From Gemmatimonadota bacterium (GTDB lineage: Bacteria > Gemmatimonadota > Gemmatimonadetes > Longimicrobiales > Gaopeijiaceae), in assembly GCA_003562075.1 (NCBI GenBank), contig PWWP01000096.1, forward strand, positions 1 to 54,490: a stretch of 54,490 nt of DNA, written 5' to 3'. The translations under genes and the position numbers were made by a program. This document shows positions 1 to 54,490 of this stretch, one piece after another (the stretch's first letter is position 1; each line of letters starts with the position of its first letter). The notes beneath the pieces were generated by a model. The model searched no databases, was not told where the DNA came from, and saw only the letters and a list, made by a program, of their open reading frames with translations.

Positions 1-43
1 ACTCTTAATCAGTAGGTTCGGGGTTCGATTCCCTGGCGGCGCA
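1..43 (+). tRNA. tRNA-Lys(CTT), 3' part only
   Basis: The window opens inside a tRNA. The anticodon loop is at 2-8 with CTT at 4-6. It is followed by the 3' strand of the anticodon stem, a 5-base variable loop, a T arm (stem 19-23 with 31-35, loop TTCGATT at 24-30), a 3' acceptor strand GCGGCGC at 36-42 and discriminator A at 43. CCA is not encoded. The 5' half lies outside the window, so the identity rests on the anticodon alone. Confidence 0.9.
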
Positions 44-70
44 CTGACGCAGTTCCAGGGTTCACAAGAA

Positions 71-112
71 AACAGCTCCCCGGGGATTGATTCCCCCGGG
101 GAGCTGTTTTGC
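71..112 (+). terminator. Intrinsic terminator, probably bidirectional
   Basis: A perfect 13-bp stem (73-85 with 94-106) encloses a short AT-rich loop and is followed by TTTT. Read on the minus strand the stem is also followed by a U-rich stretch. It can therefore end both the tRNA-Lys transcript and the convergent lipoprotein gene at 210-827. Confidence 0.9.
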
Positions 113-209
113 TATGAGACGTGGCTCAGGAGAAGGGGTTGCACTCTTTCGGGGGACAGAGCCAGACCACCTTTCTTGGGGGGGATCCTGTTCCTCGAAA
201 GGGCTCGAG

Positions 210-827
210 CTATCGGACCAGCTCCATCTCGGCCCTGAATCGGGGTTCCTGGTTCCGTTCCAGGGAATAGACGAAGGTTCCGGCGTCCAGGTCCATCTCC
301 ATCATCCACACGTTGGTGGCTGCGGCCGGGATCATCTCGGCCGTCACCTGGTCAGCAGGAAAGTACTGACGGGTCGGGGTTCCGTCCTGATTGGCATAGC
401 CACCGTAACCGTGGGATGCCCCATTCAAGTCCTCCTCGGTCCGCTCCTCACCCAGGTGATCGTGGAAGAGGTGGAAGCCCTGAGGGCGCTTCTCCAGGAC
501 CCAGGCGCCGTGCCAGTATTCTCCTCCGTTTCGGTAGAGCTCGATCCGAACCAGGTCGTCGGTGCACTCGGAGATGTAGTTGCGGAGACCGGTGTCCACC
601 AGCGGATGATCCGGGTCGTCCGGATAGACGCCGTCACCCACCAGGGTTTCTCCGCAGAGCTGCGAGAGATTGGCGAAGAACTCCTGGTGAACGGGGTCGA
701 TCTCAGTCGCAGCTGTTTCCGCCACGTCGGTCTCGGCTGGGTCCGCAGTGTCAGGCGCCTCGTCTGGACCGCAGGCAGCCGCCAGCCAGAGAGGAAGGAC
801 CAGTAGAAGTGCAGTGTAGCGTTGCAT
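210..827 (-). CDS. Uncharacterised secreted lipoprotein
   Basis: A 205-residue protein that I do not recognise. It starts with a hydrophobic signal segment ending in a lipobox-like LAAAC (Cys19), followed by an Asp/Glu/Pro/Ala-rich linker typical of exported lipoproteins. The rest is soluble, with aromatic and His-rich patches such as FHLFHDH and ASHGYGG, so it probably sits on a membrane facing the periplasm. The ATG at 825-827 is chosen because the signal peptide begins there and GGAG lies just upstream; an upstream in-frame start would add 13 charged residues before the signal. It stands alone, divergent from the large peptidase gene and convergent with the tRNA, with a shared terminator downstream. 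No catalytic motif is visible. Confidence 0.7.
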   Translation of the reverse strand: MQRYTALLLVLPLWLAAACGPDEAPDTADPAETDVAETAATEIDPVHQEFFANLSQLCGETLVGDGVYPDDPDHPLVDTGLRNYISECTDDLVRIELYRNGGEYWHGAWVLEKRPQGFHLFHDHLGEERTEEDLNGASHGYGGYANQDGTPTRQYFPADQVTAEMIPAAATNVWMMEMDLDAGTFVYSLERNQEPRFRAEMELVR

Positions 828-1063
828 GGGTCTCCATCGGGTTTTTGGTTCACCATCGGATCTCACCGGATCCCGGAACAGACCTCAAGCCATATGGGGT
901 TCAATCCTGCCCCGCAAGTCTCCGTACGTTTCGGCTGGAACGATTCGCCCTTCCCAGGGATTCTCAAATTGAAGGATGGTGAGGATGATGGACCAAGTAG
1001 GCCACGGCCTCGGTCCAGACCCCTTGCCCAGCAAGCCCCCGCCCCTGAGCTGCGAGGATTCCA

Positions 1064-4000
1064 ATGGCGCGCAGGACCCCTACTCTCGTCGTCGCGCTGA
1101 TTCTGGCCTTGCTCGTCCCGTCCCTTCTGGAGGCTCAGTACTTTGGCCGGAACAAGGTGCAGTACGACCGGTTCGACTTCCAGGTATTGGAGACCGAGAA
1201 CTTCCAGATCCACTTCTACGAGGAGGCGGCGATCCCCATCGAGGACGTGGCCCGGATGGCGGAGCGGTGGCATGAGCGATTGTCCCGGATCCTGGCTCAC
1301 GATATCGGTGAGCCTCGCCCCCTGGTCTTCTATGCCAACCACCCTGACTTCCAACAGACCAACATCCTTCCTGGCCAGATAGGGGAGGGAACGGGAGGCG
1401 TGACGGAAGGTTTGCGAGACCGGGTCATCATGCCTTTGGGCTCCTCCTGGGCCGACACGGATCATGTCCTGGGCCATGAACTGGTCCATTCTTTCCAGTT
1501 CGATCTGGCCGGGCGGAGAGGAGGGCTCCAGGGGTTGATGCGGCTTCCCCTGTGGTTTGTGGAGGGGATGGCTGAGTATCTGTCCCTGGGCGGGGAGTCC
1601 ACACACACGGCCATGTGGCTTCGAGATGCAGTCCTTCGGGATGAGTTCCCCACCACCCGAATGATGTCCCGAGACATGCGGCGGTATTTCCCTTACCGCT
1701 TCGGCCACGCCTTCTTTGCCTTCATCGGCGGCACCTATGGGGACGAGGTTGTCGGAGACCTGCTACGGCAAGCCACTCGTTCTGACTGGCCCACCGCATC
1801 GAACCAGGTCTTGGGGATCTCTCCTGACACCCTGTCGGCTCGCTGGCGCGAAGTCGTCACCGCCCACTACGCCCCCCTCATGGAAGACCGGACCCCACCC
1901 GGCGAGGCAGGGACCCTTCTCCTCTCTCCTGAGACCGGAGCCGGCCGACAGAACCTCTCTCCCTCCTTGAGTCCTGATGGCCGGTATCTGGCATTCATCT
2001 CGGAGAAGGACCTCTTCACCCTGGAGATCTTTCTGGCGGATGCGCAGACGGGTGAGATCATTCGTCGGATCACCAGCGCCGTTCGAGATGCCCACTTCGA
2101 TGCCATCCGGTTCCTGGACAGCTCCGGCGCCTGGTCTCCTGACGGTGAGTATCTGGCTGTGGTTGTCTTCGCTCGGGGACGAAACAGGATCCAGCTCTAC
2201 CGTACCCGGGATGGCCAGCCCATCCAGAGCCTGGATGTTCCTGACGAGGTGGGGGAGGTCCGGGGTCCCGCCTTCTCTCCCGATGGGAGGAAGCTGGCCT
2301 TCTCCGGCCACGTGGAGGGACGGACGGATCTGTATCTGAAAGACCTGGAGACGGGGGAGGTGGAACGCCTGACGAACGACGGCTACTCGGTCCTCCAGCC
2401 CAGCTTCTCCCCGGATGGATCCCGTATTGCCTTTGTCACCGACCGGGGCCCGGACACCGATCTGGACCGCATGGTCTTCGGATCCCGGAGGGTCGGTATC
2501 CTGGAGGTGGAGACTGGAGCTTTCGAAGGGATCGCCCCTTTCCCTGGGGCTGATCACTGGAATCCCCAGTTCGCCCCGGACGGGGAGAGTCTCTTCTTCC
2601 TGGCCGATCCAGATGGATTTCGAGATCTCTATCGGATGGACGTCCAGAGTGGAGAGCTCTGGCGGGTTACGCGTTTGGCCACCGGAGTGAGTGGGATCAC
2701 GGCCGGTTCACCGGCCATGAGTGTGGCCACCGAGACTGGAACGGTCGCATTCTCCGTCTTCGATGGGGGGGAGTACCACGTGTATGCCCTGGATGCAGCC
2801 GAAGTACAGGGTGAATCCATCTCATCTGAGCGACTCGCTCTGCCAGAGGGACGTCGTCTTCCCGGTGCGCCCGAGGAAGGTCGGGGACGTTTGGCCCAGG
2901 TCCTGGCCGACGCCGATCTGGGGATGCCCGAACCCAGCTCCCACCCTTCGGGGGACGCCCGAGCCTATGAATCCCGTCTGGGTCTGGAGTGGCTGGGTCC
3001 GCCCACGATCGGGGGCGGGCGAGATCAGTTCGGAACCTTCGTTTCAGGTGGCGTGGCCGCTCAGTTCTCGGACATGCTGGGCAATCGGCGCCTGTTGACC
3101 ACCATCCAGGCTGAGGGGGAGATCCAGGACATCGGGGGGCAGGTTGTCTATCAGGACCTGGAGCGGCGCTGGAACTGGGGTCTGGCTGCAGGCCATATTC
3201 CCACCCGCTTCGTCCAGGGCGGCTTTGCCCAGGATCCGGACACGGGGCAGCAGTTTCTGATCCAGGACATCCTGCGGAGCCGACTGACACAGGCCATGGG
3301 GATGGTGACCTATCCATTCTCCCAGATTCGTCGACTGGAGTTCAGCGGAGGGTACAACCGGTTCGATTACTCGGGGGAGCGACGCATCTACCCCATCTCT
3401 CCCGCAGGCTTCATCGGAGAGGAGCGGACCGAAGACCTACCAGCTCCTGAGTCTCTGAATCTGGGGCAGGCATCGGCCGCCTTCGTCGAGGACAACTCCT
3501 TCTTCGGCTTCACCTCGCCCATCCGGGGATGGAGGGCGCGTTACGAGGTGTCCCAGACGGTGGGGAGTTTGAGCTTCACCCAAGCCACCCTGGATCACCG
3601 GCGGTATTTCAGCCTGCGGGATCATCTTACGGTGGGTCTTCGGGGGATGCATGTGGGCCGGTACGGGCTCGACCGGACGGACGGAGACCTGATTCGGCCG
3701 CTATTCCTGGGATGGGAGACCCTCGTTCGCGGCTACTCGGCAGGATCCTTTCAGGTGGGGGAGTGCTCAGACGATGGCGCGGGCGGGTGCCCTGAGTTCG
3801 ACCGTCTCCTGGGCCAACGGATCGGTGTTGCCAACCTGGAGGCCCGGGTGCCCTTTCTCGGAACGGAGCAACTTGGCCTCATCGACTTCTCCCTGGTGCC
3901 TACCGAACTTATAGCCTTCGCTGATGCTGGCGTGGCGTGGAGCGCGGGTGACGGGGCCGATCTTCGCTTCGAACGGGAAAGCATGGACCGAATCCCCGTC

Positions 4001-4129
4001 TTCAGCACTGGAGTCGGAGCCCGGATGAACATCCTGGGTGCCTTCATCCTGGAGGCCTACTACGCCGTGCCGTTCCAGCGCCCGGCTCGAGGAGCTCACT
4101 GGGGATTCAATCTGGCTCCAGGCTGGTAG
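1064..4129 (+). CDS. Peptidase MA-like / TolB-type propeller / Omp85-like barrel fusion protein
   Basis: A 1021-residue exported protein with three parts. After a signal peptide (about 1-24) comes a gluzincin-type zinc peptidase domain with HELVH at 138-142 and EGMAEY from residue 167, giving the two His and a Glu ligand. The middle (about 290-600) holds repeated PD40/TolB-like blades, seen as SPDGRYLAF, SPDGRKLAF and SPDGSRIAF. The last 350 or so residues have alternating barrel strands and the tail pattern of BamA/surface-antigen proteins (VRGY, ARVPFLG), ending in a hydrophobic strand and W. A protease and propeller anchored to the cell surface by a C-terminal barrel is the simplest reading. 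GAGG lies 6 bases before the ATG. The gene is monocistronic and convergent with the met-zincin gene. The domain assignments are by motif only; the substrate is unknown. Confidence 0.87.
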   Translation: MARRTPTLVVALILALLVPSLLEAQYFGRNKVQYDRFDFQVLETENFQIHFYEEAAIPIEDVARMAERWHERLSRILAHDIGEPRPLVFYANHPDFQQTNILPGQIGEGTGGVTEGLRDRVIMPLGSSWADTDHVLGHELVHSFQFDLAGRRGGLQGLMRLPLWFVEGMAEYLSLGGESTHTAMWLRDAVLRDEFPTTRMMSRDMRRYFPYRFGHAFFAFIGGTYGDEVVGDLLRQATRSDWPTASNQVLGISPDTLSARWREVVTAHYAPLMEDRTPPGEAGTLLLSPETGAGRQNLSPSLSPDGRYLAFISEKDLFTLEIFLADAQTGEIIRRITSAVRDAHFDAIRFLDSSGAWSPDGEYLAVVVFARGRNRIQLYRTRDGQPIQSLDVPDEVGEVRGPAFSPDGRKLAFSGHVEGRTDLYLKDLETGEVERLTNDGYSVLQPSFSPDGSRIAFVTDRGPDTDLDRMVFGSRRVGILEVETGAFEGIAPFPGADHWNPQFAPDGESLFFLADPDGFRDLYRMDVQSGELWRVTRLATGVSGITAGSPAMSVATETGTVAFSVFDGGEYHVYALDAAEVQGESISSERLALPEGRRLPGAPEEGRGRLAQVLADADLGMPEPSSHPSGDARAYESRLGLEWLGPPTIGGGRDQFGTFVSGGVAAQFSDMLGNRRLLTTIQAEGEIQDIGGQVVYQDLERRWNWGLAAGHIPTRFVQGGFAQDPDTGQQFLIQDILRSRLTQAMGMVTYPFSQIRRLEFSGGYNRFDYSGERRIYPISPAGFIGEERTEDLPAPESLNLGQASAAFVEDNSFFGFTSPIRGWRARYEVSQTVGSLSFTQATLDHRRYFSLRDHLTVGLRGMHVGRYGLDRTDGDLIRPLFLGWETLVRGYSAGSFQVGECSDDGAGGCPEFDRLLGQRIGVANLEARVPFLGTEQLGLIDFSLVPTELIAFADAGVAWSAGDGADLRFERESMDRIPVFSTGVGARMNILGAFILEAYYAVPFQRPARGAHWGFNLAPGW

Positions 4130-4290
4130 AGAAGCCGCTCGGGTTTGAGGTGACGGTCCAGGAGGGCGAAGGGAAGGGGCGGAATTCTCCCGTCCTGGTG
4201 CACCCCTCCCTCCCCGGGGATTGCCGCCCTCTTTCCCGGGGATCCCCTCCCTTCCGGCGCCATCTGCTCCGCCTCTACCGACGCCTTCCC

Positions 4291-6846
4291 TCAGGGCCAG
4301 GGAAGGGGGACCACTGGCCAGCGTGACCGGGCATCCGGGTCATCCTCGCCGGCGAAGTAGCGTGCCAGATCCAGTCGGGCCGTCTGGAGGTGAGCCCTGG
4401 ACTCGGGCGTGGCTCCGTTGGTGCCGGCCAGTTCCTCACGGAGCGACTCCAGGTGGTATTCAGCAGCGGCACGGACCTCTGGAGTGGCTTCAGTGTCGCC
4501 GGCTCGGTCCAGGAGGGTGTTGAGCACGACGCGCTGGACGATTCGCCGCAGCGCGTCAGGGCCGCCGGCCCCGCTTTCGGATGCTCCCCAGCTCCGCTCC
4601 ATTACCCTCCCCAGGACTTCATCCAACGAGGGGTTTCCTCCGTCTCGGGCGTGGAAGGAAGCCACCCGGGCCAGCCGCTCCCGATGGAGGAGATTCTCCA
4701 CGACTTCGGTGGCCAGTCCCCCGGCCAGGGTCAGGGGATCGAAGGCCGTTCCTGCCCGGGAGGGCATCCAGATCTCGGAGCCATCGCTCCCGTAGCCCGA
4801 TGGTGGGATGAGGTCGGGGAGGTGATCGGGAACGGCCAGTGCCTCGGGCTCGAGGGCATCCAGGACCATCTCCAGCGCCTGTCGCTGCTCCGATGCAGGT
4901 AGAATCTGAGCCGGGGTCTGCCCATCCCCCCGGAGGGCGTAGGTGAAGTCCATCCCTCCCACGTACTTGATGGTCCCCTCCAGGGCGTACCGGTGGTGGA
5001 GATACACGTGAGCGAAGCGCTGGTTGAGCAACGACATGGGCTCACCCGGATCGATGGCTTCCTCATTGAACCGTTCTACCAGCAGTTCCCGGACTCGGGT
5101 AGTCCTCTCCAGGGCCTCCATCATGGTGGAGCCTTCGATCCACTGGGTGGCGCCCGGAATCGAGCCGGACTGGGCCGCATGCCCGCCGGTGATGAAGCGG
5201 AGTCCCTGGTCCAGTGCGTCGGAAATGATCTCTTCCAGCCCCTCCCGCTCTGTCGCTTCGTCAGGGAACCAGGTATAGGCGTAGCGGACGGCCAGTGAGT
5301 CCCATGCGCCACCGGCATCCCGGTAGGCCTGGGAGAGATCCAGTTCACCGTCATCATCCAGATCCACAAGGGGAGCAGGATAGTCCATGACCGAGGACCG
5401 GCCCTGCGTGGCGGCGATGAAGTTGTGAGCCACCCCCACCGTGTGCCCGATCTCGTGGGCGGTGTGCTGGCGACGGCGGGCCATGGCGAACTCTTCGGCA
5501 TCCACATTCAGCCCAGCCGCACTGGCTGCCGGACGGAACCCGGCCCAGATGTTGTAGTTGACCAGGGATCGCCAGGAGTCCATCCGGACCACCGTATTCA
5601 GGATCTCACCCGTGCGGGGATCCCGGAAGGAGGGGCCCACCGAGGGCCCCGGACCCCGTCGATGGACCCAGTAGATCATGTTGTAGCGGGCATCCAGGGG
5701 ATTGGCGTCGGCGGGAAGGTCGCGGATCTGGAATGCGTTCCGGAATCCGGCGGCCTCGAAGATTTCATTCCACCACATTCCGCCCTCGATGAAGGCGGTC
5801 CGATAGGGCTCGGGGATTCCCGGGTCCATGTAGTAGACGATGGGTTCCTCCGGTTCGACCAACTCTCCGGCCAGGTAGGCTTCCGTATCGGAGGGAATGA
5901 GACGCCAGCGCGCGGTGTGACCTCCCTGGTAGTTGCCGTCCACGCCCTGGGCGAAGTCGTAGAAAGAGGCAGAGAACAAGCCCGAGCGACCGTCATGAGG
6001 CCGGGGGCGGAAGCCCTCGTCATCCGGGAGGGCGACCAGGGAATGGTGCTGCTCCAGGGTGATGGCGTTTCCGTCTGGGGCCGATTGGCGGATCTGGACG
6101 CCAGGCTCGTCGCTGGTGAAGGTAAGAACAGACCGGATCTCCGTGTTCATGGGGAAGGCGCCTGAGCTCTCCGGGCTGATCCAGCTTCGGTCTCGGGCCA
6201 ACTGGAACGTCCCCTGGTCCGCTCCTCGGACCCGCTGGATGATGCCAAAGACATCGCTCAGAAAAAAGGAGGAGGCGTCCACTACGAGGGTCTCCTCGTC
6301 CCCCTCGTCCTCCTCCAGGGGGAAGGAGCCGATGACGGAGGTGGGAAAGGACTCCCTCACGCTCCGCTCCAGTGCGTCGTCACCGCCTACGGCACGGACG
6401 CCCCAGTTGTCCCGGATCATGAGGACCCGACCGCCCCGGTGCTCCAGCCGAACCACGGCTTCCATCCCCACCTGCCCCCGGTCCAAGAGGGGTTGGCCGG
6501 CTCCGAGCCCGGTTGCCAGAGTGTTCATGTACAGGAAGTCGGTGTCCAGCCGGTCTCGGGGGATTTCCAGCAGAATCCGGTTCTCCTCGTCGTCGATTCG
6601 GAATCCCAGGAAGGGGTCCTCCTGGGCAAAGCCATCCTCCTGAGTGAAGTCATCGTTCTGTGGAACGGCCGGAAGGATGGGCTCATCCGGGCCCGCCAGC
6701 GCTCCATGGATCGAAGCTTCCGATGGGGCAGGGGACGGATGGGCGAATGCCGGTGGAGCCCCCAGAGCCAGGGCCAGCGCGAGCACGAGGCCGGTTGAAG
6801 CCAGGCCGACTCCGGTTCTGGCAGTGGAAGGAATCGGAAAGCGCAC
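4291..6846 (-). CDS. Secreted zinc metalloprotease, DUF5117/met-zincin family
   Basis: An 851-residue exported protease. The met-zincin core HEIGHTVGVAH (HExxHxxGxxH) lies near residues 462-472 and is followed by a Met-turn, SSVMDYP. The N-terminal half matches the usual pattern of DUF5117/DUF5118 proteins ahead of the catalytic domain, including the strands around the RIDDEENRILLEIPRDRLD region. I place the start at a GTG (6844-6846) because AGGAG lies 7 bases upstream and a standard signal peptide ending in AFA begins there; the longer ORF adds 31 residues without a signal. Families of this type are common in Bacteroidota, Gemmatimonadota and Acidobacteriota and are thought to degrade proteins in the periplasm or outside the cell. 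No partner gene is adjacent on the same strand. Confidence 0.9.
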   Translation of the reverse strand: MRFPIPSTARTGVGLASTGLVLALALALGAPPAFAHPSPAPSEASIHGALAGPDEPILPAVPQNDDFTQEDGFAQEDPFLGFRIDDEENRILLEIPRDRLDTDFLYMNTLATGLGAGQPLLDRGQVGMEAVVRLEHRGGRVLMIRDNWGVRAVGGDDALERSVRESFPTSVIGSFPLEEDEGDEETLVVDASSFFLSDVFGIIQRVRGADQGTFQLARDRSWISPESSGAFPMNTEIRSVLTFTSDEPGVQIRQSAPDGNAITLEQHHSLVALPDDEGFRPRPHDGRSGLFSASFYDFAQGVDGNYQGGHTARWRLIPSDTEAYLAGELVEPEEPIVYYMDPGIPEPYRTAFIEGGMWWNEIFEAAGFRNAFQIRDLPADANPLDARYNMIYWVHRRGPGPSVGPSFRDPRTGEILNTVVRMDSWRSLVNYNIWAGFRPAASAAGLNVDAEEFAMARRRQHTAHEIGHTVGVAHNFIAATQGRSSVMDYPAPLVDLDDDGELDLSQAYRDAGGAWDSLAVRYAYTWFPDEATEREGLEEIISDALDQGLRFITGGHAAQSGSIPGATQWIEGSTMMEALERTTRVRELLVERFNEEAIDPGEPMSLLNQRFAHVYLHHRYALEGTIKYVGGMDFTYALRGDGQTPAQILPASEQRQALEMVLDALEPEALAVPDHLPDLIPPSGYGSDGSEIWMPSRAGTAFDPLTLAGGLATEVVENLLHRERLARVASFHARDGGNPSLDEVLGRVMERSWGASESGAGGPDALRRIVQRVVLNTLLDRAGDTEATPEVRAAAEYHLESLREELAGTNGATPESRAHLQTARLDLARYFAGEDDPDARSRWPVVPLPWP

Positions 6847-7020
6847 GGAGTTGCTCCTGCTGTGGGGATGGACCGGACACGATGACCAACCTGGAGGATG
6901 GTCGTCTGCAGAATATGGAACCGGCCCGGTCTCGTCCACTCCGCAATGGGCGGGGTCGATTCAGACCGGCCGCTCTGGTGTATCGCTCAGGCCTGACAAG
7001 CCGAACGGTCCTCCCGGTCC

Positions 7021-9024
7021 TCAGGAGGAGAGGCCTCCGCCACCCAGGAGCCGAAGGCCGTTCAGGACCACCAGGAGTGTGCTCCCTTCGTGGGCCACCA
7101 CCGCCAGGGTCAGGGGGATCCCGATGGTGGAGGCCACGACCACCAGGATCGCCATCCATCCGACGCTGAACCAGACGTTCTGCCGGACAACCCGTCGAGA
7201 TCGGCGGCCAAGGTTGATCAGGTCTCGGACCTTGTCGAGTTCATCGCTCATGAGAACCACGTCGGCAGTCTCGATGGCCACATCGGTCCCGGCTGCGCCC
7301 ATGGCTACACCCACGGAGGCGGCGGCCATGGCTGGAGCGTCGTTCACCCCATCCCCCACCATGAGGACACCCTGGGAATCACGGGCCAACGCCCGCAGCG
7401 CATCCACCTTCTGATCTGGCAAGAGTTCACCCAGGGCCTCATCAGCTCCGATCTCCCGAGCGATGACCTGGACTGCCCGCTGATGGTCCCCGGAGAGGAT
7501 CAGGATCTTCCGGATGCCTTCGGCCCGAAGATCGGCCACCAACTCGGCTGCCCCCGTTCGGAGCTCGTCGCCAAAGGCCATGGCTCCCATGAGTTCCGGG
7601 CCCGTTCCGGCCAGAACCACGGATCGACCCTTCGCTCCCTGGGTCTCCAGCCATTCTGCCAACTCGTCTGATACTTGAGCGCCCTGGCGACGAGCCATGA
7701 CCGGGTTCCCGACCCATACCGACCGCCCGTCCACCCGGGCCTCCACCCCTTCTCCTGGAATGGCGTGGAAATCTTCAGCCGGAGGCACGGTCAATTCGGA
7801 CTCCCAGGCGGCCTGGAGGATGGCCCGGGCAAGGTGATGCTCGGATGCCGCCTCAACCCCGGCAACGAGGCGCAGAAGTTCGCCCGTGTCCCACCCGGGA
7901 GCCGGCACCGATGCCAGGAGGCGTGGCTCGCCAACGGTCAGGGTGCCGGTCTTGTCGAAGGCGACGACGTCTACCGTACCTGCCAGGTCCAGGATCCCGC
8001 CTCCCTTGAAGAGGACCCCTCGTCGAGCGCCATTTGCGATGGCGGAGAGGACGGCGGAAGGGGTGGAAATGACGAGAGCGCAGGGGCTGGCCACGACCAG
8101 AAGGGTCATCGCCCGATAGACCGCGTCGGACCAGGTCATCTGGAAGAACAGGGCCGCAACGACTGCCGTCAGGGCACTGCCTCCCAGGACCAGGAGGGTG
8201 TAGGGGTGGGCGAAGCGATCGATGAACTCCTGAGCTGGCGCTTGCTCCCCCCGGGCATCCTCCACCATTCGGACGATCCGGGCCAGCATGGTCTCACCGG
8301 CCGGTCGGGTGACCTCCACCGTCAGGACACCTCCTCCGTTGATGGTGCCGGCGAAGACCTCGTCATCCGCCTCCCGGAGGACCGGAGTGGCTTCCCCGGT
8401 GATGGCCGATTGGTCCACCTCGCTTCGACCGCTCACCACCCGCCCATCCGCGGCGATCCGCTCACCCGGCCGGACCCGGATCCGCTGACCGGGATTCAGC
8501 GTGTCGGTAGACACCCGTCCCGACTCGGCTCCCGTGTCGTCCACCAGGGTGGCCTCCTCCGGGTGGAGCTTCATGAGCCCCCCGATGGCGCGGCGGGTCC
8601 GACCCAGGGCGTAGGCTTCCAGGGTGTTGGAGAGGGAGAAGAGGAAGATGAGGATGACCCCTTCCAGGGGCTGCCCTACGCCGGCGGCCCCCAGCGCCGC
8701 CGCTCCCATGAGGAAGTCAATGGAGAGGCGGCCTTCCTTGAGGGTCGCCACCGTCTCCCGGACGATGGGGACGCCCCCGACCAGGTAGGCCACTCCCAAG
8801 GGGAGCCATGACCAGAGAGAAGGCTCATCCGGGACCCAGGTGAGGAGAGCCCCCAGGACCATCCCCACCGAGACGACGATGGTGACACGCAGGTAGGCAG
8901 CCGCCGTGGAGCTTCCCGGCCCTCCTTCTCTTCCTTCCGGGCTCGGCTCTCCCTTCCCTCCCGGTGGGTTGGGGTCAGAAGCTGTACTCCGGCTGGTCGT
9001 GTCCGACACGCCTGATGAGCTCAT
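7021..9024 (-). CDS. P1B-4-type heavy-metal P-type ATPase
   Basis: A metal-exporting ATPase of the inner membrane. The phosphorylation motif DKTGTLT is near residue 356, a His-containing SEHHLARAI loop follows, and GDGVNDAPAM marks the hinge. The transmembrane metal site reads SPC (about 313-315), and HEGST occurs near 645. SPC plus HEGGT/S-like is the signature of the P1B-4 group (CoaT, CtpD, PfeT: Co, Fe, Zn or Ni export) and differs from the CPC of copper pumps. There is no N-terminal HMA domain, also usual for P1B-4. The start is uncertain: ATG 9022-9024 leaves 22 bases after the RND permease gene, while an in-frame ATG at 9114 would overlap that gene by 68 bases. Order and spacing suggest cotranscription with the RND genes upstream. 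Confidence 0.88.
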   Translation of the reverse strand: MSSSGVSDTTSRSTASDPNPPGGKGEPSPEGREGGPGSSTAAAYLRVTIVVSVGMVLGALLTWVPDEPSLWSWLPLGVAYLVGGVPIVRETVATLKEGRLSIDFLMGAAALGAAGVGQPLEGVILIFLFSLSNTLEAYALGRTRRAIGGLMKLHPEEATLVDDTGAESGRVSTDTLNPGQRIRVRPGERIAADGRVVSGRSEVDQSAITGEATPVLREADDEVFAGTINGGGVLTVEVTRPAGETMLARIVRMVEDARGEQAPAQEFIDRFAHPYTLLVLGGSALTAVVAALFFQMTWSDAVYRAMTLLVVASPCALVISTPSAVLSAIANGARRGVLFKGGGILDLAGTVDVVAFDKTGTLTVGEPRLLASVPAPGWDTGELLRLVAGVEAASEHHLARAILQAAWESELTVPPAEDFHAIPGEGVEARVDGRSVWVGNPVMARRQGAQVSDELAEWLETQGAKGRSVVLAGTGPELMGAMAFGDELRTGAAELVADLRAEGIRKILILSGDHQRAVQVIAREIGADEALGELLPDQKVDALRALARDSQGVLMVGDGVNDAPAMAAASVGVAMGAAGTDVAIETADVVLMSDELDKVRDLINLGRRSRRVVRQNVWFSVGWMAILVVVASTIGIPLTLAVVAHEGSTLLVVLNGLRLLGGGGLSS

Positions 9025-9046
9025 GGGGACCGGGGGCGATGGGCCG

Positions 9047-12000
9047 TCACCTGGCTTCCGCCGGCTCCAGCTCCGGTAGGTGCCCTGGGCGCCTTCCGGG
9101 CTCTCGGATTTCATCTGCCGGGGCCCGCTTTCCTTCTTCGGCAGGATCCGTGGCCCGTTGGGTCCCTGTCAGCCAGCCCAGGAGCGTGCCCTTGATATCA
9201 TCTACGATCACGTAGATGCAGGGGACGATGAGGAGTGTGAGGAACATGGAAACGAGGAGGCCACCGATGACCGCAAGAGCCAGCGGCTGCATGAGCTCTG
9301 CCCCGTCGCCAATGGCCAGGGCCAGGGGGGTCATGCCCATGACCGTGGTGAGGGTGGTCATGAGGATGGGGCGGAAGCGAATCCGGCCGGCGTCCACTAC
9401 GGCGTCGGCAACGGCGAGGCCCTTTTCCCGGCGACCCAACTCCACGTATTCCACCAGGAGGATGGCGTTGTTCACCACGATCCCCACCAGAAGGATGACG
9501 CCCAACATGACCGGTGCGCCCAGGTTGGTGCCGGTGGCCCAGAGCATCCCCATGACCCCGATGAGAGCCAGTGGCACGGCCGTGAGGATGACCAGGGGGT
9601 TGGAGAGGCGTTCGTACTGGACGGCCATGACCACGAAGACCAGGAAGATGGCCAGGCCAATCACCATCATGAGGTTCCGGCTGGTCTCCTGAATAGCTTC
9701 TTCCTCACCTCCATAGATGAGGGAGTATCCCTGGGGGAGATCCAGGCCGGCGAGTTGAGCCTGGATCTCCCGGTTCACCGTGCCGATATCTGCCACAGCA
9801 CGGTTCACGTCTCCGTTGATCCTGAGAATCCGGACCTGATTCTCTCTCTCGATGTGAGCCGGACTCTCACCCAGGGAAAAGTCGGCCACGTCCCGGACGT
9901 AGACGGGGGCGTCGCCATTCCCACGGAAGAGACGGATACTCCCCAGGTCCTCGGAGCTGCGAAGGTCCTGTCGAGGGAGCTTCACCCGGACGTCGTACTG
10001 ACCCGTTCCGGTGCTGAACTGGGTGGGGACGTAGCCGTAGAGGGCGTTCCGGACTCCTTCTCCCACTTCGGAGGTGTTCAGCCCCATGGCTGCGGCTCGT
10101 TCTCGGTCCACATTCACCGAGAGAAGGGGGGTCCGGTCATCGCGGGCCAGGTCGAAATTCTGGAGTCCCGCCACCCCTTCCACTCGAGAGACGATCTCCC
10201 GGCCGATGGCATCCAACTGGTCCATGTCGTCACCCACCACCCCGATGGAGACGTCGGCGCCGGCCAGACTGGTCCGAATTCCCGGAATGCTCGGGGGACT
10301 CACGAAGACCCGGCCACCGGGAATACTGAGTTCATCCAGGGCTTCCTGGGCCTGACGGACCCATTCGGTGGCGGGCATGTCCGGACGTTCGCCGGCGGGA
10401 ACGAGTTGGACTGAAGCCCTGGCCGTTCCTGGTCGTTCCGAGATCACGCCACCGGAGAGGTGGCCACCTGCCATGGTGAACATGGTCTGGACGTACGGCA
10501 TGTCCTGGACCATGGCCTCCACCTGCCGGAAGTATTCGTCCGTCCGCTCAGGTGTGGCTCCAGAGGCCAGGTTGAGTCGAACTCCCACGGACCCGTCGTC
10601 CACCGTCGGCAGGAACTCCCGGCCCAGATCGTCGGCCAACCAGTAGGTCCCAGCCAATAGGACAAAGGCACCGCCCAGGACGGCCCAGCGGAAGCGAAGC
10701 ATGCCTCGAGCGATTCCCGTATATCGGTCGGCGCCGGCCGAGATCATACGGTCGAACCCGGTGATGAGCCGGCTCTCCTCCAGACCGCTGCGAAATCGGA
10801 GCTTGAAGAAGAGGGCTGCCAGGGCCGGGACCAGCGTCAGGGCCACTGCCAGGGACGCCACGATGGCGAAGGAGATGGTGAGGATGAGTTCGCGGAAGAT
10901 GAGGGCGGCCATCCCCGTGATGAGTAGGAAGGGGACCACTGCCGCCAGGTTCGTCATGGTGGAGGCGACCACTGCGGATGCCACCTCGCTGGAGCCGTCA
11001 AAGGCTGCGTCCTCAGCTGACTTCTCCAGTTCGTCCTGATGTCGGAAGATGTTCTCCAGCATGACGATGGAGTTGTCCAGGAGCAGTCCTACCCCGAGAG
11101 CCAGCCCACCCAGGCTCATGATGTTCAGGGTCAGGTTACTCATCCCCATCATGGCAAAGGTGGCCAGGACGGCGATGGGGATGGACAACCCGATGACGAA
11201 GCTCTTCCGGAGGCTCCCGAGGAAGAGGAGCACCACCAGCATGGCCAGCACGCCCCCCAGGAGGGCGGCGGTGCTCACCGCCCGAACCGAACTCCGGATG
11301 AAGAAGGCCGGGTCCTGAGTGGCCTGGAACTGGATGTCGGCCGGGATGAACCCGCTGGCCTCCAGGTTTTCGATCTCTGCCACCACCCCCTCCACCACGT
11401 TCACGGTGTTGGCTTCCGGCAGTTTGAAGACCGAGAGGCGCATGGCCGGTTCACCGTTGAGTCTGACGAAGAGGCGCTGCTCGGCATGCCCATCCCGGAC
11501 CTGGGCCACGTCGGAGATACGGACCCGGTCCCGGCTTCCCGGAATGGGGATCAGGACCGTCTCGATGTCCTCTGCCGACCCGAACCGGCCGTCGGTCTTG
11601 GCCATGACATCGAAGGTCTCGGAGGTGAGGTTTCCAGCCGCGATGTCCCGGTTCTCATTGCTCACCGCGTTGATGACGTCCTGCATGGTGAGGTTCAGGG
11701 CATTCAGGCGGTCCTGGTCCACCACCACCTGAAGTTCCCGGACCTGACCACCGGCCACCTCCACTCCTCCCACGCCTCGAACGGACTGGAGTTGGGGCGC
11801 AAGCTGGTTCTCGAGCCAGTCCCGGACCTCCACGGGAGACCGGACACTGGAGCTGAACCCCGCTTCATAGACTGGAGCGTCATTGGGATCCTGCTTGTAG
11901 ATCCGGGGCGGATTGATATCGGGAGGGAGCTGGGTCCGTGCCAATTCCAGGAGGCGGGATGCGTCCTGGAGGGCCAGATCCAGGTTGGTGTCCAGGTCAA

Positions 12001-12361
12001 AGTAGAGGTTGACGTTGGTCCGCCCCTCGGAGGCCCGGCTTTCGATGCTGATGAGACCTTCCGTGGCAGCCAGGTTCCGTTCCAGGACGCGGGTGACCTG
12101 CTCTTCCATCACCTCCGGGGCGGTGCCTGGATAGTTCACCGTCACTCGGATCTCGGGGTAGGCGATTTCTGGCAGGAGGTCTACGGGGAGGCGATCCAGG
12201 AAGAAGAAGCCCATGACGATGACCACCGACGCCAGGGCGATGGTCCCGATGGGTCTCCGGATGGCCAGGGCCGACAGTCCACGACGCGCGCTTGGGGCCG
12301 TGGAGCCGTTCGCCTCAGGGGTCTGGGCGCTGCCGTGGTTGTTCGGATCCCTGTTTTCCAT
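9047..12361 (-). CDS. RND efflux transporter, inner-membrane permease
   Basis: A 1104-residue AcrB/SwrC-type proton-driven pump. It has a membrane helix after a charged N-terminus, a large periplasmic porter segment, a block of helices around residues 350-550, a second porter segment and a second helix block ending near residue 1060. In the proton-relay helix the sequence is LLLDNSIVMLENI, with one Asp followed by Asn, as in SwrC-type members, rather than the DD pair of AcrB. GGAAGGA lies 4 bases upstream of the ATG. The adaptor gene is 102 bases upstream and the P1B-4 ATPase gene follows directly. No outer-membrane TolC-type partner is present in the window. The substrate (drug, lipid or metal) cannot be read from the sequence. 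Confidence 0.93.
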   Translation of the reverse strand: MENRDPNNHGSAQTPEANGSTAPSARRGLSALAIRRPIGTIALASVVIVMGFFFLDRLPVDLLPEIAYPEIRVTVNYPGTAPEVMEEQVTRVLERNLAATEGLISIESRASEGRTNVNLYFDLDTNLDLALQDASRLLELARTQLPPDINPPRIYKQDPNDAPVYEAGFSSSVRSPVEVRDWLENQLAPQLQSVRGVGGVEVAGGQVRELQVVVDQDRLNALNLTMQDVINAVSNENRDIAAGNLTSETFDVMAKTDGRFGSAEDIETVLIPIPGSRDRVRISDVAQVRDGHAEQRLFVRLNGEPAMRLSVFKLPEANTVNVVEGVVAEIENLEASGFIPADIQFQATQDPAFFIRSSVRAVSTAALLGGVLAMLVVLLFLGSLRKSFVIGLSIPIAVLATFAMMGMSNLTLNIMSLGGLALGVGLLLDNSIVMLENIFRHQDELEKSAEDAAFDGSSEVASAVVASTMTNLAAVVPFLLITGMAALIFRELILTISFAIVASLAVALTLVPALAALFFKLRFRSGLEESRLITGFDRMISAGADRYTGIARGMLRFRWAVLGGAFVLLAGTYWLADDLGREFLPTVDDGSVGVRLNLASGATPERTDEYFRQVEAMVQDMPYVQTMFTMAGGHLSGGVISERPGTARASVQLVPAGERPDMPATEWVRQAQEALDELSIPGGRVFVSPPSIPGIRTSLAGADVSIGVVGDDMDQLDAIGREIVSRVEGVAGLQNFDLARDDRTPLLSVNVDRERAAAMGLNTSEVGEGVRNALYGYVPTQFSTGTGQYDVRVKLPRQDLRSSEDLGSIRLFRGNGDAPVYVRDVADFSLGESPAHIERENQVRILRINGDVNRAVADIGTVNREIQAQLAGLDLPQGYSLIYGGEEEAIQETSRNLMMVIGLAIFLVFVVMAVQYERLSNPLVILTAVPLALIGVMGMLWATGTNLGAPVMLGVILLVGIVVNNAILLVEYVELGRREKGLAVADAVVDAGRIRFRPILMTTLTTVMGMTPLALAIGDGAELMQPLALAVIGGLLVSMFLTLLIVPCIYVIVDDIKGTLLGWLTGTQRATDPAEEGKRAPADEIREPGRRPGHLPELEPAEAR

Positions 12362-12463
12362 GGTATCCTTCCTCTTCGTTTCGACCTCTGATCGTATGGC
12401 TGCTGGCCATCTCCCCCATTTCAGGATCTCCGGCCTGGAGAAGATGAAGGGGTCGCCCTTGGA

Positions 12464-13663
12464 CTACCCGCCGTCGGAGTGGTGCTGGAGGACGTCAGCG
12501 ACCTGGACCCGGGTCCCCTCAGAGAGGACGGCCGGGTTGGATCCCACCACCTGCTCCCCCTCCTCCAGGCCCTCCAGGATCTCGGTCCAGTCCTGGCGGC
12601 TTACCCCTGACACCACCGTCCGCCGTTCCAGCCGATCTTCGTCGTTGATGACAAAGACAAAGGGTTCTTCCGGGGTGGATGCCATGAGGGCCTCGTTGGG
12701 GACGGCCATCACTCCCTGGCGTTGATCAACGTGCAGCCTGAGCCGAGAGAGGAAACCGGGACGCAGGGCGGCCCTGTCAGGATCGGTGAAGGCGATCTCC
12801 ACGGTCACCAGCCGACTATCCGGATCGGCGCTGGGGAAGACTCTCCGGATCTGAGCGTCCCATTCCCGGTCCGGGAGCGCGTCCACCCGAGCTTTCACTG
12901 GATCCCCCGCCGAGAGCTGGGTCGCATCCACATCGGAGACGCCCACCTGGACGACGAGCGTGCTGATATCCGCCAGGTGGAAGAGGACCTCTCCATCGGA
13001 CACGGCGTCACCGGCCTCCACGAACTTGGAGGTGATGACGCCTCCGGAAGGGGCCTTCACCGTTCCGAACTCGGTTCGGGTTTCCCATAGGCGCACCTCG
13101 CTTTCGGCGGTGCGCATGGCCGCTCGGGCAGACTCGTACTCCGATTCACTCAACAGCTCCAGCTCCCGGAGCTCCTGAGACCGCTGGTACGTCCGTTCAG
13201 CCTCCTCCAGCGTCGCCCGGGCTCGATCCAGTTCGGCTGATTGCTCCGCCACGTCGAGGCGGGCCAGGACCTGTCCTTCCTCCACTCGGTCGCCCTCTTC
13301 ATGGAGGACCCCCACCGCCACGCCACTCATTCGTGAGGCGAGTCGAATCTGTCGGATGGGCTCGATGGATCCGGAGACCTGAATGGTGCGGGAAAGGTTG
13401 CGAGGCGTCATCTCCACGGCCGCCACAGCCACAGTGCGTTCCTGAGTCGGCGGGGTGTTTGCCTCGGCTTCCTGGGAGGCATCGTCCCCGCACCCGGAGG
13501 TCCCCAAGATCAGTACCCCCAGGATGGGGATGGTGACCCATCGAGTGAGGACGGACCAACGGGTGAGGCAAGGGAAGGGAGAGGCGGGAGACCGGGTCGC
13601 CGCGCTCCACCCGTTCCGGGATTTGGTGATTCGACTCTGTGCCGGGTCCGGGGTTGACGTCAT
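12464..13663 (-). CDS. RND efflux adaptor (membrane fusion protein)
   Basis: A 399-residue periplasmic adaptor that links the permease to an outer-membrane channel. After an N-terminal hydrophobic anchor ending TSGCGDD (possibly lipidated Cys) come the first half of a lipoyl/barrel-sandwich domain (GVLHEEGDRVEEGQ), an alpha-helical hairpin rich in Glu, Arg and Ala, the second lipoyl half (APSGGVITSKFVEAGDAV), a beta-barrel domain and a membrane-proximal domain. GAGG stands 5 bases before the ATG at 13661-13663; a longer reading to 13777 would add 38 residues with no ribosome binding site. It is the first gene of the minus-strand efflux block, so the operon promoter should lie in the 212 bases between it and the radical SAM gene. 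Confidence 0.92.
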   Translation of the reverse strand: MTSTPDPAQSRITKSRNGWSAATRSPASPFPCLTRWSVLTRWVTIPILGVLILGTSGCGDDASQEAEANTPPTQERTVAVAAVEMTPRNLSRTIQVSGSIEPIRQIRLASRMSGVAVGVLHEEGDRVEEGQVLARLDVAEQSAELDRARATLEEAERTYQRSQELRELELLSESEYESARAAMRTAESEVRLWETRTEFGTVKAPSGGVITSKFVEAGDAVSDGEVLFHLADISTLVVQVGVSDVDATQLSAGDPVKARVDALPDREWDAQIRRVFPSADPDSRLVTVEIAFTDPDRAALRPGFLSRLRLHVDQRQGVMAVPNEALMASTPEEPFVFVINDEDRLERRTVVSGVSRQDWTEILEGLEEGEQVVGSNPAVLSEGTRVQVADVLQHHSDGG

Positions 13664-13875
13664 GGAGCCTCTATGACAGGAGAGAACACTCCGTCTCTTG
13701 CGGCCGCAGAGCGTTCCGTGGTGAGATATGGGATCCAATTGGATGAGTGGATCAGCCCTTGTGTTAACACCTGACATTCCGGGCGGATCCGTCCATCATT
13801 CCCTCCCAGGATCGGATTGGCCCAACCCGAAGGAGACGGATGAAGCGCCATCGCCAAGGGGAAAATCCATAGGGG

Positions 13876-14949
13876 TCAGAACAATTCCAGTTGCCTCTGG
13901 TCGGCTGCGGGAGGCGTTGGCCGGCGGAAGTGACGGGTCTGGAGGGATGGAGGAGCGTCGTCCAGGCCGGCCCGGGACCGGGCCACCGAGAAGAGGTCCC
14001 GAATCTGGGCGGCAAACGGTCCCCGCCCCCGCATTCGTGTGCCGAATTCGGCCTCGTACAGCTCTCCACCCCGCAGACTCCTGAGCCGGGACTCCACCTT
14101 CCCTGCCCGATCCGGAACGTGGCTTTCGAGCCACTCCTTGAAGAGGGGCCGGACAGCGCCAGGGAGCCGCAGAACCACGTATCCGGCCCACCGGGCGCCG
14201 GCCTCGGCCGCCGCCTCCAGAATCCCGGGGATTTCATGCTCTGTGAGCCCGGGAATCACAGGGGCCACGTTCACGCCTACCGGGATCCCCATGTCCGAAA
14301 GCGTACGGATGGCATCCAGGCGGTGCGCCGGAGGAGAGGCTCTGGGCTCCAGCGTTCGTTGGAGTCTCCGGTCCAGGGTCGTGATGGACAGGGTGACGCT
14401 GGCGGCTCCCAACTGGGCCAGAGTGGCCAGGAGGTCTGCGTCCCGAGTCACCATCCGGGACTTGGTGATGAGAGCCACCGGGTGCCTGACTTCGGCGAGC
14501 ACCTCGAGGCACCTCCGGGTAAGGTGAAGCTTCCGTTCCGGCGGCTGGTAGGGGTCGGTGACTCCACTCATGACCAGGGGGACGGGTTGCCATCCCGCCC
14601 GGGACAGCTCCTCCCGGAGGAGCCGGGGTGCTTCTGCCTTGACCACAATCCTGCTCTCGAAGTCCAGTCCAGCCGAGAATCCCAGGTACTCGTGGGTGGG
14701 GCGGGCATAACAATAGACACAGCCGTGCTCGCACCCTCGATAAGGATTCAGGCTCCAGTCGAAGCCCACATCCGGACTCCGGTTCCGGTTGAGTACGGTT
14801 CGGGATCCATCCTGGAAATACTCGGTCTCCCGGGCTTTCGGTGCGGCTGTCGCTTCCTCCGGTGTGAGCTCCAGATAGAGGCGTTCGAACCGATTGGGGA
14901 GGTCTTGACCGGCACCTCGTCCTCGGAGAATGGGGAGGGATCGTCTCAT
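13876..14949 (-). CDS. PA0069-family radical SAM protein
   Basis: A 357-residue radical SAM enzyme related to the spore photoproduct lyase group. The iron-sulfur ligands are in RGCEHGCVYCYA (Cys73, Cys77, Cys80; CX3CX2C, the spacing used by this group). It is followed by the conserved GVTDPYQPPE, an ITKS strand, and the VNVAPVIPGL segment. The C-terminal region ends in a short RQLELF tail. The reaction of PA0069-like proteins is not known to me; they are widespread and are not sporulation proteins. The ATG has only weak Shine-Dalgarno character. The gene is divergent from rnpB, and its stop lies 212 bases upstream of the RND adaptor start, so it may be transcribed separately. Confidence 0.88.
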   Translation of the reverse strand: MRRSLPILRGRGAGQDLPNRFERLYLELTPEEATAAPKARETEYFQDGSRTVLNRNRSPDVGFDWSLNPYRGCEHGCVYCYARPTHEYLGFSAGLDFESRIVVKAEAPRLLREELSRAGWQPVPLVMSGVTDPYQPPERKLHLTRRCLEVLAEVRHPVALITKSRMVTRDADLLATLAQLGAASVTLSITTLDRRLQRTLEPRASPPAHRLDAIRTLSDMGIPVGVNVAPVIPGLTEHEIPGILEAAAEAGARWAGYVVLRLPGAVRPLFKEWLESHVPDRAGKVESRLRSLRGGELYEAEFGTRMRGRGPFAAQIRDLFSVARSRAGLDDAPPSLQTRHFRRPTPPAADQRQLELF

Positions 14950-15065
14950 GGAGAGCCGTACCCGGAACCGTCGCCATGGTTTCGGTGTATGTTCGCCCCT
15001 GTATTCAGGCCCGGACGTCGAGCCAGGGCAGGGAAGGGGTCCTGCGGGAAAAGCCGGGACAAGCC

Positions 15066-15094
15066 TTTACCCGATCGTCCCGACCGTTTAAACT
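15066..15094 (+). promoter_or_regulatory. Candidate promoter for rnpB
   Basis: TTTACC (15066-15071) and TAAACT (15089-15094), each 4 of 6 matches to the sigma-70 hexamers, are separated by 17 bases. Transcription would start about 35-40 bases before the mature RNA end inferred from helix P1. Only moderate support. Confidence 0.35.
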
Positions 15095-15138
15095 TCCACG
15101 CCTGCTCCAAGAGTCTTGGAGCGGGAAAAGATCGGGTT

Positions 15139-15514
<376 letters not shown>

Positions 15515-15525
15515 ATCCGAAACAA

Positions 15526-15599
<74 letters not shown>

Positions 15600-15616
15600 C
15601 TGAAGCGAAAAGGAGA

Positions 15617-15656
15617 TACCCTGGGGAGCGAGAGTTCCCCAGGGTGTTTGTGTTTT
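15617..15656 (+). terminator. Intrinsic terminator after rnpB/tRNA-Arg
   Basis: A 10-bp perfect stem (15618-15627 with 15636-15645) is followed by a T-rich tract, GTTTGTGTTTT. It ends the rnpB-tRNA-Arg region. Confidence 0.9.
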
Positions 15657-15859
15657 GAGGGGGGTTGAGGTGGCGACAGGGTGATGGGGTGGCGATCCGT
15701 GCCGCGACCTGCTACAACAGTGGTTCAATCCCGGCCCGGGAGCGGAGGGGCCGGAAGAGAGGGCCCCTTTGCTTGCCGAATTCGGAACCGGTGGCCAGGT
15801 CCGGCCTGGAGGGGGTTGGAAATAGCCATCGGCGGGAAGCGGGAACAGGAGGCAGAATC

Positions 15860-16936
15860 ATGGGGATCGGGAGTTCAGACATTCCAGGAAGGGGTCGTCA
15901 CGGGGACCTGTCGGAGGGCCTGAGCGGGGTCGTCCGACAGGCAGGCTCTCTGCGCGGAGGCCGGCGAGCCCGACCCAATCTCCTTCTCCACGCCGTGCTG
16001 CCCATCGTGGCGGGGCTCTTCTTCGTCGGCTGCGGCGAACAGGATGGCCCACCGGCAGGGGATGAGGCCATCCCGCCCGGTGCTCAGGCTCGATCCTTTC
16101 TGGGCCAGGCCCTCTTTGCGCCACCATTGGACCCGGACCTCCGTGCTTCCCGTGAGGCCGATCTGGAGATGGCCCGAGCCGACCTGGAGGCTGATCCGGA
16201 AGATCCAGAGGCCTGGATCTGGGTCGGGCGTCGCGAGGCGTATCTGGGGGAGTACCGGGATGCCATCGATACCTTCACTCGCGGGCTGGAGCGATTTCCG
16301 GAGGACGCCAGATTCCTGCGCCACCGGGGACACCGCTATCTGACGGTGCGAGAACCGAATCGGGCCCAGGCCGATCTTGAAGCGGGACTGACCCTGGCTG
16401 CAGAGGAACCGGATCAGGTAGAGCCGGACGGGTTGCCCAACGTCCTGGGGGTTCCCCTCACGACCCTTCAGTTCAACCTGTGGTACCATCTGGCCCTGGC
16501 CCATTACGTCCAGGGGGACTTCGAAGGTGCGGTCAGGGCCTGGGAGAGCTGCATGGAGGTGTCCACAAACCCGGACCTGGAGGTGGCCACCGGCTACTGG
16601 CTCTACCTGTCCCGTATGCGTCTGGAAAGAGAGGAAGAGACCGCTGGACTCCTTGAGGGACTCCCGGAAAGCGATGAACTCATCGAGAACGAGACGTACC
16701 TCCAGTTGTTGCGCCTCTACGCAGGCCAGGTTTCGCCTGAGGAACTCCTTCAGGCCGAGGAAGCCGGGACTCTGGGAGGCGCCACCCTGAGATACGGAGT
16801 GGCCATGCACCATCTGTTGGCCGGCGATGAGGTGGAGGCCCGGGCTCAGTTCCAGGAGATCCTGGACGAACCGGACCAATGGGCCGCTTTCGGTTACATG
16901 GCAGCCGAGGCAGAGGTGGCTCGGCGAGGTTGGTAG
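15860..16936 (+). CDS. TPR-repeat lipoprotein of unknown function
   Basis: A 358-residue protein. AGGAGG stands 7 bases before the ATG at 15860, which overrules an upstream in-frame start at 15665. A hydrophobic stretch at about 41-57 ends in FVGCGEQD (Cys58, lipobox-like). It is preceded by an unusually long Arg/Gly-rich region of 40 residues, so the signal is atypical or the true start lies further in. The body shows tetratricopeptide-like helix pairs, such as EDPEAWIWVGRREAYLGEYR and NLWYHLALAHYVQGDFEGAV, ending with a further helical pair near the C-terminus. TPR lipoproteins usually scaffold envelope complexes; nothing here tells which. It is monocistronic, between the tRNA terminator and the MarR gene. 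Confidence 0.75.
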   Translation: MGIGSSDIPGRGRHGDLSEGLSGVVRQAGSLRGGRRARPNLLLHAVLPIVAGLFFVGCGEQDGPPAGDEAIPPGAQARSFLGQALFAPPLDPDLRASREADLEMARADLEADPEDPEAWIWVGRREAYLGEYRDAIDTFTRGLERFPEDARFLRHRGHRYLTVREPNRAQADLEAGLTLAAEEPDQVEPDGLPNVLGVPLTTLQFNLWYHLALAHYVQGDFEGAVRAWESCMEVSTNPDLEVATGYWLYLSRMRLEREEETAGLLEGLPESDELIENETYLQLLRLYAGQVSPEELLQAEEAGTLGGATLRYGVAMHHLLAGDEVEARAQFQEILDEPDQWAAFGYMAAEAEVARRGW

Positions 16937-17026
16937 TGGGCGGGCTGCCGCCGCGTCGAAAGCTCACCTTCGAGGATGACCCGGGCTTCATTGACGCATC
17001 AAGCGATTATCCTGTAAGTTTGAAGT

Positions 17027-17581
17027 ATGAATAAGTCGAGGAATGATCCGCTTGGCGGAATTGAAGGCTCCCGGGCAGATGGGGCCTCGGAGGTTTCCCT
17101 TGCCCATGGCTCATCAAGCGGACGTCCCAGCTTTCGATCGCCTGCCCACAGGGCCACCGTCTCCCTTTTTCGCACCACAGATCTCCTCCGACGACACCTT
17201 TCCCAGGTGGTTCAGGAGGCGGGGGTGACCCTCCAGCAATTCAACGTTCTCCGAATCCTCCGTGGTGCCGGCGAGGAGGGACTGCCCACCCTCACCGTCG
17301 GTGAACGCATGGTGGAGCAGACCCCGGGGATCACCCGGCTCCTGGATCGTCTGGAACGGCGAGGCTGGGTCAGCCGGGGGCGTTGCCAGGAGGATCGGCG
17401 TCGGGTCCTTGCCCGAATCACGCCCGAAGGCCGAGAACTCCTCTCCCGCATCGATGGGCCCATGGCCCGGGCCGAAGACGCCGTACTGGGAGCCCTGGGT
17501 GCCGACCGTGTGGATCTCCTGTCCCAGCTCCTGGAGGACCTCCATGGGGAGTTGACCGATCGGGATGTCCAACCCGACTGA
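17027..17581 (+). CDS. MarR-family transcriptional regulator
   Basis: A 184-residue winged-helix regulator. After about 40 poorly ordered Ser/Gly/Arg-rich residues come a dimerisation helix (VSLFRTTDLLRRHLSQVVQE), the recognition region (LTVGERMVEQTPGITRLLDRLERR), the wing with the MarR-typical DRRRVLARITPEGRELL, and C-terminal dimerisation helices. MarR proteins usually repress nearby genes and release DNA on binding small aromatic ligands or on oxidation; one Cys (in GRCQEDRR) is close to the wing. The Shine-Dalgarno match is weak, and the long N-terminus leaves room for a later start. The genes downstream, a small protein and argJ, have their own strong ribosome binding sites. No inverted-repeat operator is obvious. 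Confidence 0.9.
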   Translation: MNKSRNDPLGGIEGSRADGASEVSLAHGSSSGRPSFRSPAHRATVSLFRTTDLLRRHLSQVVQEAGVTLQQFNVLRILRGAGEEGLPTLTVGERMVEQTPGITRLLDRLERRGWVSRGRCQEDRRRVLARITPEGRELLSRIDGPMARAEDAVLGALGADRVDLLSQLLEDLHGELTDRDVQPD

Positions 17582-17674
17582 ATCCCAGGGGCCCCCGTTC
17601 CCGTAGGGGTGGGGGCGATGGGGCCTGCAGAGGGATGCTGGCCCCGGAAGGAGTCCTGGGGACCAGGAGGAATC

Positions 17675-17806
17675 ATGGAGTTTTCCATCGACCAGCGAAT
17701 CGCCCGTCTCTTGCACCTGGCGGAGGAGGCCGATCGGCAGGGGCGCAGGAAGCAAGCCCGTACTTTTCGCAGGATGGCTCGGGATCTATCGATCCCCGTC
17801 GGATGA
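17675..17806 (+). CDS. Small 43-residue basic protein
   Basis: A short ORF beginning at an ATG with AGGAGG 5 bases upstream, a better ribosome binding site than those of most long genes here. The product is predicted to be two helices: an amphipathic segment (SIDQRIARLLHLAEEADRQG) and an Arg-rich segment (RRKQARTFRRMARDLSIPVG). It has no Cys and no signal peptide, so it is probably cytoplasmic; the charge suggests nucleic-acid or protein contact. It lies 93 bases after the MarR stop and 107 bases before argJ, on the same strand. A longer in-frame start at 17609 has no such site. I do not recognise a family. The call rests on the start context and on the regular helical pattern. Confidence 0.65.
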   Translation: MEFSIDQRIARLLHLAEEADRQGRRKQARTFRRMARDLSIPVG

Positions 17807-17913
17807 GGGAAATGTGGCGGCGGGCCAGACGGCCGTTGGCCCGACCCTCCTTTGTCTACACACTCGATTCTTTCACCGCTCTCTCGGCCTCAACGCCAAG
17901 TAGAGGACTCGCT

Positions 17914-19083
17914 ATGGTACGTTTCATCGACCCGCCCGTTCTTCCACGCGGCTTCCAGGCTGCCGGACGGCATATCGGATTGAAGGAAGGCGAGAACGAC
18001 CTGGCGCTCTTCCACTCCCGAAGGCCCTGCGAGGCTGCCGGGCTCCTCACTCGAAACCACTTTCCCGGGGCCCCCATCATCCTGGCACGTGAACGCCTGG
18101 TCGAAGGGCGGCTCCAGTCGGTGGTGGTGAACGCAAAGGTTTCGAATGTGGCTACCGGGGAGGCGGGCCTGGAGGATGCCAGGACCATGGCTCGATGGGC
18201 AGGTGGGGAGGGGGGGGTCGATCCGGGGTTGGTCCTGGTCGCGTCTACCGGAGTCATCGGTCGTCGGCTTCCCATGGAGCTGATCCAGGGAGGGCTGAAA
18301 GGGATGGGAGATGAGTTGGATGTGGACCCATGGGCCGCAGCCAGAGGGATCATGACCACCGACACCCACCCGAAGGTGCTCACTGTCCAGGTAGGAGATG
18401 CCAGGATCACGGCGGTGGGGAAGGGGGCCGGGATGGTGGCACCCAACATGGCCACCATGCTCGTCTTCATCTTCACGGATGCCGAACTACCGGCCGAAGC
18501 CCTGGACCGGGCCCTGAGGCGAGCCTGTCGGGATTCATTTCAGCTCCTCTCAATCGATACGGACACCAGCACCTCGGACATGGTTGTCATCATGGCCAAT
18601 GGCGAAGCCGGCCCGGTGGATGGGGACCGGTTCCAGGAGGGGCTGGACTCCCTGTGCATGCGAATGGCGGAACTGGTGGCACGAGACGGAGAAGGGGCCA
18701 CCAAACTCCTCCGGGTTGCGGTGGAAGGAGCCCTGGATCGCCCCGAGGCGCGGCGTGTGGCTCGAAGCGTGGTCGAGAGCCCGCTGGTGAAGACCATGGC
18801 GTACGGCGCCGATCCGAATGTGGGGCGTATCCTCATGGCGGTGGGGAAGTGTGTCGATTGCCGGATCGTGCCGGAGGCGGTCGATGCGTGGATCCAGGGC
18901 CAGAAGGTCATCGAGGGAGGAGTGCGCGCCGATTTTCAGGAAGAAGAGGTCCGATCCCTTCTCTCGGGGGACCCGGTCGAGATGCGGATCTCCCTGGGGA
19001 CGGGGCCAGGGAGGGCTACTGCGTTGGGGTGCGACCTAACGGAGGGATACATCGAGGAGAATGCAGCCTACGCCTCCTCCTGA
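17914..19083 (+). CDS. argJ: Bifunctional glutamate N-acetyltransferase/amino-acid acetyltransferase
   Basis: A 389-residue ArgJ. It moves the acetyl group from N-acetylornithine to glutamate in the cyclic arginine pathway; bifunctional members also acetylate glutamate from acetyl-CoA. The self-cleavage site is in APNMATML, with Thr181 as the nucleophile that starts the beta chain. The oxyanion segment ASTGVIGRRLPM is intact, as is the end of the protein (LTEGYIEENAAYASS, with the canonical C-terminal Asn-Ala-Xaa-Tyr). One region differs from common ArgJ: NAKVSNVATG replaces the usual NSGNANACTG. GAGG lies 7 bases before the ATG at 17914; the longer ORF reaching back to 17383 crosses marR in another frame. 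No other arginine genes are nearby. Confidence 0.95.
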   Translation: MVRFIDPPVLPRGFQAAGRHIGLKEGENDLALFHSRRPCEAAGLLTRNHFPGAPIILARERLVEGRLQSVVVNAKVSNVATGEAGLEDARTMARWAGGEGGVDPGLVLVASTGVIGRRLPMELIQGGLKGMGDELDVDPWAAARGIMTTDTHPKVLTVQVGDARITAVGKGAGMVAPNMATMLVFIFTDAELPAEALDRALRRACRDSFQLLSIDTDTSTSDMVVIMANGEAGPVDGDRFQEGLDSLCMRMAELVARDGEGATKLLRVAVEGALDRPEARRVARSVVESPLVKTMAYGADPNVGRILMAVGKCVDCRIVPEAVDAWIQGQKVIEGGVRADFQEEEVRSLLSGDPVEMRISLGTGPGRATALGCDLTEGYIEENAAYASS

Positions 19084-19350
19084 AGCCAGGACTTCCTCGA
19101 GGAAGGGGGAACGAGGGGAGGAGCGGACCAACGCCCGGGTCACGCCGGGGGTGGCAAGGAGCGATTCGCCGCCTTCCTTCCCCTCGACCGGTGCTTTTGG
19201 TATCTTTCCACGCTGCGGCAACCCCTTGGAAGGTCGAGTCAAGACCGCAGTGCGTCCGGCAAATAATGACCAGGGCCAAGGCCCGGCCGGGCAGTCGACA
19301 CGGGTTCCGTTGACCAGAATAGCCACCCAGAACCGAAGGACATCTGAATC

Positions 19351-19929
19351 ATGCGTATCAAGAATCTCACCGTGGCGCTCTTTATGAGCCTGGGCCTCAT
19401 GGCCTGCGGCGACGCTGAGCCCCCCGCCGAGATGGACACCCCTGCCGAGGCCCCTGAGGCCGCTGAGCCCGGTGCCCTTGAGACTCCAGACTGGTTCGTG
19501 GTCGACCATGACGCCGGTACCGTCGAGATCGACCTGATTGCTGGCTCCACGTCAGCCAACAACTACTGGAACTTCCACGGGCTCCACGGCGGAGCCGGTG
19601 AGCTGGTGGTGCCGGAGGGTTACGAGATCACCATCAACCTGATCAACCAGGACCCAAACATGGGCCACTCGGTGGGAATCGGGGAGATGCAGGCCACATG
19701 GCCCAACACCTTCTCCGATGTGACACCGGTCTTCGACGGGGCGGTGACGTCCAACCCCACCTCCATGACCGAGTCCACCCTCCCGGGTGAGACCGAGAGC
19801 ATCACCTTTGTGGCTGACCAGGCCGGCGAGTTCGCCGCCATCTGCTACGTGACGGGTCACGCCGCATCGGGGATGTGGATGCCCTTTACCGTGTCGGCTG
19901 AAGGCGAGGCGGGTGCCCGCCTGAACTGA
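19351..19929 (+). CDS. Sulfocyanin-like blue copper lipoprotein
   Basis: A 192-residue exported cupredoxin. A lipoprotein signal ends in LMACGD (Cys19), followed by a Pro/Glu/Ala linker (about 20-46). The cupredoxin fold carries the type 1 copper ligands: His106 in MGHSVGIG, then Cys155, His160 and Met165 in CYVTGHAASGMWM (C-X4-H-X4-M). The YWNFHGLHGGAGELVVPEG region matches the sulfocyanin/SoxE family rather than plastocyanin or azurin. Such proteins carry single electrons between membrane complexes and terminal oxidases. No oxidase genes are adjacent. AAGGA lies about 11 bases before the ATG. A terminator follows, so the gene is probably monocistronic. The nearest copper gene is copA, about 19 kb away. 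Confidence 0.87.
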   Translation: MRIKNLTVALFMSLGLMACGDAEPPAEMDTPAEAPEAAEPGALETPDWFVVDHDAGTVEIDLIAGSTSANNYWNFHGLHGGAGELVVPEGYEITINLINQDPNMGHSVGIGEMQATWPNTFSDVTPVFDGAVTSNPTSMTESTLPGETESITFVADQAGEFAAICYVTGHAASGMWMPFTVSAEGEAGARLN

Positions 19930-19974
19930 CCCAGTCGTTCATGGGTTGGGGCTCGGTGAGTCACCGAGCTTCCT

Positions 19975-20014
19975 CAGGGCCGCGCCACTCAGGTGGTGCG
20001 GCCCTGTTTCGTTT
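19975..20014 (+). terminator. Intrinsic terminator after the sulfocyanin gene
   Basis: A 13-bp stem with one G-U pair (AGGGCCGCGCCAC with GTGGTGCGGCCCT) is followed by TTTCGTTT. A smaller hairpin (GCTCGGTG/CACCGAGC, 19951-19969) lies just before it. Confidence 0.85.
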
Positions 20015-20077
20015 CCGGGCGCGGGGTCGTAGCTTTGGGAGGCGGAATCCGCCTCAATTCCCTGGCCCTGCTGACTC

Positions 20078-20680
20078 ATGTCACCTTCCCGAGATTCTGC
20101 CCCCTGGCGGCCTCTTCCCGGGCCCACGACTGTGCCCTGGTTCGTCGGTTGCCTACTCATCCTCCTCCTGTTCCCTGCGCCGGCACATGCCCAGGCAGGA
20201 GACCCCGGCGATGCACTGACCTCCTTCTACCTACGCATCATTTCGGCCCACTTCGGTATCCCTCCATCGGAAGGAACGAATCTGGTAGAGGATCTGGCCG
20301 CAGCCCAGGAACTGCCGGTGCTCCTTCACCTGGCCCGTGAAACGGGGCTCGCGCCTACAGCCATCCTTCCCCGACGGCAGAGGGGTGGAGTGGCATGGGT
20401 GGCCCTGGCAAGAGAGCTGGGTGTGGGGAGCGGGATCTACCACGTGGAGTTGGCCCCCGACGAGGTGGACGAGCCGGTGCGCCAGGCAGTGGAACGATTC
20501 AACGCCACACCTCGAGCGGGATGGGCGAATCTGGAGTTCTCCGATGAGGAGGTGGTGGCCCTGGTTCACTTGCGGGTTCTTTCCCGTCAGTTCGGGGTGA
20601 GCAAGGGCGCCGTCCTGGCGGCCTATCACAGCTCCGGCTCCTGGGTCGAATGCATTCGTCATCTCATGGGCACCCCCTGA
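20078..20680 (+). CDS. Exported protein of unknown function
   Basis: About 200 residues. A hydrophobic segment ending AHAQ gives a cleavable signal peptide around residues 20-38. The mature part is helical, with FYLRIISAHFGIPPSE and a later similar motif, VVALVHLRVLSRQFGVSKGAVL; these two resemble each other and may be an internal repeat. It also has a single Cys near the end. The start is uncertain: ATG 20078 and an in-frame GTG at about 20132 both lack a clear ribosome binding site, and the GTG would give the more normal signal peptide. It lies 49 bases before the GCS2-CBS gene on the same strand and may be the first gene of that operon. I recognise no family. Confidence 0.6.
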   Translation: MSPSRDSAPWRPLPGPTTVPWFVGCLLILLLFPAPAHAQAGDPGDALTSFYLRIISAHFGIPPSEGTNLVEDLAAAQELPVLLHLARETGLAPTAILPRRQRGGVAWVALARELGVGSGIYHVELAPDEVDEPVRQAVERFNATPRAGWANLEFSDEEVVALVHLRVLSRQFGVSKGAVLAAYHSSGSWVECIRHLMGTP

Positions 20681-20729
20681 ATCGGCCCTTCCGTTCGATC
20701 TTCCGACTCCCGATCTCGAGGAATAGCCT

Positions 20730-22649
20730 GTGGGCCAGCAAGTGGAGAACTCCGATCTCCGTCCGGAAGCCATCCGGTCGTTCACCAAGTCCATCCTCCG
20801 GGACCTCCGAGCATTGGAGCGGATGCTCGAGGAGGGCCAGATCGAAGAGAACGTCAGGAGATTCGGTGCGGAGCAGGAGGTCTTCCTGACGGGCCGAGGC
20901 TGGCGCCCGGCACCCCTCTCACTCCAGGTCCTGGAGCGTCTTGGAGGAGATCCGTTCACGACAGAGTTGGCCCTCTTCAACCTGGAGGTGAATCTTCCCC
21001 CCTACCGCCTGGAAGGACGGGGATTCTCACGGATGGAAGAGGAGCTGAATGTCCTTCTGGGGAAGCTGCGGGCAGCGACCCGGGAGGAAGGTGGGGAGGT
21101 GGTTCTCACCGGTACGCTCCCCACCCTTTCCAAGTCGGATCTCACCCTGGAGCAGATCACGCCCAAGCCCCGTTACTACACGCTCAATGAGGCGCTGACC
21201 GGCCTCCGGGGTGGCGAGTATCACCTCCGGATCGAAGGCTCGGACGAGCTCATCATCCGGCACGACTCGGTCATGCTGGAGGCATGCAATACCAGTGCTC
21301 AGATCCATTTGCAGGTAGGCGCCGGGGAGTTTGCCCGGGTCTACAATGCTGCCCAGCTCATCATGGGGCCAGTCCTGGCTGCTTCGGTGAATTCGCCCAT
21401 ACTCTTCGGCCGACGCCTCTGGGCAGAAACGCGGATTGCCCTCTTTCAACAGTCGCTGGATACCCGCTCAGCTACGCCGTATGTCCGGGACCTGGCTCCT
21501 CGGGTTCGCTTCGGCGACAAGTGGTTGGATGGAAGTGTCACAACCCTGTTCGACGAAGACCTGGCTCGGTTTCGGGTTCTCATGTCCGGTCCCGTGGATG
21601 AGGACCCATTCGAGGCTCTGGACGCAGGCCGACCCCCGAAGCTTCAGGCTCTCCAGCTCTACAACAGCACGGTGTATCGGTGGAATCGCCCATGCTACGG
21701 AATCAGCGAGGGAAAGCCCCACCTCCGGATCGAATGTCGGGCCTTGCCAGCTGGTCCGTCCGTGGCCGACGAGGTTGCCAATGCCGCGCTCTGGATCGGT
21801 CTCACCCTTGGAGCCCTGGACCAATACGGGGATCCGGCCCATCGGATGGAGTTCCGGGATGTGAAGTCCAACTTTCTGGCGGCGGCTCGGCATGGCTTGA
21901 ATGCAGGGCTACGGTGGCTGGATGGCCGGACCTGGGGTGCAGGGCCTCTGATCCTGGATACACTCCTTCCCCTGGCCCAGTTGGGGTTGGAGGGGGCCGG
22001 GGTGGATTCCACCGACATCGATCGCTACCTGGGGATCATCGAGGAGCGGGTGACCACGGGCCAGACCGGAAGTGAGTGGATGCTGCGGTCGCTGGATTCC
22101 ATGCATGGAACCGGCACCCTGTCCGAGCGACTCGCCGCCGTCACCGCCGCCACCTCCCGGCGCCAGGAGGAGGGGCGGCCCGTCCACGAGTGGGGACTGG
22201 CCCGCCTGGAGGAGGCGGGAGGATGGACCCACACCTACCTGAGGGTGGAACAGTACATGACCACCGATCCGGTGACGGTAAATGAAGACGAGTTGGTGGA
22301 TCTGGTGGCCTTCGTCATGGACAGGGAGAAAATCCGCCACATTCCGGTGGAGGACAGGGACCATAGACTCGTCGGTGTGGTATCCTATCGTTCCCTCCTT
22401 CGCTTCATGGTCAATTCTGGAGAGGAAGGCCTGGATGATGCACCTCCAGTGAAGGAGATCATGGAACGGGATCCGGTGACGGTTGCACCAGATACCCTGA
22501 CCCTGGAAGCCATTGATCTCATGCGGGATCGAGAAGTGGCATGCCTCCCGGTGGTGCGGGAGGGGAAGCTGGTGGGACTGATCACCGAGCGGGACTTCAT
22601 GCCCATCGCCTACGAACTTCTGGAGGAGCGACTTCGGCACGGCGAATGA
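20730..22649 (+). CDS. Glutamate-cysteine ligase-like (GCS2) protein with C-terminal CBS pair
   Basis: A 639-residue two-part protein. Residues 1 to about 480 look like the glutamate-cysteine ligase family 2 fold: the FGAEQEVFL segment matches the N-terminal FGxExE-type substrate and Mg motif, followed by ELALFNLEVN, a NTSAQIHLQV strand and RIECRALPAGPS. Residues 505-639 are two CBS domains (MTTDPVTVNED...GVVSYRSLL and MERDPVTVAPD...GLITERDF), which usually bind adenine nucleotides and regulate the enzyme attached. The product of such ligase-like enzymes can be gamma-Glu-Cys or another gamma-glutamyl amide. GTG start with GAGG 8 bases upstream. The stop overlaps the next gene in ATGA, so the pair is translationally coupled. 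No glutathione synthetase gene is nearby. Confidence 0.85.
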   Translation: MGQQVENSDLRPEAIRSFTKSILRDLRALERMLEEGQIEENVRRFGAEQEVFLTGRGWRPAPLSLQVLERLGGDPFTTELALFNLEVNLPPYRLEGRGFSRMEEELNVLLGKLRAATREEGGEVVLTGTLPTLSKSDLTLEQITPKPRYYTLNEALTGLRGGEYHLRIEGSDELIIRHDSVMLEACNTSAQIHLQVGAGEFARVYNAAQLIMGPVLAASVNSPILFGRRLWAETRIALFQQSLDTRSATPYVRDLAPRVRFGDKWLDGSVTTLFDEDLARFRVLMSGPVDEDPFEALDAGRPPKLQALQLYNSTVYRWNRPCYGISEGKPHLRIECRALPAGPSVADEVANAALWIGLTLGALDQYGDPAHRMEFRDVKSNFLAAARHGLNAGLRWLDGRTWGAGPLILDTLLPLAQLGLEGAGVDSTDIDRYLGIIEERVTTGQTGSEWMLRSLDSMHGTGTLSERLAAVTAATSRRQEEGRPVHEWGLARLEEAGGWTHTYLRVEQYMTTDPVTVNEDELVDLVAFVMDREKIRHIPVEDRDHRLVGVVSYRSLLRFMVNSGEEGLDDAPPVKEIMERDPVTVAPDTLTLEAIDLMRDREVACLPVVREGKLVGLITERDFMPIAYELLEERLRHGE

Positions 22650-23851
22650 GACGAACTCTCTTTGAAATTCGGGCTCCCTCCCCCGGGCCCACTCTGGTGG
22701 GGTTGGGAGGGATGCACGGGAATGAGCCGGCAGGCATTGCCGCTCTGGGATCGGTGAGCGATGCGCTTGCCGAGTCCGGGCTCCTGCGCGGGGAGTTCGT
22801 GGCGTTGGCCGGAAACCTTCCAGCTCTGGCCTCCGGCGTTCGCTATGTGGATCGGGACCTGAATCGTTTGTGGGATGAGGACCCGGAGGGTGCCGACAGC
22901 GAAGCCCGTCAACTCAGGCAGCTTCGGGAGGAACTCATTCGTGTTCGGGACCGGGCCCGCGGCCCGGTCCATCTGGTGGACCTGCACACCACATCGGGAG
23001 ATGGTCCTCCGTTCACCATCCTGGGGGACACCCTCGCAAACCGGGCAATGGCACTGACCCTTCCCGTGCCCATGGTTCTGGGTCTTGCCGACGCCCTTCC
23101 GGGGACGCTGGTGGAATCGCTGGACGTGGCTGGAGTCACCAGCCTGGCCTTCGAGGCCGGCCAGCACGACGATCCGCAATCGGCGCAGCGGAGTGCCGAC
23201 GCCCTCTGGCTTCTATTGGGGTGGTTGGGGATGATCCCTGCTCGGCACCAACGGACCCGAGAGCCTCGTCGCCGACTGAGACAGGCCGGCGTTGGATTCC
23301 CCAATGCCCTCCGCCTCGTTCATCGTCATGCCCTCCGGAATGGCGGCGACTTCCGGATGCAGTCCGGTCTCTCCTCCTTCGTGCCCGTCCAGAGGGGGCA
23401 GGTCCTGGCCCACGAGTATGGTGTGCCGGTAACGGCCCCCACCACGGGTCACATTCTTCTTCCACTCTACCAGACCTCAGGAGAGGATGGGTTCTTCGTC
23501 GGGCGTCCCATCCGTCGCTCCTGGCTGCGCATGTCGGCGGCCCTCCGTCGACGTCGTGTCGACCGGCTCCTCCGTTTCCTGCCTGGGGTCCGCCCGGAGC
23601 CAGGACCAGTGACCGACGGGCTTACGGCTTTTCAGGTCCACCCCATGATCCGGAGAGTCTTTTTTCCTGCACTCTTTCGACTCCTGGGATATCGAGTTCG
23701 CCAGCTTTCCGATGGGCGATACCTTCTTGCGCGGAGGCCCGAGCCATCCGAAGTGGCCCACCCTTCCCTGGTTCCGGGAGAGATGGGTTTGCCGGCCTCC
23801 CCTGACTCCGTCGTATCCGATCCGGTCTCCACCGGCCGCTCCGAGGGCTAG
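22646..23851 (+). CDS. Succinylglutamate desuccinylase/aspartoacylase (AstE/AspA) family hydrolase
   Basis: A 401-residue zinc hydrolase of the M14-like AstE/AspA family. Zinc ligands: His24 and Glu27 in GGMHGNEPAG and His114 in LVDLHTTSGDG; RDLNRLW (70-76) holds the substrate Arg/Asn, and Glu170 in LAFEAGQH is the expected catalytic Glu. These enzymes remove acyl groups from N-acyl amino acids or open gamma-amide bonds. The C-terminal 150 residues include a small beta domain (VTAPTTGHILLP) and extend past the usual length. The start overlaps the preceding stop (ATGA), so it is coupled with the ligase-like/CBS gene. Together they suggest making and unmaking of an acylated or gamma-glutamyl compound. 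The specific substrate is not readable. Confidence 0.87.
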   Translation: MRRTLFEIRAPSPGPTLVGLGGMHGNEPAGIAALGSVSDALAESGLLRGEFVALAGNLPALASGVRYVDRDLNRLWDEDPEGADSEARQLRQLREELIRVRDRARGPVHLVDLHTTSGDGPPFTILGDTLANRAMALTLPVPMVLGLADALPGTLVESLDVAGVTSLAFEAGQHDDPQSAQRSADALWLLLGWLGMIPARHQRTREPRRRLRQAGVGFPNALRLVHRHALRNGGDFRMQSGLSSFVPVQRGQVLAHEYGVPVTAPTTGHILLPLYQTSGEDGFFVGRPIRRSWLRMSAALRRRRVDRLLRFLPGVRPEPGPVTDGLTAFQVHPMIRRVFFPALFRLLGYRVRQLSDGRYLLARRPEPSEVAHPSLVPGEMGLPASPDSVVSDPVSTGRSEG

Positions 23852-23853
23852 AG

Positions 23854-25029
23854 ATGGACGCACGCCAACTCCTGAGCTCTCGCATCCTGGTCGTCGACGA
23901 TGAACCGACAAACATCCGTGCCCTGGAGCGTTTGCTGAACCGGGCCGGGTACCAGGAGGTGAAGGGACTCACCGATCCGCGAAAGGTCCTGACCGCCTTC
24001 GATTCCTTCGAGCCGGATCTGCTGCTGCTGGATCTGCGGATGCCGTGGATGGATGGGTTCGAGATCATGGAGGCCCTCAACGGTCGGATACCGAATGACC
24101 AATACTTCCCCATCCTGGTCCTCACCGGCGACCTGAGTCCCGACGTCCGGGAGCGGGCCCTCTCCATGGGTGCTCGAGATTTCGTCACCAAGCCCTTCGA
24201 TACTACAGAAGCGCTCCTCCGGATCAAGAATCTCCTAGAGGCCCGGGTCCTCCATCTTCAGCTACGCAGGTACAATGAAACACTGGAGGAACGTGTAGCC
24301 GAGCGGACCCGGGACCTGGCCGAGGCCCAGGTGGAGATCATCCATCGGCTGGCCCTGGCAGCAGAGTACCGGGACGACCTGACAGGGCGTCACGCTGAGC
24401 GGGTAGGGCTTCTCTCCGCCCTCATCGGAAAAGAGCTGGGCATGCCCGACGAAGAGGTGAAGCTCCTTCGGCGGGCCGCCACCCTCCACGATGTGGGCAA
24501 GATCGGGGTATCGGACACGATCCTCCAGAAGCCAGGCCCCCTCACCGACGAAGAGTACCGTGCCATGCAGGAGCACACCACCATCGGAGAACGGATCCTC
24601 TCCGGTGGGCGGTTTGCACTCCTCCGGATGGCTGGAGAGATTGCCACCTCCCACCATGAGTGGTGGAACGGAGAAGGCTACGGAAACGGACTTGCGGGAG
24701 AGGCCATTCCCCTCACCGGCCGGATTGTAGCGGTGGCCGACGTCTTCGACTCTCTCTCCCATGAACGGCCGTACAAGCGGGCTTTCACCCGGGATGAGAC
24801 CTTGGCCCTGATTCAGGAGGGGCGGAGGGAGCAATTCGATCCCCAGGTGGTGGACGCCTTCATGGCCCTGTTGGATCGTGGCGTGGTGGATCAACTGGAT
24901 GAGCTCCTGGAGGCGAGCTTCCCGATCCTGGAGGAGCACAATGCCCGGGCACGGGGCGATCGCACGCCACCGGATGAGGCCCTGGGAGCTAAGCCGCCGG
25001 AGTCGTCCGGTCCCGAGCCCACGCCCTGA
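23854..25029 (+). CDS. Response regulator with HD-GYP phosphodiesterase domain
   Basis: A 391-residue RpfG-like regulator. The receiver domain (about 10-125) has the acidic pair DD at 15-16, phosphoacceptor Asp60 in LLLDLRMP and Lys113 in VTKPFD. A coiled linker follows. The HD-GYP domain has HDVGK (His212, Asp213, Lys216) and HHEWW (His267, His268). The signature loop reads NGEGYG instead of the usual DGxGYP. HD-GYP domains hydrolyse cyclic di-GMP or related dinucleotides when the receiver is phosphorylated. The ATG is 2 bases after the preceding stop, so it belongs to the same operon. The gene ends inside the 3' end of the convergent AAA ATPase gene (41-base overlap). No histidine kinase gene is adjacent. 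Confidence 0.93.
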   Translation: MDARQLLSSRILVVDDEPTNIRALERLLNRAGYQEVKGLTDPRKVLTAFDSFEPDLLLLDLRMPWMDGFEIMEALNGRIPNDQYFPILVLTGDLSPDVRERALSMGARDFVTKPFDTTEALLRIKNLLEARVLHLQLRRYNETLEERVAERTRDLAEAQVEIIHRLALAAEYRDDLTGRHAERVGLLSALIGKELGMPDEEVKLLRRAATLHDVGKIGVSDTILQKPGPLTDEEYRAMQEHTTIGERILSGGRFALLRMAGEIATSHHEWWNGEGYGNGLAGEAIPLTGRIVAVADVFDSLSHERPYKRAFTRDETLALIQEGRREQFDPQVVDAFMALLDRGVVDQLDELLEASFPILEEHNARARGDRTPPDEALGAKPPESSGPEPTP

Positions 25030-26485
25030 GCCCCTGGATCCGCTCGGCCGCTGTGACCGAAAGGGGGCGAGTGTCGGAGACTTCCCTGGCCAACAGGTCG
25101 GTATCGAAGGCCAGTTCATCGGCGAAGGCAGCGTAGAGGGCCGAGACCACCACCTGCTCCAGCTCAGCCCCTGAGAATCCGTCCGTCAATCGGGCCAACC
25201 TGGCCAGGTCCAGGGTCTGCGGATCCCGGTTCCGGTTCTGGAGATGGATACGGAGGATCTCCGCCCGTGCCTCCTCTCCTGGAAGATCCACGAAGAAGAT
25301 CTCGTCGAAACGCCCCTTCCGGAGGAGTTCGGGAGGAATCTGGTCCACCTGATTTGCCGTGGCCACCAGGAAGACCGGCCCTCGGCGCTCCTGCATCCAG
25401 TTCAAGAAGCTGCCAAGGATTCGTCGGGAAACACCGCCATCCTCGCCACCCTCGCTGGAGGAGAAGGCCTTCTCCAGCTCATCGATCCACAACACCACGG
25501 GAGCCATCTCCTCGGCTAGCGTCACAGCCCGGGAGAGGTTCTTCTCCGTTTCTCCGATGTACCGGTTGTAGAGGGAGGCTGGATCCAGGCGGAGAAGGGG
25601 GAGCTCCCACTCGGTGGCCACGGCCCTGGCGCAGAGGCTCTTTCCGCACCCTGGAACGCCGGTGAGGAGGATGCCTCTGGGGAACTCCAGCCCGAATTCC
25701 CGGGCTCCCTCCGGGTCGTTCACCAGAGCCTGTCGGCGACCGAGCCACCGCTTCAGATTATCCAGGCCAGCGACCTGGGCCAGGCAGTCTTCGGCCGGAT
25801 AGTACTCCAGGAGGCCGTCCTGCTCGATGATCCGACGCTTGGCCTCTGCCACGACCCGGAGATCACCGACCCCCAGTCGGCCATCCTCCAGGATCGCTCG
25901 GGTAATGATTTTCTCTGCCTCCATGAAGGTGAGTCCCTGGAGCTGGTCCAGGAGCCGGTTCAGGTCCGAACGAGAGAGTTCGACTTCCACATGTTGCTTT
26001 CGATTCAGATCCCGAATGATGCGTCGGAGGAGGTCCTTCAACTCGGTCCGACTGGGTCCTGGAAGAGGGACGGAGGATGCTCGCGGCCGGAGGCCAGGGG
26101 TCAGTTCAAGGGGAGGTCCGGTGTGGATGATGGCACCGCGGAGTTCCTCCAGGCGATCCAGGGCCTCCTCGACCTTTGCCTGGAAGAGGCTGGATCCTGG
26201 AAAGACCGTCTCCAGCCCGTCGAACAGGTAGAGGGCCGGTTGATCCGAAGCGGTGATGTGCCGGAGGGCCTTCTCAGGCTCCCGGGTCTCGTAGACGGAG
26301 CCCTCTCGATCCACGCGGACCAACCCTCGAGCCCGGGTCCATCGAAAGAGGGGGATGTCCATCCGGTCTGCAAGAAGGCGAATCAGGCTCCGCGCCCGGG
26401 GCCGGTCGTCGCTCTGGACCAGGAGGAAGGGGTGGCGGGAGCGAACCAGGAGTTCAGCATCCTTGAGAGGGTCTTCCAGGGGCAC
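24989..26485 (-). CDS. Ycf46-like AAA+ ATPase
   Basis: A 498-residue cytoplasmic ATPase. The N-terminal 240 residues form a degenerate ATPase-like domain (SRHPFLLVQSDDRPRARSLI). The C-terminal AAA module has Walker A GVPGCGKS (about 275-282), Walker B VVLWIDELEKAF (about 325-336), sensor 1 VATANQVD, and an arginine-finger region LLRKGRFDEIFFVDLP. This layout, an inactive domain followed by an active AAA domain, is that of chloroplast Ycf46 and its bacterial relatives, whose role is thought to concern inorganic carbon use in cyanobacteria and is unknown elsewhere. Its 3' end overlaps the HD-GYP gene on the other strand by 41 bases. Confidence 0.88.
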   Translation of the reverse strand: MPLEDPLKDAELLVRSRHPFLLVQSDDRPRARSLIRLLADRMDIPLFRWTRARGLVRVDREGSVYETREPEKALRHITASDQPALYLFDGLETVFPGSSLFQAKVEEALDRLEELRGAIIHTGPPLELTPGLRPRASSVPLPGPSRTELKDLLRRIIRDLNRKQHVEVELSRSDLNRLLDQLQGLTFMEAEKIITRAILEDGRLGVGDLRVVAEAKRRIIEQDGLLEYYPAEDCLAQVAGLDNLKRWLGRRQALVNDPEGAREFGLEFPRGILLTGVPGCGKSLCARAVATEWELPLLRLDPASLYNRYIGETEKNLSRAVTLAEEMAPVVLWIDELEKAFSSSEGGEDGGVSRRILGSFLNWMQERRGPVFLVATANQVDQIPPELLRKGRFDEIFFVDLPGEEARAEILRIHLQNRNRDPQTLDLARLARLTDGFSGAELEQVVVSALYAAFADELAFDTDLLAREVSDTRPLSVTAAERIQGLRAWARDRTTPAA

Positions 26486-26551
26486 GTCGAGCTCCAGTGT
26501 GGTTTACTGAGGGGTCTCGGTGAAGAGTCTGAGCGATGCTGGCTCGGCTCG

Positions 26552-27529
26552 TCAACCGGCCCGGGGAAGCTGGGTTACCGCCTCCTCCACATGGGGGTCG
26601 AAGTGGACATCGATCTGGGGGAAGGCGATCTCGATGCCGTCTTCTTTCAGCGCCCACCAGATGGCTTCCCGAAGTTCTGAGACCAGGCGAGGGCTGGTCC
26701 ATGCGTCCTGGGTCCAGAGGGAGACCTGCCAGTCCACCGTGGAGTCGCCGAAATCTGAGAGCAGGATCACTGGATCCCGATCGGTCATTCGTCCCTGGAC
26801 CGAGTTGGCTGCCCGCGTGAGGGAGTCCCGGACCGCTCGCATGTCCGACTCGTAGGACACCCCCACGCCGGCACGGATGCGAAAGAAGGTGTCCTCCAGC
26901 GTGTAGTTCTTCACCGTGGATTGGACCAGGCTGGCATTGGGGATGATGATCTCCTCCTCGTCCCGCGTTCGGCCGATGGTCGTCCGGATTCCCATCTTCA
27001 GGACCCGGACCACCCGTCCCTCCACCTCCACGATGTCGCCGGGCTTGATGGCTCGCTCCACCAGGAGGATCAGCCCGGACACGAAGTTCTGGGCGATGTT
27101 CTGCATGGCGAAACCTATACCCACGGCAAAGATGGCACCGGCGGCGAAGAGGGCGCTGAGACTGATCCCGATGGTCTCAAGGGCGATCCCAAGCCCGATG
27201 GCCATGATGGCGTAGTGGAGGAGCCGCTTGGTGATGGCGGTGGTCCCCATGTCTTCTACACCCCGGGACCGGAAGGCCCGCTCCACCGCTCGCTGGAGGA
27301 ACGTGGAGATCGCCCAGGTCGCCACGACGAGGAAGCCCACCGTGAGGATGAGCACCAGGTTGATCCCCGTACCGCTCAACTCGAAGATCTCGTAGGAGAT
27401 CACTCGCTGGATGGTCTCGGCGATTCCAGTGAGGCCAAGCCCATCACCCAGGTCGTCGAGGGTCGAGGTGGCCGCTTCCTGGACCGTCAAGACTGCGAGG
27501 AGTCCAGACCAGCCCGCTTGGAATGTCAT
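26552..27529 (-). CDS. Small-conductance mechanosensitive channel (MscS family)
   Basis: A 325-residue membrane channel. Three hydrophobic helices span about residues 55-170. The last contains the pore-lining pattern (ALFAAGAIFAVGIGFAMQNIAQNFVSGLILLVER) rich in Ala and Gly, followed by the Sm-like beta domain (IKPGDIVEVEGRVVRVLKMGIRTT) and an alpha-beta C-terminal domain ending VDVHFDPHVEEAV-like. It opens on membrane tension to release solutes after osmotic downshock. It lies 66 bases after the ATPase start, on the same strand, with the aminotransferase gene upstream; these may be separate transcripts. The length is close to that of the standard MscS. Confidence 0.94.
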   Translation of the reverse strand: MTFQAGWSGLLAVLTVQEAATSTLDDLGDGLGLTGIAETIQRVISYEIFELSGTGINLVLILTVGFLVVATWAISTFLQRAVERAFRSRGVEDMGTTAITKRLLHYAIMAIGLGIALETIGISLSALFAAGAIFAVGIGFAMQNIAQNFVSGLILLVERAIKPGDIVEVEGRVVRVLKMGIRTTIGRTRDEEEIIIPNASLVQSTVKNYTLEDTFFRIRAGVGVSYESDMRAVRDSLTRAANSVQGRMTDRDPVILLSDFGDSTVDWQVSLWTQDAWTSPRLVSELREAIWWALKEDGIEIAFPQIDVHFDPHVEEAVTQLPRAG

Positions 27530-27585
27530 GGTTCCTGTTCCTTGGTGAGAGCGTACGAGGGGCCGCCAGAAGTCTGATCGGACTT

Positions 27586-28734
27586 CTAGCCTTTGGTCTC
27601 GTTCTCGATCTGATCAAAGAGGCGCCGGACTCGGGCCAGGGCTGGATCCAGCTCATGGGCTGGCGGGCCGAAGCCCAAGCGCAGGAATCCGTCCATACCG
27701 AACTGGTCTCCTGGCACCACCAGAACGCTCTCCTCAACCCGGAGCCGTTCGGCGATCTTGGAGGAGTTCATCGGAGTCCTGTACCGCAGGAAGGCGATAG
27801 CACCGGCGTCCGGTGGATGGTAGGTGAATCGGTCCCCCTGCTCCTCCACCCACCGGGCCAATCGATCTCGGTTCTGTCGGATGATTCCCCGGGTTCGTTC
27901 CAGAATCCTGGATCGGACCTGGGGATGGAGCGCCAGGGTGGCCAGGTGGTCCGAAAGGGTGGCCGGTGTGATGGTGGTGTAATCGGTTCGGGCCCAGAGG
28001 TCGGCGGCCATCTCTGGCGATGTCACAGCCCAACCTACGCGCAGGCCGGGAAGGCCGTAGGCCTTCGAGAGGGATTGGGTGACGACCGTTCGAGGATATC
28101 GACCGTAGAAGGAAGGGGTGGGCTGCCCGTCGGCCTCAGCTCCTGCATAGACCTCGTCGGCCACGATCCACGCCCCATGCTGGGCAGCGTGTTCCACAAT
28201 GGCCTGCATGCGGTCCTCCTCCAGGCGCATTCCCGTGGGGTTCCCTGGATTTGTCACCAGGAGGACCCGGGCTCCCTCCTGGAAGGCCCTGGCTACCTCG
28301 TCGGGATCCGGCTGCCATCCGTCACCCTCCCGGAGTCTCACCGGGATGAGTTCGCCGCCCAGGTTCCGCACCAGGCCGGGGATCTGCATGTAGGTGGGAA
28401 GGATGGCTGCCCAGTCCTCTCCTTCCTCCAGGAGTCGCCATAGAGTGGCGAAATTGGCTTCGGCGCCCCCGACGGTGACGAGAACACCATCTTCACTGGC
28501 TGAAGGGTAGAGCTCTGCGATCCGGGTCCGGAGGAGATCCGAGCCATTTGATTGACCATAGCCGTGCCGGAGATCCAGAAGTTCTCGACCCAGGGCCGTC
28601 CCCTCTTCGCCTGCCATGCCGAGGAGTTCCCGCGTAGAGAGGGGATGGACGCCGGATTCAGAAAGATTGAATTCCACCCGGTGCTCCCAGGTGGACTGCC
28701 AGCGTTCCATTTCGAAGGGGATGAATCCCGCCAT
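27586..28734 (-). CDS. PLP-dependent aminotransferase, class I/II
   Basis: A 382-residue fold-type I aminotransferase. The PLP lysine is Lys224 in SLSKAYGLPGLRVGW. Asp193 in VADEVYAG binds the pyridine nitrogen and Asn162/Asn165 in TNPGNPTG complete the site. An Arg in the C-terminal domain (FLRLGFGPP) is placed to bind the substrate carboxylate. It most resembles valine/alanine/aspartate-type or capreomycidine synthase-like members; the substrate is not decidable. GGAG lies 8 bases before the ATG. It is divergent from apgM, with about 200 bases between them. Confidence 0.9.
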   Translation of the reverse strand: MAGFIPFEMERWQSTWEHRVEFNLSESGVHPLSTRELLGMAGEEGTALGRELLDLRHGYGQSNGSDLLRTRIAELYPSASEDGVLVTVGGAEANFATLWRLLEEGEDWAAILPTYMQIPGLVRNLGGELIPVRLREGDGWQPDPDEVARAFQEGARVLLVTNPGNPTGMRLEEDRMQAIVEHAAQHGAWIVADEVYAGAEADGQPTPSFYGRYPRTVVTQSLSKAYGLPGLRVGWAVTSPEMAADLWARTDYTTITPATLSDHLATLALHPQVRSRILERTRGIIRQNRDRLARWVEEQGDRFTYHPPDAGAIAFLRYRTPMNSSKIAERLRVEESVLVVPGDQFGMDGFLRLGFGPPAHELDPALARVRRLFDQIENETKG

Positions 28735-28870
28735 GACGGAGCTCCGGAGAGAGGGAAGATGGATGATGAAGGTTGGACGAGTGGATCAGATGGGCTGGCC
28801 GGGATCGTAGGACCGGGCCCCGGCCGAAGCAAGGTCGAGGCATGCCGTGTATGGGGCCCGCTCGTTTGGC

Positions 28871-28876
28871 TATAAT
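28871..28876 (+). promoter_or_regulatory. Candidate -10 element for apgM
   Basis: A perfect TATAAT, 57 bases before the start of apgM, in the divergent region. The -35 position (28848-28853) is TGTATG, a poor match, so the promoter would depend on the -10 or on an activator. Confidence 0.4.
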
Positions 28877-28932
28877 CCAATCCCCGTAGAGAAGCGGGCA
28901 GCCTGCGCATCAATTCCTGGAGACCCTTGATC

Positions 28933-30153
28933 ATGACCTACCCCACCCTTCCCGACGACCTGGTCATTCCCGGGGATGGACGCATTGTCCTCGTGGTCCT
29001 GGATGGCCTTGGGGGCCTTCCCCATCCGGATCAGGGAAAAACCGAGTTGGAAGTGGCCCGGACACCCGTTCTGGATGCACTGGCGGCCCGCTCTTCCTTG
29101 GGGCGGCTGACGCCCGTTGTTCCGGGGGTGACTCCGGGGAGTGGACCGGCACACCTGTCCCTTTTTGGGTATGACCCGGTCCGGAATGTGGTGGGGCGGG
29201 GTGCACTCAGCGCGTTGGGTGTGGGCTTCGGGTTGGAGCCGGGAGACCTGGCGGTCCGGCTGAACCTGGCCACGCTGAACAGGGAGGGTGAAGTCGTGGA
29301 CCGGAGGGCAGGGCGTCCTTCTGACGCTGTGGGGCAGGAGGCCGTTGCCAGACTCCAGGACGGCCTGGACGGGTTCGAGCTCCAGGGGGCTCCCGTGGAT
29401 GTCTTCGTACGGCATGAAAAAGAGCACCGGGCTGTGCTGGTGCTGCGAGCTCCCGGACTGGACGAGGGACTCCAGGACACGGATCCCCAGGAGACCGGGG
29501 TGCCGCCCCGGCGCCCTGCCCCCCTTGTTCCCTCGGCAGAGCCCACTGCCCAGCTCCTGGAGAGGATCCTATCACAGGCCCGCGAGTTGCTGAAGGACCA
29601 GACCCCCATCAACGGGATCCTGGCCCGGGGATACGCCGTCCACCGTGGTTTCCCATCCATGGAGGATCGCTTCGGACTTCGAGGGGTGGCGGTCGCACAG
29701 TATCCAATGTACCGGGGCGTTTCTCGGCTGGTGGGCATGGAGGCGGCTCCGGTACCTGGCTCGGATGAAGAGGCTGTAGCCGTTCTGGAGGAGGTCTTCG
29801 GGGACTTCGACTTCCATTTCCTCCACTTCAAGAGCCCGGATGCCCGGGGCGAGGACGGAGACTTCCAGGCGAAGGTGGAGGCCCTGGAATCACTGGATGG
29901 GCTTTTGGACCGTGTGGTGGCCCTGAATCCCGAGGTTCTGGCCATCACCGGAGACCATTCGACCCCGGCTGCCATGGCGGTTCATTCCTGGCACCCCGTT
30001 CCACTCCTGATCCAGTCCCGCTGGGTTCGACCCTCGGCGGCCGAGTTCGGTGAGTCGACATGCCGCACCGGAGAGTTGGGGCAGATCGAATCCCGGCATC
30101 TCATGTCTCTTTGCCTGGCCCATGCCGGCCGCCTGCGGAAGTTTGGCGCCTGA
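28933..30153 (+). CDS. apgM: 2,3-bisphosphoglycerate-independent phosphoglycerate mutase, archaeal type
   Basis: A 406-residue cofactor-independent phosphoglycerate mutase that interconverts 3- and 2-phosphoglycerate in glycolysis. Alkaline-phosphatase-like metal motifs are present: VLDGLGG near the start, VTPGSGPAHLSLFGYDP with the probable nucleophile Ser, HFKSPDARGEDGD, and ITGDHSTP near the C-terminus. The family (AlkP superfamily, ApgM) is found in archaea and in a scatter of bacteria. The ATG at 28933 is taken as start; an in-frame TTG at 28927 is closer to GGAG and could be used instead. Transcribed alone or with the TPR gene that follows 139 bases downstream. Confidence 0.93.
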   Translation: MTYPTLPDDLVIPGDGRIVLVVLDGLGGLPHPDQGKTELEVARTPVLDALAARSSLGRLTPVVPGVTPGSGPAHLSLFGYDPVRNVVGRGALSALGVGFGLEPGDLAVRLNLATLNREGEVVDRRAGRPSDAVGQEAVARLQDGLDGFELQGAPVDVFVRHEKEHRAVLVLRAPGLDEGLQDTDPQETGVPPRRPAPLVPSAEPTAQLLERILSQARELLKDQTPINGILARGYAVHRGFPSMEDRFGLRGVAVAQYPMYRGVSRLVGMEAAPVPGSDEEAVAVLEEVFGDFDFHFLHFKSPDARGEDGDFQAKVEALESLDGLLDRVVALNPEVLAITGDHSTPAAMAVHSWHPVPLLIQSRWVRPSAAEFGESTCRTGELGQIESRHLMSLCLAHAGRLRKFGA

Positions 30154-30292
30154 CCGCGCTGGAGAGACGACGAACGTTGGATTCCTGGCGCAGGAGGCAT
30201 CCGGCTCCTGGCCGTCATGGAATGGAGATGTGACCGGGGTCGTGGGTAGAGGGGGCCGGGAACAGCCTATGGAAAGCAGAGGAGGAGGTTCG

Positions 30293-31183
30293 ATGGTCAT
30301 GGATGAGGATGGACTCGAGGGACGGGGGGTCCGGGTTCCGACGGATGCCGAGGAGGCGATCCTCCAACGGACGCTGGAGATGGCGCGGGACGGCGAATGG
30401 GATCAGGTGGCCGACGTTCTCCGGGAAGCCCTCTCCGATCACCCCGAGAGTCCGTATGTCCTTTGCTGGCTGGGGATGGCTGAGCGGGAACTGGGGATGG
30501 ACGGCATCGCCTACGAACGCTTCAAGCAGGCCCTGGCCCTGGAGCCTGAGGACCCGGTTCTCCTTTCCACCGCGGGTACGGCACTGGCGCGGTTCGATGA
30601 CCCGGCAGCGGAAGCAGCCCTCCGAACGGCCGCCATGGTGGCTCCGGAGTTGGCACAGGCCCGCTGGATGTACGGAGCCTACCTCATCCGGGAGGGGATG
30701 CTGGAGAAGGGGATGGAAGAGCTGGACGCAGCGGTTCGGCTGGATCCCGAGAACCCGACGATCCACCTGGAGCGAGGGGTGGGTCGGGCCATGGGAGGAG
30801 AGCTGGAGGCTGCCACCCACGCCTTGGCGACCAGCGCCGAGCTGGATCCGGAAGACGGCTGGGCACTGATCCTTCTGGGGCTGACCTGGCTCGAGCTTGG
30901 GGAGCTGGAGGAGGCGGCTCGCCACCTGGAGGAGGGGGCTCGGCTCAGGGTGGATGATCTGGAAGCTCAGCTCCTGGCGGCCCTTGTTCTGGCCGTTCTG
31001 GAGGTCCATGGGTCCGCCCTGGAGATGCTGGAGCGGGCACGACTCCAGGCCCAAGGGGCTGACGAGACCCTGGTCCTGGAGGTGGAGGATCGAATCGAAG
31101 GGAGTGGGGAAGAGGCGTTGGCCTTCCTCCGAAACTCCCTGGGGCCTTCCTCCTTCCGCGCCCGTCTCCGTCATCGCCCCTGA
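30293..31183 (+). CDS. TPR-repeat protein
   Basis: A 296-residue cytoplasmic protein made almost wholly of tetratricopeptide-like helix pairs, about six or seven: EWDQVADVLREALSDHPESP, AYERFKQALALEPEDP, AEAALRTAAMVAPELA, KGMEELDAAVRLDPENP, AATHALATSAELDPED and EEAARHLEEGARLRVDD. No signal peptide. The start at 30293 has AGGAGG 4-5 bases upstream; another ATG at 30299 is also possible. The longer reading from 30050 overlaps apgM and is not credible. It is probably a protein-interaction scaffold; no partner is evident. Confidence 0.82.
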   Translation: MVMDEDGLEGRGVRVPTDAEEAILQRTLEMARDGEWDQVADVLREALSDHPESPYVLCWLGMAERELGMDGIAYERFKQALALEPEDPVLLSTAGTALARFDDPAAEAALRTAAMVAPELAQARWMYGAYLIREGMLEKGMEELDAAVRLDPENPTIHLERGVGRAMGGELEAATHALATSAELDPEDGWALILLGLTWLELGELEEAARHLEEGARLRVDDLEAQLLAALVLAVLEVHGSALEMLERARLQAQGADETLVLEVEDRIEGSGEEALAFLRNSLGPSSFRARLRHRP

Positions 31184-31373
31184 GGATTGGAACCCCGGCC
31201 TCCTCCCGGGGTGGGGAAGGTCGGACGTTGTCCGAGTCCCCGGGAGGACTGGGGGAGGGTTGGATATGCCAAGCCTCGTCCTCGTCCCCGAAAACCATCG
31301 GACCGGCCACGGCCGGGGCCTGGCACTTGAACCAGGTCTCGGCCTCAGTCTTTTCTCCGGATGAGGCGTCTTC

Positions 31374-32648
31374 GTGCTCTCCTTCGAATTCAGTCGTCAT
31401 GTCCTGGACAACGGGCTCACCGTCATCGTGGCTCCGGACCCATCGGTTCCAGTGGTGGCGGTGAACCTCTGGTATGGTGTGGGCTCTCGGAACGAGCGGA
31501 AGGGGCGGACCGGCTTCGCCCACCTCTTCGAACACATGATGTTTCAGGGGTCGGCCCATGTCGCCAAGAACCGGCACTTCGAGTTGGTGGAACAAGCGGG
31601 CGGTTCGCTGAACGCCACCACCTGGTTCGACCGAACCAACTATTTCGAGACTCTCCCCTCCAACCACCTGGAGCTGGCCCTCTGGTTGGAGTCGGATCGC
31701 ATGGGATGGCTCCTCCCGGCCATGGATCCGGAAAAGTTGGAGAATCAGCGGGACGTGGTCCGGAATGAACGCCAGCAGCGCTACGACAACCAGCCTTACG
31801 GCGACTGGGACGAACGGATCCAGCGCCTGGTCTATCCTGCGGATCATCCCTATCAGCACACCGTCATCGGATCCATGGAGGACATCGGGGCCGCCACCAT
31901 GCAGGATGTGACTGAGTTTTTCGAGACCTTCTACGTTCCCAACAACGCAGTGTTGACGCTGGCCGGTGACGTGGATGAGGCGGCGGGTCTGCCCCTGGTG
32001 GAAAAGTATTTCGGGGAGATTCCTGGAGGGGAACCACCCCCACCCGTACCGGGTCGCCTGGATCCTGGGGCCGTCATTGGATCCACGGTCCGGGAGACGG
32101 TACAGGCAGACGTTCCCTTGCCCCGAGTATACCTGGCGTCTCGGATCCCCCCCTTCACCGACCCGGAGTTCTATGTGGCCGATGTGGCCACATCCATCCT
32201 CTCCGACGGCCGGGCGTCGCGTCTGTATCGTCGCCTCGTCCGAGAGCAGAGCTTGGCCAAGGACGTGGTTTCCTACGCCTTTCCCCTGGTGACGGGACGG
32301 AGCTTCATGGTCTCCTGGGTCACCGGGTTTCCCGAGTCGGATCCGGCGGAGCTGGAGGCCGGACTCGTTGCTGAACTGGAAGGGTTGGCCGACGTGGCCG
32401 ATTTGGAGGTGGCTCGAGCAGTGGCCCTGGCCGAGACCCGGCTCCTTCGTCAGGTGGAGCAGCTCTCGACCCGGGCAGATCTCTTCTCCATGTACGAGCA
32501 GCTCTTTGGAGACGCCGGGCGACTCAACCACGAGGTGGAGAGGCTCAGATCGGTGACGCCGGCGCAGGTCCGGACGTTCGCCGAATCCACCCTCACGGCC
32601 CGGAATCGGGCCATCCTGAACTACCTTCCAAGGGAGGCTCAGACATGA
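31374..32648 (+). CDS. M16-family zinc peptidase, catalytic subunit
   Basis: A 424-residue pitrilysin/processing-peptidase-like protein. The inverted zinc motif HLFEH is at 50-54, and the third ligand is probably Glu132 in VVRNER, 78 residues after His54, close to the family spacing. It has no signal peptide of the usual kind, so the location is uncertain; M16 pairs in Gram-negative bacteria may be periplasmic or cytoplasmic. GTG start with GAGG 7 bases upstream. The stop overlaps the next gene by ATGA, and the next protein is the non-zinc partner, as in the usual two-chain arrangement. Confidence 0.92.
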   Translation: MLSFEFSRHVLDNGLTVIVAPDPSVPVVAVNLWYGVGSRNERKGRTGFAHLFEHMMFQGSAHVAKNRHFELVEQAGGSLNATTWFDRTNYFETLPSNHLELALWLESDRMGWLLPAMDPEKLENQRDVVRNERQQRYDNQPYGDWDERIQRLVYPADHPYQHTVIGSMEDIGAATMQDVTEFFETFYVPNNAVLTLAGDVDEAAGLPLVEKYFGEIPGGEPPPPVPGRLDPGAVIGSTVRETVQADVPLPRVYLASRIPPFTDPEFYVADVATSILSDGRASRLYRRLVREQSLAKDVVSYAFPLVTGRSFMVSWVTGFPESDPAELEAGLVAELEGLADVADLEVARAVALAETRLLRQVEQLSTRADLFSMYEQLFGDAGRLNHEVERLRSVTPAQVRTFAESTLTARNRAILNYLPREAQT

Positions 32649-34060
32649 GCGCCCCTGCCCGACTTCGAGAGTATGCAGAGCTTCCCCAACCCGGGCCCAT
32701 CCGGCCCTTCCACCTTCCTCCGGTGGAAGGTGATCGCACCGCCCAGGGGCTCTTCGTCCGCTCCATGCAGCGGACCGAGGTTCCCCTGGTGAGTGGCTGT
32801 CTGGTTCTGGATGCAGGCGAGGCCACGGTCCAGCCCTCCCGGGCCGGATTGGCCGTACTTTCCGGAGACGTCCTGACTGGAGGGACCGAGGCCCGGGACG
32901 CATCTGAGTTGGCCGAAGCCCTGGAGGGGCTGGGAGTGAGCCTGCGGGTCTCCACTGGTTGGGATGCCACGACATTGAGCTTCACCTGTGTCGCTGAACG
33001 GCTGGACGAGACGTTGGAGATCCTCTCGGAAGTGATCCGGACGCCGGCCTTCCCCGAGTCGGAGGTGGCTCGGGTGCGAAGGCAGCGTCTGGCAGCGATT
33101 CGGCAGCGGTGGATGGATCCAGCTCACCTGGCCATCGACGAACTGGACCGGACCCTCTTTCCACCCGAGCACCCCTACCACCGACCCCTCTCGGGCGAAC
33201 TGGAAACTGTGGAGGCTCTGGATCGGGAGGCGGCCAGGGGGTTCGCCGCCAGCCGTTATCGTCCGAACGGCTCCGGCTTCGTCATTGTCGGGGACCTGAC
33301 CGGTCAGGAGGTGATGGACGCGGCTGAGCGCCATCTGGATGGGTGGAGAGGGAAGGTGGAGCGGATCGAGGGATTGCCTCCGGTCCGGTTCCCTGCTGAA
33401 CGTCCCGTGGTCATCATCCATCGTCCAGGAGCCGTCCAGTCCGAGATCCGACTGGGACAGCCGGGTCCGGCCCGATCACCTGCCGGAGAGGCTGCCCTGG
33501 ATGTGGGGAACGCCATCCTGGGAGGAGCGTTCACCAGCCGGCTGAATCTGAACCTCAGGGAAAAGCATGGCTTTACCTACGGGGTCCGCTCCTCGTTCTC
33601 CCGCCGTCGACATGGAGGAAGCTTCGTCATCAGCACGGCGGTCCAGACCGATATGACGGTTGCTGCCCTGGAGCAGGCCCTCCTGGAGTTCCGAGGCTTC
33701 ATGGCTGAAGGACCCACCGAAGAAGAGGTGAGGCGAGCCCGGGACTACCTGGCCGGGGTCTTCCCGCTTCGGATGGAGACGGCCGCTCAATTGGCGGCCC
33801 GACTGGCCGAGCTCGTCATCTTCGATCTCCCCGACGACTATCATCACGAGTACCGGGGGAGGATCCGGGAGGTAGAGCCGGCCGTGGTAAAGGAGACCAT
33901 GAGTGCCCACCTGGATCCGGAACGGGCGGCGGTGGTCATCGTAGGAGATGCCCAGGTCCTCCAGGAGCCATTGGAGGCTCTGGGGTTGGGGACGGTGGAG
34001 GTGCGAACCGCCCCCACTCTGCCCCGGAATGGGACGGATGTGTCCGAGGAGGGACGATGA
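32645..34060 (+). CDS. M16-family peptidase, non-catalytic partner subunit
   Basis: A 471-residue M16 homologue in which the zinc motif is lost: the region aligned to HxxEH reads AVLSGD. It keeps the C-terminal R/Y pair, LREKHGFTYGVRS, which in two-chain M16 enzymes completes the substrate site of the zinc-bearing subunit. The start lies in the stop of the preceding gene (ATGA), and the Nudix gene starts in its own stop, so three genes are coupled. The N-terminal Pro-rich segment (PQPGPIRPFHLPPVEG) is unlike a signal peptide. Confidence 0.92.
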   Translation: MSAPARLREYAELPQPGPIRPFHLPPVEGDRTAQGLFVRSMQRTEVPLVSGCLVLDAGEATVQPSRAGLAVLSGDVLTGGTEARDASELAEALEGLGVSLRVSTGWDATTLSFTCVAERLDETLEILSEVIRTPAFPESEVARVRRQRLAAIRQRWMDPAHLAIDELDRTLFPPEHPYHRPLSGELETVEALDREAARGFAASRYRPNGSGFVIVGDLTGQEVMDAAERHLDGWRGKVERIEGLPPVRFPAERPVVIIHRPGAVQSEIRLGQPGPARSPAGEAALDVGNAILGGAFTSRLNLNLREKHGFTYGVRSSFSRRRHGGSFVISTAVQTDMTVAALEQALLEFRGFMAEGPTEEEVRRARDYLAGVFPLRMETAAQLAARLAELVIFDLPDDYHHEYRGRIREVEPAVVKETMSAHLDPERAAVVIVGDAQVLQEPLEALGLGTVEVRTAPTLPRNGTDVSEEGR

Positions 34061-34707
34061 GTTCGGGCTTCGGTGAACTGGATCCCAGTGCCGCCCGGGT
34101 GGCTGGGCCTGTACCGGCTGAAGACGGACGTCCTGGACGACTGGACCGGGAGGAGGTCTACTCGGGCCGCATCGTCAGGCTCAGCCTGGATTCAGTGTGC
34201 TTCCCCGGGGGGAGGGAAGGTAGGCTGGAACTGATCCGACACCCAGGGGCCGCCGCCGTCCTCCCCCTCCTGGATCCACCCGACTCCACCGATCCCCGCG
34301 TTATGTTGATCCGCCAGTATCGTTATGCAGCTGGTGGATATGTCTATGAGGTGCCGGCCGGGATGCCCGACCATGACGAGGAACCATGGGATGAGTGTGC
34401 CCGGCGGGAGCTGGCAGAGGAGACGGGATACCGGGCTGGCTCGCTCCGTTACCTCACCCGGATCTTCACCACCCCCGGATTCACGGATGAGGTGATCCAC
34501 CTCTTCGTAGCCGGTGATCTCCAGGAGGGAGACACGGACCGGGACGCCGACGAGTTCCTCTCGGTGGGGACGGTTCGGCTCTCCCAGGCCGTTCAGGGGG
34601 TTGCCCGAGGCCTGATCGTGGACGGGAAATCCGTGGCCACCCTCCTCTTTGCCGATCGGTTCCTTCAGGAGGCCTGGACGGCCCAGCGGACGGTTCCATC
34701 TCGGTGA
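34057..34707 (+). CDS. Nudix hydrolase, ADP-ribose pyrophosphatase type
   Basis: A 216-residue Nudix enzyme. The Nudix box GMPDHDEEPWDECARREL-AEETGY (GX5EX7REUXEEXGU) sits near residues 105-127 and follows a VYEVPAG strand, the arrangement of NudF/ADP-ribose pyrophosphatases. These hydrolyse ADP-ribose or nucleotide sugars to AMP and a sugar phosphate with Mg2+. The start overlaps the stop of the M16 partner (ATGA). The functional link to the M16 pair is not obvious; translational coupling may simply reflect a packed operon. Confidence 0.9.
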   Translation: MSSGFGELDPSAARVAGPVPAEDGRPGRLDREEVYSGRIVRLSLDSVCFPGGREGRLELIRHPGAAAVLPLLDPPDSTDPRVMLIRQYRYAAGGYVYEVPAGMPDHDEEPWDECARRELAEETGYRAGSLRYLTRIFTTPGFTDEVIHLFVAGDLQEGDTDRDADEFLSVGTVRLSQAVQGVARGLIVDGKSVATLLFADRFLQEAWTAQRTVPSR

Positions 34708-34847
34708 GACATTGGAGGCTGGAGAAGTGTCCTACCGCCCTGGAGAAAGGCGTCCCCTCACGGTGACACCCTGCTGAGAGATGGCCTTTCACAAGGCCCT
34801 TTTCACCTGGTACGGTTCCTGCAATCTATACAGGGCAGAGGTTCAGA

Positions 34848-35561
34848 ATGGACCTTTCGCTATACGAGGGGGCTCGCCCCTCGACGAAGCACCAGCAGGG
34901 GGAACAATCAATGTTTGCCAACGCGACAAAGGACCGAGAGACCCTCCAGCCCGTCGTCCCGGCCCGGACCACACGGGAGGAACTGGGCGACCTGACGGAC
35001 AGTCAGGTGGTGCAGCGCTTCCTGGATGGCGAGGAGCGGGCTTTTGGTGAGTTGGTAGATCGCTATGACAACCGTCTCCTGAATTTCGTCTATCGGACGG
35101 TTGGGGATCGGGAGCGGGCACAGGATCTGGTTCAGGAGACCTTCGTTCGGGTCTACCGTCACCTCCATCGGTTTGACCAGTCCAAGAAGTTCTCCACCTG
35201 GATCTACACCATTGCGTCCAACCTGGCGAAGAACGAGCTCCGGAACCGGTCTCGTAACCCCTTGGTCCTGTTCCAGACCATCAAGAAGAACTGGGACGCA
35301 GACCACCGGCCCCTGGAGTGGGAAGACGAGTCGATGAAACCGGACGATCTGTTCCGGAAGCGGCACGTGAAGGAGATGGTGGACAAGGCCGTGAAGGAGC
35401 TTCCGGAGCATCATCGGCTGGTCTTCGTCCTCCGGGAGTTGGAAGGCAAGACCTACGAAGAGATCGCCGAGATCACCGACACCAATCTGGGAACGGTGAA
35501 GAGCCGGCTGAACCGGGCTCGGAACAACTTCGCCCGGATCATCGCTCCCATGGTGGACTGA
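34848..35561 (+). CDS. ECF-type RNA polymerase sigma factor
   Basis: A 237-residue sigma-70 family factor of the ECF type. Region 2 spans FGELVDRYDNRLLNFVYRTV through AQDLVQETFVRVYRHLHRFD, with KKFSTWIYTIASNLAKNELR. Region 4 is LPEHHRLVFVLRELEGKTYEEIAEIT followed by GTVKSRLNRARNNF. Two starts are possible: ATG 34848 with GAGG 6 bases upstream, or ATG 34911 which is better aligned to the folded part. A terminator separates it from the anti-sigma gene downstream, which is unusual for such pairs. Confidence 0.93.
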   Translation: MDLSLYEGARPSTKHQQGEQSMFANATKDRETLQPVVPARTTREELGDLTDSQVVQRFLDGEERAFGELVDRYDNRLLNFVYRTVGDRERAQDLVQETFVRVYRHLHRFDQSKKFSTWIYTIASNLAKNELRNRSRNPLVLFQTIKKNWDADHRPLEWEDESMKPDDLFRKRHVKEMVDKAVKELPEHHRLVFVLRELEGKTYEEIAEITDTNLGTVKSRLNRARNNFARIIAPMVD

Positions 35562-35643
35562 ACTCAAGGAGGGGCCGGCATCCGCAGGTGCCGCTTCCTC
35601 ACAGCCGGATCGGGTCGCGTCCCCCTCGCGATTCGGCCGGCCA

Positions 35644-35684
35644 CGCCCCCACCGGTAGGTTTTGCCGGTGGGGGCGATTTCTTG
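35644..35684 (+). terminator. Intrinsic terminator after the sigma factor gene
   Basis: A 12-bp perfect GC-rich stem (35644-35655 with 35665-35676) with a short loop, followed by ATTTCTTGCTCT. Confidence 0.85.
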
Positions 35685-35745
35685 CTCTGCCCTGAAGGAA
35701 CCCTGGGACGGAGAGGACCGTATAAACAACTGACAAGACCTGGTG

Positions 35746-35800
35746 GGAATCCATTTCCTGATTCCCAGGAATCCTTTCCTGGAATCCCTCCCAGGAACCC
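35746..35800 (+). repeat. Four spaced GGAAYCC motifs upstream of the anti-sigma gene
   Basis: GGAATCC occurs at 35746, 35768 and 35781, and GGAACCC at 35794, with start-to-start spacings of 22, 13 and 13 bases. They form an array in the leader of the anti-sigma gene. The last one coincides with a possible ECF -35 element. Confidence 0.45.
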
Positions 35801-35818
35801 CTGAGGCGCTTTAAACGT
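35794..35818 (+). promoter_or_regulatory. Candidate ECF-sigma promoter for the anti-sigma gene
   Basis: GGAACC (35794-35799), 16 bases, then CGT (35816-35818) resembles the GGAAC/CGT elements read by RpoE-like sigma factors. It lies 67 bases before the anti-sigma start, so the neighbouring sigma factor could control this gene. The spacing is in the accepted range; the match is short. Confidence 0.4.
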
Positions 35819-35885
35819 AGAACCACGCATCCGGCAGGGGCTGACGCCCCGAACCGGCTTCACTTTGAAGAGGGCAACGGATCTC

Positions 35886-36449
35886 ATGAAGTGCGCCGAC
35901 TTCCTGGCACAGTACTCTCGACTGCGGGATGAGGACCTCCCGTCGGAAGACAGGAGTGCCTTGGAGGCCCACTTGGCGGGTTGCCCTTCCTGCACCCGGT
36001 ACGATCGGGTGGTGCAGCGCGGCGTGGATCTCCTGAGGGATGGGCCCAGACCGAAGGTGAAGGAAGACTTCGAGGCCCGGATCCGTCACTCCATCTACTC
36101 GCTGGAGGAGGCTGAACGGGTCCGGCGGTTCCGTCCCCATGGGCCCAGCGGCGGTGGTGCCATGGCCGTCATGGCGGCGGCAGCTCTCCTGGTGGCCATT
36201 ATCTGGACACCCAGTCTGCTGGACTCGACCCCTACGGTCGAACTACCGCCCATCGTCATCGACCAGCCGGCGACCTGGGGAGATGACGTTCCCTTCGTCG
36301 CTTCCGGCCTGGGTATGGAAGCTGAGCCATCTTCTTCCCTGGTGTACGAGTCCGATCTCTGGACCGGATCCAACGCCCTTCTCTTCGAGCACTCCGCTCT
36401 CTACCATAGGTATCGGGACCCGAGATTGGTTCGGGCTGGCATTCAGTAG
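35886..36449 (+). CDS. Zinc-finger anti-sigma factor, membrane anchored
   Basis: A 187-residue protein. The N-terminal zinc-binding anti-sigma domain has Cys3 (MKCADF), His29, Cys33 and Cys36 (HLAGCPSC), the ZAS signature. One transmembrane helix follows at about residues 90-112 (AMAVMAAAALLVAIIW), then a periplasmic tail of about 70 residues without recognisable domain. It should hold an ECF sigma factor, probably the one encoded 325 bases upstream, at the membrane. The ATG at 35886 gives the standard family N-terminus; a TTG at 35865 would add 7 residues. The separation by a terminator implies that it is made from its own promoter. Confidence 0.88.
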   Translation: MKCADFLAQYSRLRDEDLPSEDRSALEAHLAGCPSCTRYDRVVQRGVDLLRDGPRPKVKEDFEARIRHSIYSLEEAERVRRFRPHGPSGGGAMAVMAAAALLVAIIWTPSLLDSTPTVELPPIVIDQPATWGDDVPFVASGLGMEAEPSSSLVYESDLWTGSNALLFEHSALYHRYRDPRLVRAGIQ

Positions 36450-36512
36450 GAAGCCCGCCGCGACGTTCGACGACCCGGAGCCCCTGTTCTTGACCTCATC
36501 CCCGAGCCGGCC

Positions 36513-37529
36513 GTGATCCCCTCTGTCCTCCAGAAGGCGTTGGGTTCGGATTTGGGTGGGGCCTTCTATCTTCACGGGGAGGACGAGTTCCGGAAGTCTG
36601 AAGCCGCCCGGGCCCTGGTGGACGCTCACCTGGATTCGGCTACCCAGGACTTCAACCTGGATCGATTGCGGGGATCGGAGGTGGATGCCGAAATGCTGGC
36701 GGCTCGCCTCGGTACGCCTCCCATGATGGCTGAGTGGCGAGTGGTGCTGCTTACGGAAACCCAGGCATTGGCCGGCTCGAAGCGGATCCGTGAAATGTTG
36801 GTGGAAGCGGTCCAGAATCCGCCTCCCGGCTTGGCCCTTATCATGGTATGCACCGTTCCCCCTCGCTCCTCGGCCCGTTTTTACCGGGACCTGGCTCGGG
36901 CCGCCCGATCTGTGGAGTTCAAGCCTGTCGGGAACGACGACCTGCCCGGGTGGCTCATGGAATGGGCCAGGGAGAGACACGACCGGGAGTTGGAACCTGA
37001 AGCTGCCCGAGCCCTGGCAGGAGCTATCGGGGCGGACCTCTCCGTTCTGGCACAGGAGATGGCCAAGCTGGATGCCCTGGCTCCTGATGATGAGTCCATC
37101 ACGCGGACCCATGTGGAGGAGGCCGGGACTCGCATCCCCAGGCAGGATCGGTGGGGATGGTTCGACCTGGTGGGCGAGCGCCGGTTCGAGGCAGCGCTGG
37201 GCGGCCTCCCCATTCTCCTTGAACATGGAGAGAATGGTGTTGGTCTCACCATCGGATTGGCCACACAACTCCTTCGGATCGGTGTTGCAGTAGACGGTGG
37301 GCAGCGGGCCCTGGAGGCCACCCTTCCAGGACGCCAACGATGGCTTGCCAGGGGAGCCGCCCAGCAAGCCCGACGTTGGACGGTCCCACAGGTAGAGTCG
37401 GCACTGGAGGGACTCTTGATGGTGGATCGGCTATTGAAGTCCAGCCCCCTTCCAGACCGTCATCACCTGGAGGGGTGGCTCCTGCAGCAGATGGCCGGAG
37501 CCGCTCCAGCGGCCCGGACCGGTTCCTGA
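36513..37529 (+). CDS. holA: DNA polymerase III delta subunit
   Basis: A 338-residue clamp-loader subunit. It opens the beta sliding clamp within the DnaX complex. The family pattern is clear: FYLHGEDEFRKSEAARALVD at the N-terminus, LGTPPMMAEWRVVLLTE, the VEFKPVGNDDLPGWLMEWAR linker, a three-helix collar domain with a DLSVLAQEMAKLDALAP helix and C-terminal AQQARRWTVPQVESALEGLL. GTG start (GTG 36513-36515). The SPOR gene follows 20 bases downstream and may be cotranscribed. Confidence 0.93.
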   Translation: MIPSVLQKALGSDLGGAFYLHGEDEFRKSEAARALVDAHLDSATQDFNLDRLRGSEVDAEMLAARLGTPPMMAEWRVVLLTETQALAGSKRIREMLVEAVQNPPPGLALIMVCTVPPRSSARFYRDLARAARSVEFKPVGNDDLPGWLMEWARERHDRELEPEAARALAGAIGADLSVLAQEMAKLDALAPDDESITRTHVEEAGTRIPRQDRWGWFDLVGERRFEAALGGLPILLEHGENGVGLTIGLATQLLRIGVAVDGGQRALEATLPGRQRWLARGAAQQARRWTVPQVESALEGLLMVDRLLKSSPLPDRHHLEGWLLQQMAGAAPAARTGS

Positions 37530-37549
37530 TTCCTTTCCGGAGCGTACGA

Positions 37550-38677
37550 ATGGGCTCCAACTCAGCTTCTTCCGTCGCCGGACCGGGGGGATCCCCCGGA
37601 CCGGCCTCACCTCCCCTGGCCCAGGTGCCCTGGATTCCCTTCTTGCTGAAAGGAGCGCTCCTCCTCCTGATGACCCTCCTGGCTCCCAGTATCCCAGGGT
37701 CTGGACAGGGGGTGGCGGCCCAGGAGGAACTGGATCGGGTGGACCGCCTGGTGGAGGAGTCCCGCTACGGAGAGGCCCGGTCGGTTCTGGAGCGGTGGTG
37801 GGAGTCCCACGATGGCCAACCGCCTCGCGCTGATCTGGCCCGTGGGTTGTGGTACAGAGCCATCCTCACGATCGATCCGACCTTGGCGGAGATGGATTAC
37901 CGCAGGATCGTGGTGGAGTATCCGGGAGGGGAGAAGGCCGACGAGGCCCTCCTCCGGCTGGCCAAAGGGGCCGAGCTTGTGGGTGATCGGTCGGCTGCAC
38001 GCCGCTACCTGGAGATCCTGGTCCAGGATTATCCTGGAAGCCCACACCGGGTGGAAGGCCGAGCCCTTCAGGAGCGGATGGCTTCGCTCCCAGGGGAGGA
38101 AGCGCCGGCCCCTCCTCCCGGGACTGGACAGGAGGCCCTTCCGAATCCTGCTCTGGAGCGGCCGGCGGAGGAGAGGGAACCTGCAGAGCCCGCAGGGGAG
38201 ACGGAACGGGATGAAGGGGCTGAACAGGTGCCTGTGCCGGAGCCGGGAGCAGCTCCGGCTCCTGAAGCCGAACCGACCCCTGAACCTGAACCGGAGGAGG
38301 CTCAGGCGCCTCAGGTGGACCAGACCCCCGAAGCTGAACCGGAAGAGGCTCCCACACCGGATCCTGAGCCCCAGACCGAAGTGTTGCCCGAGGCGATCCC
38401 TCAGGCCCAGGAGGTCCAGGCTCAGCCGGAGCAGCCCTATGCCGTGCAGCTTGGAGCTTTCTCTTCCATGGACGGGGCGCGGCGGATGGCTCAGGACGCC
38501 CGGGACAACGGAATTCAGGTCCGCATCGTCACGGTGGAGGGAAGCGAACTCTTTCGGGTCCGGAGTGGACACTTTCCCAGCCGAAGCCATGCCGAGGATG
38601 CTGCCGCTGAGATCCAGGACCGAGGCCTGGAGACGGTCATCTCCACCGATGGGGACCGGGAACGCCCTGTGGACTAG
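37550..38677 (+). CDS. TPR-like and SPOR-domain envelope protein
   Basis: A 375-residue protein. It has an N-terminal hydrophobic segment (about residues 27-52, PFLLKGALLLLMTLLAPSIP) that could be a signal or anchor, then TPR-like helices (about 60-165) typical of YbgF-like proteins. A long Pro/Glu-rich linker (about 190-295, with PEPEPEE and PTPEPEPE-type repeats) follows, and a C-terminal SPOR domain (YAVQLGAFSSMDGARRMA to the end). SPOR domains bind denuded peptidoglycan at division sites. The linker could reach across the periplasm. GGAG lies 7 bases before the ATG at 37550; the reading from 37340 overlaps holA. Confidence 0.85.
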   Translation: MGSNSASSVAGPGGSPGPASPPLAQVPWIPFLLKGALLLLMTLLAPSIPGSGQGVAAQEELDRVDRLVEESRYGEARSVLERWWESHDGQPPRADLARGLWYRAILTIDPTLAEMDYRRIVVEYPGGEKADEALLRLAKGAELVGDRSAARRYLEILVQDYPGSPHRVEGRALQERMASLPGEEAPAPPPGTGQEALPNPALERPAEEREPAEPAGETERDEGAEQVPVPEPGAAPAPEAEPTPEPEPEEAQAPQVDQTPEAEPEEAPTPDPEPQTEVLPEAIPQAQEVQAQPEQPYAVQLGAFSSMDGARRMAQDARDNGIQVRIVTVEGSELFRVRSGHFPSRSHAEDAAAEIQDRGLETVISTDGDRERPVD

Positions 38678-38781
38678 AAGTCTGATCGGAAGGTGGGGCG
38701 AGCCGCGTTGCGAACGCCACGGAGTCCCCCAGTCGGCGGCGCCCTGTCCTTCTCCAACGGCCTTCCAGCCTTCGCTGGGAC

Positions 38782-38810
38782 TTCCCAACACGGGGACCTC
38801 AGCCTACAAT
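38782..38810 (+). promoter_or_regulatory. Candidate sigma-70 promoter for copA
   Basis: TTCCCA (38782-38787), 17 bases, TACAAT (38805-38810). The -10 is 5 of 6 and the -35 is 4 of 6 matches. It is 70 bases before copA. I did not find a clear CueR- or CsoR-like palindrome in the spacer. Confidence 0.45.
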
Positions 38811-38880
38811 AGGGGTGGGGGGTATATGACGCGACCCTCCTCCTCCGCTCATCGACCGATCCTTTGCCCGGGAAAACACA

Positions 38881-41211
38881 ATGTCCGGCCCCCGCACCAC
38901 CTCAGAAGCTGATCCCGCCCAGGACCCCGATTCCCCAGACACCTCCGCTCGGGAGGAGCTCACCCTCCCGGTGGAGGGGATGCACTGTGGCGCATGTGTG
39001 TCAGCGGTGGAGCGGGTCATCTGCCGGGTGGAGGGTGTGGAGGATGCATCGGTGAGCTTGGCCACGGGGGAAGCCCGGGTCCGGTTCGATCCGACCCGAG
39101 CCGCTCCCGAGCGCTTCGTCGAGGCCGTGGAGAAGGCCGGGTACGGGGCTCGCCTCCCTGACCCAGGGAAAGCAGGGGAGGCTCAGGATCGGGACGAGGC
39201 CCGGGCCAGAGAGAGAGAAGCAGAGACGAAGGAGCTTTTCCGGAAGTTCTGGGTGGGTGCCGTCCTCTCCATCCCCATCCTCTTTCTGGGACACCACGAA
39301 TGGGTCCCCTTCCTCCAGGACCTGGACCACAATGCGGTTCGATCCCTCTGGATCCTGAGTGGCGTGTTGACCGTTCCCATCATGGTCTGGGTGGGAGGCG
39401 GGTTCTTCACCGGTGCCTGGAAGGCACTTCGCCACGGCCGGTCGAACATGGATACCCTGGTGGCGCTTGGAACTGGATCGGCCTTCGTCTATTCGGTGCT
39501 GGCCGTTTCCATTCCCCAGGTCTTCCCCGAGGGGACGGCCCACCCATTCTTCGAGGCTGCCGCCGTCATCATCACTCTGGTTGTCCTGGGTCAGGCGCTG
39601 GAGGCTCGGGCCCGAGGTTCCACCTCCCAGGCCCTCCGGGCCCTCATGGATCTCCGCCCACCGGTGGCCCGGGTGATCCGGGACGGCGGTTCGGAGGAGA
39701 TCCCTGCTGAGGAGGTACAGCCCGGAGACCTCCTCCTGGTTCGACCTGGCGAGCGGATTCCCGTGGATGGTCAGGTGGTGGAAGGCCGGAGCGCGGTGGA
39801 CGAAGCCATGGTCACGGGAGAGAGCATTCCGGTGGAGAAGGGCCCTGGAGATCCGGTCGTGGGAGGGACAGTGAACCGTTCGGGGGCCTTCCAGATGGAA
39901 GCCACCCGGGTGGGTTCAGAGACGGTCCTGGCCCGTATCGTCCAGCTCGTTCGGGAAGCTCAGGGCTCGAAGCCGCCCATTCAGCGACTGGTCGATCGAG
40001 TAGCCGGTGTCTTCGTTCCCGTGGCTGTCTCCATTGCCGCCCTGGCCTTCGCGACCTGGCTCTGGATCGGACCTGATCCGGCCCTCAACTACGCCATGGT
40101 GGTGGCCATCTCCGTCCTCGTCATCGCCTGTCCATGTGCCCTCGGATTGGCGACGCCGATCTCAGTGATGATCGCCGTGGGGAAGGCGGCCGAGAACGGA
40201 ATCCTCATCCGAAACGGTGAGGCGCTCCAGAAGGCCCGCTCCCTGGACACGGTGATCCTGGACAAGACCGGTACCATCACGCGGGGCGAGCCTCGCCTTA
40301 CCGATATCCTGGATGCAGAAGGGAATCGGGCGGAGGACCTCCTCCGACTGGCTGCTGCGGCCGAGGTGGGCTCGGAGCACCCGTTGGGAGAGGCTGTGGT
40401 CCAGGCTGCCCAGGAGCAGGGGATGGATCTGCCCGCAGTTTCCCACTTCGAGTCCAGGGGCGGGAAAGGGGTGGCCGCAGAGGTGGAGGGCCGAAGTGTC
40501 CTCATCGGCACGCCCACGCTCCTGGAGGAGGAGGGGGTGGATCCGGCCCCCCTCTCGGGGCTATGGGAGCATCTGGCCGGCCAGGGCAAGACGCCGGCCA
40601 TGGTCGCGGTGGACGGCAGGCCTTGTGGGGTGTTGGCGTTGGCGGATCAGGCCAAGGAAGACTCGGCTCAGGCCGTCCGACGGCTTCAGCAACTGGGCTT
40701 GAGGGTCGTCATGCTCACAGGGGACAATGAGTTGACGGCCCGGGCTGTAGCTGAGCAGGTCGGGATCCGTGAGGTCCAGGCCGGCATCCTGCCGGAGGGA
40801 AAGGAGGAACTGGTGGCACAGCTTCAGGAGGCCGGGGGGCTGGTGGCCATGGTGGGCGATGGGATCAACGATGCTCCGGCCCTGGCCCGGGCCCATGTGG
40901 GGATTGCCATCGGAGGGGGCACCGATGTGGCCATGGAGACGGCCGATGTGACCCTCATGGGGGGCTCCCTCCACGGGGTCGCCGATGCTATCGAACTCTC
41001 CCGGGCGTCGGTCCGAAACATGAAGCAGAACCTCTTTGGGGCCTTCGTCTACAATACGGCAGCCATCCCTGTCGCTGCCGGGGTTCTCTACCCTGCCTTC
41101 GGTCTCCTCCTGAACCCCATGATCGCCGGAGCCGCCATGGCGTTCAGCTCGGTGACGGTGGTGACCAACGCCAATCGCCTTCGCCGTTGGCGGCCGCCGC
41201 CTCGCTCCTGA
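38881..41211 (+). CDS. copA: Copper-exporting P-type ATPase
   Basis: A 776-residue P1B-1 ATPase that pumps Cu+ out of the cytoplasm. One N-terminal heavy-metal domain has GMHCGACV (Cys36, Cys39). The membrane copper site is [11 protein letters not shown] (about 416-426), with YN in the next helix (VYNTAAIP) and [16 protein letters not shown] in the last, the three copper-site motifs of this subgroup. The catalytic Asp is in [11 protein letters not shown] (about 461), the nucleotide-binding SEHPLGEAV loop follows, and [10 protein letters not shown] is the hinge. Length is typical for one HMA domain. It is monocistronic, with a CLS-type gene convergent. Confidence 0.96.
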
Positions 41212-41278
41212 GGCTGCCCCTTCACCCTCAGGTCGACCCAGCCGCTCCTGTCAGCCTCCACCGTAGGGAGACCTGGCC

Positions 41279-42706
41279 TCAGAGAATGGGTGCCAGGAGG
41301 TGGGCTGCCCGGGCCGCCGCCTTCTGGAGGAAGGGGCGTCTGGACAACTCGTGGGCCGTGAGGACACCGGCTCGTCGGAAGTCGGAGCGAAACATGGCTT
41401 CCACTCGAGCCACGGCGTCAGAGTCCATGAGGAGAGCGGTAATTTCGAAGTTGAGTCGAAACGAACGGTTGTCCAGGTTCACCGTGCCCACTCCGGCAGC
41501 CCGATCATCCACCAGGAAGGCTTTGGTATGAAGGAATCCCTCTTCGTACTGCAGGACCTGGACGCCGGCGTCCAGCAGAGGAGGGAGGACGGCCAGCTTG
41601 GCCAGGTGGACCAGGGGGACGTCGGCGCGGGCCGGAACCAGGATCCGGACATCCACCCCTCGAAGGGCAGCCAGCTTCAGCCCTGCCAGGACTCCCTCAT
41701 CGGGAACGAAATACGGGCTGGCGATCCAGAGGCGTTCTCGGGCTGCGTGGATGGCGTGATGAACCATGAGGCTGGCTGTTTCCAGCGGGTCAGCCGGGCC
41801 TGAAGGAAGGATCAGCACCGCCTCCCCCGGCTCCTGGACAGGGCGGGGCTCCCAGTCCAGCTCAAGAATCTCCTCCGCCGACCAGTGCCAATCCTCCAGG
41901 AAAGAGAGTTGGAGGCCCAGGACGGCCGGGCCTTCCACCTTCATGTGGGTGTCCCGCCAGGGGCCCATCTCAGGATCCAGGCCCAGGTAGGCGTCAGCAG
42001 CGTTCAGGCCGCCGAGCCATCCTTCCCGCCCGTCCACCACCACGATCTTCCGGTGGTTCCGGAAGTTGATCTGGAGCCGAGGCCGGAATCGCTGTCGGAT
42101 CACCGCCCGAGAGGAGAGGAACGCCTGAACGTGAACCCCGGCAGTGCGTAGGCTCCGGACCCAGGACCGGGGGAGTCGATGGCTCCCGATCCGGTCGAAG
42201 AGGAGGTAGACCCGGACGCCCTCCCGGGCTTTCCGGATGAGCGAGTCCCGCAGACGATTGCCTACCCCGTCATCGGCGATGGTGTAGAACTGAACCAGGA
42301 CGTACTCGGTGGCATCTTCGATGCCTTGGAAGATGCTATCGAAAGTGGCTTCGCCATCGATGAGGAGGCGGGTTCGATTTCCAAGCAGGACCGGCATGCG
42401 AGCCAGCCGTTCCACCGCACGGATTCCTCCCCTGGTCTCGGGGATGGCAGCCCGGAACGGTCGACTCCGTTCTTCGATACCGGAAAGGGCGTCTCGCAGG
42501 CGAGAGTCCCCTCCCCGGCGGGCCGAGACGTACCCCTCGAATCGGGAAGGCCCCAGAATCCAGTACGCCGGCACCGCCAGGTAAGGCACGGCCACCAGAG
42601 CCAGGATCCAGGCCATGGTGCCCTGGGGGGTCCGGGTCTTCATGAGAGCGCCCACGGCGGTGGCAACGCCGATGACGTGACTCAGAATGATGATGGCGAG
42701 AAGCAC
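41279..42706 (-). CDS. Cardiolipin synthase-like phospholipase D protein
   Basis: A 475-residue phosphatidyltransferase of the inner membrane. Two N-terminal membrane helices (MLLAIIILSHVIGVATAV and MAWILALVAVPYLAVPAYWIL) are followed by two HKD motifs: HRKIVVVDGREGWLGG (about 217) and HTKAFLVDDRAAGVGTVN (about 392). Each supplies one half of the PLD active site. The family joins two phosphatidylglycerol molecules, or related lipids, into cardiolipin. The N-terminal anchor and length fit ClsA type. Convergent with copA, 68 bases between stops. Confidence 0.93.
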   Translation of the reverse strand: MLLAIIILSHVIGVATAVGALMKTRTPQGTMAWILALVAVPYLAVPAYWILGPSRFEGYVSARRGGDSRLRDALSGIEERSRPFRAAIPETRGGIRAVERLARMPVLLGNRTRLLIDGEATFDSIFQGIEDATEYVLVQFYTIADDGVGNRLRDSLIRKAREGVRVYLLFDRIGSHRLPRSWVRSLRTAGVHVQAFLSSRAVIRQRFRPRLQINFRNHRKIVVVDGREGWLGGLNAADAYLGLDPEMGPWRDTHMKVEGPAVLGLQLSFLEDWHWSAEEILELDWEPRPVQEPGEAVLILPSGPADPLETASLMVHHAIHAARERLWIASPYFVPDEGVLAGLKLAALRGVDVRILVPARADVPLVHLAKLAVLPPLLDAGVQVLQYEEGFLHTKAFLVDDRAAGVGTVNLDNRSFRLNFEITALLMDSDAVARVEAMFRSDFRRAGVLTAHELSRRPFLQKAAARAAHLLAPIL

Positions 42707-42862
42707 CAGTGTCCGCCTTCCAGGAGCGAGGGGGGTGGTCCGGCACGGACGTCCATGCCGGGGCCGGTCCCTGAGGGTATAGGGTGAACCGTCCGGGTTT
42801 GACCTACCCGGGGCCGCAGCCTATCCTCGGACCCGTACCCCATGAATCTACTGGAGGAAACC

Positions 42863-44149
42863 ATGGAGCGGATGTTCGTACCTGTTCTCGCCTTTGCCAT
42901 GTTCCTGGGCGGGTGTGTGGAGGAGCCCTCTGAAATGGAGCCTGGTGAGGCTCCGGCCATGACCGAGATGTCGGATGAGGAGCTGGAGGCCCAGGCCAGG
43001 GAGATCCATGACCGGGTCATCACCATCGACACGCATGTGGACATTCCTTTCAATTTCGCCACTGACGAGGTGGATCCGGGGGTTCGAGGGGATTACCAGA
43101 ACGACCTGCCCAAGATGAGGGAAGGGGGGCTGGACGCTGCCTTCTTCATCGCCTACCACGGACAGGGTGAGCGGACGCCGGAGGCCACCGAGGAGGCCTG
43201 GGAGCGGGTGCTCCAGAAGTACCATGGTGTTCGCCGGATGACGTACGAACTCTATCCGGACCAGATCGAGTTTGCCTACACCGCCGATGATGTGGAGCGA
43301 ATTCACGCCGAAGGCAAGCTGGTGGCCCTGATCGGGATGGAGAATCTCTGGCCCATCGGCGATGACCTGTCCCGGATCGAAGAGATCTACGAGATGGGCG
43401 GTCGGTACATCTCGGTGACCCACAACGGGCACAACCAGTTCGGAGACGCCGCTGTCGAAAGAGCGAACCTGGGGGATGATGGTCCTGAGTGGGGCGGACT
43501 CTCCCCTCTGGGTGAGGAAGCCATCGACGAGATGAACCGGCTGGGGATCATGGTGGACATTTCCCACCTGGGTCGGGAGACCATGATGCAGGCCACCGAG
43601 CGGTCCCGGGCTCCCGTCATCGCATCCCACTCCTCGGTGGATGGGGTCCGGGAGCACCCCCGGAACCTGGACGATGACCAACTCCGGGCGGTCCGGGACA
43701 ACGGGGGAGTGATCCGTCCCACGGCCCTGGGCGCCTTCGTGAAAGAACAGCCGCCTGAGCGGAATGAAGCCATCCAGGCTCTTCGGGAGGAATTTGACAT
43801 CACCTCCGGTGCTGATCTCCGGGCCCTGGAAGGAGCAGAGCGGGAAGCCTTCGACGCCCGTATGGCCGAGATCGACGCCGAGTTCCCGCCTGCCACCCTG
43901 GCTGACTTCATCGACCACATCGACTATGCGGTTGATCTCATCGGCATCGACCATGTGGGGATCTCCTCCGACTTCGACGGTGGGGGAGGGGTGGAGGGTT
44001 GGATGGACTCCTCCGAGACGCTGAACGTGACGAAGGAATTGGTTCGCCGGGGCTACACCGAAGAGGAGATCCGGAAGCTGTGGGGAGGAAATCTCCTTCG
44101 GGTCATGCGGGAGGTTGAGCGGGTGGCTGCCGAGATGCAGGGCGGCTGA
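42863..44149 (+). CDS. Membrane dipeptidase (M19), secreted lipoprotein
   Basis: A 428-residue zinc dipeptidase. It carries a lipoprotein signal ending FLGGCVEE (lipobox GGC) and an acidic linker. The zinc site motifs are DTHVDIPF (HxD), a Glu in GMENLWPIGDD, VTHNGHNQFGDAA, and DISHLGRETMMQ with APVIASHSSVDG, and IGIDHVGISSDFDGGG near the C-terminus. M19 enzymes cleave dipeptides, including those with a D-amino acid at the C-terminal side. The ATG at 42863 is preceded by GGAGG with 5 bases spacing; the upstream in-frame ATG at 42842 is not well placed. It is convergent with the SusD gene and may act on peptides handled by the SusCD system. Confidence 0.94.
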   Translation: MERMFVPVLAFAMFLGGCVEEPSEMEPGEAPAMTEMSDEELEAQAREIHDRVITIDTHVDIPFNFATDEVDPGVRGDYQNDLPKMREGGLDAAFFIAYHGQGERTPEATEEAWERVLQKYHGVRRMTYELYPDQIEFAYTADDVERIHAEGKLVALIGMENLWPIGDDLSRIEEIYEMGGRYISVTHNGHNQFGDAAVERANLGDDGPEWGGLSPLGEEAIDEMNRLGIMVDISHLGRETMMQATERSRAPVIASHSSVDGVREHPRNLDDDQLRAVRDNGGVIRPTALGAFVKEQPPERNEAIQALREEFDITSGADLRALEGAEREAFDARMAEIDAEFPPATLADFIDHIDYAVDLIGIDHVGISSDFDGGGGVEGWMDSSETLNVTKELVRRGYTEEEIRKLWGGNLLRVMREVERVAAEMQGG

Positions 44150-44304
44150 CCCAGTCGACCGATCCTTCTTCGGACGAGAGGAGCGCCCAGGGGACCAGCT
44201 CCTCAGGGAGCCACCTCAAGGGCCACCCCGCCCCATCTGGGATTGGGGTGGACCTCTTTCCTCGAGTTGCGCCGTGAGCCGAGGACGGTGACCTGAGAAG
44301 CGAA

Positions 44305-44339
44305 GGGGGCCGGACGCTTCCGAAAGCGCCCGACCCCCC
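44305..44339 (-). terminator. Hairpin downstream of the SusD gene
   Basis: A GC-rich imperfect inverted repeat (GGGGGTCGGGCGCTT with a matching partner, on the minus strand) between the convergent M19 and SusD genes. It has no T tract on either side, so it is only a possible factor-independent stop or a transcript-stabilising hairpin. Confidence 0.35.
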
Positions 44340-44366
44340 ATCCCAGCTCGATTTCCGGATTGAGCG

Positions 44367-45572
44367 TCAGAGGTTTTCGTTGTCCTGTACCTCGGTGTAG
44401 GGGATGGGCACGCAGTCTTCCCATCCGTCCTCAAAGAGGTCCCACCGACGCATGTCGACCAGTCGGTGGGCATTCGTGAGGAACAGCTCGTGTTTGCGCT
44501 CCGTTCGCATGGCCTCGATGGCGGCCTCACCGGTGAGGTCGGTGGAGAGAGGCTCCAGGCCGGAGGCTTCCCGGACCTGGTTTAGGAGCGTCAAGGCAGG
44601 CTCGAACTCTCCGCCGTCCATGAGGACCTCTGCCTCGATGAGGCGGGCCTCCTGCCACGTGCCGATGGGCATGTCTGCTGCACGATCCGGGTACTTCATC
44701 TGGTTCCACCGGGGTACCTGGCCGTCGGGGGTGTTCCCCTCCCCTCGGACGACTGGTACTCGAGGATCATCCAGCTCTCTGTATCCCTCATGCACTACCG
44801 CAAACCCGTTCACGTTCTGGAGGTTGTAGACCGCATTTTCTTCGCCTGACGCAGAGCGGTAGACGGCCCTCCAGGAGAACCCATCCGATACGGCCCGGGC
44901 ATCTGACAGGGCGCCGGCGCCGTCGCCCATGGCCAGACGGGCCCGAGCTCGCTGGAGGTGGGCCATCTCCACCACCGAGTCCGCCCCGGCCTGCATCCCG
45001 AGCTGAATAGCTTCAGCCAGTCGGTCCTTGGCGATCTGGTAGGAGTCTTCCCTCGTCACCGCCGGCCCACCGTCGTAGGCGGCCTCGCAGAAAATCTCGG
45101 CAATGTTCAGATACGTCATGCCTCCGTAGAGACGAACGATGGCCGTCCGCGGGTCGCTCTCCGCGTCGGGGAGGTGCTCCAGGAGTCGAGGAAAGGTCTC
45201 TTCAGCGAGGAAGCGAGCGGCCTGGAGGGGATTCCAGAGATTCACCGGGACGAGCCGAGATCCGGCCCCGGCGAAGTTCAGGTATTCTCCCCTCCGGCTT
45301 GCAGCGTTGATGGGCTCACTCGTGTCTCCTCCCAGGAGTTCGTCGGAGCCCACACCCGTGTAGAAGACCACGTTGTCATAGGCATTGTTGTAATTGCCCA
45401 TAACGCCGGTGACCAGGGCGTTCAGGGCTGCCGGCGTGTTCAAGCCGTCCTCGGTGATACTTCCAGGGTCCTCAGCGTCGAAGATGGTACTATCACATCC
45501 CACGAGAATGAAGAGAGCGAACACCAGGAGCGCTGCCGTGGCAGGCCAGCGTTGGAATGGGATCGAAGGCAT
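44367..45572 (-). CDS. RagB/SusD-family outer-membrane lipoprotein
   Basis: A 401-residue substrate-capturing lipoprotein, the partner of the SusC-type transporter upstream. A signal peptide (about 1-22) ends in LVGCDS (lipid-modified Cys). SusD-like TPR helices are seen (LEHLPDAESDPRTAIVRLYGGMTYLNIAEIFCE), and the C-terminal part carries the family's ARLIEAEVLMDGGEFEPALTLLNQVRE and ERKHELFLTNAHRLVDMRRW. The ATG at 45570-45572 is chosen because the signal begins there; an upstream start at 45650 would add 26 polar residues. It lies 81 bases downstream of the susC stop. Confidence 0.9.
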   Translation of the reverse strand: MPSIPFQRWPATAALLVFALFILVGCDSTIFDAEDPGSITEDGLNTPAALNALVTGVMGNYNNAYDNVVFYTGVGSDELLGGDTSEPINAASRRGEYLNFAGAGSRLVPVNLWNPLQAARFLAEETFPRLLEHLPDAESDPRTAIVRLYGGMTYLNIAEIFCEAAYDGGPAVTREDSYQIAKDRLAEAIQLGMQAGADSVVEMAHLQRARARLAMGDGAGALSDARAVSDGFSWRAVYRSASGEENAVYNLQNVNGFAVVHEGYRELDDPRVPVVRGEGNTPDGQVPRWNQMKYPDRAADMPIGTWQEARLIEAEVLMDGGEFEPALTLLNQVREASGLEPLSTDLTGEAAIEAMRTERKHELFLTNAHRLVDMRRWDLFEDGWEDCVPIPYTEVQDNENL

Positions 45573-45653
45573 GGCGTATGTGCGGTCCTCACTTGAGGTG
45601 TGTTGCCGAGCGGATTCGGAGCTGAAGCTGCCGTTGCGTGAGAAGGTCATGGA

Positions 45654-48548
45654 TCAGAAGCCCAGGTCCAGTCCCAACAAGAGCTGACGCCGTTGAGGGA
45701 GAGAGAAGAATTCGGAGCTCACCCGGAGTCCTGTCTCGTCGTCTCCGAACTGTGCGCCGATCTCAGGATCGGTCCCTGAGTAGCCGGTGAAGGTGAGGAG
45801 ATTCCTGCCGCTGGCGAAGACTCGAAGACTTCGTCCATGATCTCCTCCCCCGAGCCATTCGGACGGGACGGTGTAGGAGGCGCCGATCTCCCGAAGCTTG
45901 AGCCAGTCTCCAGGCTCGACGAAGTCGCCCGGGCAGCACGAAGCCTGGGCCCGGAGCGCTTGGACCTCAGGGGCGTCCGGATCTCCGCCGGCCTCCATGA
46001 GGGTCCGGTAGTACTCCTCGCCGGTGGCCGAGTTGATCATGAAGGGACGCCCCAGGTAGGTCACGTAGTGGCCCACTGCCCATTGAGCGTTGGCGAAGAA
46101 GCTGACCTGATTCCAGGTGACGTCGGTCCGGAACGAGCCATTGTGGGGCGGCATGGCCGGACCGATGTACTGCTCTTCGGCCGAGGGGATGGGCATCCCG
46201 TTCTCATCCGTTCCCTCGGATACGATGCCCCATTTGGACGGCACCTCGTAACCCTCAACGATCCAGGTGCCGAAGCGGTCCACCTGGATGCTGGAGAGCC
46301 CGTCCAGGCTCACCATCTCGTTGGAGTTGAAGGAATAGGTGGCTCCGGCTCGCCACTCCAGCCCCGGGCGCTGATGCAGGACGCCGTTCAGGGTGAGTTC
46401 GATACCTCGGTTCTGCATCTCACCCACGTTGGTGAGCTGGTTCGCCGTGAATCCGGCCGAAGCCGGGAAGGATCGGCTCACCAGGAGGTCCGAAGTGGAC
46501 TGGTCATAGAAGGTGAACTCCAGGTCGATGCGTTCCTCGAAGAACGATCCCTCGAAGCCGGCCTCGAACTCCCGGCTGACCTCCGGTGCCAGATCCGGGT
46601 TCCCCAGGGTGGCCTGCCGGATGGCGACCTGGCCACCCACGTGGTTGAAGGGCTCGTAGGTTCGCTGGGCATCGAACGCTCCAGGCTGCATCCCTGCCAT
46701 TCCGAGTCCGCCCCGGAGGCGTAGGGAACTCACCCAGGGGAGGTGGAACCAGTCCGACTCGGAGATGACCCACGACCCGCTGATCTTCGGATAGGGCTGG
46801 AGCCCGAAGTCATCGCCAAAGGCCGAGGATCCGTCGACTCTGAGTCCCCCGGTGAGGAAGATCCTGTTCTGGTATCCCATCTGTTGCTGGAGGAAGAAGC
46901 CCCCGGTGGCGTAGTTCAGCTCCGACTCACCGGCGTCTCGCTGGGCCGTTCCGCCAAGGAGCTCAAGCCCTGGGGCTGCGAAGTCCAGACCCTCAGTGAT
47001 GGTGGCCGACTGATCACGTTGAGCAAGCTGAGCACCGAAGGCGAACTCACCGTCCCACCGATCCCCCAGACCAAAGAGGACGGTGCCGGCATAGTCCAGG
47101 TTCGTTCGGATGTTTCGCTCCCGGGTCACATTCCGCTGGGAGCGAGGAAAGGAGAGTTCGTCTGAATAAGGCCATGCCGTGAGTTGCTCCGATTCGGCGA
47201 AATCCAGACCCATGGTCAGGCGATGGGTGAAGCGGTCTCCCATCCGGTGGCTCAGGGTCGAGCCGCCAATGAAGCGGTAGGTGTCCTGCTGCCGGATCTG
47301 CTCAAGGGCATGATCGATGGGCATGAAGGCGCCACCGTATGGATCTCGCTCCGACCCAAGCTCCACTGGGTTCCCCAGCATGATGTTTCCCAGGACCGAA
47401 GTGGTCACATTGTCCATGATCAGGGTGCCCACCTGGCTCCGAACGAAATTCGTTCGGAAGTCTGCTTCGAACCCCTCGGCAGGGCTGAGGCCCAGGTTCA
47501 TTCGAATGCCTGAACGGTCGTGGAAATTCCCTGGAACGCTCCCTTCGTCGGAGGAGTGGGTTCCGGAGAGGAAATAGTTCACCATCCCGGCCGATCCCCG
47601 GACGGAGGCGTCGGTCTGGTAGTAGAGACCCGTCTCCAGGATGTCGTTGGCCGACGGGTACTGGGGGTCCGGATGCATGAGGGGGAAGTTCTGAGGCACC
47701 TGGTTCGCCCCCATCCGGGTGCTCACCGAGTAGACCGGGTCTGAACCGGCGCCCGATTTGGTGAAGATCTGGATGACACCAGATGACGCCTCACTCCCGT
47801 AGAGCGTTGACGCGGCTGCACCGCGGATGACCTCCACCCGATCAATGTCTTGGAGATTCACATCAGCCAGACGGCTCACCGCTTCTCCCGAGGAGACCAT
47901 CCCTCGACTGGTTTCCAAGCGGATTCCGTCGATGTAGATGAGGGGCTGGGCACCCTGTGTCAGGGAAGTGATGCCCCGCAGGTTCAGCGAACCAGTGGCG
48001 CCCACCGTACCCGTACTCCCCAGCCCAACGACCCCTGCTGCTCGGCCCTGGAGGAGCTGCTCCATGCTTGTCACCGGGGCCACCTCAGTCAGGCTGGCGG
48101 CATCAATGGAAGACAGGCTGGCGCCCAGAGCCCGGCGCTGGGTTCCTCCGGCGGTCCCCGTCACAACGATCTCATCCAGATCCAGTGCCTGAGGGGAAAG
48201 CATGAATTCGAGTTGGACCGTCTCCCCTGCCTGAAGCTGTACGGTCCGGCTCTGGGAGGCGAAGCCGATCATCTGAGCGACCACCTCCACCTCACCGGCC
48301 GGGACGTCGGTCAACTGGAAGGCGCCGTTGGCTCCGCTCACGGTCCCGATCCCCGTACCCTCCACGGAGACCTGGACGCCGGACATCCCTTGTCCGGTTC
48401 CTTCTTCCAGGATCTGGCCTGCAATGGTTCCCGTCTGTTTCAATCCGTCAGGAGTGGGAGTGTCGGATTCGGGACCGGGTAGACCCTGAAGGGCTGGAGC
48501 CCAGAGCAGGAGGAGTGCTAACGCCAGCAAACCAGAGATTTTCTGCAT
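45654..48548 (-). CDS. SusC/RagA-family TonB-linked outer-membrane transporter
   Basis: A 964-residue outer-membrane transporter. After a signal peptide (about 1-23) come a carboxypeptidase-regulatory-like beta domain (IAGQILEEGTGQGMSGVQVSVEGTG), a plug (VTSMEQLLQGRAAGVVGLG, IDGIRLETSRGMVS, EVIRGAAASTLYGSEASSGVIQIFTKSG), and a beta-barrel ending in LDLGF. This layout is the SusC/RagA form, which imports glycans or peptides bound by SusD. The ATG at 48546-48548 is used; a GTG 12 bases upstream (48558-48560) is the alternative. The nearest promoter element is a perfect TTGACA 200 bases upstream. No FecR/sigma pair lies beside it. Confidence 0.94.
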   Translation of the reverse strand: MQKISGLLALALLLLWAPALQGLPGPESDTPTPDGLKQTGTIAGQILEEGTGQGMSGVQVSVEGTGIGTVSGANGAFQLTDVPAGEVEVVAQMIGFASQSRTVQLQAGETVQLEFMLSPQALDLDEIVVTGTAGGTQRRALGASLSSIDAASLTEVAPVTSMEQLLQGRAAGVVGLGSTGTVGATGSLNLRGITSLTQGAQPLIYIDGIRLETSRGMVSSGEAVSRLADVNLQDIDRVEVIRGAAASTLYGSEASSGVIQIFTKSGAGSDPVYSVSTRMGANQVPQNFPLMHPDPQYPSANDILETGLYYQTDASVRGSAGMVNYFLSGTHSSDEGSVPGNFHDRSGIRMNLGLSPAEGFEADFRTNFVRSQVGTLIMDNVTTSVLGNIMLGNPVELGSERDPYGGAFMPIDHALEQIRQQDTYRFIGGSTLSHRMGDRFTHRLTMGLDFAESEQLTAWPYSDELSFPRSQRNVTRERNIRTNLDYAGTVLFGLGDRWDGEFAFGAQLAQRDQSATITEGLDFAAPGLELLGGTAQRDAGESELNYATGGFFLQQQMGYQNRIFLTGGLRVDGSSAFGDDFGLQPYPKISGSWVISESDWFHLPWVSSLRLRGGLGMAGMQPGAFDAQRTYEPFNHVGGQVAIRQATLGNPDLAPEVSREFEAGFEGSFFEERIDLEFTFYDQSTSDLLVSRSFPASAGFTANQLTNVGEMQNRGIELTLNGVLHQRPGLEWRAGATYSFNSNEMVSLDGLSSIQVDRFGTWIVEGYEVPSKWGIVSEGTDENGMPIPSAEEQYIGPAMPPHNGSFRTDVTWNQVSFFANAQWAVGHYVTYLGRPFMINSATGEEYYRTLMEAGGDPDAPEVQALRAQASCCPGDFVEPGDWLKLREIGASYTVPSEWLGGGDHGRSLRVFASGRNLLTFTGYSGTDPEIGAQFGDDETGLRVSSEFFSLPQRRQLLLGLDLGF

Positions 48549-48731
48549 GCCTTGACTCACGTTCTTGGAGAGGGAAATAGGATGGTTTCTTTCCTGGTGC
48601 CTGATCTCAACGCACGGCTGCGCCCAGCCCGGGAAGCGTAAGGTTCACGCGGCAGGGACAAAAAGAGATGGAATGAAGGGGGTCGCTGGATTGATCGGCG
48701 AAATGAAGGCTGGGCGACTCCGGGCCGCCAT

Positions 48732-48760
48732 TTCATTCAAAACCCGATCTGTATTGTCAA
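48732..48760 (-). promoter_or_regulatory. Candidate susC promoter
   Basis: On the minus strand a perfect TTGACA (48755-48760) lies about 210 bases before the susC ATG. With a 17-base spacer the -10 is AATGAA (poor); with 19 bases it is TGAAAT (4 of 6). Only the -35 is convincing. Confidence 0.3.
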
Positions 48761-48882
48761 CGGATGAGAGGCACCGTATGGGGTCTGGTTCCCTGGCGCA
48801 AGTTGGCCTCGAGCCAACCCGCGTCTGTGCCGCTGGGGGGGTCGATAGAATGGAAGGGCGTCGGAGAGAAGGGTTGACTCAA

Positions 48883-48948
48883 GGGGGGGGCATGGCTCAA
48901 TCCGCTCGAAACGAAGGGGCTTGGAGAGGGGGGGCGGGGGGGAGGGGG
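48883..48948 (+). other. Cluster of long G runs
   Basis: Runs of 8, 4, 7, 7 and 5 Gs (48883-48890, 48916-48919, 48928-48934, 48936-48942, 48944-48948). The last four are close enough to form a G-quadruplex on the plus strand. In a region between a TonB transporter and an island edge it could affect replication or recombination. Confidence 0.5.
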
Positions 48949-48995
48949 CGGTTCCGCGGATGGGCTGCCTCGGAGGAGCACCGGACGTGCGCCCC

Positions 48996-49026
48996 GCTGG
49001 TTCCCCTCAATCCGGGGGGAACCAGC
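48996..49026. terminator. Perfect hairpin, possible original terminator of the M55 peptidase gene
   Basis: An 11-bp perfect stem (48996-49006 with 49016-49026), without a T tract on either side. It stands 14 bases downstream, on the minus strand, of the stop codon inside the left repeat copy. This fits a terminator left behind when the insert entered the end of the M55 peptidase gene. Confidence 0.45.
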
Positions 49027-49038
49027 AGGTCTCCTGGA

Positions 49039-49075
49039 ATCAAGGGCTCAAGTCACTCCGGTAGTGCCCCACGAA
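49039..49075 (+). repeat. Direct repeat A, left copy
   Basis: 37 bases identical at 36 positions to 52612-52648, including a 27-base perfect run (49039-49065), in the same orientation. Read on the minus strand it encodes FVGHYRSDLSP and a stop, against FVGNYRSDLSP at the end of the M55 peptidase. Outside the 37 bases the similarity ends. Confidence 0.9.
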
Positions 49076-49216
49076 GCGTGGGGGGAACCACCTGAAAAGC
49101 CGGAAAACCGAGATGGAAAGCGGATGATCGCCGGATTTCGGGAGCGCGGAGAGGAAGGCGCCACCCCCGAGAACCCCCCCTGATTCCCCGGGATGCTCGG
49201 GGAGCGTTGACGGAGA

Positions 49217-49235
49217 TTTGACGGAAGTGGGGAAA
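49217..49235 (+). repeat. Direct repeat B, left copy
   Basis: TTTGACGGAAGTGGGGAAA matches 52580-52598 at 18 of 19 positions, same orientation. It lies 141 bases inside repeat A here, while the right copy lies 13 bases inside repeat A. It is preceded by a partial copy, TTGACGGA. Confidence 0.7.
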
Positions 49236-49294
49236 GCCGCGGAGTGAGGAATCATCTTGGTTGGCCGCGACCGCCTCCTCGAAAGGGCCGGGGG

Positions 49295-50566
49295 CTATGG
49301 CCCCAGCAAGGCAGCCGGGACGACTCCAATGCCATCCGCTCGGCGATAGGCTGCCGAGCCCGTGGTCACGACGACTGCGTCCAGGAGATCTCGGCCCATG
49401 CGATCCCGTAACCACAGAAGGTGCCTGACATCATCGTCGGACACCGTGCCGGCGAGCTTGACCTCCATGGCCAGAACGCGCCTGTCGGGCCGCTCGATAA
49501 TCAGATCCACCTCATGCCGCCCACCCTTGGTCCTTAGGTGTTTGACCTCGGCCTCTGCCGCCTGGGCATATACCCGTACACAGAGCGTGACCAGAGCCTC
49601 GAACAGATGTCCGAGCAAGGTCCCGTCGCGCGGAACGGTGGCCGCGCCCTCGCCGCCTTCGACCAGGGTGTTCACGCCCACCCCGAGCAGGCGGGCGGCA
49701 AGAGCCGGGTCGGCCAGTTGGTGCTTGTCCGGCCGAGCCAGCCTGGAAAAATAGTTGCGGCTCGGCACCCACGCCGGCACGGGGTCGAGAAGCCAGAGCC
49801 GGTGGAGCACGTCCCTGTACTGGATCACCGTGGTTCTCGCCGGCTTGTCGGCCTCTCCCGGCGTCGCGGCGTCCCGGATCGATTCCAGCGTGGCGGTCGT
49901 CGAGGACGCGGCCGCGTATGCCGTCATCCATCGACGCAGCGTGTCCGGCCTGCGAACCGACTGCCCGACCTCCTCGAAGTCACGATCGACCACCCGTGCG
50001 AGGTAGCTGTCGAGTTGTGCGCGTCGGGCTCGGCCCGACAGTGAGCGGATGGCAGGGAACCCCGAAGCCACGATCTCCTCGGCGTACGCCTCCAGCCCGA
50101 GAGAAGTCTCTCCTTCAAGGGACCCCGTTCTACCGTCCAGGAGGTCGCGAAGCCCTACCGTTGGCGGACCCAAACCCCGCTCCGCCAGGCTCATCGGACG
50201 CAACCGCAACCTCACGATCCGGCCTGCACCCGAATGCGTCTCCGGTGACTCCGGCGCTGCCGATCCGGTGAGCAGAAAGCGCCCGGGCCGTGGATCCGAA
50301 TCTACGGAGCGGCGTACCGCGTCCCATACCTCCGGAACCCGCTGCCACTCGTCCAGGAGCACCGGTGGATTTCCGGACACAGCCCGCGCGGGTTCCGCCC
50401 TTGCAACAGACGCCTGGGCGGGATCGTCGAAACGACGCACGGTCTTGGCCCGCTGCACCGCCGTCTCGGTCTTGCCCACCGCCTTCGGCCCCTCGATCGT
50501 GACCGCCGGGAGCCCCGTGAGGAGTTCATCCAGCTCGTCATCGATCACCCTCCGAATATACGACAT
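49295..50566 (-). CDS. DUF4143/AAA-14-type ATPase with nuclease-like C-terminal domain
   Basis: A 423-residue ATPase. Walker A GPKAVGKT is at 26-33 and Walker B in PPVLLDEWQRVP, followed by FLLTGSAAP (sensor region). The C-terminal part is the DUF4143 region with GGRHEVDLIIERPDRRVLAMEVKL, where EVD...EVK resembles a restriction-endonuclease-like (PD-(D/E)XK) core. The family is widespread, often mobile, and has no well-established role. The second ATG (50564-50566) is taken as start, with AAGGGG 6 bases upstream; the first ATG sits directly on that site. Its base use is more GC-rich and Ala/Arg-rich than that of the peptide gene beside it. Within the insert it is divergent from the peptide cassette. 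Confidence 0.88.
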   Translation of the reverse strand: MSYIRRVIDDELDELLTGLPAVTIEGPKAVGKTETAVQRAKTVRRFDDPAQASVARAEPARAVSGNPPVLLDEWQRVPEVWDAVRRSVDSDPRPGRFLLTGSAAPESPETHSGAGRIVRLRLRPMSLAERGLGPPTVGLRDLLDGRTGSLEGETSLGLEAYAEEIVASGFPAIRSLSGRARRAQLDSYLARVVDRDFEEVGQSVRRPDTLRRWMTAYAAASSTTATLESIRDAATPGEADKPARTTVIQYRDVLHRLWLLDPVPAWVPSRNYFSRLARPDKHQLADPALAARLLGVGVNTLVEGGEGAATVPRDGTLLGHLFEALVTLCVRVYAQAAEAEVKHLRTKGGRHEVDLIIERPDRRVLAMEVKLAGTVSDDDVRHLLWLRDRMGRDLLDAVVVTTGSAAYRRADGIGVVPAALLGP

Positions 50567-50631
50567 CGGCATCCCCTTGAATTCAGTGCGACCCCGACTA
50601 AGCTACATCAGGACCGCCACCGACGCTACAT

Positions 50632-51084
50632 TTGGACCAGTATCAAGGCTACGACTGGTCCACTCTCGGGGAAGTTCTTCCGGTGGAGGACGCGGATCGC
50701 TCCATTGTGCTGCTCTTCGATCCTGCAGACGCGTTCTCATGTTTCAGCGGCTTAGCTGCTTGGAATGCGTGGAGTTCGGAGAGCGGAAACGAGTTGACGT
50801 TGATTTTCACCCGCAGTCCCACCCCCGTGGAACGCCGGTTACTCCGCTTCGCGGGAATTCGAGAGGATGGATTGCTTTCGGAGTCCAAATCGTTGAACAC
50901 ACCGATCCACCTGGTATTCGAGGCCGGAGTGGTCCGTGACGTTCGAGAGCACACCACGGACGAAGATGCGTTTGCCACAATTGCTGGGTTCCGGAGCGAA
51001 ATCCGCTCCGGTGGAGCAAACCAGTTTTCCCAGGCGGATTCCCCCTCAACTACAGGAGGCCACCATGAGCAAGAACGGCATTAG
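50632..51084 (+). CDS. Thioredoxin-fold-like protein, N-terminus unclear
   Basis: About 150 residues. The sequence resembles a thioredoxin-like fold: a strand IVLLFDPADAFSC, a helix FSGLAAWNAWSS, a second strand LTLIFTRSP, and TPIHLVFEAGVVRDV toward the C-terminus. Only one Cys sits at the expected active-site position (AFSCFSG), so it is not a standard CxxC oxidoreductase. The start is a TTG at 50632 without a ribosome binding site; there is no ATG or GTG before the upstream stop at 50599, so the gene may be cut at its 5' end or may use an odd start. Its last codons overlap the next gene by 20 bases, so the two are coupled. The fold assignment is tentative. Confidence 0.6.
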   Translation: MDQYQGYDWSTLGEVLPVEDADRSIVLLFDPADAFSCFSGLAAWNAWSSESGNELTLIFTRSPTPVERRLLRFAGIREDGLLSESKSLNTPIHLVFEAGVVRDVREHTTDEDAFATIAGFRSEIRSGGANQFSQADSPSTTGGHHEQERH

Positions 51085-51268
51085 GAGAACGATTCTCTAC
51101 GTCCTAGGTTTTGTCATTGCCATCGGCATGGGCATGTTCACCATGACTCCGCAACCTGCGCAGGCCGTTGACGAACAATGCTGGAGATACTGGATCGCTT
51201 CGTCGCAATGCAATCTCGATTGCGATCACCCTGGAACGTATCCCTGCACCTGCCTCTACTGTTGGTAG
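51065..51268 (+). CDS. Precursor of a secreted cysteine-rich peptide
   Basis: 67 residues. AGGAGG stands 5 bases before the ATG. A basic N-terminus (MSKNGIRR), a hydrophobic helix (about 9-28) and a probable signal peptidase site after AQA (residue 34) leave a mature peptide of about 33 residues with six Cys in the order C-X9-C-X3-C-X7-C-X-C-X2-C, ending in Trp. Four aromatic Trp/Tyr residues lie near the Cys. Three disulfides, a metal site or heme attachment are all possible. It lies between the thioredoxin-like gene (overlap 20 bases) and a propeller lipoprotein gene (33 bases after), all coding in the same direction. I recognise no family; bacteriocin-like, adhesin and signalling roles are all open. 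Confidence 0.8.
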   Translation: MSKNGIRRTILYVLGFVIAIGMGMFTMTPQPAQAVDEQCWRYWIASSQCNLDCDHPGTYPCTCLYCW

Positions 51269-51301
51269 CTGCGGACGCTGACCACTTCTGGAGGCCTGCG
51301 A

Positions 51302-52516
51302 ATGCGGATCTCGTCCCTCCTTCTGATTCTGATCTTCCTGACTGGCACAGTCTCCTCCTGCGGCGATGATCCGGATCGACGGGGGGACGAGGCGGATTCT
51401 CCGACTGCTCAGCGCCCGCTCACTATAACAGATTCTATCCTTCTGGGACCCGGTGAGCAGGTCCACGTGGGGGAACCCTACAACATGGTCGTGGATCATG
51501 GGGGAAGCCCTTCGGCCCCTCACCGGGATATCTGGATCTCGGACAGCTTCTCGAACACGATCTTCCGGTTCGACCCAGATGGCTCCCTCCGGGCCAGAAT
51601 CGGTCAGGCCGGGCCCGGTCCGGAGGAAATCCAGAGCCTGTCTCTCATCGTGCTTCGAGACCCTGACCTGGTTGGGGCATTCGATGCAGGGGGTGCCGTC
51701 AAGTGGTTCGACCGGGAATCGGGTGATTTCTCCCATGCCCACACGTGGCAGAGGACGGAGGTGGGTCGCTCTCAGCCAGTCTGGTCCCAGGGTGAAGGCG
51801 AGAGCTTCGTGGTCTCAGCCCTGGATTTCCGGGGGGCTACATCACTGGCCTACCTCGACCTGGATACCGGAGAGTGGGAGTTCGGAGGTGTGCTGCCTGC
51901 TCCTCACCGTGCTTCTGTGCTCGAGGGCACCGGAGGATTCGCCGCGTTCTTCGGAGTCACGAACATCACCGAACTCGCCCCGGACACACTGTTCACCCTG
52001 GTTTGGGGTGCTCACGACATCGCATATACGTACGATGTTGTTCGCCGACAGATGTCTCCTCTCGGCGAGGTCCCGCAGCGCTTTCGACGCAACTCGGACC
52101 CCGACCTCCCTGACCTGTTCAATCAGATCGGATGGATGCCCGACGATGGTCTGGGGCTCACACTCTCGTCCTTTGCCCAGGGGGTATGGACGCTCCAGGA
52201 CGGCAGGATCGCCGTGGTGCACAGCGACCTGGATGGAGAGGGGACGCCCCCGGCGGTCCACATCTGGAGCTCGTCGTACCTTACCGTACTGGACCCGACG
52301 CGAGACGAAGCCTGTGTGGATCTGGGCCTCCCAGGGGGCAGCGAGGTCCGCGCTCACTTCGATGTAGCCCGGGACACTCTCTTTATCCTCGACCGCCGTC
52401 TACCACAGACCCTGGAGGACACCTCGGACGATCTCGAGACCTGGCTCCTCAAGGCCCCGGTCCCCTCGATGGACGATTGCCCCGCCGCCCACCGAGCTTC
52501 GGGTTGGCTCCACTGA
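51302..52516 (+). CDS. 6-bladed beta-propeller lipoprotein
   Basis: A 404-residue exported lipoprotein. The signal peptide ends in VSSCGDD (Cys20 lipid site). The mature part has blades with the NHL-like pattern, for example YNMVVDHGG...DIWISDSFSNTIFRFDPDGSLRARIGQAGPGPEEI, the classic first-blade motif of the 6-bladed propeller lipoproteins, and TLQDGRIAVVHSD further on. No enzymatic residues are evident; such propellers usually bind other molecules. GGAGG lies 7 bases before the ATG. It is the third gene of the cassette, 33 bases after the peptide gene. Confidence 0.85.
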   Translation: MRISSLLLILIFLTGTVSSCGDDPDRRGDEADSPTAQRPLTITDSILLGPGEQVHVGEPYNMVVDHGGSPSAPHRDIWISDSFSNTIFRFDPDGSLRARIGQAGPGPEEIQSLSLIVLRDPDLVGAFDAGGAVKWFDRESGDFSHAHTWQRTEVGRSQPVWSQGEGESFVVSALDFRGATSLAYLDLDTGEWEFGGVLPAPHRASVLEGTGGFAAFFGVTNITELAPDTLFTLVWGAHDIAYTYDVVRRQMSPLGEVPQRFRRNSDPDLPDLFNQIGWMPDDGLGLTLSSFAQGVWTLQDGRIAVVHSDLDGEGTPPAVHIWSSSYLTVLDPTRDEACVDLGLPGGSEVRAHFDVARDTLFILDRRLPQTLEDTSDDLETWLLKAPVPSMDDCPAAHRASGWLH

Positions 52517-52579
52517 ACTCTCATGCCGTCTGACATCCGTCACGAACACGCCCAGATCATGCACCGGAAGCTGGGCAAT

Positions 52580-52598
52580 TTTGACGGAAGTCGGGAAA
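52580..52598 (+). repeat. Direct repeat B, right copy
   Basis: TTTGACGGAAGTCGGGAAA, one mismatch to 49217-49235. It is 13 bases from repeat A and lies inside the island. Confidence 0.7.
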
Positions 52599-52611
52599 AA
52601 CACCCCTCAGG

Positions 52612-52648
52612 ATCAAGGGCTCAAGTCACTCCGGTAGTTCCCCACGAA
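52612..52648 (+). repeat. Direct repeat A, right copy (3' end of the M55 gene)
   Basis: 36 of 37 bases match 49039-49075. It contains the stop codon and the last 11 codons (FVGNYRSDLSP) of the M55 peptidase gene on the minus strand, so the coding end of that gene is part of the repeat. Confidence 0.9.
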
Positions 52649-53536
52649 TTGGAGGAACTTGGCCAATTCCACCATGTCTGCGGCCTGGTGCCGGATGGTC
52701 CGGGAGCCGGCTCGTTCTACGATGGGCAGATAGGACAGGACCTCGGCAGGCCGGTAATTCTTGAAGGTGAGTTCCAGGACCGGTGGGCCGTCCAGGACGT
52801 GGGGCTGGAAGTCGTCCAGCCGTTCCAGGGCGCGCTGAGCACCTTCCCGGATTCGGGTCTGGGCCGCCGCCGGGGTCAGGGTCCGGGCCGAGTGGAACCC
52901 CAGGGCCTCCTTCACCGCCACGCCCTCCACGTCGCCCAGTATCTCCACCATCTCGTCCACGGTGACGTTGTCTCCGGTGACCAGGGCGACGGGGACTCCG
53001 AAGTGGCCGGCGATGGCCGCATTCATCCCGCCCTCCGGCATGTCCACGCCGTTCAGGTTGACGGCGGCGTAGTTGGCGCTGGAGAAGGTGTGGGCCCGGA
53101 CCCCTTCCTCGTTGGTGGCTGCCGAGTGGTACCCGATGAAGAAGGCGGCATCGAAGCTCTCATCGATTCCCTGCATCATGTGGAGGGGCCGGGGCCAGGA
53201 CCGGATGATCTCCACATCGGCGGGGAACCGGTCGATGAGAAGGTTCTGCCCATTCCCATGAGCGTCGGCCACCACGAAGTAGGTGGCGCCGGCGGCCCGA
53301 GCTCCCTCGATGGCGGCCAGCGTCTCCTCAGTGGCGATCTCCCGGAATCGCTGATACTCGAAGCCACCGGGCCCGAGCTGTTCCGGCGTGACTGCTCCGG
53401 CCACCCCTTCCAGGTCCACCGAAATGAAGACCCGGAGGCCTTCACCTGGGTCGGAGGCCGACCCGTCCAGAGGTGGCCCGTCCGTCATGGGGGTGACGAT
53501 CAAGGCTGCGGCGGCGAGGAGCGAAAGGATGGACAT
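52613..53536 (-). CDS. M55-family D-aminopeptidase (DppA-like)
   Basis: A 307-residue zinc peptidase. Signal peptide or N-terminal anchor at about 1-20. Metal-site motifs of DppA: ISVDLEGVAG (Asp41, Glu43), VVADAHGNGQN (Asp91, His93), FFIGYHSAA (His137) and the Glu168 region GVDMPEGGMNAAIAG, followed by GHFGVPVALVTGDN. DppA-type enzymes release D-Ala from D-Ala dipeptides and are linked to peptidoglycan turnover or dipeptide use. The ATG at 53534-53536 gives the signal peptide; a longer reading to 53647 adds 37 residues. The last 11 codons are inside repeat A, so the 3' end may have been rebuilt by the insertion. Confidence 0.9.
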   Translation of the reverse strand: MSILSLLAAAALIVTPMTDGPPLDGSASDPGEGLRVFISVDLEGVAGAVTPEQLGPGGFEYQRFREIATEETLAAIEGARAAGATYFVVADAHGNGQNLLIDRFPADVEIIRSWPRPLHMMQGIDESFDAAFFIGYHSAATNEEGVRAHTFSSANYAAVNLNGVDMPEGGMNAAIAGHFGVPVALVTGDNVTVDEMVEILGDVEGVAVKEALGFHSARTLTPAAAQTRIREGAQRALERLDDFQPHVLDGPPVLELTFKNYRPAEVLSYLPIVERAGSRTIRHQAADMVELAKFLQFVGNYRSDLSP

Positions 53537-53752
53537 GAGGCTTTCCGTGACGAAGAGGGTGATGGCAGGCTTGATGCACGCTTTTCCGCTCTGAGTGGCG
53601 GGGATGGTCCCAGGTGGGAGGTGCCCCACTTCTCCTGAAAGCGGCATTGTCGATCAAAGGGGGAAGCTGGGTTCAGAGGGAGGCGGTGGCAAGCTGGGGC
53701 CGGAAGGCGGAGGCTGACTGGAGTGCTGGAAGCGGGGGGGTGGGACGAAAGA

Positions 53753-53785
53753 CTCCCCCACTCCCTATCAATGGGAGTGGGGGAG
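53753..53785 (-). terminator. Intrinsic terminator after the TonB receptor gene
   Basis: A perfect 13-bp stem (53753-53765 with 53773-53785) and a 7-base loop. On the minus strand it is followed by TCTTTCGT. It separates the TonB receptor gene from the M55 gene. Confidence 0.8.
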
Positions 53786-53830
53786 GACGGTCCGTCAGGC
53801 GCCGTATCCGTGGGCTGGGCGCCACCTTCG

Positions 53831-54490
53831 TCAGAAGGCGTAGTCCACGCTCAGGCGGAAGTGACGGGGAGGAGCGACCCTGGCCTCGTATCGGACCGAG
53901 GAGTCGATGTAGAAGGTGTCCGTCAGGTTATTGGCGTTCAGCGAGACCCCGAAGCGACCATTCCGGAAGCCGGCAAAGGCGCTGCTCACCGTGTACGAGG
54001 GCATGGTGTAGGCATCGCCACCGGATCCGGCCTGGTCACCCATGTAGTTCAGGCCACCTCCCAGGTAGAAGCCCCGGAGGGGCCCGGCCAGGAAGTCGTG
54101 CCGCCCGAAGAGGGATGCGGAGATGTCACTTACCCGTTCCACCCGGCTTCCGTCGGGTTCTACCGCCTTGCCCCGATAGAAATTGCCGCCCAGTTGCCAG
54201 CCGCTCCACTGGCCCATGACCTCCAGCTCCACACCCTGATTTTCCTGATCCAGAAGGAGGAGGTTCCCGGGGTTGTCGAAATCCGGGAGGCGGTTGTTGG
54301 TGGAGACGATGTCGAAGAGGGCAATTCCGCCCGTCAGCCCGCCATCCAGTAGCTCCACTCGGGCGCCCACCTCCCAGATCTCCCCTACCGAGGGCGGGAG
54401 AGCCTCCTGGGACTCGCCCAGACTTCCGGCGTTGGGCTGGAAGGTGTCCGAGTTGTTTACGTAGAAGGACAATTCCGGACGTGGCTGGTA
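53831..54490 (-). CDS. TonB-dependent receptor, C-terminal part (siderophore receptor-like)
   Basis: The 3' end of a larger gene whose 5' part lies beyond the window. The open frame runs through to the last base (YQPRPELSFYVNN at the edge); the TTG near 54472 is not a real start. The 219 residues seen are the end of a beta-barrel: FYVNNSDTFQPNAGS matches the SESFxPN-type loop of siderophore receptors, and the end (LTDTFYIDSSVRYEARVAPPR, then LSVDYAF) has the final amphipathic strand with terminal Phe needed for BAM recognition. The receptor would take up Fe-siderophore or a similar chelate using TonB. The ligand cannot be told from this part. Confidence 0.9.
   Translation of the reverse strand, partial: YQPRPELSFYVNNSDTFQPNAGSLGESQEALPPSVGEIWEVGARVELLDGGLTGGIALFDIVSTNNRLPDFDNPGNLLLLDQENQGVELEVMGQWSGWQLGGNFYRGKAVEPDGSRVERVSDISASLFGRHDFLAGPLRGFYLGGGLNYMGDQAGSGGDAYTMPSYTVSSAFAGFRNGRFGVSLNANNLTDTFYIDSSVRYEARVAPPRHFRLSVDYAF

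Follow-up and report, generated by a model that had tools for sequence, protein, structure and literature searches.

A recurrent cassette encoding a cysteine-rich peptide, a thioredoxin-like protein, and a propeller lipoprotein in Gemmatimonadota

Comparisons of sequences among related genomes revealed that a short cysteine-rich peptide with a predicted signal peptide belongs to a real and conserved family in Gemmatimonadota, and that its gene is part of a cassette that also encodes a thioredoxin-like protein, here called TrxL, and a six-bladed-propeller-type lipoprotein. Both the peptide family and the cassette are apparently undescribed; a literature search identified no paper linking a propeller and a peptide in Gemmatimonadota. 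The cassette was recognized in a contig of 54,490 nucleotides, which we refer to as the window, from a draft genome in 351 contigs that is 95% complete. It contains the following features:

50632 to 51084, + strand: TrxL open reading frame, TTG start, 150 amino acids (sequence, profile relatives, alignment A13, AlphaFold2 topology)
51054 to 51059, + strand: Shine-Dalgarno sequence AGGAGG of the peptide gene (sequence)
51065 to 51268, + strand: peptide precursor gene, 67 amino acids, from the ATG at 51065 to the TAG at 51268, mature part with six cysteines (sequence, relatives)
51065 to 51166, + strand: predicted Sec signal peptide, residues 1 to 34, ending in PAQA (direct reading, putative cleavage site)
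51167 to 51265, + strand: predicted mature peptide, 33 residues, C-x9-C-x3-C-x7-C-x-C-x2-C, net charge -3
51290 to 51294, + strand: Shine-Dalgarno sequence GGAGG of the propeller gene (sequence)
51302 to 52516, + strand: six-bladed-propeller-type lipoprotein, 404 amino acids, lipobox Cys20 (sequence, homologous cassette propellers)

All elements listed in the initial annotation were present in the sequence and its translations, including the six-cysteine precursor of 67 residues, the strong ribosome binding site located five bases upstream of the ATG, the 20-base overlap of the TrxL reading frame (ending at 51084) with the peptide gene, and the 33 bases between the peptide stop codon and the start of the propeller reading frame at 51302. 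The cassette stands alone, since the flanking genes, an ATPase gene with a DUF4143 domain (49295-50572) and an M55 peptidase gene (52613-53647), are located on the other strand. The G+C content is 56% to 57% at positions 50500-51499, which cover the TrxL-peptide stretch, versus 60% to 68% across most of both flanks, a possible sign of a different origin. It was also noted that a class A RNase P RNA is directly followed by tRNA-Arg(CCG) at positions 15140-15600 of the window.

The N-terminus of the precursor resembles a signal peptide, with a K/R-containing n-region, a hydrophobic core, and an A-x-A motif, and the predicted cleavage site lies within PAQA|VDEQC. Cleavage at this site would yield the mature peptide VDEQCWRYWIASSQCNLDCDHPGTYPCTCLYCW, in which the cysteines are spaced 9-3-7-1-2. 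A helix at residues 4 to 26 was predicted by AlphaFold2 in a model of low confidence (pLDDT 59). In a scan for short reading frames with a Shine-Dalgarno sequence, a signal peptide, and at least 3 cysteines, the 54-kb window yielded the peptide gene alone, and a random set of 386 kb taken from related genomes yielded none.

The six cysteines reported for the window peptide are all there, but the motif that is conserved in the family is a core of four, C-x(2-3)-C-x(4-10)-C-x(0-1)-C. Most relatives contained only the four core cysteines, and the outer pair of the window peptide recurred in a single other peptide, that of locus L268 in genome G075, with the spacing 10-3-6-1-2. Three of the core cysteine columns were invariant across 15 aligned peptides, and 24 of the 25 distinct peptides could be read as C-x(2-3)-C followed, beyond a loop, by either C-C or C-x-C, a few of them with additional cysteines. 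The precursors ranged from about 60 to 145 amino acids, and the mature peptides were on average acidic, with a median charge of -3 and a positive charge in 4 of the 25. Many of them ended in a tail similar to P-I-I-V, which is missing from the window peptide.

A search of 57 genomes with the single peptide sequence gave only noise, so profiles were needed. Searches with the two partner proteins identified related loci in which the order of the cassette was kept, including those of G025 and G015, where a thioredoxin-like gene is followed by a gene for a short, signal-bearing cysteine peptide and a propeller gene. A profile built from three peptides detected the peptide in G065, G066, G078, and G087. 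Many more loci in the taxonomic order were found with a TrxL profile, A7, and their neighborhoods revealed divergent peptides in the same company, while a wider TrxL profile, A13, extended the cassette to other families of the class. Both profiles were tested on loci that had played no part in building them. Profile A7 identified 13 new loci, all with a propeller gene and 11 with a core peptide, and profile A13 identified 14 further loci, 13 with a propeller gene and 9 with a core peptide.

When the window is included, the TrxL loci amounted to 36, and a propeller gene was located on the same strand within 1.5 kb in all but L305. A peptide with the core motif was present at 29 of the 36 loci; 23 were counted automatically as signal-bearing reading frames with C-x(2-3)-C-x(3-11)-C-x(0-1)-C, and 6 were added by inspection (L258, L262, L263, L268, L302, and L310). 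A different cysteine peptide was located beside TrxL in L269 and L306, the core motif was in a frame with no clear signal in L260, and no core peptide was seen in L301, L304, L305, and L307. Because some loci are nearly identical (L062, L083, and L102), the independent cases are fewer and correspond to about 25 distinct peptides. The 386 kb of random regions from the same genomes contained no motif peptides, no TrxL matches, and two propeller matches. In 309 kb of regions seeded by DUF5128 propellers, which had been picked without regard to peptides, five secreted peptides with at least four cysteines were found, compared to none in the random set, a modest difference.

The cassette occurred in five family-level groups of Gemmatimonadota, and several genomes contained two or three TrxL loci. 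The gene order was TrxL-peptide-propeller, peptide-propeller-TrxL, or peptide-TrxL-propeller, with the trio staying together, and relatives of the propeller with no accompanying peptide were common. The three-gene unit suggested in the initial annotation, consisting of a redox-type helper, a cysteine-rich peptide, and a propeller lipoprotein, is thereby seen to recur, and the profile searches and the neighborhood survey recovered the short reading frames with conserved cysteines that it had anticipated beside propeller genes in related genomes. A scan of a viral collection with the peptide alignment retrieved nothing, and a search of a plasmid collection with a DUF5128 propeller gave no match. 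In 2 genomes, a fourth gene for a protein of about 620 amino acids with repeated CarboxypepD_reg domains adjoins the cassette (L267, 1241-3103; L268, 6076-7944). We also noted that L100, L103, and L104 carry the title 'Gammaproteobacteria bacterium', although their cassettes or propellers are nearly identical to those of Palauibacter-type Gemmatimonadota; these titles look wrong.

To describe the selection on the three genes, we used pairwise Ka/Ks values estimated with the Nei-Gojobori method from small counts. Within a sponge-associated group (L062, L084, L085, and L106), the values ranged from 0.20 to 0.48 for the peptide, which is close to the 0.24 to 0.50 for TrxL and above the 0.16 to 0.24 for the propeller. 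In the group of L261, L264, L312, and L313, the peptide reached 0.48 to 0.98, compared to 0.18 to 0.26 for TrxL and 0.14 to 0.22 for the propeller, with all cysteines kept. Given the small counts and the pairwise method, these values point to fast change around a fixed scaffold and are not proof of positive selection. The Ka/Ks values were below 1 and every core cysteine codon was conserved in the groups tested. These values and the conserved cysteines next to propeller genes are the opposite of the two outcomes that the initial annotation had named beforehand as speaking against it.

TrxL likely has a thioredoxin fold, as judged from the predicted topology and the sequence motifs, although this is not proven. 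In most of sixteen TrxL relatives, D-P-x-x-C-x-x-C marks the start of the long helix, and a loop farther along, P-hydrophobic-E-L-V, is consistent with a cis-Pro loop. The second cysteine was invariant in all 16 aligned sequences and C-x-x-C was complete in 12, while the first cysteine was missing in the other 4, including the window copy. The AlphaFold2 model of the latter has the order b-a-b-a-b-b-a, which agrees with a thioredoxin core, at low confidence (pLDDT 59). Several thioredoxins and peroxiredoxins were among the weak matches in a fold search, none with an E-value below 0.03, and an alignment of the TrxL profile with a Pfam-recognized redoxin covered the C-x-x-C region with a probability of 27% and a P-value of 0.00066. 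No Pfam or NCBIfam model matched TrxL at the cut-off, and none of the PDB sequences, solved thioredoxins included, gave a significant match.

The window copy of TrxL is somewhat degenerate. Its mature-type domain contains DPADAFSC, with A-x-x-C in place of C-x-x-C, and a cis-Pro-like loop, TP-IHLV. The reading frame is open only from 50602, the TTG is not preceded by an obvious Shine-Dalgarno sequence, and neither a signal peptide nor a lipobox could be read, whereas the TrxL copies of other lineages carry lipobox signals. Having neither a signal peptide nor the first active-site cysteine, it may not act on the exported peptide at all, and the redox step in this genome has probably been weakened or changed, or passed to a different oxidoreductase, and may even be lost. 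We noted that the lipobox region of the G025 TrxL gene contains an in-frame TAG (L061, about 1030-1045), either a true mutation or an artifact of the assembly.

The third protein has a readable lipobox, LTGTVSSC20, and qualifies as a lipoprotein. The most economical reading, to which we lean tentatively and with somewhat less than even confidence, is that the cassette encodes a small cell-envelope module in which the thiol protein assists the folding of the peptide and the propeller lipoprotein binds it. The peptide would be exported by Sec and would become a disulfide-stabilized miniprotein around the four-cysteine core, to which the outer pair in the window genome would add a third bridge. 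A periplasm-facing TrxL lipoprotein, normally with C-x-x-C, would introduce or correct the disulfides of the peptide, or hold it in a mixed disulfide, and the propeller lipoprotein would bind the folded peptide and anchor it at a membrane. At nearly all loci, TrxL and the propeller are neighbors, mostly accompanied by the peptide, and this fits such a dedicated set. The existence and recurrence of the cassette, the conservation of the cysteines, and the signal or lipoprotein sequences can be read in the DNA, whereas we infer the disulfides, the TrxL-peptide reaction, the peptide-propeller binding, and the biological purpose, and the peptide maturation and display or sensing proposed initially has the same standing. 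The bound peptide could be a structural or cofactor subunit, a factor in recognition or antagonism, or a signal.

If it were a subunit, the peptide could be the small redox- or metal-carrying part of a periplasmic propeller protein, loosely comparable to methylamine dehydrogenase, whose disulfide-rich light chain sits on a propeller heavy chain, with TrxL in a MauD-like part. The combination of a propeller, a small cysteine-rich partner, and a thioredoxin-like helper matches the logic of that enzyme, many of the peptides have a Trp or Tyr before the first core cysteine, and MauD/MauE-type genes near cysteine-rich precursors have been suggested as possible peptide-modifying genes (PMC7794033). 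However, the Trp is absent from several peptides, the variable cysteine spacing (x0 or x1, x4 to x10) is easier to reconcile with a loose disulfide scaffold than with a metal site, and neither MauE nor a cytochrome or electron-acceptor gene was seen beside the window cassette. The peptide and the propeller also gave no Pfam matches to the light or heavy chain of methylamine dehydrogenase, and we consider this explanation rather unlikely. A role as a bacteriocin-like factor in antagonism or kin recognition, with the propeller lipoprotein as the cognate receptor or immunity protein, has only a slim chance in our assessment. It would account for the rapid evolution of the peptide around fixed cysteines in one group, where the partners are constrained, and for the several divergent cassettes within one genome, and other secreted peptides, including some with a defensin-type cysteine pattern, occur in Longimicrobiaceae relatives. 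Typical antimicrobial peptides are cationic, however, and the cassette contains no dedicated exporter or peptidase; the acidic charge and the missing exporter speak against a classic membrane-active bacteriocin, and the Ka/Ks values of the peptide in the sponge-associated group are low. The fast evolution in the other group nevertheless speaks for some role in recognition. The boldest reading, which we regard as rather unlikely, is of an undescribed system found throughout the class in Gemmatimonadota, in which a fast-diversifying disulfide peptide would be held at the cell envelope by its own propeller lipoprotein for lineage-specific recognition or antagonism, with a dedicated TrxL lipoprotein as its folding partner.

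It seems improbable that the peptide is a secreted signal that the propeller lipoprotein senses and relays into the envelope. In favor of this, a lipoprotein is encoded together with the secreted peptide, and some genomes have a different cysteine-peptide family close by that has a link to an ECF sigma factor; against it, the cassette encodes neither a regulator nor a transmembrane transducer, be it in the window or in most relatives. We give as little weight to the explanation that the window copy is a decaying and perhaps wholly non-functional cassette, in which TrxL was truncated at the 5' end next to the ATPase gene. The features of the window TrxL described above, the divergent ATPase gene only about 60 bp away, and the in-frame TAG in G025 are as expected from decay. 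The peptide gene has nevertheless kept its Shine-Dalgarno sequence, signal peptide, and all core cysteines, the propeller reading frame is intact, and the single-cysteine form of TrxL also occurs in G025, in a copy about 38% identical, and is therefore not a fresh loss.

Several other secreted peptides were encountered. A second family, of the CCRGDGPEAYCCxACCW type (CCQGEGPEAYCC in L268), was found in L257 (1377-1574), L143 (4392-4607), and L268 (632-823), where its genes adjoin a gene for a multi-pass membrane protein. L257 and L143 also encode a redoxin-like protein in the vicinity, joined in L257 by an ECF sigma factor and a candidate anti-sigma factor. The Longimicrobiaceae-type units at L170 (G048:C186) and L188 (G034:C2) combine one or more peptides, two of them in tandem in L188, with a propeller and a different single-cysteine thioredoxin-like family. 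Two tandem secreted six-cysteine peptides resembling the window peptide, with the spacing 9-3-15-0-1, are located close to lanthipeptide-like precursor reading frames in L087 (4410-4643 and 4759-4992). Secreted peptides in L142 (5087-5314 and 5391-5621, in tandem) and L090 (4334-4576) fit the expression for bacterial CS-alpha-beta defensins (PMC11561630).

The other peptide-propeller-redoxin arrangements (L170 and L188; L143) place the window within a wider habit of the phylum, whose secreted peptides are little studied. A short peptide family with no database model has hereby gained fixed genomic partners, and precursors of this size are easily missed by routine annotation. The cassette points to similar hidden units of peptide, propeller, and redoxin, and no fewer than two further types of these were met. 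If the proposed mechanism is true, it predicts two or three disulfides in the peptide, binding of the peptide to the propeller, and dependence on TrxL.

The peptide matched no Pfam or NCBIfam model at the cut-off. In Bacteroidota, NVEALA peptides neighbor six-bladed-propeller genes, and the cassette is similar in that a short secreted cysteine peptide is encoded beside a propeller-type lipoprotein. The initial annotation had pointed to this likeness and suspected from the cysteine spacing that the peptide was a different one. The latter was borne out: the NVEALA profile (PF14055, cut-off 27 bits) matched neither the window peptide at E<=1 nor, at E<=10, any of ten peptides related or similar to it, it gave no match above the cut-off in the 57 related genomes, and the NVEALA motif is absent before the cysteine region of the window peptide. 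None of the papers searched named NVEALA or DUF6520. A weak match to DUF6520 (PF20130) was obtained for the window peptide, with 18.4 bits and an E-value of 0.0028, and was the sole match at E<=0.1 in its genome, but it is below the cut-off of 25.4, the other cassette peptides scanned gave no match, and no relatives above the cut-off appeared in the family scan. Methylamine dehydrogenase (MauA/MauB/MauD) combines a propeller with a disulfide-rich small partner and a thioredoxin-like helper. The cassette shares this logic, but differs from methylamine dehydrogenase maturation in sequence membership, the six-bladed type of its propeller, the much smaller peptide, and the lack of MauE. A defensin reading was attractive because of the C-x3-C and the later C-x-C, which the window peptide has in common with CS-alpha-beta defensins such as actifensin (PMC11561630, PMC6989792). 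It was rejected, since neither the window peptide nor any of the cassette peptides checked conforms to the expression published for these defensins, C-X(2,18)-C-X3-C-X(2,12)-C-X(4,17)-C-X-C (PMC11561630); the window peptide also differs in that it has no cysteine between the two motifs, is acidic, and is not encoded in a defensin operon. Finally, the window propeller is related to the DUF5128 six-bladed propellers (PF17170); although its own score of 18.4 bits is below the cut-off of 22.9, the homologous propeller in L268 passes it with 28.8 bits.
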